Virus record (IMG/VR): IMGVR_UViG_3300036985_001153
Coordinates: 1-33,111 of that record
DNA length: 33,111 nt
Direction: 5' to 3' (one strand)
Source of the DNA: a virus
This document shows positions 1 through 33,111 of the stretch, in pieces. The first letter of the stretch is position 1. Each line of letters begins with the position of its first letter. The notes below the pieces were generated by a model. It saw only the letters and a list, made by a program, of their open reading frames with translations, did no database searches and was not told the DNA's origin. A program made the position numbers and the translations under genes.

Positions 1-127
1 CATCTGCTCAATCTTGGCATCCGGAAGGTCAACCTGATACAACTTGCCCGGCATATCAACTGCTGGCAATGGCTCGCCTGACCTTAAAAGTTTTACCGCT
101 GGGTTGTCTTCTCCCCCAAGAAACATC
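1..127. repeat. Left copy of 127-bp terminal direct repeat (assembly overlap)
   Basis: The first 127 bases are identical to the last 127 (32985-33111). The length equals a common de Bruijn assembly word size, and the repeat lies inside a protein-coding gene that is intact only when the ends are joined. I therefore read it as the overlap of a circular contig, not as a biological terminal repeat. The unique genome is 32,984 bp, which fits a circularly permuted, headful-packaged phage. Confidence 0.93.
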
Positions 128-951
128 CTTGCATGGAAGTCAGCCGCAGCGGCTCTATCGCCATTGTGTCTTGATAGTTCAAAAGCAGCAGTTTGTCTTG
201 GGTCATTCCAATTTATTGGATTGCCTTCTATAGTAGGTTTTCCGCTTTTGTGGATTGCTGAGACAGTGTTTTGATAAGACTTTGCAACACTTGGAGATTC
301 TGAGAAATACAACCCATAGCCATAAGCCTGCTGCCCCTCACCAGTACCAATCTTCTCAGACCGGAACCGACCCAGCGGCGCACCTGTTTCAGGGTCAAAC
401 GTATGCGGCGTGCCGTGGTAGACATCCAACTCAGCCATCGTCGGACGGCGCTTGCCACCGGGCAGACTCGGGCCGGGCAGGTCAATCATCTGCCCCATCG
501 TCTGACCCAGCCCAATCGGGCCGCTGGTCGCTTGCTGGTACATCTGTTTACCAGTCTCAACGATGCCCGTGCCAACGTCCTTTGCTGCTTGCACAGGCTG
601 CGTGAAGCCCTGCCGTGCTGGCTCAAGCGCGGTCATAAACGCCGCAGCAGAAGCCTTCAGTGGGTCTTGCGCGAACGCCGTGACGCCACGCTGAATCATG
701 CCGCCAAGCCCCTGCACCTGCTCGCCAAGCCCCTCGCCAATGCCAGCAGTGACGTTACCAAGCCATGACCCAAAGGTCGGCTTCGGTACGCGGTCAATGG
801 GCGGTGGCGCGTTGATACTGGGAACCTGCGCGGACAGCATATTCTGGTCGTAAGCGCGGATGGCATACGCCGCCTGCTGCGCTGCCTGCACGTTTTTCGT
901 GCGGTGCGCTGCAACCAACTGCTGCTCAAGTTGCTGGCGCGTCATTGCCAT
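1..951 (-). CDS. Triple ADP-ribosyltransferase-like virion protein, N-terminal part (continues at 33111)
   Basis: These are residues 1-317 of a 740-residue protein that crosses the contig ends and stops at 31713. The ATG at 951 shares one base with the portal stop (TAATG), so it is probably coupled to portal translation. Residues 1-175 are rich in Gln, Ala and Gly with no recognised fold, and may anchor the protein in the virion. At about 177-230 there is a first ADP-ribosyltransferase-like (ART) module: VYHGTPHTFD supplies the His-type NAD motif and GYGLYFSESPSVAKSY the Tyr/Ser-type strand seen in many phage putative ARTs. The DNA becomes visibly more AT-rich from about position 360 downwards, where this module starts. 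Lying between portal and scaffold, it could be carried in the head and injected. Enzymatic activity is inferred from motifs only. Confidence 0.82.
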   Translation of the reverse strand, partial: MAMTRQQLEQQLVAAHRTKNVQAAQQAAYAIRAYDQNMLSAQVPSINAPPPIDRVPKPTFGSWLGNVTAGIGEGLGEQVQGLGGMIQRGVTAFAQDPLKASAAAFMTALEPARQGFTQPVQAAKDVGTGIVETGKQMYQQATSGPIGLGQTMGQMIDLPGPSLPGGKRRPTMAELDVYHGTPHTFDPETGAPLGRFRSEKIGTGEGQQAYGYGLYFSESPSVAKSYQNTVSAIHKSGKPTIEGNPINWNDPRQTAAFELSRHNGDRAAAADFHARMFLGGEDNPAVKLLRSGEPLPAVDMPGKLYQVDLPDAKIEQM

Positions 952-3044
952 TACTGCAACTCTGGCGCGTACGCCTGAAGCAACTGGTCAACCTCCGAAC
1001 CCTGCGGCTGCCCAATCTGCCGGTTCACGCCAAAGCGGTCAATGACCTCAAGCGCCTGCTTCTGCTCTGCTGCGTCCGTCTCGGCAACGGTCTTGAGCGT
1101 CTGCGCCTTGGCCTGCTCAGCCTTCGCGGCAGTCAGCACAGTGTCAGCACGCGCCTTGGTAGCCTCGGCAAGCGCCTGCTCTGCTGCGGCTTGCAGGTAG
1201 ACGGCCTGCGGGTCAGGCTGCTGGTTCTGCGCCATCTCAGCCAGTTTCGCGGCTTCTTCCTCGGTAGGCTTCACAACGCCCATCATCAGCAGTTTCTGCC
1301 GGAAGTGCTCGCGGATGTCGGCAATGCCCTCGCCTTCCATGTTCATCAGCGCCATTGCCTGAAGAACCATCTTGGTTTCCGGGTCATCCGAAATCGCCAT
1401 CATGGAAGTCAGCGCACGCACCGTCGAGGCACGCTTGTTGCTGCTGGTCGGGCCAACGTCAACCGATACGTCAAAGGACGCCCGGCTCAGGTCGTTCTGA
1501 AGCACCAACGCACCCTTGTCGTCAATGACAGGGCGCTGCAACTCAACCGTGCTGACCTCATCCTGCGAGCCAACAGACTTCATCTGCCGCTGGGCTTCGA
1601 TGTAGACATCACGCGCCATGCCCAGCCAAATCTCGCCTGAGCGTCTGACGCCCTTGGCAAAGTTGGACAGCAGCAGGAAGGTCTGCGTATCGAGCCGGTT
1701 CTGAATCATCTCCACGGCCTTGCCGGAGATGTTGCTGACCATCTGCTCGCCGTTCTGCTGGTTGCCCAGAACGTCCTGCATATCCTGCTCGGTGATTTGC
1801 AGGAGTGCCGCCATAGCAGGCGGGATAGCAGACGAGCGCGTGTAACCAACCGGGGGCGACGGCGCCTGATTGCCGTTCTGGTCGGTAATCGGGTTGATGA
1901 GCAAATACGGGTAGTTCTTGAGGTTGTCCTCTGCCCACATCACCTGATGCCCGGCAATCTGCTCAGGCGTCAGGATGGGCTTCTCAACCGAGGACAGCGC
2001 AGAAATCTCAGCCAGTTTGCTGAGTTGCATATTCTTCAGGCGCTGCGGGTCTTTCGCCAGTCGCACGATGCCCATGCACCGCTCGATGGAGTCCACGAAC
2101 CAACGCTTTGCGTACACCGGCACGATGGGGATGTTGTTGCCCGCGATGTAGCCGACATCCTCCAGCACCTTCGCGCCACTCAGAATGTACTTGCGGACGC
2201 GCTTGCGCTTAATCTTGCGCTGACGGTCTTCTACCGCACCAATGGCGAGGAGCCGCTCCTCAAGTTCAGGGTCATTCTCAAAGTCTGCCGGGGCGTGGCG
2301 TTCCTCGCTGCCGTCCAGCATCCGGTAGATGCGGATGGTTTCGGACTTCTCCTCCACCCGGTAGTACTCAGCCACGAACACAACGTCGGGTGTGAACCAG
2401 TCAAACTCGGTCTGGCTGACATCCTTGGGGAACGTGGACGGGTCTTCGTCCCACTCAGCCCGGTACGCTTCCGGGGTCATTGCCGTAAGGACGTAGCAGC
2501 ACGCGGCGTCTGCCTTGTCCTGCCGCTTGGCATCGAGGTCAAAGAACACGCAGGAGTCAGCGTCGAATATCGGCTCAATGCGGATGCGCTGCCGGTCATC
2601 GTCCGGGTCGCCCTCGTCCTCGTAGACCGTGGTCAGACGCCACGCGCCAAACCCGCCGCCAGCAGCCTCCTCAAAGGCATTGTCGTAGGCTTCCTCAGCC
2701 CCGCTGTCCTTCTCGTCTGCCCGGTACAGGCCGTCACAGGCGTCGGCAAGGCTGTCATCCTTGCTGCCGTCCTTGCTCACGAAATCGACCGTGATGCGGT
2801 TGTTGCGGTACTCGCTGATGGCGCGAGTTACGGCAAGGGCGACTTTGTTGACCTCCAACTTGGGTCGGTTGGCAAACTGCTCACCAATTGGGCCTTCCCA
2901 CTGAGCGCCAGCGATGGAGTAGAACCGCCGGTCTTGCAGACACTGCTGCCGCTCGTCTTTCAGAGCAGTCTGGATGCGGTCAAACTGGGCCATCGCTTCA
3001 GAGTGAAGCGTTGACAGCCTTTGGGAATTGGAAATGCGTGCCAT
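951..3044 (-). CDS. Portal protein (P22 gp1-like)
   Basis: This 697-residue protein is close in length to P22 gp1 (725). It should form the dodecameric ring at the capsid vertex through which DNA is packaged and ejected. The N-terminus has the phage portal pattern: a helical start, then a conserved stretch around FYSIAGAQWEG. The last ~110 residues form a long Ala/Gln/Glu-rich helix (PDPQAVYLQAAAEQALAEAT onward), comparable to the C-terminal barrel of P22 portals. I chose the ATG at 3044 because a GAGGG ribosome site lies a few bases upstream; an in-frame GTG at 3056 overlaps that site. It follows TerL and precedes the ART protein, which starts on its stop codon. Confidence 0.92.
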   Translation of the reverse strand: MARISNSQRLSTLHSEAMAQFDRIQTALKDERQQCLQDRRFYSIAGAQWEGPIGEQFANRPKLEVNKVALAVTRAISEYRNNRITVDFVSKDGSKDDSLADACDGLYRADEKDSGAEEAYDNAFEEAAGGGFGAWRLTTVYEDEGDPDDDRQRIRIEPIFDADSCVFFDLDAKRQDKADAACCYVLTAMTPEAYRAEWDEDPSTFPKDVSQTEFDWFTPDVVFVAEYYRVEEKSETIRIYRMLDGSEERHAPADFENDPELEERLLAIGAVEDRQRKIKRKRVRKYILSGAKVLEDVGYIAGNNIPIVPVYAKRWFVDSIERCMGIVRLAKDPQRLKNMQLSKLAEISALSSVEKPILTPEQIAGHQVMWAEDNLKNYPYLLINPITDQNGNQAPSPPVGYTRSSAIPPAMAALLQITEQDMQDVLGNQQNGEQMVSNISGKAVEMIQNRLDTQTFLLLSNFAKGVRRSGEIWLGMARDVYIEAQRQMKSVGSQDEVSTVELQRPVIDDKGALVLQNDLSRASFDVSVDVGPTSSNKRASTVRALTSMMAISDDPETKMVLQAMALMNMEGEGIADIREHFRQKLLMMGVVKPTEEEAAKLAEMAQNQQPDPQAVYLQAAAEQALAEATKARADTVLTAAKAEQAKAQTLKTVAETDAAEQKQALEVIDRFGVNRQIGQPQGSEVDQLLQAYAPELQ

Positions 3045-3072
3045 GTTGGCCCTCACGTTTGGGCTGGATTCT

Positions 3073-4296
3073 CTACCAGCGGCTTGCGGTGGGCAAAATC
3101 ACGACTTTGGGTGGTTTCTGCTGCTGAATGCGCCTTGTGCCTTCCAGTGCGTAGCGCAGCGCGTCAATCAGGTGGTTGTGCTTGTCCTCAAGTATCGGCA
3201 GGACGGCACTAGTCGTGGGGTCTGTTTTGTAGCCGTAGTGCGTCAACTCATCCACAACGTGCTGGCATCTGGGATGAACCACGATGTCGTGTGACTTCAG
3301 GAACTCAACGCCCTCCTCCACTGACCTTGGCCCCTTGACCGCGCCCAGTATCTTCGGAAAGCCGTTCTTCTTCATGTGACTGATGGTTTCCGGGCGACTG
3401 CTGTCTGCCACGATAGGCCACTTCTCAGCCTCTGGCACGGTCAGGAACAGGTCAGGCGTGTCCACAATCTCGCAGCCCACTTGGTAGGCTTCATGGTCAA
3501 TGTACAGCGTCCTGCCTTCGACGTAGCACCGAATCAGCACTGTCGGGTCACTGGCAAAGCCCCAGTCCGCGCCAAAGCGGAACATGGCATTGGCAGGAGC
3601 CTCAAACTCATCCACCCGCCAGTTGCGGAACACGCGAGCATTGCTGCGCGTCAGGTACGCACCGCCCCAAACGTGGGCGAACTTGTCAGGGTCGCGCCGT
3701 TGGTCAAACTCCATTTCCTTGCGGAGTACGTCAGGGAACCACGGGTTGTCCATCCAGTTGACCTTGACCACGACCGCGCCCGGAGGCGCATTGTCGCCAC
3801 GCAGCAACTGGTCAATGGGGTCGTTCGCGGACGCCGGGTTCCAACTGAACCACAACTCAGAGCCGGGCTTGCGGATGGTCGGTCGCAGCATATCAAGGCT
3901 GCGCTGGCTGATGCTCTGCGCCTCCTCAACCCACGCCCGGTCAAATCCTTCCAGCGACTTGATGCTGTCGTTGGTGTGGTTCTGCATTCCCTGAAACAGA
4001 ATCAAGCCGCGACCATTGCGGCGCTTGATGACGAACTCCTGCACCTCAAACAGGTCTGAGACGCCCAGTTCCTCAATCTTGAGTTCCAACAGCCGCTTCA
4101 CGGACTGGGCAAGGCTTTTCTGAATCTCGCGGACGCAGACGCTGCTGGTGTCCGGATCGAGGATGTGCGCCTCAATGAGCAGTTCAGCAAAGCAATGGCT
4201 CTTGCCACTGCCTCGCCCGCCCCACGCGCCTTTGTACCGCGCCGGATGCAGCAGCGGTTCTGCCCACTCAGGCGTCTGAATCTTGAGCGTTGTCAC
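3073..4296 (-). CDS. Terminase large subunit
   Basis: This is the packaging ATPase and headful nuclease, 407 residues. Walker A is GGRGSGKS (26-33), Walker B with catalytic Glu is AWVEEAQ (121-127), and the coupling motif is SWNP (151-154). The RNase H-like nuclease acidic residues lie in GADWGFASDPT (D244), VADSSRP (D298) and NHLIDALRYA (D378). This is the Terminase_3/PBSX XtmB-like type and is shorter than P22 gp2 (499), so the motor differs from the otherwise P22-like virion. The GTG start at 4296 overlaps the TerS stop by four bases (GTGA). A short 28-base gap separates it from the portal gene. Confidence 0.95.
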   Translation of the reverse strand: MTTLKIQTPEWAEPLLHPARYKGAWGGRGSGKSHCFAELLIEAHILDPDTSSVCVREIQKSLAQSVKRLLELKIEELGVSDLFEVQEFVIKRRNGRGLILFQGMQNHTNDSIKSLEGFDRAWVEEAQSISQRSLDMLRPTIRKPGSELWFSWNPASANDPIDQLLRGDNAPPGAVVVKVNWMDNPWFPDVLRKEMEFDQRRDPDKFAHVWGGAYLTRSNARVFRNWRVDEFEAPANAMFRFGADWGFASDPTVLIRCYVEGRTLYIDHEAYQVGCEIVDTPDLFLTVPEAEKWPIVADSSRPETISHMKKNGFPKILGAVKGPRSVEEGVEFLKSHDIVVHPRCQHVVDELTHYGYKTDPTTSAVLPILEDKHNHLIDALRYALEGTRRIQQQKPPKVVILPTASRW

Positions 4297-4727
4297 GGCT
4301 TGGGCTTGACGATGACCCGCTCAATCCGCTGCACCGCAATCGGGTTTGCAGCATCGCCCGAGAGTTCCAACTTGTCCCCGTACTTCTTCGGGGCAAGTTT
4401 GCTCAGAAGCCATTTGCGCGTATCAACCCGCAGCCTTGCATGAGCAACCGACACGCCATCCAGTTTGCCCTCTGCCGTCATCGCAGGGTCTTGGTCAGCA
4501 ATATCCAGCGTGTCATCTGCCATCTTCTCAAGCATGGCATCTCTGGCTTTCGCGTACTGCGCCGCAAGTGTCGCATCTGCGTTGACTCGATTCAAAAACC
4601 CGTTGATTGTCAGTCCCACTGACATTGCTGCTTTACGGCAGGAATAGCCCTGCTGCATCAGTTCCAAAACGGTCTTGTTCTGGGCGGCTTCCACCTCAGG
4701 CTCAGGGGGCTGAAACAGTTTGGTCAT
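4293..4727 (-). CDS. Terminase small subunit
   Basis: This 144-residue protein sits directly upstream of TerL and overlaps it by four bases. It should recognise the packaging start site and load TerL. Residues about 28-50 (YSCRKAAMSVGLTINGFLNR) form a helix-turn-helix typical of DNA-binding small terminases. A helical middle follows (AKARDAMLEKMADDTLDIAD), and the basic C-terminus ends VIVKPKP. The ATG at 4727 overlaps the RusA stop (ATGA). In headful phages of this kind the pac site often lies in or near this gene; I could not identify one here. Confidence 0.88.
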   Translation of the reverse strand: MTKLFQPPEPEVEAAQNKTVLELMQQGYSCRKAAMSVGLTINGFLNRVNADATLAAQYAKARDAMLEKMADDTLDIADQDPAMTAEGKLDGVSVAHARLRVDTRKWLLSKLAPKKYGDKLELSGDAANPIAVQRIERVIVKPKP

Positions 4728-5158
4728 GTCCGGATTTCCTCGAAGCTCACTGCGACACGCCCGGCTTGCGCGTACCGCTTGGTGAGACAGAGTTTAACCA
4801 CCTGCTTGTCATCCTCAAACACCACCCCGTTACAACCGTCTAGAATCGCCTTGGCGAGGTTATCGAGGTCGGGGGCTACCGTGGGAAGGGTCTGCCCTAA
4901 ACTCGCCTCCAGCGCCTTCCTGAGCGACCAAGAGGGCGGTATTGGGAGGCTGAACGTCATAACCGCGCTGACTGGCCCCGAAAGCAGCGGTTGACCCCGC
5001 ATTGCTAACTTGGCGGCAAACCCAATCTGGGCTTCGTAACTTCGGGTCTTGGCGTCCGTGAAGTGCCGGACTCCCCGCTTCAGCCGCATGACCCGCGCCC
5101 GGCGCCAAGCCTCAGGGACAATCTCCACGATGAAATCGCACTTCAGCGGCTCAGTCAT
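4724..5158 (-). CDS. rusA: RusA-like Holliday junction resolvase
   Basis: This 144-residue protein matches the RusA family of phage resolvases, which cleave four-way junctions. The metal-binding core is visible: PDLDNLAKAILDGCNGVVFEDD (about 96-117), with D97, D99, N100, K103, D107 and the D116/D117 pair. It would resolve recombination intermediates, or debranch concatemers before packaging, alongside the exonuclease, RecT-like protein and SSB on the opposite strand. The ATG at 5158 overlaps the helicase stop (ATGA), which favours it over the in-frame upstream codon at 5176. It is placed directly before the terminase genes. Confidence 0.93.
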   Translation of the reverse strand: MTEPLKCDFIVEIVPEAWRRARVMRLKRGVRHFTDAKTRSYEAQIGFAAKLAMRGQPLLSGPVSAVMTFSLPIPPSWSLRKALEASLGQTLPTVAPDLDNLAKAILDGCNGVVFEDDKQVVKLCLTKRYAQAGRVAVSFEEIRT

Positions 5159-6090
5159 CGCGGCCTCCCATCGCAAAACGTGATGGGCTTCACCATGTCC
5201 GGGCGGTCATGCACCTGCCCAAAGTCCTTGCGGAAGTAGGCGTGGATTTTTCCGCACCAACCCCCGTGTCGATTTTTCAGAACGTGGACGAGCGAGGACT
5301 TCGCAAAGTCCGTCCCCATGTCGTCCGGGCCACGCCGAACGAAAATGACGTTGTCCGCAATGCCCGCGATTTCCCTCGCGCCGGCCACATCGTTGATGTC
5401 CGGATCGATGTCGCGGCTGATGATTTTGCGCGGGTGAACCACGAGGTGAATGTGGACGCCCGACACCCGAGCCGTAGCTGCAACCGCATTCGCAAACTGC
5501 CGCTGCTTCTCAAAATCATCGTTGGCAACGTCCAAGCACATCAGCGAGTCGATGACGGCCTGCTTCAGCCCTCGCCGTGCCAGCGACCGGATGACCGCAA
5601 GCAGTTCCGTACCCGACGCGCTGCCCACGACGCCCCAGACGTACAACCGTTCCCGCGACCAGTGCAGGAAGTCCCCAAAGGTTTCCTCATGCTCCACCTC
5701 GCGCAGCCCGTTTGCCACCATGCAGAGCCGCAGCAGTAGGTCTTCTGGGTCTTCCTCCAGTGAGGCAAAGAACGTCGGCTCACCACGCCCCGCCATCGCA
5801 ATCGCCATCTGCCGCAACTGCGTGGTCTTGCCCTCGCCCGGATAGCCCGACCAGACCGACACGCCGCCGGGGTACAGCCGCAGATTCGCCCCCGTAGGGT
5901 CAGCCGGTATGGTCTGCCAATCGCTCTGGCGCTTGTGCCAACGGGCAAGGACATCGCTCGGCGACAACTGGCCCACATCCACCAAGCGACGCTCAGGCAT
6001 CGCCTCCAACTCAGCGGACACGCCCGTTACCAACATCCCCGCGAGCGCTGGGTTGCGCTTGGTCGCAAGGTTCACCAGAAAATCGTTCAT
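5155..6090 (-). CDS. Replicative helicase-like RecA/DnaB-fold ATPase
   Basis: This 311-residue protein has a RecA/DnaB-type motor core. Walker A is GYPGEGKTT (82-90), the acidic FASLEED follows at 108-114, Walker B is QAVIDSL (177-183), HLVVHPRK lies at 215-222, and a DnaB-type arginine/tail motif KNRHGGWCGKIHAYF at about 272-286. It resembles the helicase half of T7 gp4 or a short DnaB. There is no N-terminal DnaB domain, only about 75 residues before the motor. It overlaps the upstream primase zinc-domain gene by four bases. Together the pair look like a split version of the T7 primase-helicase lacking the catalytic TOPRIM part. Confidence 0.9.
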   Translation of the reverse strand: MNDFLVNLATKRNPALAGMLVTGVSAELEAMPERRLVDVGQLSPSDVLARWHKRQSDWQTIPADPTGANLRLYPGGVSVWSGYPGEGKTTQLRQMAIAMAGRGEPTFFASLEEDPEDLLLRLCMVANGLREVEHEETFGDFLHWSRERLYVWGVVGSASGTELLAVIRSLARRGLKQAVIDSLMCLDVANDDFEKQRQFANAVAATARVSGVHIHLVVHPRKIISRDIDPDINDVAGAREIAGIADNVIFVRRGPDDMGTDFAKSSLVHVLKNRHGGWCGKIHAYFRKDFGQVHDRPDMVKPITFCDGRPR

Positions 6091-6515
6091 CGCATTGCCC
6101 TTCGTGTTTGTTTCAGGCTGGCAGGTTCATGCCCCAGCAACGTCAGCGCAGCATTGAGCCGCGAGCCGGATTCAATCAACCGTTGACTCGCCTGAGCGTA
6201 GCCCAATTCGGTCGCCAACAGTGCCGCAACCATGATTTCGTGCGTAACGGCTTCCAGCACCTGCATCGCAGGGATTGGCTGCGGACGCGACTCGCCCATG
6301 CGTTCCGGCAAAACGTCAGTCCAGCGCAGCCCCACTGCCCCGAGAACGTCCTCTGCCGCGCACCCCGCGAAACAGTGCAGCAGCAACTTGCCGTCCCGCT
6401 CCGCAACGGACAACGACGGCCCACGGTCATCGTGCGAGGGGCAACTGGCGACCCACCTGTCGCCCCCGGTCTGCCGGACTTTGGACAGCCGCGAGAGAAG
6501 CATTTCGGCGCTCAT
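6087..6515 (-). CDS. Primase zinc-binding domain protein (CHC2-type), no catalytic domain
   Basis: This 142-residue protein has a clear primase-type zinc ribbon: CPSHDDRGPSLSV with C25 and H28, then LLHCFAGC with C48 and C52. In DnaG and T7 gp4 this domain reads the template for primer start sites. Here it stands alone: the remaining ~90 residues are helical and Arg/Ala-rich, and the chain ends before any TOPRIM domain. It may recruit or steer host DnaG, or help the helicase encoded next. The ATG at 6515 overlaps the initiator-like stop (ATGA); an in-frame start further upstream would overlap that gene more deeply. Confidence 0.86.
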   Translation of the reverse strand: MSAEMLLSRLSKVRQTGGDRWVASCPSHDDRGPSLSVAERDGKLLLHCFAGCAAEDVLGAVGLRWTDVLPERMGESRPQPIPAMQVLEAVTHEIMVAALLATELGYAQASQRLIESGSRLNAALTLLGHEPASLKQTRRAMR

Positions 6516-7213
6516 GAGTATTTCTCCATCCACGCCTTGTGTTCAGGGTTCCAAACGCCGTCGATGAGCATTGGAGGCATAGGAGGCTTCGCGCCACCCG
6601 CAGCAGGCTTGACGCCCTTAGGCGCAAACAAACCCTGCCAACTGGACGAGATGGACGAGTCAATCATCGCTTGCTGGGTAGCAGCATCGAAGGGCGCGAG
6701 CAGATTCAGATGCTTCCGAAGTACCGTAACGCTGACCGGAAACTTCCGCTCCCTGCGGAACGACAGCCACTCCTGCCACGCAGGTTGGTTGATGCCAAAG
6801 GGAAGTTCCAAATCCTCAGCCAAAACCCTAGGCGCTCTAGCGCCGTTTTTTTTCTGTTTCTGCCCTTTGTCTCTGTCCTCTCCCTCTCTCTCTGGACAAG
6901 CATCTTGCAAGCACTCTGCTAGCATCATGCTAGCATCCTCAAACATTCCGTTATCAATCAATGGCTTAAGTGCTACGAGCAACTCATTGTCAGTCATCCT
7001 GAGACGGAACGACCAATCAGCCGGAACCCCCTCAATTACGCCCTCGGTGTGTTCGCTTGCTAGCAACCACAGCATGACCGCTAGCGCCTTGCTAGCAACA
7101 GGCAAGCACATGAAGTCACGGTCATCCAGCAAGGTTCTGTAAACCTTTATCCACGGTGGACACCGCTGCTTGTAGTGCTGAAACTTGTCCCAGTTTTTTG
7201 GCCTGAGTGCCAT
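6512..7213 (-). CDS. Replication initiator-like protein (lambda O/DnaT-like position)
   Basis: This 233-residue protein lies directly upstream of the primase and helicase genes. The N-terminal ~100 residues (WIKVYRTLLDDRDFMCLPVASKALAVMLWLLAS and on) resemble the winged-helix start of phage replication proteins. A charged linker rich in Glu, Lys and Arg follows (about 106-125), then a C-terminal part with QPAWQEWLSFRRERK, typical of loader-type replication proteins. Its DNA contains two clusters of 11-bp repeats, a pyrimidine tract and a hairpin, as the lambda origin lies inside gene O. At codons 121-123 an A8 run is followed at once by the hairpin; a -1 slip would add Lys-Arg-Arg and stop. 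The family assignment is inferred from position and weak pattern. Confidence 0.75.
   Translation of the reverse strand: MALRPKNWDKFQHYKQRCPPWIKVYRTLLDDRDFMCLPVASKALAVMLWLLASEHTEGVIEGVPADWSFRLRMTDNELLVALKPLIDNGMFEDASMMLAECLQDACPEREGEDRDKGQKQKKNGARAPRVLAEDLELPFGINQPAWQEWLSFRRERKFPVSVTVLRKHLNLLAPFDAATQQAMIDSSISSSWQGLFAPKGVKPAAGGAKPPMPPMLIDGVWNPEHKAWMEKYS
6831..6853 (+). terminator. Perfect hairpin plus T8: rightward intrinsic terminator inside a leftward gene
   Basis: GGCGCT-CT-AGCGCC (effective 5-bp stem GGCGC/GCGCC with loop TCTA) is followed by G and eight T's at 6846-6853. This is intrinsic-terminator form for plus-strand transcription, yet the gene here is on the minus strand. It could block antisense transcription entering the regulatory region from the left. 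Read on the minus strand it is an A8 run followed immediately by a hairpin, a possible slippage signal. Confidence 0.6.
6896..6939. repeat. Iteron cluster 1: four tandem 11-bp repeats (candidate origin)
   Basis: Four consecutive 11-bp units begin at 6896, 6907, 6918 and 6929: ACAAGCATCTT, GCAAGCACTCT, GCTAGCATCAT, GCTAGCATCCT. An 11-base period is not a multiple of a codon although the repeats lie in the initiator-like gene, so the constraint is on DNA, not protein. They abut a pyrimidine-rich stretch (about 6845-6893) and the hairpin at 6831-6844. This resembles the lambda layout of iterons inside the initiator gene. Confidence 0.72.
7059..7112. repeat. Iteron cluster 2: GCTAGC-core repeats at helical spacing
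   Basis: Repeat units start at 7059 (GCTAGCAACCA), 7080 (GCTAGCGCCTT), 7091 (GCTAGCAACAG) and 7102 (GCAAGCACATG). The first spacing is 21 bases, about two helical turns, and the next two are 11. This cluster also lies within the initiator-like gene and shares the core of cluster 1. Confidence 0.65.
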
Positions 7214-7214
7214 G

Positions 7215-7409
7215 TCAACCTCCTTGGCGCATCGCCTTCAACTCCGCAGTAACTGCCTTGCGCTGCTCGTACTTGCGCTTGGCGTTGTTTCGGTCGCAGA
7301 TAACGCATCCGTTCGATAGGACGTAACGCTCCATCCCGTGTCCATGAACGCAGGGCTTGCCTTCGTAAGTGATACGCCCAGCCTTCGCGGCTTCTGTTCT
7401 GTCTCGCAT
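7215..7409 (-). CDS. Small zinc-finger protein
   Basis: This 64-residue protein has a likely zinc site: CVHGHG (C20, H22, H24), then GCVICDRNNAKRKYEQRK (C35, C38) with a basic helix after it. The pattern resembles the N-terminal zinc part of phage HNH/endonuclease VII-like proteins, but no nuclease residues are evident, so it may only bind nucleic acid. The ATG at 7409 has a strong AAGGAGA ribosome site six bases upstream. It is the first gene after the terminator at 7441-7464 and ends two bases before the initiator-like gene. Its role is unknown. Confidence 0.8.
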   Translation of the reverse strand: MRDRTEAAKAGRITYEGKPCVHGHGMERYVLSNGCVICDRNNAKRKYEQRKAVTAELKAMRQGG

Positions 7410-7440
7410 ATCTGTCTCCTTATCTCAATCTCAACACAGT

Positions 7441-7464
7441 AAAAAATGAAACGCAAGCGCGTTT
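7441..7464 (-). terminator. Intrinsic terminator/attenuator between regulator and replication genes
   Basis: On the minus strand, AAACGC-GCTT-GCGTTT forms a perfect 6-bp stem with a 4-base loop. It is followed by CA and six T's (plus-strand A's at 7441-7446). It lies in the 107-bp gap upstream of the gene at 7409. It could end a short regulator transcript, so that replication and all later genes depend on readthrough or antitermination. Confidence 0.6.
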
Positions 7465-7482
7465 GGTTGTTGTCATCAGATT

Positions 7483-7515
7483 GCTAGCGAAATGCTAGCG
7501 TTTTGCTATCAGCAA
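7483..7515. repeat. Iteron cluster 3: three tandem 11-bp repeats in the intergenic gap
   Basis: Units start at 7483 (GCTAGCGAAAT), 7494 (GCTAGCGTTTT) and 7505 (GCTATCAGCAA). They share the core and the 11-base period of the clusters inside the initiator-like gene, but are non-coding. They may be a second binding array for the initiator, for origin looping or autoregulation. Confidence 0.62.
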
Positions 7516-7516
7516 C

Positions 7517-7768
7517 CTATTCAGGCCAGCGGATGTTTCTTGAAGAAATCATCCCGTCAACTTCCCAAACGTGGTCGTTACTTAGCACTTCATCAAACCA
7601 CTCGCGTAGTTCAATGACCTCTTGCCGGTTCAGGTACACGACGCTGCCGGGGTCTTCGTATTCGCTTCCCTGAATGCCGACAATGTTTTTGAGCGCCACC
7701 ACGCCGTCACGAACGTGAGCGTCTACGCCAGCCCTGTAGGGCGTCCTGATGACTTTTGAGAGGCTCAT
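7517..7768 (-). CDS. Hypothetical early protein
   Basis: This 83-residue protein is not recognised. It is acidic, with a predicted helix near YLNRQEVIELREWFDEVLSNDHVWEVD, and ends ISSRNIRWPE. The ATG at 7768 overlaps the stop of the Cro-like gene by four bases, so the two form a regulator pair transcribed leftward. A terminator and iterons follow its stop. It could be a partner of the regulator, but nothing in the sequence shows this. Confidence 0.75.
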   Translation of the reverse strand: MSLSKVIRTPYRAGVDAHVRDGVVALKNIVGIQGSEYEDPGSVVYLNRQEVIELREWFDEVLSNDHVWEVDGMISSRNIRWPE

Positions 7769-7956
7769 GCCCGCCCCTGATGACGAAACACCGGGCGTTC
7801 GGCAGTCAGTTTTCCGTAGGACGCCTGCTCCAGCAGTAACGCTTGGCGCAGCGGGATCTTGTTCTTCCAGCGGCTCACGGCCTGCTTGCTGATGCCAAGC
7901 AACTTGGCGATTTGAGTTTTCGTGCCGAAAAAGGCAACTGCGTCTTGAGTGTTCAT
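7765..7956 (-). CDS. Cro/YdaS-like helix-turn-helix regulator
   Basis: This 63-residue protein has a helix-turn-helix at residues 14-31 (TQIAKLLGISKQAVSRWK), the size and pattern of Cro/YdaS-type phage repressors. It is first in the leftward operon and faces the divergent promoter region, where a 17-bp inverted repeat (7998-8014) is a natural operator candidate. I chose the ATG at 7956. An in-frame GTG at 8004 would add a poor stretch with three Phe codons from the A9 tract. No ribosome site precedes the ATG; a promoter at 7964-7991 would put the transcript start almost at the ATG, making the message leaderless, as for lambda cI from PRM. Confidence 0.85.
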   Translation of the reverse strand: MNTQDAVAFFGTKTQIAKLLGISKQAVSRWKNKIPLRQALLLEQASYGKLTAERPVFRHQGRA

Positions 7957-7963
7957 GGGCAGG

Positions 7964-7991
7964 ATTGTGGCAGCAAAAAAAAAGTTTGCAA
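7964..7991 (-). promoter_or_regulatory. Candidate leftward promoter
   Basis: On the minus strand, TTGCAA (7991-7986), a 16-base spacer containing T9, then CACAAT (7969-7964). Each box matches 4 of 6 consensus bases. Transcription would begin at about 7957, next to the Cro-like ATG. It is a by-eye candidate only. Confidence 0.35.
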
Positions 7992-7997
7992 CATCAG

Positions 7998-8014
7998 TTG
8001 ACACCCCCAGTCAA
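7998..8014. promoter_or_regulatory. Candidate 17-bp operator (inverted repeat)
   Basis: TTGAC-ACCCCCA-GTCAA is a perfect 5-bp inverted repeat with a 7-base centre. It overlaps the -35 box of the rightward promoter and lies about 40 bp from the Cro-like start. Its size matches lambdoid operators, so it may be the binding site of the regulator at 7765-7956. Confidence 0.45.
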
Positions 8015-8027
8015 TTCGTGGTTTACT
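7998..8027 (+). promoter_or_regulatory. Candidate rightward early promoter
   Basis: A perfect -35 TTGACA at 7998-8003, an 18-base spacer, then TTTACT at 8022-8027 as the -10 (4 of 6). It precedes the first rightward gene at 8072, which has an AAGGAGAG ribosome site. It should drive the early/accessory operon. Confidence 0.6.
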
Positions 8028-8071
8028 TCTTTCCAAGGCGGCAGTGAGCCGCTCCAACGAAGGAGAGCAAC

Positions 8072-8395
8072 ATGAGTCTGATTGCATACGAGTGGGTTCT
8101 GGAAGATGTCGAACTTGAGTTCGAGGACATCGAAGACCTGCACCACTTCGAGACCTACGCCGACCTGCGCCGTCACATCAATCTGTTCCCGGCCCCGGAA
8201 GGCCACCGCTACGACGTTGCCATCACGCGCCGTCGCTACGACAAGCAAGACCCCGAAAGCCTTGCTCGCCTGTCCTACGCCTATCTGGACGAGGACTTTA
8301 AGTTTCCGAGCCACTTTCAGGACGGCGACTTCTGCAAGGTTCCCGCCAAGTTCCAGTGCGACGTAACGGGCTACCGTCTCAAGGTGGGCGCATGA
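8072..8395 (+). CDS. Hypothetical acidic early protein
   Basis: This 107-residue protein is first in the rightward operon, right after the candidate early promoter and a strong AAGGAGAG ribosome site. The N-terminus is very acidic (VLEDVELEFEDIEDL). Later segments are mixed, with RYDVAITRRRYDKQDPESL and a likely strand-rich end. It is not recognised. Its acidity and first-early position suggest a host-takeover or DNA-mimic type of protein, but that is speculation. It overlaps the next gene by four bases (ATGA). Confidence 0.82.
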   Translation: MSLIAYEWVLEDVELEFEDIEDLHHFETYADLRRHINLFPAPEGHRYDVAITRRRYDKQDPESLARLSYAYLDEDFKFPSHFQDGDFCKVPAKFQCDVTGYRLKVGA

Positions 8396-8631
8396 ACCCC
8401 ATGACCCGCCCGGTAGTGCAGCAAGAACTGCTTTCGCTGCAACGCAAGCGTGCCGAAGCCATCAAGGCTGCCGGTACGAAGTGGCTGCTGCACCCGTCCA
8501 ACTACGTCAAGCGCAAGCCGCAGAAGCACTCTGCGCGTCCCCTGCTTGTCCTGTTCGCGCTGTTCCTCATCGCTCACATTGGCAACGACTGCGACGGTCG
8601 CTGCCCTCAGACCACGGAGATTTCCGAATGA
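8392..8631 (+). CDS. Small single-pass membrane protein
   Basis: This 79-residue protein starts at the ATG overlapping the upstream stop by four bases. Residues 1-48 are basic (LQRKRAEAIKAAGTKWLLH, NYVKRKPQKHS). A hydrophobic segment RPLLVLFALFLIAHIG follows, then a short tail DCDGRCPQTTEISE with two Cys. The positive N-terminus before the segment predicts an N-in, C-out inner-membrane protein. Function is unknown; early phage membrane proteins often alter the host envelope or superinfection. It overlaps the next gene (ATGA). Confidence 0.75.
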   Translation: MNPMTRPVVQQELLSLQRKRAEAIKAAGTKWLLHPSNYVKRKPQKHSARPLLVLFALFLIAHIGNDCDGRCPQTTEISE

Positions 8632-9131
8632 CCACAAAATCTGTTGAAGTGTTTCCCGACACGCTACTGAGTCTCATTGGTCACACTGAGACAAGTGACC
8701 CCGGGCCGTTTGTGCTTTGGGAAGTTTCGCTTTCCGGACAGATGTTGGCAATGTTCCCTAGCCAAACCACTGCCATCAAGACCATTGCAGAGGCGCAGGA
8801 CAGTGCCAATCTGTACTCGTTGGTCAATGACCGCTGCGAGTTCCTGCGGAACAGCGAGACGTTCACCGCTCAGATGGTGAAGCGTCAGATTGAGTTGCTG
8901 CACAACGCTCGCGCCCGTGAGATGCGCCACCGGGCAGTCCGTGGGCATGAGAAGTTTGTGCATTTTTTCCTGCACGGACTGTATTGGGAAACCTACGTCA
9001 CTGATGGCGAGTGCGAGGCAGATTTCTTCTGCGCCACTGAACCGCACGGAAAATGGGTTGACGCTGCTGATTTGCTTGAGACAAGCAACACGCTGTTTGA
9101 GTCCGTCTATGATGAGGCGGTGTCGGCATGA
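8628..9131 (+). CDS. Hypothetical early protein
   Basis: This 167-residue soluble protein starts at the ATG overlapping the upstream stop; a longer in-frame reading from 8481 would overlap the membrane gene in another frame and is unlikely. The sequence is mixed alpha/beta: an N-terminal strand region (PFVLWEVSLSGQMLAMF), a long middle helix (TFTAQMVKRQIELLHNARAREM), and aromatic stretches (VHFFLHGLYWETY). I recognise no motif. It overlaps the following gene by four bases. Confidence 0.78.
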   Translation: MTTKSVEVFPDTLLSLIGHTETSDPGPFVLWEVSLSGQMLAMFPSQTTAIKTIAEAQDSANLYSLVNDRCEFLRNSETFTAQMVKRQIELLHNARAREMRHRAVRGHEKFVHFFLHGLYWETYVTDGECEADFFCATEPHGKWVDAADLLETSNTLFESVYDEAVSA

Positions 9132-9427
9132 ACATCACCATGACCAACTACGCCCCGCCAACGGCGGTCTTTGATGACTGGTGCGTCAGTCTGGACAACG
9201 TGGAACTGCTGCGGACGCCCATCTACGGAGCCGCGCTTGATTTCTACGTCCTCATCCGCAAGAGCGATGACGCACTGGTCAAGGCCGTCTGCAACCGCAT
9301 CAGCGACTTGTGCGAGGACATCCTGCATGACTCGCGCATGGGTCACTTTGAGGACGCCAGTCTCGCAGCGCTGCGGGTATCGCTGCTGTCGCGGTCACTG
9401 AAGGAATCGGCAGTCAAAGCCGCTTGA
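9128..9427 (+). CDS. Hypothetical early protein
   Basis: This 99-residue protein is the last gene before the 51-bp gap and candidate promoter upstream of the exonuclease. It appears alpha-helical after a short N-terminal strand (FDDWCVSLDNVEL), with helices around LVKAVCNRISDLCEDILHD and LAALRVSLLSRSLKESA. No family is recognised. Its ATG overlaps the upstream stop (ATGA), so it is the end of a four-gene overlapping set. Confidence 0.76.
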   Translation: MNITMTNYAPPTAVFDDWCVSLDNVELLRTPIYGAALDFYVLIRKSDDALVKAVCNRISDLCEDILHDSRMGHFEDASLAALRVSLLSRSLKESAVKAA

Positions 9428-9453
9428 CCTGCCCGGTAAACTGAGAATAGACT
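9424..9453 (+). promoter_or_regulatory. Candidate second rightward promoter
   Basis: TTGACC (9424-9429, 5 of 6), an 18-base spacer, then TAGACT (9448-9453, 4 of 6). It lies in the longest gap of the rightward arm (9428-9478), just before the recombination genes. It could give the exonuclease/RecT/SSB operon its own start. Confidence 0.4.
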
Positions 9454-9478
9454 TTCACGCCCAACAGAGGAGATTGTG

Positions 9479-10102
9479 ATGAAGGATTCGAGTCAACTTG
9501 AGCAGCGCAGCCACGACTGGCTGCAAGCCCGGTGCGGGTTTCCCACCGGCTCCGGGTTCAAGCATCTGATGGCAAAGACCGCCAAGGGTCAGCCAACTGC
9601 CGCTCGCAGCACCTATCTCTGGGAGAAGGTCGCGGAGCGCATCAGCGGCACGCCAGTGCAGCACTACGTTAACGCCGCGATGCAGTGGGGCATTGACCAA
9701 GAACCCGTAGCCCTCGCCGCCTACGAAGCCAAGACCGGATTCTCCGTGGCTCCAATGGGCTTCGTGCGTCACGCCACGCTCGCTACCGGGTGCAGCCCGG
9801 ACGGCATCGTGGACATGGAAGGGTTGCTGGAAATCAAATGCCCCAACACCGCGACCCATCTGCAAACACTGGTCAACGGCATGGACAGTGATCACATGGC
9901 TCAGTTGCAAGGCGGGATGTGGCTGTGCAATCTGCAATGGGCAGACTTCGTGTCCTTTGACCCGCGACTGCCGCCGGAGTACCGGCTTTTCATTCAGCGC
10001 GTTCCCCGTGACGCTGAGTACATTGGACGTTTGCAGTCCGAAATCATGGGGTTTTTGTCTGACATCGACGCCGTAATGGCAACCATCAAGGAAAACATCT
10101 GA
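9479..10102 (+). CDS. Lambda-exonuclease/YqaJ-like recombination nuclease
   Basis: This 207-residue protein carries the YqaJ/lambda Exo PD-(D/E)XK core: WGIDQEP (about E76), TGCSPDGIV (D108), LEIKCP (E118, K120) and AQLQGGMW (Q142). This family resects double-stranded ends 5' to 3', leaving 3' tails for the annealing protein. Here that partner is the next gene, with one shared base (TGATG). I chose the ATG at 9479, six bases after AGGAG; a GTG at 9476 is only three bases from the site. With RecT and SSB it would circularise the terminally redundant genome and drive recombination-dependent replication. Confidence 0.93.
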   Translation: MKDSSQLEQRSHDWLQARCGFPTGSGFKHLMAKTAKGQPTAARSTYLWEKVAERISGTPVQHYVNAAMQWGIDQEPVALAAYEAKTGFSVAPMGFVRHATLATGCSPDGIVDMEGLLEIKCPNTATHLQTLVNGMDSDHMAQLQGGMWLCNLQWADFVSFDPRLPPEYRLFIQRVPRDAEYIGRLQSEIMGFLSDIDAVMATIKENI

Positions 10103-10797
10103 TGAACGCAATTGTTCCTTTCAACGACATTGAGCGGATGGCAAAAGCCATTTCCTCCTCCAGTCTGTTTGGCGTGAAAACGGTTGACCAAGCAATCGCC
10201 CTCATGTTGGTCGCGCAGGCCGAGGGGATGCACCCGGCAATCGCTGCCACCCACTACCATGTCATCAACGGTCGCCCGACTCTCAAGGCCGACGCAATGC
10301 TGTCGCGGTTTCAGGCCGCAGGCGGCACGGTCAACTGGAAGACCTACACGGACGCCGAGGTGACTGGCACGTTCTCGCACCCCGCAGGAGGTCGCGTGGA
10401 CATCACTTGGACGGTCGCCCAAGCGCAGACTGCCGGGTTGACCAAGAATCCCACATGGCGGCAGTACCCGCGCCAAATGCTGCGGTCGCGCTGCATCAGC
10501 GAAGGCATCCGCACGGTTTATCCGGGCGTCACGGTTGGCGTCTACACGCCGGAAGAGGTGCAGGACTTTGCGCCGGAACCTCCGCGCATGGCGCAGATGG
10601 CAGAGCCGCGAATGATTGAGATGGTTTCCTCCGACATGGAACTGGAAGCCGTACTGCGGGCAATCGCTGCGGCAACCACCGTGGAGGAACTGCGCGAGGT
10701 GTGGCGCGACATCAAGCGCCTGCCGGAAAGTGACAAGTCGGCGGCAACCGCTGCCGGTATGGCCCGGAAGGGCGAAATTGAAGGGGAAGTGAAGTGA
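10102..10797 (+). CDS. RecT/Bet-like single-strand annealing protein
   Basis: This 231-residue protein sits between exonuclease and SSB, the usual place of a RecT/Red-beta annealing partner. The family-like core is VDQAIALMLVAQAEGMHPA, then HVINGRPTLKADAML, and MLRSRCISEGIRTVYPGV. The C-terminal ~70 residues are charged and helical and may bind SSB or nuclease. The start shares one base with the exonuclease stop (TGATG), suggesting matched amounts. The annealing role follows from family pattern and neighbours. Confidence 0.87.
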   Translation: MNAIVPFNDIERMAKAISSSSLFGVKTVDQAIALMLVAQAEGMHPAIAATHYHVINGRPTLKADAMLSRFQAAGGTVNWKTYTDAEVTGTFSHPAGGRVDITWTVAQAQTAGLTKNPTWRQYPRQMLRSRCISEGIRTVYPGVTVGVYTPEEVQDFAPEPPRMAQMAEPRMIEMVSSDMELEAVLRAIAAATTVEELREVWRDIKRLPESDKSAATAAGMARKGEIEGEVK

Positions 10798-11219
10798 ACT
10801 TGATTACGATTGCTGGGCGTCTCGGTAGCGAGGCGGTTCTGAAGTCCCTGCCCTCGGGCAAGGAAGTGGTGAACTTCAGCGTTGCCGTGGACATTGGTCG
10901 CGGCGAGAACAAGCAGACGCTGTGGGTTGACTGCTCCTTGTGGGGCGACCGGGCGCAGAAGCTCGGGCCGTATCTCACCAAGGGCAAGCAGGTCGCACTG
11001 GCAGGCGATTTCAACTTGCGGACGTATGCCAAGAAGGACGGCACGCCCGGAGCCGCCATCACCTGCGACGTTCAGCGCCTGACGCTCATGGGAGGCCGTG
11101 AGACTGGCGAACAGGGCGATGCCCCGGCACAGGTAGCCAACACGCCTATGAAGCCCTCTGCGTGGGGCGCAAAGGCTCCGGCACAGCCCGAGGAGTTTGA
11201 CTCGGAAATCCCGTTCTGA
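10794..11219 (+). CDS. ssb: Single-stranded DNA-binding protein
   Basis: This 141-residue protein has the SSB OB-fold pattern: NLITIAGRLGSEAVLKSLPSGKEVVNFSVAVD, then TLWVDCSLWGDRAQKLGPYLTKGKQVALAGD. A flexible tail ends EEFDSEIPF, matching the acidic SSB tip that docks partner proteins. It starts with GTG at 10794, overlapping the RecT-like stop by four bases. It protects single-stranded DNA in replication and recombination and completes the exonuclease-annealase-SSB set. Confidence 0.95.
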   Translation: MNLITIAGRLGSEAVLKSLPSGKEVVNFSVAVDIGRGENKQTLWVDCSLWGDRAQKLGPYLTKGKQVALAGDFNLRTYAKKDGTPGAAITCDVQRLTLMGGRETGEQGDAPAQVANTPMKPSAWGAKAPAQPEEFDSEIPF

Positions 11220-11398
11220 TGAAGAAAACCCGCACCGACTATCGGCGCGGGTTAGCGCAGGCGGCAGAACCCTCTGCCGTCCGCATCCTCACCGAAGCCC
11301 GCACCGGCGTTCTGTACCCGCATTTTGAGACTGTGCGGTTGCTGCGCGAGGCGTGGTTAGCGAGACACAAGGCCGCAAGGCAGGAGCAAAAAGAATGA
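11219..11398 (+). CDS. Small basic hypothetical protein
   Basis: This 59-residue protein starts at an ATG sharing one base with the SSB stop (TGATG). It is strongly basic (MKKTRTDYRRGLAQ; WLARHKAARQEQKE) and helical, which suggests nucleic-acid binding. No family is recognised. It overlaps the next tiny reading frame by four bases (ATGA), so it belongs to the coupled chain. Confidence 0.68.
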   Translation: MKKTRTDYRRGLAQAAEPSAVRILTEARTGVLYPHFETVRLLREAWLARHKAARQEQKE

Positions 11399-11457
11399 TC
11401 ATCTGGTTGTTTGGCGTGGCTTGCGGATGGCTGTTTGCCACTTGGTATCGGCAATGA
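11395..11457 (+). CDS. 20-residue hydrophobic micropeptide
   Basis: The reading frame MIIWLFGVACGWLFATWYRQ is only 20 codons long. It overlaps both neighbours in ATGA form: its ATG overlaps the upstream stop, and the downstream ATG overlaps its stop. Almost the whole peptide is one membrane-spanning segment ending in Tyr-Arg-Gln. A chance frame would rarely give a perfect double overlap and such composition, so I think it is translated. It could alternatively serve only to couple translation between its neighbours. Confidence 0.55.
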   Translation: MIIWLFGVACGWLFATWYRQ

Positions 11458-11651
11458 CGCAGGAAGAACAAGTGCAGTTTGCCCGGTACAAAGAGGCAAC
11501 TCTGCGTGCTGACAGCACCATCACTGCACAGCGGAAAACCATTGCTGCGCTCAACGTGACGTTGCAAACCCAGCGCCACCTGATTGACCTGCTGAACGAG
11601 CAAGTCCGCAAAACAGAAGGGCAGATGGAAGAACTGAGGGCGGCGCTGTGA
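11454..11651 (+). CDS. Small coiled-coil protein
   Basis: This 65-residue protein starts at the ATG overlapping the micropeptide stop. It is predicted almost wholly helical, with heptad-like spacing of hydrophobics through TIAALNVTLQTQRHLIDLLNEQV, so it should form a coiled-coil oligomer. No domain is recognised. The preceding membrane micropeptide followed by a coiled coil recalls a split spanin-like or membrane-tethered pair, but this is only suggestive. Its stop overlaps the methyltransferase GTG. Confidence 0.7.
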   Translation: MTQEEQVQFARYKEATLRADSTITAQRKTIAALNVTLQTQRHLIDLLNEQVRKTEGQMEELRAAL

Positions 11652-12637
11652 AGTACGAAATTCTGCAAGGCGACTGCCGCGAAATGATGCGAACAATGCC
11701 GGAGAAGTCTGTACAGACCTGCGTCACCTCGCCGCCGTACTTCGGGCTGCGGGACTATGGAAACGATGGGCAGATTGGGTTGGAGCCGACGCCTGACGAG
11801 TTTGTGGGAAAACTAGTTGAGGTGTTCCGCGAGGTGCGTCGGGTTCTGCGGGACGATGGAACGCTGTGGTTGAATCTGGGCGACTCATACGCAAGCATGA
11901 ATAGGAGTGGTCGCAAAGAATCTCCCGGAGTTGGTGCAAAACAAGAAATTAAACCTATCCAGACCTCTGTTAAATGGAACGCAGGCGACGGAAGCAAATT
12001 CCAATGGAGAATTCCCGCATTTGACACCGAGATTAAGCCAAAAGATTTAATGGGCATCCCGTGGCGCGTAGCCTTTGCCCTGCAAGCAGACGGCTGGTAT
12101 CTGCGCCAAGACATCATCTGGCACAAGCCGAACCCAATGCCGGAAAGCGTGACTGACCGCTGTACCAAGGCGCATGAGTACATTTTTCTGCTGTCCAAGT
12201 CGGAAAAGTATTTTTTTGACAATGAAGCGATAAAAGAAGATGCCAAGTCAAAAAGCGAAGGCATAAGGTTTGGCGGCGATAAATATGGCGACAGCGATGA
12301 CCCGAAACACGCAACGAAGTCAGGAAACGTCAGCAGCGAATATACAAAGGCAAACAAGCGCAGCGTCTGGACGGTAACAACCAAGCCCTTCTCCGGCGCT
12401 CACTTTGCCACGTTCCCGCCCGACCTTATCGAGCCATGCATCCTTGCCGGTAGCGCACTAGGTGACACGGTGCTAGACCCATTTGGCGGTAGCGGAACGA
12501 CGGCAATGGTCGCAAACCAGTTGGGTCGCAATGCTGTGCTGTGTGAGTTAAATCCTGAGTACATCGCCATTGCTCACGAGCGAATCAAACACGCAACGGC
12601 ACAGCAAGATTTGTTCTTTGAGGAGGCTATTTCGTGA
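11648..12637 (+). CDS. DNA methyltransferase (amino-type, N4-cytosine or N6-adenine)
   Basis: This 329-residue beta-class amino methyltransferase has the catalytic motif TSPPYFGLRDYG (SPPY at 28-31) near the N-terminus and the AdoMet motif VLDPFGGSGTT (275-285) near the C-terminus. SPPY is common in N4-cytosine enzymes but does not exclude N6-adenine. The middle (about 80-240) should hold the target-recognition region and is more AT-rich, with many Lys codons, unlike the flanks. It starts with GTG at 11648, overlapping the coiled-coil gene. It may protect phage DNA from host restriction. A PD-(D/E)XK-like gene lies 0.8 kb downstream. Confidence 0.94.
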   Translation: MKYEILQGDCREMMRTMPEKSVQTCVTSPPYFGLRDYGNDGQIGLEPTPDEFVGKLVEVFREVRRVLRDDGTLWLNLGDSYASMNRSGRKESPGVGAKQEIKPIQTSVKWNAGDGSKFQWRIPAFDTEIKPKDLMGIPWRVAFALQADGWYLRQDIIWHKPNPMPESVTDRCTKAHEYIFLLSKSEKYFFDNEAIKEDAKSKSEGIRFGGDKYGDSDDPKHATKSGNVSSEYTKANKRSVWTVTTKPFSGAHFATFPPDLIEPCILAGSALGDTVLDPFGGSGTTAMVANQLGRNAVLCELNPEYIAIAHERIKHATAQQDLFFEEAIS

Positions 12638-12798
12638 ACCAAGCCGACTTTGACCTACTAGACCGCATGGCAAACATGGAAACCCGGCTCCGCGCCTTGC
12701 AGGCCGAACTGGAGCGTGTGGTTATCGACAACCACTTTCTCCGCGAGGAGAACGAAATGCTGCGGCGCAACGTACACAAGCCGGAGGTGCTGCGATGA
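12634..12798 (+). CDS. Small coiled-coil protein
   Basis: This 54-residue protein starts with GTG overlapping the methyltransferase stop (GTGA); AGGAGG lies about nine bases upstream. It is a continuous helix with coiled-coil spacing (METRLRALQAELERVVIDNHFLREENEML). It has no known family. Its ATGA overlap with the next membrane peptide makes a second coiled-coil/membrane pair, mirroring the one upstream of the methyltransferase. Confidence 0.68.
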   Translation: MNQADFDLLDRMANMETRLRALQAELERVVIDNHFLREENEMLRRNVHKPEVLR

Positions 12799-12920
12799 CT
12801 GAGTTAGAACTGTTTGGCTACGCCGTGGTTGCCGCTACCAGCATCTGCGTGGCGGTGTGGTTGACGGCAGCGGCTTACATCGTGCTGTCGGTGTGGGAAT
12901 GGACGAGGAGAAGGGCGTGA
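12795..12920 (+). CDS. Small single-pass membrane protein
   Basis: This 41-residue peptide has a short acidic start (MTELELFG), a long hydrophobic segment (YAVVAATSICVAVWLTAAAY and on), then the basic tail EWTRRRA. The charge pattern predicts an N-out, C-in topology. It overlaps both neighbours (ATGA upstream, GTGA downstream). Function is unknown; it may be a membrane-active early peptide. Confidence 0.65.
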   Translation: MTELELFGYAVVAATSICVAVWLTAAAYIVLSVWEWTRRRA

Positions 12921-13246
12921 ACGCAACCTGCGGTGAGTGCGGCAAGAGCGCAGCAGAAGGTTGGGCGCTGTACTGCGTGCAGTGCTATGAGGCCTCAATG
13001 GTGAAGGCTGCGGTCGCTGCTGAGCGCGAGGCGTGTGCGCTGGTGGCTGAGTCCTACGAGCCGTTGTGCGACACCTGCCCCAGTGGCGTTGCCAATGCCA
13101 TCCGTGCGAGGGGTGAGGAGCCTAAGCGTCACCCCGGCTACATCATTGGCGACCATTGGCTACAGGCGGCCTACACACGCATCTGCACAGGCGAGACGGA
13201 AGCCGACGTAATGGCCGACTACGGGTGGCAGCGTGAAAGCCGTTAA
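12917..13246 (+). CDS. Zinc-ribbon hypothetical protein
   Basis: This 109-residue protein starts with GTG at 12917, preceded by GAGGAG at a six-base spacing and overlapping the upstream stop. The N-terminus is a zinc ribbon: ATCGECGKSAAEGWALYCVQCYEA with two CxxC pairs. A helix (KAAVAAEREACALVAESYE) and a second Cys pair (CDTC) follow. Proteins of this style are common in phage early operons, but the role is unknown. Confidence 0.77.
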   Translation: MNATCGECGKSAAEGWALYCVQCYEASMVKAAVAAEREACALVAESYEPLCDTCPSGVANAIRARGEEPKRHPGYIIGDHWLQAAYTRICTGETEADVMADYGWQRESR

Positions 13247-13418
13247 CTGCTACAAGTGTATCCACTACACGCCCATGTCCGAATGGGACTGGCGCAGTCC
13301 GTGCGGAAAGAACCACAAGCCGAGGTTCTACAAGTCGAAGGGGTTGCGTTGGGAGTACGCCAGCCCCGACCATTGGGGTCACAAGCGGGTCTGCGCGGAT
13401 TTCAAGGAACGGAAATGA
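13233..13418 (+). CDS. Small Cys-rich hypothetical protein
   Basis: This 61-residue protein starts with GTG at 13233, giving a 14-base overlap with the upstream gene, the longest in this chain. An internal ATG is possible but would lose the first Cys pair. It has CYKC (C6, C9), C24 and C54, a likely zinc or metal site, with many aromatic and basic residues. Its stop overlaps the next ATG (ATGA). It is not otherwise recognised. Confidence 0.7.
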   Translation: MKAVNCYKCIHYTPMSEWDWRSPCGKNHKPRFYKSKGLRWEYASPDHWGHKRVCADFKERK

Positions 13419-13849
13419 GCGACTACCCCGGTTGGCGACCGCGCAACGAAACTTCAGAGGATCTGCGCCACGAAGCGGAAACGGCTGAAGTGCTGCGTTC
13501 CATGTACGGCATCACCGCGAAAAAACTGAGCGAAAATCAGTACTCCTTTGACTGGGCGCTATGCAAGGGCGATGAAGTGCTAGCGTTTGCTGAGTTCAAG
13601 CAGCGGAAAACGAAGTACGACACGCTGCTGCTAAGTTGCTCCAAGTGGGAGCGCGGTATGCGGTACGCGCAGGAATTCAAAAAGCCGTTCGTGCTGTTTG
13701 TCAGGTGGCCTGATGGACTGTGGTCTTTTAAGGCAACTGACGATTTCGTGCCGGAGGTCAAATTAGGTGGCAACAGCCGTGGTCAAAATGGGGACATTGA
13801 GCCATGCGTTCACATCCCGATTGGCTTGTTCAACAAGATTGCCGACTGA
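13415..13849 (+). CDS. PD-(D/E)XK nuclease-like protein
   Basis: This 144-residue protein has a recognisable PD-(D/E)XK arrangement: YSFDWALCKGDEVLAFAEFKQR gives D46 in one strand and E60-x-K62 in the next. A helix (LLSCSKWERGMRYAQEF) and two further strands (PFVLFVRWP, GLWSFKA) follow, as expected for a small restriction-endonuclease fold. It lies in the same operon as the methyltransferase, but it lacks a separate target domain. It could be a DNA-repair/recombination nuclease, a restriction-like enzyme, or an inactive DNA-binding relative. Assignment is by motif only. Confidence 0.65.
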   Translation: MSDYPGWRPRNETSEDLRHEAETAEVLRSMYGITAKKLSENQYSFDWALCKGDEVLAFAEFKQRKTKYDTLLLSCSKWERGMRYAQEFKKPFVLFVRWPDGLWSFKATDDFVPEVKLGGNSRGQNGDIEPCVHIPIGLFNKIAD

Positions 13850-13850
13850 T

Positions 13851-14138
13851 ATGACCACCCGCACCTGCCGCGTCTGTCATGTTGAGAAGCCGCTGACGGA
13901 GTTTGCGGAATACAATCACGACGGCGGCAGGCGGCATGAGTGCAAGCCATGCATGAATGAGCGGCGGCTCAAGTACTTCGATTCTGAGTGGGTCGTTGAG
14001 AAGGCGCGAGTCAAGGTTCACAACTTGGCGCTCATTTACGCCGGGCCAAACCATTGCTGGGTTTGCCGTCGCTCAGTCAACAAACGCGGCCCGGTGGTGC
14101 TGTGCAGCGATTGCCTGAACATTGACTGGAAGCCATGA
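13851..14138 (+). CDS. Double zinc-ribbon protein (endonuclease VII-like N-terminus)
   Basis: This 95-residue protein has two zinc sites: CRVC (C6, C9) with CKPC (C31, C34), and CWVC (C69, C72) with CSDC (C85, C88). The first, with KPLTEFAEYNHDGGRRHECKPC, matches the N-terminal zinc part of many phage HNH/endonuclease VII-like proteins, but the catalytic half is absent. The second has the same spacing as the zinc ribbon of the next gene, suggesting duplication. It starts one base after the upstream stop. Confidence 0.77.
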   Translation: MTTRTCRVCHVEKPLTEFAEYNHDGGRRHECKPCMNERRLKYFDSEWVVEKARVKVHNLALIYAGPNHCWVCRRSVNKRGPVVLCSDCLNIDWKP

Positions 14139-14284
14139 AAGACCGCAGGGCGTATTTCATCAGGCGGCGGGCAATCAGGCGACTGAAAGCGGGAAAGTTT
14201 AAGGGCGACGGGCCTTGCTGGGTCTGTCGCAATCAGGCGATTGGCGAGACACCCTACCGCTTGTGCGTCATCTGCGCGGGCTAG
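14135..14284 (+). CDS. Small basic zinc-ribbon protein
   Basis: This 49-residue protein starts at the ATG overlapping the upstream stop (ATGA). The first half is highly basic (MKDRRAYFIRRRAIRRLKAGKFKG). The second half is a CxxC-X12-CxxC ribbon, CWVCRNQAIGETPYRLCVIC, with exactly the spacing of the ribbon ending the previous gene. It probably binds nucleic acid. It is the last rightward gene, and its TAG lies in a CTAG that also contains the stop of the leftward holin. Confidence 0.7.
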   Translation: MKDRRAYFIRRRAIRRLKAGKFKGDGPCWVCRNQAIGETPYRLCVICAG

Positions 14285-14697
14285 GCTTTGCCCTTGACGC
14301 GCTCTACAGAACGGTAGGCACCCAAGCCCAGCATACCGAAGAGCAGGCCGTAGAGGTCGCCCAGTTGCAGCACGGGCGGGGCAGGCCAGCCCTGAATGCC
14401 GCTAGACCACGCGGCTAGGGGCTGAAACAGGAACTGGTACGCCAAGCCTGCCACGCAGACCCAGCCGGCAGCCGGCCGCCACCCTCCACGGAAGGCATCC
14501 GGTGCAGCGGCTTCCACCTTGTTGATTTCAGTCTGCGCCAGTGCCAGTTGCAGGTCGGCTTCCATCTGCCGGAACTCACCGGCCTGTTGCAACTTCAGCA
14601 ACTCCAACTGCGCCTGCGCTTTGGCTTGCGGGTCAGGAATCACCTTGTCCAGTATTCTCAGCCCGGCATCGAGCAGGCCACCGAGGATGGGGGTCAT
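14281..14697 (-). CDS. Holin-like protein (3TM/GTA-holin type)
   Basis: This 138-residue protein is last in the leftward arm and overlaps the endolysin by four bases (ATGA). The N-terminal ~60 residues are an amphipathic helical region rich in Gln and Ala (KAQAQLELLKLQQAGEFRQM). Two hydrophobic segments follow: AGWVCVAGLAYQFLFQPLAAW and YGLLFGMLGLGAYRSVERVKG. This matches the 'holin of 3TMs' family of phages and gene-transfer agents, which release endolysin through the inner membrane. I chose the ATG at 14697 for the overlap; an upstream in-frame start lies in the endolysin gene. Confidence 0.86.
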   Translation of the reverse strand: MTPILGGLLDAGLRILDKVIPDPQAKAQAQLELLKLQQAGEFRQMEADLQLALAQTEINKVEAAAPDAFRGGWRPAAGWVCVAGLAYQFLFQPLAAWSSGIQGWPAPPVLQLGDLYGLLFGMLGLGAYRSVERVKGKA

Positions 14698-15161
14698 TTG
14701 GAAGCCTCCAGTGCCACGGCAAAGGTACGCCGCAGCCAACCCTTGCCAAAAGTATCGAACCCACGGATGCCGGTGTAGGCAATGGCACGCTCTGTAGAGA
14801 ACCGCACCACGGCCTCTGGGAGGCGATTAGCGGCGGCAATGGTGTTGCCCCCTATGACGCCATCCTGAGCAACGCCGCAAGCCCTCTGAAGCAGTCTGAC
14901 AGCCTTGTCGCGCCCCATGTTCACGGCAGCGTCGAACAGGCAGATGGCAAGTTCCTGCGGAAGTTCGTCAGGACGCAAAGTGTCCCAGTAGTCCCGCCGG
15001 TAGATGGCCTTAGCCTCATCCTCGGTCAGGTGCAGGATGTCTACGTCGGGGTAGGCGCGTTTGCTGATGCCGAAGCGGGTCTCACCGCCGGGGTCGCGGC
15101 TATCGTTACTGTAGCCACCCTCGTGACGTAGCACCATCGCCACGGCTTGCTCAAAACTCAC
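14694..15161 (-). CDS. Endolysin, GH108-type muramidase
   Basis: This 155-residue cell-wall hydrolase starts with the GH108 signature LRHEGGYSNDSRDPGGETRFGISKRAYP, with catalytic Glu at E14. The C-terminal part (ELAICLFDAAVNMGRDKAVRLLQRACGV) is the usual peptidoglycan-binding-3 half. It should cut the glycan strands at the end of infection. No signal peptide is seen, so it needs the holin encoded immediately after. The start is GTG at 15161, overlapping the upstream stop (GTGA). Confidence 0.95.
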   Translation of the reverse strand: MSFEQAVAMVLRHEGGYSNDSRDPGGETRFGISKRAYPDVDILHLTEDEAKAIYRRDYWDTLRPDELPQELAICLFDAAVNMGRDKAVRLLQRACGVAQDGVIGGNTIAAANRLPEAVVRFSTERAIAYTGIRGFDTFGKGWLRRTFAVALEASK

Positions 15162-15394
15162 GACTTGTCTGCTTTTTGGTTCAACTGGTTGAAGATCTTG
15201 TCTAGCATCCCTTTGACTTCAGCAATGTCCGCTCGGAAATCGTCCTTGCGAACGAACTTCTCAGAAGCCTCAAGTTGATGCTGCATGAGGGTCTTCTCAA
15301 GCGCAGTCTGGTTGCTCCACAAGGAACGCAGAAACCAGCCCGCCACGGAAATAGCAACTGCCATTAGCATCTGAAACGCGCCAAGGATTTCCAC
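15158..15394 (-). CDS. Membrane-anchored coiled-coil protein, possible accessory lysis (spanin-like) protein
   Basis: This 78-residue protein starts with GTG at 15394. An N-terminal membrane segment (FQMLMAVAISVAGWFLRSLW) is followed by a charged helical domain with coiled-coil spacing (ALEKTLMQHQLEASEKF; DIAEVKGMLDKIFNQLNQKA). This topology fits an inner-membrane spanin or another lysis accessory, and it overlaps the endolysin gene. No outer-membrane partner with a lipobox was found inside or next to it, so the spanin idea is only a possibility. Confidence 0.78.
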   Translation of the reverse strand: MEILGAFQMLMAVAISVAGWFLRSLWSNQTALEKTLMQHQLEASEKFVRKDDFRADIAEVKGMLDKIFNQLNQKADKS

Positions 15395-15397
15395 GAC

Positions 15398-15535
15398 TCA
15401 ATCCCGCGACTTGGGGCCGGAGTTGCCGGGCTTTGAGCCGGACGCGTTAGTACCGCCCTTCAGGCGCGGAATTGCGTATTTGAAAACCGCATAGGCAACG
15501 GCGGCGAAGCAAATGAACAACAGAAGTTCAGTCAT
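15398..15535 (-). CDS. Small membrane protein of the lysis cassette
   Basis: This 45-residue protein has an N-terminal membrane segment (ELLLFICFAAVAYAVFKYAI) and a short Gly/Ser/Lys-rich tail ending GPKSRD. The ATG at 15535 has a GAGGA ribosome site about seven bases upstream, overlapping the stop of the preceding gene. It ends three bases before the GTG of the coiled-coil protein. Being at the head of the lysis group, it could be an antiholin or a second holin. Confidence 0.65.
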   Translation of the reverse strand: MTELLLFICFAAVAYAVFKYAIPRLKGGTNASGSKPGNSGPKSRD

Positions 15536-15545
15536 GGTTCCGTCC

Positions 15546-15965
15546 TCAAGGGGCTGAGTCAACGTCAAACGAGATGGTCGCAGTCGTGATGACAGCGCCA
15601 GTGGAAGCCAACCGGATGGAAATAATTAACGGGCGGTTGACGAAGTTATTCGTGCCAGATAGCGTCCAGTCTCGAGTGGACGACAGTACCACCCAGCCAG
15701 TCGGGCCTCCGGTGACGCCAGAACCTGCCTGCCAGACGCCCTGCGCCTCGTAGAGCGAGGCCGTACCCGACAGCAGCCATTCGCCCGGTATCGCTACCAG
15801 CGTGCCAACGCCGTCGGTTGAGGACGCAACGCCACTGGACGCAAGGCGGTAGGTTGCGGTTGCCGTCCCGCCAAGGCCGGACAGCGAGTAATTCAGTGCG
15901 TCTTGGTCACTGACCAGCGCACCCGACGCAACTGCGCCGCCCAGTGTCCTGACGGCAAAACTCAC
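15546..15965 (-). CDS. Hypothetical virion/spike-associated protein
   Basis: This 139-residue protein directly follows the gp9-like spike, with a GTG start overlapping its stop (GTGA). The sequence is Gly/Ser/Thr-rich and strand-forming (SLSGLGGTATATYRLASSGVASS; WTLSGTNNFVNRPLIISIRL), without helices, typical of phage decoration or fibre-tip proteins. It may be a spike accessory or receptor-binding tip. No family is recognised. Confidence 0.73.
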   Translation of the reverse strand: MSFAVRTLGGAVASGALVSDQDALNYSLSGLGGTATATYRLASSGVASSTDGVGTLVAIPGEWLLSGTASLYEAQGVWQAGSGVTGGPTGWVVLSSTRDWTLSGTNNFVNRPLIISIRLASTGAVITTATISFDVDSAP

Positions 15966-17053
15966 CGCAAGTCCTTGATGATTGAGGCGTACCAGAATCC
16001 GGTTGCGCTGCGGTAGGTTGCCACCACCAAGTCAACTGCCGAAGCAGTCGTGGTTAGCACGCCAGCAGCCGCACTGGGCCACTTGAACGACGTAGGCCAA
16101 GTCATCGTGCGGGAGCCGGTGGCGTCCTGCGTGATGAACCAATTGATTGTCTGCCCGTCAGACGGGTTGGTGAGCGACGGCGCGGTCGTGACGTTTGCCG
16201 TAAAGGTCGTGTAAAACACGTTGCTCAGGGCGCAGTTGATGGTCATGGCGGTTGCAGAAAACGTGACCGACACGGTTGGCGTGGTCGCAGCGCCCGTGGA
16301 TATCAGCGCCGGAAGCGTGGTAGTTGCAGGGGCTGAGATGGTCAAACCACCGCCAGCAGCGAAACGACCAACAACGACGCCGTTGGTGATGAAACCGAGC
16401 GGATGGTTTGTGCCGAGACCAACATTCGCGCCGTTGAGAAGGTTCTCAAGGTACATCTGGAACGTCGTTGTGCCGTTGGTCAGGTCAATCGAGTTGCCGC
16501 CCGAGGTCATCTTGTACGACCAAGTGCCAGCGGATGACACCACAAGCCGTTCGACGCTGTTGGTCGCAACCGCAAACTGGTTGACCGCCGGACGGTAGAT
16601 CCCGTTGATTGCCTGCGCTGCGGAGCCGCCAGTGACCGTCACCCAGCCGAGCGATGCGCCCGCTGTGCCGGTGAGGCTGGTGCTGTAGGTCAGCGTGGTG
16701 AAAGCGCCCGTGGAGGGCGTTACGTTGCCCACAGGAACGCCATTGAGGCTGGATGCAGTGCTGACCGGGTTGGTCAGGGTTGAGAACACGATGACGCTGT
16801 TCTTGTCCTTAACCGTAAGCGAGTAGTCCGTGCCGACGTACAGACGCGAGGCAGTGCCGCCACGCGACGGGAAGCCGTTGAGCGTGCGAACGGGCTGCGC
16901 TGCTGCCAGTGTCAGGCCATCGTCCCAGTACACCGCGACGGGGTTAGTTTCGGGGTTCAGTCCTGCCGTGCCAATGTACAGATACCCGTCTTCCAGCGGG
17001 TTGCCGCTGGTGTCGGTGAACATCTCGAACGGGGAGCCAATGTTGTTTGCCAT
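15962..17053 (-). CDS. Tailspike/fibre with P22 gp9-like head-binding domain
   Basis: This is a 363-residue protein. Residues 1 to about 95 match the head-binding domain of P22-type tailspikes: a fixed start followed by GNPLEDGYLYIG, PVAVYWDDG, and LTVKDKNSVIVFS. A short fibre linker follows (VTPSTGAFTTL), then strand-rich repeats. The C-terminal domain has DGQTINWFITQDATGSRTMTW and TYRSATGFWYASI, common at phage fibre tips. It is far shorter than P22 gp9 (667), and I see no beta-helix depolymerase, so it probably binds a receptor without cutting polysaccharide. Its place after the gp16-like gene is that of gp9 in P22. Confidence 0.83.
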   Translation of the reverse strand: MANNIGSPFEMFTDTSGNPLEDGYLYIGTAGLNPETNPVAVYWDDGLTLAAAQPVRTLNGFPSRGGTASRLYVGTDYSLTVKDKNSVIVFSTLTNPVSTASSLNGVPVGNVTPSTGAFTTLTYSTSLTGTAGASLGWVTVTGGSAAQAINGIYRPAVNQFAVATNSVERLVVSSAGTWSYKMTSGGNSIDLTNGTTTFQMYLENLLNGANVGLGTNHPLGFITNGVVVGRFAAGGGLTISAPATTTLPALISTGAATTPTVSVTFSATAMTINCALSNVFYTTFTANVTTAPSLTNPSDGQTINWFITQDATGSRTMTWPTSFKWPSAAAGVLTTTASAVDLVVATYRSATGFWYASIIKDLR

Positions 17054-17056
17054 GAT

Positions 17057-19012
17057 TTACTCCAGCGCCTCGGTGACGCGCTGTTTAATTTTGCGTTCTT
17101 TAAGGAGTTGCCCAGTCTTTTTGAGTGCCGTCATTATTGGGACGGGCAACCCAGTGACGCCAAAACTTGCAAGCGTATCAATTGCTTGCAGCAGTACTGA
17201 TGCCGTGTTGCTGGTGTTTACAGCATTGGGCGGCGCAGTGAACAACTGCAACGACGCATCGTTCAGTGTTCGCAGGTTCTCCGCACCCTTCTTGCCGTAA
17301 ATGAAGTCCAACTTTCCAGACTTGTCCAAGTCGGTGATGATGCGGTCAAACTTGGCGGGCGACACGATGCGGTTGCCCTGCGTGTCCATTGATGCATTGG
17401 ACAGCACGCGGTCGCGGATTTCCGCAAGCAAGCCACCCTGCAACTCGCGCCAAGCCTGCTGACCTTCGTCGCCTTGCGTTTGCAGAACCTTCCGCAGATG
17501 ACGCAGTGAATCAATGTCAGAGTTTGGCCCAAGCACCGTATTGTTTACGGCCTGCTCTAGTGCCACAGCACGATCTGCTGACCCGCGTTTGGTGTCCATC
17601 AGGCGCGAGACAATGGCAACGTCCTCGTAGTCTCGGGCAAATCGAGCGCGAGCAGCACGGGCCTGCTTGTACAGATTGCCGCCAAGGTCTGCTGTTTCAT
17701 TGTCGTAAACGCGCTGCAAGCGGCGTGAGAACTCCACATTGGTGGGGTCTACGCCAGCAGCACGACGCACAGAACGCCGCCACAGTTCGCCATTCTTGAG
17801 CGTACCGGGTATGGCAATCAGTGTGCCGTCCTCGGCTTCCTTGACCAACCCCAACTGAACCGCCTTGTCACGGGCAACCTTGAGGACTGGGGCAACGGTA
17901 ATCTCTGGCGTGTTCTCATTGAGAAACGACACCACGTTTTCCATCTCAAGGTTCTGCGCCGTCTCGCCAGCCTTGTCAGCGGCGTTGTACAGCACGCGGA
18001 TACGCGCCTTGTCACGGGCAGCGCGGGCGCGAAGGGCTTCGTCAACGCGGATGCCAATGGTTCTGAGGTCAGGGGCTTCTGCGCCAGTTTCCTCAATGAA
18101 GGCGTCCAAGTTCTGCTGAACCTGAAGGTTCTGCTCCTCAAACCGCTGGCGCAACGGAGCGCCCATCTCGGGGTCTTTGGCAATCTCGCGTTCAAACCGC
18201 TGCTGCTCAAAGGTACGCTCTGCTTGCCCCTTGGTTGGCCTGATGGGAACAGGCAACTGCCCCATCGTTGTCCGGCGCTCCAGTGCCTGCGGGGTTGCGG
18301 CAGCGCCACCGGACTTGCCTATGCCATAGGTTTCTACAGCGCCAGCGACCTTGGCAACGCCCGGCAACCGCTTTGCAGCAACCACCACCTCGGGGATGAC
18401 TTCCTGAGTAATTGCAGCAGCAGCAGGCAATGCGGCACGGGCGCTTGGCAGAGCAGCAGGAGCGTTGCCCATCATGGGAGTAAGGGGCAGCATAGCCTCG
18501 CCAACAGGCGCGAGAGCCTGACCTACAGCGCCAGCAATCTGCTGACCTGCACGGGTCTGCGGCACATAAGTGCCAGCCTGCATACCGCGTTCTGCGGCCT
18601 GACGGATGCGCTCCTGAGCCTGCGGCTCGGCAATGTCGCGGCCTTGCAGCAACTCAGAAACAATCTGCTTCAGCGTGTTGCCAAGCGTGAACATGGGGCC
18701 GGTAGTGGCTCCAGTCGCAAGCGTGGTTGCTGTCTCAGCAGCGCCCACAAGCGTCTGCGGGATGTTGGCAACGGACTGCACAAACTGCTCGCCCATTGAG
18801 GGCTGGGGCGCAGCAGGAGGCGCGGAAGGAGGAGCAGACTGGATAACCTGACCTTCAGGGTCAAGTTGCGGGGGGGCGCCGAATGCGGCTTGCCCTGCCA
18901 GTTTCTGCCGCTCCTGAGCGACACGCGCCTTTAATTCTGGTGAGTCACGCGGCACTGAGTCCGGAATGTTCCGGATTTCAATGTTGTCCTTGGTGACAAT
19001 GGTGTACGGCAT
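17057..19012 (-). CDS. Ejection protein (P22 gp16-like position)
   Basis: This 651-residue internal protein is third of the ejection set, at the position and near the length of P22 gp16 (609). After a short N-terminal strand region comes a Pro/Ala/Gln-rich part. Amphipathic helices follow (for example VANIPQTLVGAAETATTLAT), and Ala-rich segments around 160-210 could insert in membranes. Long charged helices fill the rest. Such proteins leave the virion before the DNA and build a channel across the envelope. Homology is inferred from order, size and composition, not from a signature motif. Confidence 0.82.
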   Translation of the reverse strand: MPYTIVTKDNIEIRNIPDSVPRDSPELKARVAQERQKLAGQAAFGAPPQLDPEGQVIQSAPPSAPPAAPQPSMGEQFVQSVANIPQTLVGAAETATTLATGATTGPMFTLGNTLKQIVSELLQGRDIAEPQAQERIRQAAERGMQAGTYVPQTRAGQQIAGAVGQALAPVGEAMLPLTPMMGNAPAALPSARAALPAAAAITQEVIPEVVVAAKRLPGVAKVAGAVETYGIGKSGGAAATPQALERRTTMGQLPVPIRPTKGQAERTFEQQRFEREIAKDPEMGAPLRQRFEEQNLQVQQNLDAFIEETGAEAPDLRTIGIRVDEALRARAARDKARIRVLYNAADKAGETAQNLEMENVVSFLNENTPEITVAPVLKVARDKAVQLGLVKEAEDGTLIAIPGTLKNGELWRRSVRRAAGVDPTNVEFSRRLQRVYDNETADLGGNLYKQARAARARFARDYEDVAIVSRLMDTKRGSADRAVALEQAVNNTVLGPNSDIDSLRHLRKVLQTQGDEGQQAWRELQGGLLAEIRDRVLSNASMDTQGNRIVSPAKFDRIITDLDKSGKLDFIYGKKGAENLRTLNDASLQLFTAPPNAVNTSNTASVLLQAIDTLASFGVTGLPVPIMTALKKTGQLLKERKIKQRVTEALE

Positions 19013-19015
19013 GGT

Positions 19016-20335
19016 TTAGTAGTCCACCGAGACAACCGGCTGCCGAACAGCGCCCGGAGCACCGGGGGCAACGCCAGCAGCAGGAGCAATGCCATTCTGC
19101 TCAAGCCACTTGTCCAAGGTGTTGCCGGGCTTGCTCAAGAACTTGGCAACCTTCAGATATTCCATCCGCAACTTTTCCTGAGCCGCCATTTTGCGGTCAA
19201 CCCATGCGACCAAGTCCTTCTGATCGAGATTGGTTGGCAGCGCAGTGTTGAGAGCAAGATTCAACTCGCCTTCAGACAAAGCACCAAACTTTGCTGCTGA
19301 AATGACATTTAAGCCCAACTGATTTCTCATGTTGGCAAGTTCTACAGCGCCAGCAGACCAATTTGGCAATCGAGATGCAATGACGCCAGTATTGACGCCG
19401 CTTGCTGCAAGTTCTCTTACCCGGCGCAAATCTGCCTGATTTGCAGAAATCTTGGTGGCACTGGTAAACGCCTCATTTGCCATCTGAATGCCGGTCTTTC
19501 CTGCCTCAGAGCCTCCGGCAATAGCAGGAGCGGCAGCAGCCTCGGCAGCGCCACGGGCAGCGGCTGCGCCACCAGCCTTGCGAACCTCAAGGTTAACGCC
19601 ATAGTTCTGCGCTTGGTCAATCGCAAGAGCGGCGTCAGTGCCGTCTATCACGTTGCCAGCAGCGTCACGAACTTGGCGCGTTCCATCCTCGCCAACCATA
19701 ACGGTAGTTCCGTTTGGCAAAATATCCGCTCGCTGAACTTTGAATCCAGCGCCACTTGCTGCTTGGATGTTCTTGTTTTGAATTTCCTTTAGTTTTTCCG
19801 GTTGCAGTTCATTTTCACGAAGATTTGTCTCCATGATATTGTAAGTATCAGCGAACTTATCTGGCCCCATCAACGCTGCCATTGTTACGCCATAAGCGGT
19901 TTTTGCAGCAGCGGGGTCATTCTCAATGAACCTGATTTGGTCTTCCAAACCCTTTGCAGCAGCCTCATTTCCGGAATTTCGAGCAGCATCAGCTTGCTGC
20001 TGAAGCATGGAAACAGCGGTAGTCATCTTGCCGCTCATCATGGCGGCATAAATTGGGATTGCTTGAGACTGCTTAGTCTGACGTTCTTGCTCAGACAAAA
20101 TCTCAAGCGGCTTCTTGAACCGCTCGGCAAGCGCCGGGTACTTCACAATCAGCGCATTGATAGACTGCACAGAAGGATTCAATCCAAGTGCGCCAATGTC
20201 CTTTTTAATTTGCTCGCCTTCAGCAATTTGAGCGCGACGAGACTCTTCTTGCTGACGCCACATCATCCCTTTTTCAAACGCCTTGCTAGCGTCAGGGATG
20301 TTGATTCCGTAATTGATTGGAGCTTGAAGTGCCAT
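19016..20335 (-). CDS. Ejection protein (P22 gp20-like position)
   Basis: This 439-residue protein lies in the P22 gp20 (471) position. It is almost all helix: an N-terminal charged region (WRQQEESRRAQIAEGEQIKKD), TPR-like helices (VQSINALIVKYPALAERF), an Ala/Gly-rich hinge (GGAAAARGAAEAAAAPAIAG), and a C-terminal helical domain (AWVDRKMAAQEKLRMEYLK). It should be packaged in the head and ejected with its neighbours. It lies six bases from the upstream gene and three from the next. Confidence 0.82.
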   Translation of the reverse strand: MALQAPINYGINIPDASKAFEKGMMWRQQEESRRAQIAEGEQIKKDIGALGLNPSVQSINALIVKYPALAERFKKPLEILSEQERQTKQSQAIPIYAAMMSGKMTTAVSMLQQQADAARNSGNEAAAKGLEDQIRFIENDPAAAKTAYGVTMAALMGPDKFADTYNIMETNLRENELQPEKLKEIQNKNIQAASGAGFKVQRADILPNGTTVMVGEDGTRQVRDAAGNVIDGTDAALAIDQAQNYGVNLEVRKAGGAAAARGAAEAAAAPAIAGGSEAGKTGIQMANEAFTSATKISANQADLRRVRELAASGVNTGVIASRLPNWSAGAVELANMRNQLGLNVISAAKFGALSEGELNLALNTALPTNLDQKDLVAWVDRKMAAQEKLRMEYLKVAKFLSKPGNTLDKWLEQNGIAPAAGVAPGAPGAVRQPVVSVDY

Positions 20336-20341
20336 AATTTT

Positions 20342-21043
20342 TTACCACTTACCTGCTTTTTTTGCGGCGCCGCCAAACGTGAGTGCAGAATCAAGAAGAC
20401 TGCCCCACATTTGACCTTGTTGCAGCGCATTGCCAGCGCGAGATGCGCCAATATCCCCAAGTAATCCAGTGATGTTTTTGCCAGTTTCGAGTGCGCCAGC
20501 CGCCTGACCAGCGGCAGATGCCTGACCGAGTGCCGCAATGTTCTGACTGGTCAATTGTCCCAACTGAGTCAAGCCACCAAGGCGACCGTACTGCTGCCCA
20601 ATGTAGTCCTGAAGCATCTGCGGACGGTATTGCGCCAGTGCGCCTTGGATGTTGCCTCCACGCAGCCCGCCGGTAGCGGAGGCGTTTTGCAGCATGGCCT
20701 CCTCGCCCTGACGGGTAAGCGCCTGAAACTCAGGATTGGCAGCAAGGGCATTGATTGCCTCACGCTGCTTCTCTGGCCCTTCCAAACCTGCAAGGATGCG
20801 CTGCTGAGCAAGAGCCTCAGGGCCAACGTCAACGTAGGGCTTCAGCCCCGTAAGGGCTTCCGTACCGGCATCCGTGTACGGAGCCATGATGGCCTGAGAT
20901 ACGTCAAACTGGCGGCGCGTTTCATCAATTCCTTGTTGCGATGCCTGCTGCTGTGCGCGTGCCGCACGAGAGGATGCGCTACCCTGAATGACGGCGCCTC
21001 CAACTGAGCCGACAACAACGGCTCCTGCTACCCAAAAACTCAT
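20342..21043 (-). CDS. Ejection/DNA-transfer protein (P22 gp7-like)
   Basis: This 233-residue protein matches P22 gp7 (229) in length and place. The N-terminus has a hydrophobic, Gly-rich segment (FWVAGAVVVGSVGGAVIQG) followed by Ala/Gln-rich helices (SSRAARAQQQASQQGIDETR). The rest is helical, with Gly-rich turns. It is first of three ejection proteins expected inside the capsid. Its ATG overlaps the cupin-like stop (ATGA). Confidence 0.84.
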   Translation of the reverse strand: MSFWVAGAVVVGSVGGAVIQGSASSRAARAQQQASQQGIDETRRQFDVSQAIMAPYTDAGTEALTGLKPYVDVGPEALAQQRILAGLEGPEKQREAINALAANPEFQALTRQGEEAMLQNASATGGLRGGNIQGALAQYRPQMLQDYIGQQYGRLGGLTQLGQLTSQNIAALGQASAAGQAAGALETGKNITGLLGDIGASRAGNALQQGQMWGSLLDSALTFGGAAKKAGKW

Positions 21044-21573
21044 TGGATTCTCTCCAGCGCGGGATGGTTTGAAGCCTCAAGCGCCGCCCGCGACGGTGCA
21101 ATGGTGTACTGAATCCACAGTCGTTCAGGGTCAATCTCGTTGTCCGGATTGGCGTGGAACGTGGTGAAAACAACGTCAGTCAGCGCCAGTCCGGCACGCT
21201 TGACGCCAGCAGGGGACTTGCCCATGTCTCCGGAATAGGCCACGACAGCCTCGCCGTCATCAAGGGTCAGCGCCAACGTGCCAGTTCGCATGACCCAAAA
21301 GGATTCGTGCTGATGCACAGCGCCCGTGATGAGAACACCAGCAGGAACGTGGATTGTGCGGGCGTACAGGCCGTTGCAGAAGGAATGCTCGGTCTGAACG
21401 TCAACCTGCGGCAGACGCAGAAGCGCCGCTTCCAAGTCATAGATGGACTGGAACTTCGTGTCAGCAGGAAGGGAGATTTCAGCCACTCCGGTCGCCTCGG
21501 CACACGGGAGAGCTGCCGGAAGCTCAGAATGCTCGGCGGGCAGATTTTCCCACGCGGTCTCAGGGGCGTCCAA
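21040..21573 (-). CDS. Cupin-fold virion-region protein
   Basis: This 177-residue protein has a cupin motif around 73-100: TIHVPAGVLITGAVHQHESFWVMRTGTLAL, with H87, H89 and E90 as possible metal ligands, followed by the second strand motif DGEAVVAYSGDMGKSPAGVKRAG. The likely start is TTG at 21573, about seven bases after a strong GGGGAGGA site; no ATG or GTG is better placed. It sits where P22 has gene 14, just before the gp7-like gene, but I cannot claim homology to gp14. Its role may be structural or metal-dependent. Confidence 0.74.
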   Translation of the reverse strand: MDAPETAWENLPAEHSELPAALPCAEATGVAEISLPADTKFQSIYDLEAALLRLPQVDVQTEHSFCNGLYARTIHVPAGVLITGAVHQHESFWVMRTGTLALTLDDGEAVVAYSGDMGKSPAGVKRAGLALTDVVFTTFHANPDNEIDPERLWIQYTIAPSRAALEASNHPALERIQ

Positions 21574-21575
21574 AA

Positions 21576-21968
21576 TCAGTCCTCCCCTTCACATTCACGC
21601 GGTTCCCATGCCTGACAGACCCGCAGGTTGTGGCAAACGAAGTCGAAACGCTCGCAGAAACCGCGACCACCGCCGTCCTCATCGAGGGCGTTCAGCGGGA
21701 TCGATTCCATTTTCTCCTGCCACTCAGGGCCGTTCTGGAAGTACTCGCAGTTAGCGCAGAACCGGCGCCGGGCTTCTTTGGAGTCAACCTCCCACGACTT
21801 TGCCAGTTTGTCCCAAAAAGGTTTGTTTTCCGTGGGACGGACAGAGGTCTTGAGCGGCCCCAACTGCCACTCGTCAATGAGCATTTTGGTCGTGCGCGTG
21901 TTCTGCGCCGGGGTCGGGAACGATTCCTCGGGGATACCGCCCATGACCATGATTTCTGGCATTTTCAT
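21576..21968 (-). CDS. Cys-rich hypothetical protein in the virion block
   Basis: This 130-residue protein has six Cys in its second half: CANC, then CERFDFVC and HNLRVCQAW, ending ECEGED. The spacing suggests a zinc or iron-sulfur site. The first half includes DEWQLGPLKTSVRPTENKP. Proteins of this pattern occur in podovirus structural regions, but I know no function. The start shares one base with the upstream stop (TGATG). Confidence 0.74.
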   Translation of the reverse strand: MKMPEIMVMGGIPEESFPTPAQNTRTTKMLIDEWQLGPLKTSVRPTENKPFWDKLAKSWEVDSKEARRRFCANCEYFQNGPEWQEKMESIPLNALDEDGGGRGFCERFDFVCHNLRVCQAWEPRECEGED

Positions 21969-22303
21969 CAGGTGAACTCCCTGCCAGCGGCAGAAACGAC
22001 AATAGAATTAGCGCCCGAGACGGATGCCACAATGAACCCGCCGGACTCCAGTACCTGCCCCACAAGGCCGGGGAAGTCGTAAGTTTCACCGGGCACGATG
22101 GAACGGTTCAGGTAGATGGCATTGCTGTTGCCAGCCACGCCGCCGGACACCACAAGGTAAACCGACATCAGGACGTTGCCGCCCGAGACGTTTGTCCCGG
22201 TGAACTTGTCGATGGACGCCTTGCAGTTGGACGCCGTGTACATCGTCGTGGACGACGTTGAGGCGTACTGGCGGGGGATGATGTTTTTTATCGTGACAGC
22301 CAT
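21968..22303 (-). CDS. Hypothetical beta-rich virion protein
   Basis: This 111-residue protein is probably a small beta-sandwich (TKITVS-like strands: VLMSVYLVVSGG, GGFIVASVSGANSIVVSAAG). The ATG at 22303 starts one base after the previous stop; an in-frame codon at 22315 would overlap that gene. Such proteins are often head decoration or adaptor components. It lies between the gp26-like and Cys-rich genes. Confidence 0.72.
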   Translation of the reverse strand: MAVTIKNIIPRQYASTSSTTMYTASNCKASIDKFTGTNVSGGNVLMSVYLVVSGGVAGNSNAIYLNRSIVPGETYDFPGLVGQVLESGGFIVASVSGANSIVVSAAGREFT

Positions 22304-22304
22304 G

Positions 22305-23012
22305 TTAGTTCCCAATGTTGTCGGTGACGGTCAGGATGAGCGAGGGGATGGCGGGGCAGAATGCCGTTGCTGATGTGGCAAGCAGTTGCACCGAGGTGTC
22401 TGCCGCAGCCCACATCAACTCAAAATAGTCGCCCTGATTCAACTGCGCGAGGTAGTTCCATGCTGCCACGAGTTCGCCGTCGTTGCCTTTGAGACGCAAC
22501 TGACCGGCGCTGTACGGGACATCAAGCCCGTTCACTCGCAGCCAGATGTAGGCCAAATGAATGCCGCCAGATGTGTTGTCCAACTGAGCCGAAAACTGAA
22601 GGTTGTAGAGCGCACCACGGTCAACGTAAATGCGACTGGTAGGTGTGCCGACGTACACGCCAAACGAAATGTCGGTCGTGTTGAAGGTCATTGCCGTGGC
22701 AGTGTTGATGGTTGCCACGGTTTGAGTGGCGGTGCTATAAAAAGACCCGTATCGACGCGACTCAGGCGGTTTGACGGCAGGCGCCGCCGCCAGTGCAGCA
22801 ACCTGCTGCTCTACCGCTGACACCCGCGAAATAGCCTGATTGGCAGCGGCAATGCCGTTTCCGGCAGAGACTGCCACCTCAAAGATGGTTTCCGGTTGCG
22901 TGGCGTCCGCAGACGCAAACAGCCGCTCAAACTGCTTGATTGACTTGGGGTCTTTCAGGAACGCCGCGAGTTGGTCTCGGGTCAGGTGCAAGCGGTAAGG
23001 GCTGGTAGCCAC
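22305..23012 (-). CDS. Tail needle-like protein (P22 gp26 position)
   Basis: This 235-residue protein directly follows gp10, as gp26 (233) does in P22. The N-terminal region (FLKDPKSIKQFERLFASADA) leads into a coiled-coil-like stretch (GIAAANQAISRVSAVEQQVAALAA). The C-terminal ~140 residues are a strand-rich domain resembling a C1q/TNF-type trimer knob (VDRGALYNLQFSAQLDN; AYIWLRVNGLDVP; LNQGDYFELMWAA). Needles with TNF-like knobs are known in P22-like phage Sf6. It would plug the tail and contact the host surface. The GTG start at 23012 lies two bases after the gp10 stop. Confidence 0.7.
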   Translation of the reverse strand: MATSPYRLHLTRDQLAAFLKDPKSIKQFERLFASADATQPETIFEVAVSAGNGIAAANQAISRVSAVEQQVAALAAAPAVKPPESRRYGSFYSTATQTVATINTATAMTFNTTDISFGVYVGTPTSRIYVDRGALYNLQFSAQLDNTSGGIHLAYIWLRVNGLDVPYSAGQLRLKGNDGELVAAWNYLAQLNQGDYFELMWAAADTSVQLLATSATAFCPAIPSLILTVTDNIGN

Positions 23013-23014
23013 GG

Positions 23015-24424
23015 TCAGTACGCCAGCGGCTCGAGTTGCGCCTCAAGGCGGGCAAGCGTCAGACGGGCGCTGGACGTACCGGAGAACCGCTGAATGCGCC
23101 AGTTGCGGAGGATGCCACAGCGGAACCAGCAAAGGCGCTTGGAGCGGTCGCCAGACTTACCGGCAGAAATGTACCGCTCCATTGACCACGTTTCGCCGTC
23201 AAGCGAATACGCCGTGGAAATGGTCGGGTTGCTGCCAACCGCAACGCGCCCGGTAAGCGCGACCAGTTCCATCTCGTTGATGATTGCGCCACGGCTTTCG
23301 TTGTAAATGATGGTCGTGCCGAATTCCCAACGCACTTCGTTGCCAAACTGCGTGCCAATGTCAGGGTCAAGGATGGCAACGCTACTGGAGGCGGTGTCAC
23401 CGCAGTACCATGCGTCATTGACCCAAACTAGGTGGCGGGGACGGTACACGCTGAAGCCAAACAGCGCACCCGTCAGGACAAACCAAACTGGCTCGCCCAC
23501 GGCCTGCGAGGCAACGATATCGTAGCCAAGCGTCCGGTCAGGCAGGTGAATGAATAACTGCTGCTGACCGTTGCCAATGCGAGATTCCATCTCAACCGCA
23601 GCCAACTGCGTCTCGGTGTACTCGGCAAGGATGGTGTCAATCTCGCGGGTCGCAATCTTCTGCGCGTTGCCGTTAGCGCCAAGGTACACGGACGGCGCTT
23701 CGTTGCGACCGTTGCCAAGGAACGCAATGGCGTCCGCAAACTGGCAGCAGGCGTGCGTACCGACGCAGCCCTTTTGAATCTGAGCGCCCTCAATGCGGGC
23801 AAACGGAAACAGATCGCCACCGACGTTATCGAACACCTCAATGGTGTGTCGGTTCAGGGCGTAGACCTCATTGCGGAGCTTGATAAGCGCCACCACGGGG
23901 TCGGGGTCGGCTTCACTGGAGCCGTACTTCAGCGGGTTGACCGCATACGGGTCTGACAACTCGGTCACGACCAGATACTGACCGTCAGTGGTCATAAAGT
24001 ACCCGTCAACCCATGCCACATCCAGCACCACCCCAAGGTCGGGGTCGGTCACTTGCGTGAGCGTGTTGGCGGCAATGTCAAAGTAGAAAAGGTTGTTGCC
24101 GGAGGCGATTGCCACCAGCGTAAACGAGTAATCCAGCGTTACCGGGCCAGTACCGCCAACGTCTCCAATGGTCACGACGCTGTTGTCGGTCAGCACCTGC
24201 ACGAACTTCGTACCCATGACGCGGTAGTGGAAGCCGTTGACCTCGATGCCGCCACGGTCAATGCCGGGGCCAGCACTGACAGCACGTGCGCCGTCAGCAG
24301 GACGGACGTAGCCGTTGCTGATGCCGTTGGGCAGCGCAACTGGCACGAGGTTCACGGGGTACGAGCGCCGGAAGTCCGGCCCGTTGTCCGTGTAGATGCC
24401 CGACAGGACTGGTATTTGTGCCAT
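23015..24424 (-). CDS. Packaged-DNA stabilisation protein (P22 gp10-like tail factor)
   Basis: This 469-residue protein is almost the length of P22 gp10 (472), the tail hub that closes the portal after packaging and carries needle and spikes. The N-terminus (AQIPVLSGIYTDNGPDFRRSYPVNLVPV) follows the gp10 pattern. The rest is strand-rich, propeller-like, including IQKGCVGTHACCQFADAIAFLGNGRNEAP and the end RNWRIQRFSGTSSARLTLARLEAQLEPLAY. The ATG at 24424 overlaps the upstream stop by one base. Confidence 0.91.
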   Translation of the reverse strand: MAQIPVLSGIYTDNGPDFRRSYPVNLVPVALPNGISNGYVRPADGARAVSAGPGIDRGGIEVNGFHYRVMGTKFVQVLTDNSVVTIGDVGGTGPVTLDYSFTLVAIASGNNLFYFDIAANTLTQVTDPDLGVVLDVAWVDGYFMTTDGQYLVVTELSDPYAVNPLKYGSSEADPDPVVALIKLRNEVYALNRHTIEVFDNVGGDLFPFARIEGAQIQKGCVGTHACCQFADAIAFLGNGRNEAPSVYLGANGNAQKIATREIDTILAEYTETQLAAVEMESRIGNGQQQLFIHLPDRTLGYDIVASQAVGEPVWFVLTGALFGFSVYRPRHLVWVNDAWYCGDTASSSVAILDPDIGTQFGNEVRWEFGTTIIYNESRGAIINEMELVALTGRVAVGSNPTISTAYSLDGETWSMERYISAGKSGDRSKRLCWFRCGILRNWRIQRFSGTSSARLTLARLEAQLEPLAY

Positions 24425-24684
24425 CAGCAGTTCCAAGCACGCAGCGATTTGTTGATGCGGCTGTTAGGGTCTTTCGCGGTCTTGGCGCTGGTCAGTTTGT
24501 CCTTCATGCCTTCCATGCGGGCGCAAAACGACTTGCGCCGGGCTTTACCCTCGGCAGTCTTGGGGTTCGGCGCAGGCGGCTTCAGGTTCATGCCCGCAGC
24601 CTTGGCAGACGCACGGCCCTTGGCATTCAGCCCGCCAGCGGGGTTCTTGCCCTCCTTGCGCGTCCATGCCGGAGACTTAGCCAC
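24424..24684 (-). CDS. Small basic conserved phage protein (DUF6321-like)
   Basis: This 86-residue protein has a pattern I recall from small conserved phage proteins: KSPAWTRKEGKNPAGGLNAKGR, then RRKSFCARMEGMK, ending SLRAWNC. It is strongly basic and probably binds DNA or a nucleoprotein. The GTG at 24684 gives an eight-base overlap with the membrane-protein gene. A longer in-frame reading would overlap that gene completely. The DUF number is from memory and needs a search. Confidence 0.72.
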   Translation of the reverse strand: MAKSPAWTRKEGKNPAGGLNAKGRASAKAAGMNLKPPAPNPKTAEGKARRKSFCARMEGMKDKLTSAKTAKDPNSRINKSLRAWNC

Positions 24685-24919
24685 TGAGCGCACCCAGCAG
24701 GACGCAGCACAAGCCACCACAAGCCCCGCCAAGGGCTGTTGCGGCGAAGTCCTTGGCGTCGGGCGTCCCGTGTCCCTGCGCGTCCCACAGCTCCTTAGCC
24801 GCGCCCATAAGGGCAGCGACAAGGATGGCGAACCACAGGTTGACCGGGTACAGCGTGGCAGCAATCGCCCAGCCCCACCAAAAGTGGGCTTGCTTGTCGA
24901 TGGGGAACTTCAACCCCAT
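24677..24919 (-). CDS. Integral membrane protein in the fibre island
   Basis: This 80-residue protein has two to three hydrophobic segments (HFWWGWAIAATLYPVNLWF; AILVAALMGAAKELW; ATALGGACGGLCCVLLGAL). Conserved-looking polar residues lie between them (KQAHFWWG, AKELWDAQGHGTPDAKDF), reminiscent of small VanZ/YfiM-like proteins. The ATG at 24919 has GGAGG at a good distance and overlaps the upstream gene by ten bases. A membrane protein among tail genes is unusual; superinfection exclusion or a lysis aid is possible. Confidence 0.72.
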   Translation of the reverse strand: MGLKFPIDKQAHFWWGWAIAATLYPVNLWFAILVAALMGAAKELWDAQGHGTPDAKDFAATALGGACGGLCCVLLGALSG

Positions 24920-25188
24920 ACGCGCCTCCACACCATCGGCTCTGGGTTCACGCGGAAGGCGTCAAGCAGGGGGTCGTAGTCCCCGACGCGCAGGTTCACG
25001 TGCCAGCCGTCAATCGGCGTGTACACCGGGTTCTCGGGGTCGGTGTTGTCCACGTTGTAGAGAACGCCAAGTACGTCGGTGTTGAGGTACTTCGGCTGCT
25101 TCTCCAGCGCACCGTCTACATCCACGATGTCGTAGAGGAACGGCTCGGCCTCGGCCTCGTCTGCGAACTTGAGGTACAGGTCGGTCAT
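24910..25188 (-). CDS. Hypothetical acidic protein downstream of the fibre
   Basis: This 92-residue acidic protein (DEAEAEPFLYDIVDVDG; DNTDPENPVYTPIDGWHVNLRVGDYDPLLDAF) follows the large fibre gene after nine bases and has an AAGGAACG ribosome site before the ATG. I have seen similar short proteins next to phage fibre genes, but no function is known to me. It might be a fibre chaperone or tip component. Confidence 0.72.
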   Translation of the reverse strand: MTDLYLKFADEAEAEPFLYDIVDVDGALEKQPKYLNTDVLGVLYNVDNTDPENPVYTPIDGWHVNLRVGDYDPLLDAFRVNPEPMVWRRVWG

Positions 25189-25197
25189 GTTCGTTCC

Positions 25198-27402
25198 TTA
25201 CAGCGTGGTGAGCGTCTGGAGTTCGGCGTTAGTCAGGCGGCGCGGGTAGTAGGTGATGCGGCGAACCCAAAATCCCCAGTAATTAGCAGGGTTGCCGATA
25301 TTCATAACTGATAGACCAGTAGGAAGAGTGCCAAGAGTATCTGTTGACGGCGCGCCACCATTGCCAACCGCAGCAAAATTATTGGCTGCATACGCATACG
25401 CAAACTTAAAAGTTGCAGCGGACGTGTAAGTAAGAGGCCGCAAGTCGGCAACAGTTGAGACGCCGTTTGCGGTGCTACCGCCAATTTGTCCGGCATACGA
25501 AAAAATACGGTGCATATTTGCCGTGGTACCATCGGTAATGCTTACGGCATTGCGCACGGTAGTATCGACAGGCGCAGTGGTTACGCCTTCAAAGTAAAGC
25601 GTCCCGCCTACGCTGTTAAACCACGGCGACAGCGTGTTCACGCTTGCCACATCCGCGCCGCGAGTGACCTGCGAGGCGACGGTGGGGATGTAGGAGGTGG
25701 CGAAGGCTCCGGCTTCTAGTTGAGCGCCGTAGGCGTATAGGTGGTCGCCTATGGTTGCTGCTCCGCCACTAAATCCGACGTAACCAGCAATCAAGTCACC
25801 AGACGTAATGCCGGTAGTCGCAGAAATCTGCACGCGCCACCAGCCATTTCTTGCATTTGATACGACAACACCCGTGCTGCCGACGAAGTAAGTAAACACG
25901 CCAGTGCTGTAGTCCAACGTACCCGCAATCAAATTGGTTAGGGTCGTTATGTTTCGGATGACGAAGCTGTTTGCAGTAGTAGCACCAGTTCCTTGTTTTA
26001 CGTACACAGAGAACGTGGCAGAAGTGGCGGCGACGTTTGCCTGCTGATATAGCGCAGTTGCTGCCGTTGCAGTCGCCGCAATCTTCACGCCATCAACATT
26101 GCCGCTGGGCGACAGCGTGCTGTTCAGCGTGCGCGTGATGTTGGTAACGCTCCACGAAGTCTGAAAGTCGTTGCTCTGCAACAGCAGATTCGCCCGCTGC
26201 TCCTCAATCAACAACCCCTTCGCCGCAAGGGTCACAGGGTCGTAGTCAAAGCGCGGTGCGTTGTACGCAGAGGCAGAGGTGTCGTAGTACGCCAGCGCGG
26301 ATGAGCCGTCGTTCAGTTGCGCGTCGGCGATGTAGATGCCGGAGGAGCCGTCGCCGGTGTAGGTCGCAACGCCTCCGTTTACGATGTAAATCTGGCTGTT
26401 GCTGTTTGACGGAGTTCCGCTCAGGATGCAACGAAAGTAGCCGTTGTCTGCGCTTTCAATGCTTGCGCCTGTGCCACTGATTACTGTGCCGGTTGCCAAG
26501 TTGTAGTAAGCAACTACAGTTCCAAGCTGAATAGCCAGCTGACTTCTTTCTGCCGGTTTTGCAACTACATATAGCGTCTGAGGAATTCCGGGAGTGGCAG
26601 CAGTGCGATTCAAAAAGTGAACTGTGCTTGCCACAGCATCCTCGCAAATCTTCCTCGCCCGCAGCGCACCGTTGCAGTCCGCATACAGGCACGGCAGAGC
26701 AGCGGAGGTCGTGGCGCGGTAGTCGCCGGGGACGGAGCCTTGGACGAGTTGGGCGCCCCACAGGTACACGGTTTCCGTGCCTGCGGCAGTCCAACTTTCG
26801 TTATAGACCGCAGTTGCAGAGGAGATGAACGCAATACGAAACGCAGAGAAAGCTGTTGGCGTAAAGGTCACCGTGCAACGGTAAAACCCATTAGCAACGG
26901 CAGTGATTGAGGCGGTAAACGACGCGCCAACCGTGCCAAGCACACCAGTAGAAAGGTTGAAGTTGGCGTAAGTAGTTAACAAAGAGCCGTGAAAAATTTG
27001 AATAAACGAATGCGTTCCGGCTTTTAAATAAACTGAAAACGTAACGGGCGTTCCCGTAAGGGTAGTATTTTGCTGGATGTTGTGGGTATTTAAGCCAGCA
27101 GAACAGGTAAGCGTATCTGCGGTCAGAGTACCATCAGGCGCAATTGTTGTGTTTGCGGTAGGGGCTGCTACGTTAGTAGTCGGCCAATTTGGATTTGTGA
27201 AGTCTTCCGAATACAACAGCAGATTCTGCTGCACAAACGAATTGCTCTTTGTCCACGCCGCATTCTCAGGCTGGTTCGAGTACGTCAGGTAGTTCAGCAC
27301 CGACGAGTTCGTGATGTAGCCGTTGCTGTTGACGTAAGTTCCCGTCTGCGTGCTACGCGAGAACGTGATGATGTCCTGAAAGGCTTTTGCGACGAGGCCC
27401 AT
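25198..27402 (-). CDS. Multi-module carbohydrate-binding fibre/spike protein
   Basis: This 734-residue protein is built from repeated lectin-like modules. Module A (about 60-233) starts NLLLYSEDFTNPNW and ends YLWGAQLVQGSVPGDYRAT. Module B (about 272-378) is a shortened copy with NGYFRCILSGTPS and IYIADAQLNDGSSALAYYD. Module C (about 404-580) starts NLLLQSNDFQTSW and ends YAYGAQLEAGAFATSYIPT. The C-terminal ~140 residues resemble a LamG-like domain ending VRRITYYPRRLTNAELQTL. It should be a receptor-binding fibre or head spike. It lies in the island that separates the gp4 and gp10 genes, unlike P22. Confidence 0.85.
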   Translation of the reverse strand: MGLVAKAFQDIITFSRSTQTGTYVNSNGYITNSSVLNYLTYSNQPENAAWTKSNSFVQQNLLLYSEDFTNPNWPTTNVAAPTANTTIAPDGTLTADTLTCSAGLNTHNIQQNTTLTGTPVTFSVYLKAGTHSFIQIFHGSLLTTYANFNLSTGVLGTVGASFTASITAVANGFYRCTVTFTPTAFSAFRIAFISSATAVYNESWTAAGTETVYLWGAQLVQGSVPGDYRATTSAALPCLYADCNGALRARKICEDAVASTVHFLNRTAATPGIPQTLYVVAKPAERSQLAIQLGTVVAYYNLATGTVISGTGASIESADNGYFRCILSGTPSNSNSQIYIVNGGVATYTGDGSSGIYIADAQLNDGSSALAYYDTSASAYNAPRFDYDPVTLAAKGLLIEEQRANLLLQSNDFQTSWSVTNITRTLNSTLSPSGNVDGVKIAATATAATALYQQANVAATSATFSVYVKQGTGATTANSFVIRNITTLTNLIAGTLDYSTGVFTYFVGSTGVVVSNARNGWWRVQISATTGITSGDLIAGYVGFSGGAATIGDHLYAYGAQLEAGAFATSYIPTVASQVTRGADVASVNTLSPWFNSVGGTLYFEGVTTAPVDTTVRNAVSITDGTTANMHRIFSYAGQIGGSTANGVSTVADLRPLTYTSAATFKFAYAYAANNFAAVGNGGAPSTDTLGTLPTGLSVMNIGNPANYWGFWVRRITYYPRRLTNAELQTLTTL

Positions 27403-27405
27403 GTT

Positions 27406-27618
27406 TTACTCCCACACCTGATACTGCACCGCGACTTGATACGTCTGCGTGATGAAGTTCAAATCAAGCGAATCGTTATCAGTTGCAACCGGAATGCCGC
27501 TGCTGGAAGGCGCGGCAAATACGAGGTCAAGCGTTGGGCCAGTGGTCGATAGGAAGCCGCTACCACCAGCACCGCCAGCGTTGCGAGGTCTGAACCTAAA
27601 CCGAGGCCGAACGTACAT
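27406..27618 (-). CDS. Small hypothetical fibre-associated protein
   Basis: This 70-residue protein has a basic Arg/Gly-rich N-terminus (YVRPRFRFRPRNAGGAGGSG) and a strand-rich remainder (LDLVFAAPSSSG; LDLNFITQTYQVAVQYQVWE). It lies three bases after the upstream stop and three before the fibre start. It may link the fibre or be a decoration peptide. No family is recognised. Confidence 0.7.
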   Translation of the reverse strand: MYVRPRFRFRPRNAGGAGGSGFLSTTGPTLDLVFAAPSSSGIPVATDNDSLDLNFITQTYQVAVQYQVWE

Positions 27619-27621
27619 GGG

Positions 27622-27924
27622 TCAGAACCCTTCGCCAGCCATGATGTGCAGCGAGCCAGTACCGCCGGGGCAGACATACGCGATGTAATCGTGGTCATCA
27701 GGCTTACTGATGGACACCTGAGCCAGCGCCGGAATCGGGTAGTCGGCAGAGGATGCCGTGAGACCCGTCAGGCCCGTGCGGACGTATGCCGTCTGCGTGG
27801 TGGACAGGTTCGTAAGGCACAGCGACTTGTTGTTGTAGCCGAGCAGCGATGAGGCAGAAACCGCAGTCGGTGCAACGGTAACGCCGGAGCCGTAGCGCGG
27901 GGCAAACGTGGTTGCGTTGGTCAT
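27622..27924 (-). CDS. Hypothetical beta-rich virion protein
   Basis: This 100-residue protein appears to be a single beta-domain (KSLCLTNLSTTQTAYVRTGLTG; IPALAQVSISKPDDHDYIAYVCPGGTGSLHIMAG). This sort of small domain is common as a capsid decoration or fibre adaptor. The ATG at 27924 has AAGGAAAT upstream. It sits between the gp4-side adaptor and the fibre. Confidence 0.72.
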   Translation of the reverse strand: MTNATTFAPRYGSGVTVAPTAVSASSLLGYNNKSLCLTNLSTTQTAYVRTGLTGLTASSADYPIPALAQVSISKPDDHDYIAYVCPGGTGSLHIMAGEGF

Positions 27925-27936
27925 GTTCGTATTTCC

Positions 27937-28374
27937 TTAGGCCGCAGCCATGATAATCCAGTTGGAACCGTCGCTGACCAGCTTGGCCCACTTGCCAGCG
28001 GTCGCAGCGAGGATGGCAGTGCCAGCAGCACCGCCAGTCAGCGGCACGACGTTGCTCGATGCCGAAACCAGCGTTTGCGCCTGAATGGTCTTGAACCAAA
28101 CAATCCTACCAGTCCAAGCGGATGCGGCAGGCAGCGTTACGATGCAGGAGGACGCCTTGTTGACGATGAGTTCCTGCTCGGTGTCGCCCAGCACGAAGTC
28201 CGAGGTCTTAGTAGCCGGGACGGTGCTGTACGCCGTGGTCAGGTTGGCGTTGACGTAGTCCATGATGAGCGACATGGACGCTTTGCGGGCATCGCCATTG
28301 CTGGGCGAGTACAGCGGGAACTGGTCGCCAGCCGTTACCGTGCTGACCGAGGAAAGGTTGTTAATCGTAGGCAT
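27937..28374 (-). CDS. Hypothetical fibre/adaptor protein
   Basis: This 145-residue protein starts PTINNLSSVSTVTAGDQFPLYSPSNGDARKASM, a start I associate with small podovirus tail proteins. It ends in a strand-rich domain (SCIVTLPAASAWTGRIVWFKTIQAQ; GKWAKLVSDGSNWIIMAAA) similar in style to fibre-tip domains, including that of the gp9-like spike. The ATG at 28374 shares one base with the gp4-like stop (TGATG), which is better than the TTG three bases earlier. Confidence 0.74.
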   Translation of the reverse strand: MPTINNLSSVSTVTAGDQFPLYSPSNGDARKASMSLIMDYVNANLTTAYSTVPATKTSDFVLGDTEQELIVNKASSCIVTLPAASAWTGRIVWFKTIQAQTLVSASSNVVPLTGGAAGTAILAATAGKWAKLVSDGSNWIIMAAA

Positions 28375-28853
28375 CAATCGTACTCCAGCACGCCGTCCTG
28401 ACCCGTCAGTACAGGGTCAGAAGGTGGGTTTATGTAAGTGCCGTAGACGTTCCACTGCTTGTTGCCAGCGCCCGCAGGCATCGTGTCAGGCAACTGCATT
28501 TCAGGCGGCATCGTGGAACGCGACAGGATGAGGTTGTACGCATCACGCGCAATCGCCTTGGTGTCAGGCGATACCGTCTTGCCGTAGGACGGAGCGAGGC
28601 GCACAGCGAGGTTGGTGATGACCGCCTCGTTTGCCGAATCAGGTACGGAAGTGTCCTCGTCTAGCGAGGATGCGCCCTGAGTACCCGGCAGCGGGTAAGC
28701 CAAGCGGATGCCCTTGCCGTTCCAGTTTGCCATCATGGCATCGAGACGCACGAGGGCGCTCTGCAACTGCTCCGGCTGGGCGTCAAAGATGTACGACGCA
28801 AGCCCGATTTCCTCAAGGGCGGCAATCACGAACTGGCGCTTGCTGTAGGCCAT
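28374..28853 (-). CDS. Tail accessory factor (P22 gp4-like)
   Basis: This 159-residue protein matches P22 gp4 (166), the first factor to bind the portal after DNA filling. The family pattern is clear: KRQFVIAALEEIGLASYIFDAQPEQLQSALVRLDAMMANWNGKGIRLAYPLP, then NEAVITNLAVRLAPSYGK. The C-terminal tail is Pro/Gly-rich, as in gp4. It is followed at once by the fibre island instead of gp10. Confidence 0.9.
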   Translation of the reverse strand: MAYSKRQFVIAALEEIGLASYIFDAQPEQLQSALVRLDAMMANWNGKGIRLAYPLPGTQGASSLDEDTSVPDSANEAVITNLAVRLAPSYGKTVSPDTKAIARDAYNLILSRSTMPPEMQLPDTMPAGAGNKQWNVYGTYINPPSDPVLTGQDGVLEYD

Positions 28854-28856
28854 GCG

Positions 28857-29147
28857 TCAAGCCTCAGAGATTTTCCGCAACAATGCGGCATCAGTGGTGC
28901 GTCCGTCAAACTTGATGCCCAGCGAGCGGGCCATTTCTTCCATCTCAGCGCGAGTCGGCGGCGCATCGTCAGCAACAGGAGCAGCGCCATTGCGCCATGC
29001 GTCCAGTGCTTCCGGCACGGAGTCAAACCACCCAGCCTTTTTGGCAGCGTGGTACTGCGCCATATCCTCAACGTGTTCGATAGCGAACGAGCCGCCACCA
29101 ACCCACTGGTCTCCGGGGGACTTGAACAGGGAGCGCGGAAACTCCAT
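28857..29147 (-). CDS. Hypothetical protein with C-terminal HeH/LEM-like segment
   Basis: This 96-residue protein has the N-terminal part FPRSLFKSPGDQWVGGGSFAIEHVEDMAQYHAAKKAGW, then a linker. Its helix-extended-helix C-terminus (TRAEMEEMARSLGIKFDGRTTDAALLRKISEA) is typical of HeH/LEM-type phage proteins near the head-completion genes. The ATG at 29147 shares one base with the preceding stop (TGATG); longer in-frame readings overlap the upstream gene. Confidence 0.8.
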   Translation of the reverse strand: MEFPRSLFKSPGDQWVGGGSFAIEHVEDMAQYHAAKKAGWFDSVPEALDAWRNGAAPVADDAPPTRAEMEEMARSLGIKFDGRTTDAALLRKISEA

Positions 29148-29323
29148 CACTTGCCCTTCTTTGGGGCAGGAGCGACCTTGCCGGGCTTGCCTGCCTTGAT
29201 GGCAGACTTGCGAGCGGTAGACAGCGCAATGGCGACTGCCTGCTTCTGCGGCTTGCCAGCCTTCATTTCCGCAGCCACGTTGCGGCTCACGGTCTTTGCG
29301 GAATACCCCTTCTTCAGCGGCAT
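29147..29323 (-). CDS. Small basic conserved phage protein (DUF6496-like)
   Basis: This 58-residue protein starts [20 protein letters not shown] and continues [19 protein letters not shown], a pattern I recall from short proteins in many podovirus genomes. The tail is Lys/Pro/Ala-rich ([14 protein letters not shown]). It is very basic and may bind DNA in the virion. I chose the ATG at 29323, which lies just after the terminator; the longer in-frame reading would run through the hairpin. Confidence 0.78.
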
Positions 29324-29335
29324 TGTTCTTGCTCC

Positions 29336-29364
29336 AAAAAGCGGGGAGGTTTTTACGCCTCCCC
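29336..29364 (-). terminator. Intrinsic terminator after the coat gene
   Basis: On the minus strand GGGGAGG-CGTAAAAA-CCTCCCC (7-bp stem, 29364-29343) is followed by GC and five T's (29340-29336). It lies between the coat gene and the next gene. Part of the transcripts would end here, giving more coat and scaffold mRNA than tail mRNA. Confidence 0.8.
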
Positions 29365-29400
29365 AAATGGCGCAGCGGGGGCTACGCGGGGGTATCAACT

Positions 29401-29427
29401 GGAAGGGGCGAGGAACCCGCCCCCTCC
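29401..29427 (-). other. Second stem-loop in the coat 3' region
   Basis: GGAAGGGGCG / CGCCCCCTCC forms a 10-position stem with one mismatch and a 7-base loop, just downstream of the coat stop. It has no T run, so it is more likely an mRNA-stabilising or 3'-end-protecting hairpin than a terminator. Confidence 0.5.
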
Positions 29428-29435
29428 GTGACCAC

Positions 29436-30710
29436 TTAGGTTTGTGAGAAAAGTAGAATCCCCGACATTTCGGGTTGCTTGTTCACGACGCCAAACAACG
29501 TGTCCACGCGGTACTTCGTCTTCATCGTGTTGATGTCGTACTGCTTAGTCATCACCAGCTCGATGCCTTGGTCGGTCGCACCGCGCATCACGGCAGCGCC
29601 AGCATCATTCGGAACCGCGTAACGGCCCGGCAGGATTTCCAGCGCGTCCTTCTGCCAGAACACGTTGACCGGAGCAGCAACCGTGTTCAAGAACACAATG
29701 GCGGCAGTGGCGCTCGTGGTGTTGGCAACGCAGTTCTGGTACTGCGCCGATGCATCATTGGCAACCTGATTGCTGATGATGGGAGGCGAAATGACCATCG
29801 TCGTGGCGTTCGTCACGGAGATGACGCGGAAGGTCTTGAGCGACCCCGTGTCCTGCTTCGTGATGTAGTGAACGTTATTGATACCGGCAATGGTGAACGC
29901 ATCGCCAGCAACCACGTTCGTGGTGCTGGAAACCGTGACTGTCTGGTAGCGGTTGTCCACGTTCGCCGTTTCGCCAGTACCAGCAGTCGAAGTTGCCTTC
30001 GGGATGTAGTAGTTGACGGCGGCATTGAGCGTCGAGATGGTCAGGCCAGCGCCGCCAAGCTGTGCAGCCTTGCGATAGGCATAGTCCATCTTGTACGTCT
30101 CAAAGCCCGACACCGGGCCAACGTACGCCTTTTCATAGGCGCTGTTGGTCTTGGTGTTGCCGAACGAACGCGAGAGGGCCGACAGGTTGTTCGCCATGCC
30201 GTTGTAGTCGCGGCTAGACAGCGCCATGTAGCGGTCAAACTGCGGCACGCCGCTTTCGTTCATCAGCGTGTCGCACTGGGCCACATCGTCAAAGCCCGAG
30301 GCGGCGGTCGTGCGCTTCACAACGAGCGTACCCTGAAGGGCGGCGACGTTGTTGATGGCGACGTTGATGTCGCTGGCAAGCTTCTGCTTGGCGCTGGAGC
30401 CAAGGCGACCTTCCTGCAAGGCGTCACGCAGTTCCGTCGCGGTCAGCACCCACGGCACAGACTTGTTGAAGCCGAGCGTGGCAGGAACCGAGAGCTGCAC
30501 ATCGTCCTTGAAGTTGGAAGTCATGTCAGTGCCGGTGAAGGACTGCATGATGTAGGGCTGCGGACGCCAGATGATGTTGTTGCTGCGCTCCATCTCGGTG
30601 CTGTTCGTGTTGTACAGCGAGACGTTGCGCGACAGAACTAGCGCGTCCTGAAAGCCCTCAAGGATGTCCTCAAAGGCAACTCGTTCTTCTTTGCTAAAGG
30701 CATTTGCCAT
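29436..30710 (-). CDS. Major capsid protein (P22 gp5-like)
   Basis: This 424-residue protein is near the length of P22 coat (430). The N-terminal arm and E-loop pattern fit: [17 protein letters not shown], then [26 protein letters not shown], comparable to the P22 region containing 'MQRSSNTIW'. [27 protein letters not shown] and the following long helix continue the fold. An inserted strand-rich domain (about 240-340) may be the I-domain equivalent. It is flanked by scaffold upstream and a strong terminator downstream. Confidence 0.93.
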
Positions 30711-30737
30711 TGTCGTAAACTCCGAAAGTGATGATGG

Positions 30738-31574
30738 TTACTTGGCCTGCGCTTTCTGCCGCCGCCGGTATTCCATGACCTTACTCATGTTTCCCGTGCG
30801 TGCCGCTTCGTCTCGCAGGCGCTCCAGTGTTGAGTCAACCGTTCCCGAAACAGGCGCTGTGCCACGCACAGCCCGCTCCGGTGGCGGGGGAGCCTTTCGC
30901 GGCGTCACCTTGAGTTGGGCTTCCAACTTGGCAACGGCAAAGGCGAACTTGACGGGGTCGGAAATCGAGGAAAGTTCCTTCGCCTTGGTCGGGTTCTTGC
31001 CGAGCGCGTAGATGACCAACGCGGGGTTTTCAGCACCTTGCAGCATCACGCCTTGCTGCGTGACTGAGAACGTCTCCTGAGCAAATGACTCAGCGTCCTC
31101 AAAGTCCCGCACCTTCAGCTCGGCTTTCGCCTTGCCGTAGGAGTCCAGTTTGGCTTGCCAAGCGCGGTCTTGCGCTGCGACAGCCTCTCTGGCCTTGGCT
31201 TCCACCTCGTCAGAACGACGCTTTTGGTCGTACCAACTCGACAGTGCTGCTTCGTACCGCTCCGCGTCGTAGTCCAAGTCCTCAAGGGTAGGCTTCTTGC
31301 CAACTTGCGGTTTTTGTTCAACCGCAACGACCTTCACCTTTTCCTCAAGTTCCCGATTCCTCCGCTGGAGATCCCGGTGGCTCTTTCGCAACTCGCGTAC
31401 CCAATCAGGGGCGCGGGCCTGCTCCTCTGGAGGTGGCGGTTCCTCCCCAATCTGCACAACAACTTCGTCCTCGGCTTGCTCGCTGTCCAGTGCCGTCTCG
31501 GTCTGCTGGTCATCGAGCGTTTCGGCTTCGTCTGCCAATGCGTCGGTGCTGGTCGTGTCCAAATCGTCTGCCAT
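30738..31574 (-). CDS. Scaffolding protein (P22 gp8-like position)
   Basis: This 278-residue protein lies directly upstream of coat. The N-terminus is very acidic (ADEAETLDDQQTETALDSEQAEDE). Long charged helices follow (WVRELRKSHRDLQRRNRELEEKV; EVEAKAREAVAAQDRAWQAK). The C-terminus is basic and helical (LERLRDEAARTGNMSKVMEYRRRQKAQAK), as needed to bind coat in P22 scaffolds. I chose the ATG at 31574, eight bases after GAGGGG; a TTG at 31589 overlaps that site. It should direct procapsid assembly and then exit. Confidence 0.87.
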   Translation of the reverse strand: MADDLDTTSTDALADEAETLDDQQTETALDSEQAEDEVVVQIGEEPPPPEEQARAPDWVRELRKSHRDLQRRNRELEEKVKVVAVEQKPQVGKKPTLEDLDYDAERYEAALSSWYDQKRRSDEVEAKAREAVAAQDRAWQAKLDSYGKAKAELKVRDFEDAESFAQETFSVTQQGVMLQGAENPALVIYALGKNPTKAKELSSISDPVKFAFAVAKLEAQLKVTPRKAPPPPERAVRGTAPVSGTVDSTLERLRDEAARTGNMSKVMEYRRRQKAQAK

Positions 31575-31656
31575 AGCGTGACCCCTCAACTCGGCTGTGT
31601 AGGGAGCCGGAACCCTTTGGGCGCATTCTCTTCCCGGCGCACGCGGGAGTGCAAAA

Positions 31657-31713
31657 TCAGTGAGTGCTGCCGGACTTGTACGCTTGCAGCAGTCGTTGCT
31701 TGGTGGTTGGCAT
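31657..31713 (-). CDS. Possible 18-residue leader peptide upstream of scaffold
   Basis: MPTTKQRLLQAYKSGSTH starts at an ATG sharing one base with the ART-protein stop (TAATG) and lies in the 138-bp gap before scaffold. The remaining gap (31575-31656) has a small GC-rich stem-loop and the scaffold ribosome site. It may be a real micropeptide or only a re-initiation step. Evidence is weak. Confidence 0.3.
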   Translation of the reverse strand: MPTTKQRLLQAYKSGSTH

Positions 31714-33111
31714 TACTTAGTAACCTTTGGCAACTGAGGCATCCTTGGCTGCGGATGGTATCCGTACTCCAGCATAGAGTCGCCAGCGGTGTAAATGTCG
31801 CGGGCATTGACCAGCATCTTGATGATTTTGTAGTCGCCACTCAGTGCGCTTTCGCCATGGTCTTTTGCGTAGTCACGAACAGTCGTAACCCAATCGCCGG
31901 GCGAGATAGTCTTTGGGCCGTCCTTCTCAACGGCACGGTAGACTTCTATTTTTGAGTTTGGATTGCCCTCAAGCCTGCGTAATTTGTCATACGCTTGCCT
32001 GTCCATTTCATCGTAACCAGTGCCGTAATAGCGCAATCCGTTTGCGCCATAGAAGTCTTCTGGATACGTTCCGTTTAGCGCAACGTCATATGCAGGACTT
32101 CCGCTGGTTGGCCCGGCAGGCGTATGCGCTCCACCACGGTCAATAGTTGCGTCAACAAACGACACGCCGCTTTGCTGATGCAATCGGCGCAGTTGCTCAC
32201 GCTTTGGCTTTGTCGTGTCAATGACGGGAGCAACAGGCTTCGGCACTTCAGCCTTTGTTGGGACTTTCAGTTTCTCAGGATTGAAGATTTGGTAAGTGAT
32301 TTCATCGCCATCCTTCAGCCTGAGTCCGTCGTATCCCTTTGCGATAAGTTCGTCTGTGCTGTACTTGTCCATCTCATCCCAGCCGCCAAGTTTCAATCCT
32401 GAAACCGAGCGCGAGACCATGCCACCCTTTCCAGTAGCAGCAACCTCGCCAATGTTGGGGTTGCTGGTTAACCATACAGTCCCGTCTGCGGCGCGAGTCA
32501 GGTCAAACCCTTCCCGTTCTATCGCGGCTGCTGCTTGTTTCGTTGTTCCGTGATACGCAAGTTCATCAGGCTTCGGCACTTCAGCCTTCACCCCATCCCG
32601 CTCAAGGATGGTCAGACTCTGCTCCTCGCCGGGGAATACGACGAAGTTGCGCGTACCCTTTTCGCCTGCGCGAGAACCTTGGTCTAGATATTTGATGCCG
32701 GGGATGCCGGCTTGGCGCAATTGTTCCGATGCAATTTGCTGTCCATAGGACAACGATGGGATTGCCTTGTCCTCGGGGATGCCGGCCCTCATGCCTTCGT
32801 ATTTTTTCAACCTGACAGCTCTCTGGACGAGAGCGGCATATAGCTGATTAGCTGGCGCAGACGCTCCGAGCCTTTGGAAATCTTTCATCAGTTGCTCATC
32901 AGATTGGGCCGCATTTTGAGCCAACCTTGTCAACGCCTGACGAACTTCTTTAGGTTGATCACTCAACGGCTTGTCCCAGTCCAACATCTGCTCAATCTTG
33001 GCATCCGGAAGGTCAACCTGATACAACTTGCCCGGCATATCAACTGCTGGCAATGGCTCGCCTGACCTTAAAAGTTTTACCGCTGGGTTGTCTTCTCCCC
33101 CAAGAAACATC
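31713..33111 (-). CDS. Triple ADP-ribosyltransferase-like virion protein, C-terminal part (start at 951)
   Basis: This is the rest of the 740-residue protein whose true start is at 951 across the contig junction; the Met at 33110 is internal residue 276. It completes the first ART-like module with GIPGIKYLDQGSR and GTRNFVVFPGEE (about 409-437). A second module (about 455-557) has ELAYHGTTKQAAAAIEREGF, TVWLTSNP and ITYQIFNPEKLKV. A third (about 615-728) has EVYRAVEK, ISPGDWVTTVRDYAKDHGE and DSMLEYGYHP. Linkers before and after the second module are nearly the same (KAEVPKP), with an exact 22-bp DNA repeat. All three resemble ART folds of phage head-carried proteins. NAD-dependent activity is inferred, and some modules may be inactive. 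Confidence 0.82.
   Translation of the reverse strand, partial: MFLGGEDNPAVKLLRSGEPLPAVDMPGKLYQVDLPDAKIEQMLDWDKPLSDQPKEVRQALTRLAQNAAQSDEQLMKDFQRLGASAPANQLYAALVQRAVRLKKYEGMRAGIPEDKAIPSLSYGQQIASEQLRQAGIPGIKYLDQGSRAGEKGTRNFVVFPGEEQSLTILERDGVKAEVPKPDELAYHGTTKQAAAAIEREGFDLTRAADGTVWLTSNPNIGEVAATGKGGMVSRSVSGLKLGGWDEMDKYSTDELIAKGYDGLRLKDGDEITYQIFNPEKLKVPTKAEVPKPVAPVIDTTKPKREQLRRLHQQSGVSFVDATIDRGGAHTPAGPTSGSPAYDVALNGTYPEDFYGANGLRYYGTGYDEMDRQAYDKLRRLEGNPNSKIEVYRAVEKDGPKTISPGDWVTTVRDYAKDHGESALSGDYKIIKMLVNARDIYTAGDSMLEYGYHPQPRMPQLPKVTK
32234..32255. repeat. 22-bp direct repeat, copy 1 (ART linker)
   Basis: The first copy of an exact 22-bp repeat encodes part of the linker KAEVPKP after the second ART-like module. 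The other copy starts 333 bases away, exactly 111 codons. The pair brackets the module and could mark its duplication or exchange by recombination. Confidence 0.8.
32567..32588. repeat. 22-bp direct repeat, copy 2 (ART linker)
   Basis: The second copy of the linker repeat, just before the second ART-like module (protein direction). Identical to 32234-32255. Confidence 0.8.
32985..33111. repeat. Right copy of 127-bp terminal direct repeat (assembly overlap)
   Basis: Identical to positions 1-127. Joining the copies restores one continuous reading frame across the junction (position 33110 equals 126), which is why the contig is circular. Confidence 0.93.

Follow-up and report, generated by a model that had tools for sequence, protein, structure and literature searches.

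A candidate lambda-type replication origin with 11-bp palindromic iterons inside the initiator gene of a virus and its relatives

Where does replication begin in this virus, and do the short GCTAGC repeats in and upstream of an initiator-like gene mark the site? The window, meaning the whole stretch of DNA that was analysed, is an IMG/VR virus record of 33,111 bp, and is probably a complete genome, given the 127-bp repeat at both of its ends. The early operon is on the minus strand and runs leftwards from 8004, in the order of a P22-type Cro, two small genes, the initiator, a zinc-ribbon protein and a DnaB-like ATPase, and then a terminase and a P22-type portal (Table 1). The zinc ribbon is the only part that is matched in the primase-like protein, which lies beside the 311-aa DnaB-like ATPase; it was noticed in passing that the two could be a split or reduced primase-helicase. 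Cumulative GC skew does have a minimum, at about 10.5 kb rather than at 7 kb and thus about 3.5 kb away. Close to this minimum, at 8-10 kb, genes change their coding strand, so that skew, one of the checks first proposed, is uninformative and cannot locate the origin. A search of Rfam gave nothing, and a plasmid tblastn search gave no match.

Table 1. Features of the candidate origin and of the early operon around it
Feature	Position	Strand	Basis or description
P22-Cro-type repressor, at the upstream end of the early operon	7765..8004	-	PF14549 E=2e-16
Intergenic iteron array 3, on the upstream side of gene 7215-7409	7482..7511	-	TGATAGCA, CGCTAGCA, CGCTAGCA at 11 bp
Hairpin resembling an intrinsic terminator (AAACGC-GCTT-GCGTTT, followed by CATTTTTTAC), located between array 3 and gene 7215-7409	7449..7464	-	consensus match only
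O-like replication initiator gene, 233 aa	6512..7213	-	phrog_26426, phrog_678, AlphaFold2 model
Iteron array 2, inside N-domain codons	7058..7108	-	8-mers 7101-7108 (GCTTGC core), 7090-7097, 7079-7086, 7058-7065; gene offsets 105/116/127/148
Iteron array 1, linker end	6895..6935	-	four 8-mers 11 bp apart: 6928-6935 and 6917-6924, TGCTAGCA; 6906-6913, TGCTTGCA; 6895-6902, TGCTTGTC (weak); gene offsets 278/289/300/311
GAGA-type purine tract immediately following array 1, a candidate element for unwinding	6845..6893	-	90% pyrimidine on +
Hairpin GGCGC-TAGA-GCGCC after the tract	6831..6844	-	followed on + by GTTTTTTTTC
DnaG-type zinc-ribbon protein of 148 aa, encoded next in the replication operon	6087..6533	-	PF01807 E=1e-5, phrog_6088
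DnaB-like helicase/ATPase of 311 aa, the partner that is probably loaded at the origin	5155..6090	-	PF03796 E=1e-6, phrog_239 E=4e-34

The first-pass annotation had counted seven GCTAGC sites in about 0.6 kb and two elsewhere, and this count is exact. Nine sites are present in the window, at 6918, 6929, 7059, 7080, 7091, 7483 and 7494 and, far from these, at 13579 and 20285. With 7.3 expected genome-wide, nine sites are not an over-representation; what is unusual is their clustering and 11-bp spacing rather than their overall abundance. Seven sites within 620 bp were found in none of 1000 dinucleotide shuffles. The spacing was also as reported, in that three exact 11-bp GCTAGC pairs start at 6918, 7080 and 7483, and only one shuffle in 1000 contains even one such pair. 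The degenerate units listed alongside are present as GCAAGC at 6907 and 7102, GCTATC at 7505 and, weakly, ACAAGC at 6896.

Some of these sites encode conserved residues (ASKALA, LAS), as they might if the repeats were a by-product of Ala-Ser and Leu-Ala repeats in the protein, or of chance. Nevertheless, the sites lie in different reading frames, array 3 is noncoding, and the shuffles speak against chance. The initiator gene was also recoded synonymously in 20,000 trials that followed the codon usage of the phage, which left 0.32 GCTAGC sites on average as compared to the five observed, a number reached by none of the recodings. Therefore, the in-gene sites are maintained for their DNA sequence, in agreement with the initial proposal that a period that is not codon-sized is a DNA signal. 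Taken together, the frame, recoding, noncoding-array and shuffle tests refute amino-acid repeats and chance, to which a negligible probability is assigned.

Coding constraint does explain the degenerate units. Each 11-bp step shifts the frame by two, such that every third position would read GC TAG C, a stop. Across the 74 genes that hold at least two GCTAGC, this hexamer is in open frames 0 and 2 on 190 and 168 occasions, and necessarily never in the third frame. At stop-frame positions one or two 11-bp steps away, GCTTGC is found most often and GCTATC and GCAAGC are frequent as well, and these differ from the GCTAGC core by one base or so. In the window, positions 6907 and 7102 hold stop-frame variants of this kind, and the degeneracy of the listed units can therefore be attributed to stop-codon avoidance in the third frame.

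The protein encoded by the gene has two domains, with an N-domain of residues 1 to about 105, a linker, and a C-domain of about 130-233. Residues 1-123 match phrog_26426, 'replication protein' (E=1e-38), and residues 119-230 match phrog_678, 'replication initiation O-like' (E=1.5e-12), so that the C-domain is of the O-like type. In the AlphaFold2 model the N-domain is confident and the linker, residues 100-130, is of low confidence or disordered. Array 1 spans codons 93-106, at the start of this linker, and its iterons are found between the coding regions for the N- and C-domains, as in an origin of the lambda type. A Pfam profile search gave no match to the protein. Phage_rep_O (PF04492) matches lambda O itself but neither the window protein nor its 25 aligned relatives, which places the window initiator outside the lambda O Pfam family. 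A PDB search by sequence gave nothing credible, a PDB fold search with the N-domain model gave nothing below E=0.001, and a BFVD search gave relatives and weak matches only.

Relatives were obtained by an IMG/VR protein search that yielded 80 loci, picked by protein alone; many are close copies, such that counts of relatives overstate the number of independent events. The same arrangement is common to scores of other phages. In the test that the first annotation had named, related phages with the same initiator share the iterons at their gene offsets as well as the purine tract, with the hairpin recurring less regularly. The window belongs to a class that combines the PHROG 26426 N-domain with 11-bp palindromic iterons at offsets of about 116-148 and 278-311. 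Offsets from the start codon are fixed in the relatives, at 116/127/148, often at 185/196/218, and at 278/289/300/311. The offsets of array 1 are repeated in L006-L025 and L209, and three of the four in array 2 recur. The set at 185/196/218 is a further in-gene array in many relatives (L006, L012, L014, L016) that is absent from the window. With up to one mismatch allowed per TGCTAGCA and with the window and its near-identical contig L005 left out, 63 eleven-bp TGCTAGCA pairs are found inside 23 GCTAGC-class initiator genes (4.41/kb), and none in 188 kb outside those genes (91.7 kb upstream and 96.4 kb downstream). By the recoding, frame and pair counts, the iterons are selected as DNA and conserved in relatives, as is characteristic of the lambda type.

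The association can also be approached from the DNA. The pattern TGCTAGCA N3 TGCTAGCA alone matched at least 119 viral-contig stretches, and a control palindrome of equal composition and spacing matched 6, a rough comparison given the single control. This N-domain is encoded by 58 of the 80 matched stretches that were fetched, and in 57 the nearest pair is inside its open reading frame. Named isolates with GCTAGC iterons are PhiPLPE, Cr-LKS3 and phiV208. A protein scan of Genome_contigs found no relative, and a three-iteron DNA pattern matched four contigs there, none with the N-domain. At two loci, L219 and L220 (MW202462.1 and MW202640.1), the initiator gene is unannotated as such, and other reading frames have been called over or beside it.

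The pyrimidine tract of about 48 bases that had been reported beside array 1 is present but not pure. Read along the gene, it is a purine tract that follows the iterons, as in the lambda type, although it is GA-rich where that of lambda is AT-rich. In the GCTAGC class, the best 40 bases of the tract have a median of 90% purine, compared to a 99th percentile of 82% for background. Codon choice is skewed as well. Within the tract, Glu is encoded by GAG in 90% of cases versus 48% in the rest of the gene, and Thr by ACA in 94% and ACG in 1%, versus 23% and 24%. Arg is encoded by AGA in 91% of cases versus 16% elsewhere, a difference partly biased by the choice of tract; the tract window was picked by purine content, a bias that is avoided only when GAG is compared with GAA and ACA with ACG. 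Codon choice in relatives, with AGA, GAG and ACA preferred in the tract, shows that the tract, too, is a DNA signal.

The perfect hairpin described next to the tract is confirmed and reads GGCGC-TCTA-GCGCC on the plus strand. Hairpins of at least 6 bp are found at that place in 46% of GCTAGC-class relatives versus 16% of random windows, a moderate enrichment that is not universal. Across positions 6831-6856 of the plus strand, the hairpin is followed by GTTTTTTTTC (T8) and is terminator-like for an antisense RNA inside the initiator gene; the T-run after the origin hairpin is mostly missing in relatives.

Other phages use the same layout with different iteron cores. A GATATC core is found at the same place and period in the named isolates DC33 and PBR31 and in L221-L226 and L292, and a TATATA core in L036-L059. 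In all of the cores (GCTAGC, GATATC and TATATA) the central TA is retained and the changes around it are symmetric, so that their recognition may be two-fold. The core tracks the N-domain tree, with 7 changes versus 31.2 when shuffled, on a tree of few columns and many weak forks. The partner also varies among relatives. PhiPLPE has a DnaC-type loader and Cr-LKS3 a replicative helicase, and the window encodes the zinc-ribbon protein and DnaB-like ATPase. Limnohabitans phage DC33 (L216, PQ492659.1) is filed as Inoviridae, yet it has 39 kb with a tailed-phage-type initiator, and the assignment looks wrong.

Domain swaps separate the contributions of the two ends of the protein. Loci that carry DC33's C-domain with a DUF1376 N-domain, which has no sequence match to the PHROG 26426 N-domain and is unrelated to it, have no GCTAGC. 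In roughly one half to two thirds of these loci the iteron is instead CGTTCAAC, also with an 11-bp period, at offsets of about 118/129/151 and 330/341, followed by an A-rich tract. There are 47 CGTTCAAC pairs in DUF1376-type genes and 0 in 160 kb outside. Given that the DUF1376 swap changes the iteron, it is the N-domain rather than the C-domain that the iteron accompanies, which is what recognition by the N-domain would predict. Proteins with DUF1376 (PF07120) and 11-bp CGTTCAAC iterons at two in-gene places are encoded at L230-L289 (for instance L246:2680-3441, L269, L285 and L286). Because of these in-gene iterons and the A-rich tract that follows, DUF1376 is probably an initiator DNA-binding domain with an in-gene origin. 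In the Rac prophage of E. coli K-12, ydaU (L293:4120-4977, DUF1376) has a linker with several GTTCAAACA/GTTTGAACA repeats, beyond which come an A-rich stretch and a hairpin formed by a C-run and a G-run; the whole is possibly a remnant of the Rac origin.

The locus was at first thought to resemble lambda, where O binds iterons in its own gene, and yet to be unlike any known origin. The resemblance is upheld and the second view is not, given that the iterons and the purine or A-rich tract, with the hairpin after them here and less regularly in relatives, come in the same order inside the initiator gene as in lambda. The lambda ori is inside gene O, with iterons, a purine/A-rich tract and an inverted repeat in order (PMC7466680). 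As in lambda and lambdoid phages, the candidate origin is in the linker between a DNA-binding N-domain and a partner-binding C-domain, and the iterons are inverted repeats. The lambda iterons, however, are about 18-19 bp long with starts 20-24 bp apart, whereas here an 8-bp palindrome recurs every 11 bp, and the window has a second array in the N-domain codons; to these differences can be added the composition of the tract and the unmatched Pfam family. The N-domain of gp04 (PHROG 26426) from Iodobacter phage PhiPLPE is 58% identical over 106 residues, and its gene has the GCTAGC iterons, the offsets and the GAGA tract. PhiPLPE differs in that gp04 is followed by a DnaC-type loader rather than by a zinc-ribbon protein and DnaB-like helicase, and in that it lacks the upstream array 3. 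The words iteron and 'origin of' are absent from the PhiPLPE comparative paper. A literature search, with most subscription journals outside its scope, found no paper joining GCTAGC, iteron and phage and no description of these 11-bp iterons.

Iteron plasmids of the RepE, RepA and pi class offer a second comparison. Their direct-repeat iterons are bound by the initiator beside a strand-opening region, and extra iteron sites can be autoregulatory. The iterons are usually outside the rep gene and about 17-22 bp long. The window initiator differs in having no plasmid Rep match in Pfam; Rep-type initiators are among the best PDB fold matches to its N-domain model, at a non-significant E of about 1 that served as a hint only. 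Several separated arrays in one genome are also a general trait of iteron plasmids, and it is conceivable, but very improbable, that the in-gene arrays are mainly copy-number or incompatibility sites, acting by handcuffing or titration, rather than a start site. Against this, the linker array adjoins a purine tract, a position that fits a site of strand opening; the two roles are compatible.

The extra upstream cluster, array 3, is real and not a product of chance, but it is outside the conserved design, given that among the relatives examined it is found only in L005. It sits within an imperfect palindrome at 7465-7517 with 24-nt arms. Array 3 is probably a further initiator-binding site; it is perhaps autoregulatory, and roles in autoregulation, looping or titration are possible. 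Its position, within the 7215-7409 leader and ahead of the terminator-like hairpin, is the one expected of an autoregulatory site, and autoregulation could select the same kind of site. This position favours an alternative in which the arrays are operators through which the initiator or another regulator controls early-operon transcription, with the origin elsewhere. Against it, the conserved arrays lie well within the gene and an unwinding-type tract follows them, the upstream array is all but unique to this virus, and no consensus promoter was found in 6400-8200. This use of the arrays is considered unlikely. Control by the phage repressor/Cro is strongly disfavoured and is rejected, with a probability close to nil. 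The palindromic sites are near a P22-type Cro gene, but no GCTAGC is found upstream of cro, where its operators belong, and across phages the sites track the initiator N-domain, including in PhiPLPE and phiV208, which have different neighbour genes.

The stretch at 6831-7108 is, with high probability, a replication origin of the lambda type that is embedded in its own initiator gene and combines an N-domain family of its own with compact palindromic iterons of 11-bp period. By analogy with lambda, the N-domain would bind the 8-bp palindromic TGCTAGCA iterons, one helical turn apart, and wrap the DNA. Occupation of the linker array would destabilise and open the adjacent GAGA tract, and the C-domain would then recruit the phage DnaB-like helicase for loading, probably with the zinc-ribbon protein. 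The conserved array 2 in the N-domain codons probably belongs to the same complex.

In a broader sense, origin specificity may reside in one cassette within the initiator gene, consisting of an N-domain, two sets of 11-bp iterons in its own codons that dodge a stop at every third unit, and a purine/A-rich tract, to which C-domains and helicases or loaders are interchangeably joined. At least two N-domains without a sequence match (PHROG 26426 and DUF1376) share the layout, which would imply a convergent or very old common design that underlies many unannotated origins, with an iteron dialect that can be read from the gene; the chances that this generalisation is correct are judged to be even. 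With an origin inside the initiator gene, the origins of scores of uncharacterised phages become predictable from that gene alone, and a function is suggested for the DUF1376 domain. GCTAGC, GATATC, TATATA and CGTTCAAC would provide natural pairs of protein and DNA dialect for working out recognition. With a palindrome at each turn of the helix and degeneracy imposed wherever a unit falls in the stop frame, the design clearly illustrates how one set of codons can serve both a protein and a DNA signal.
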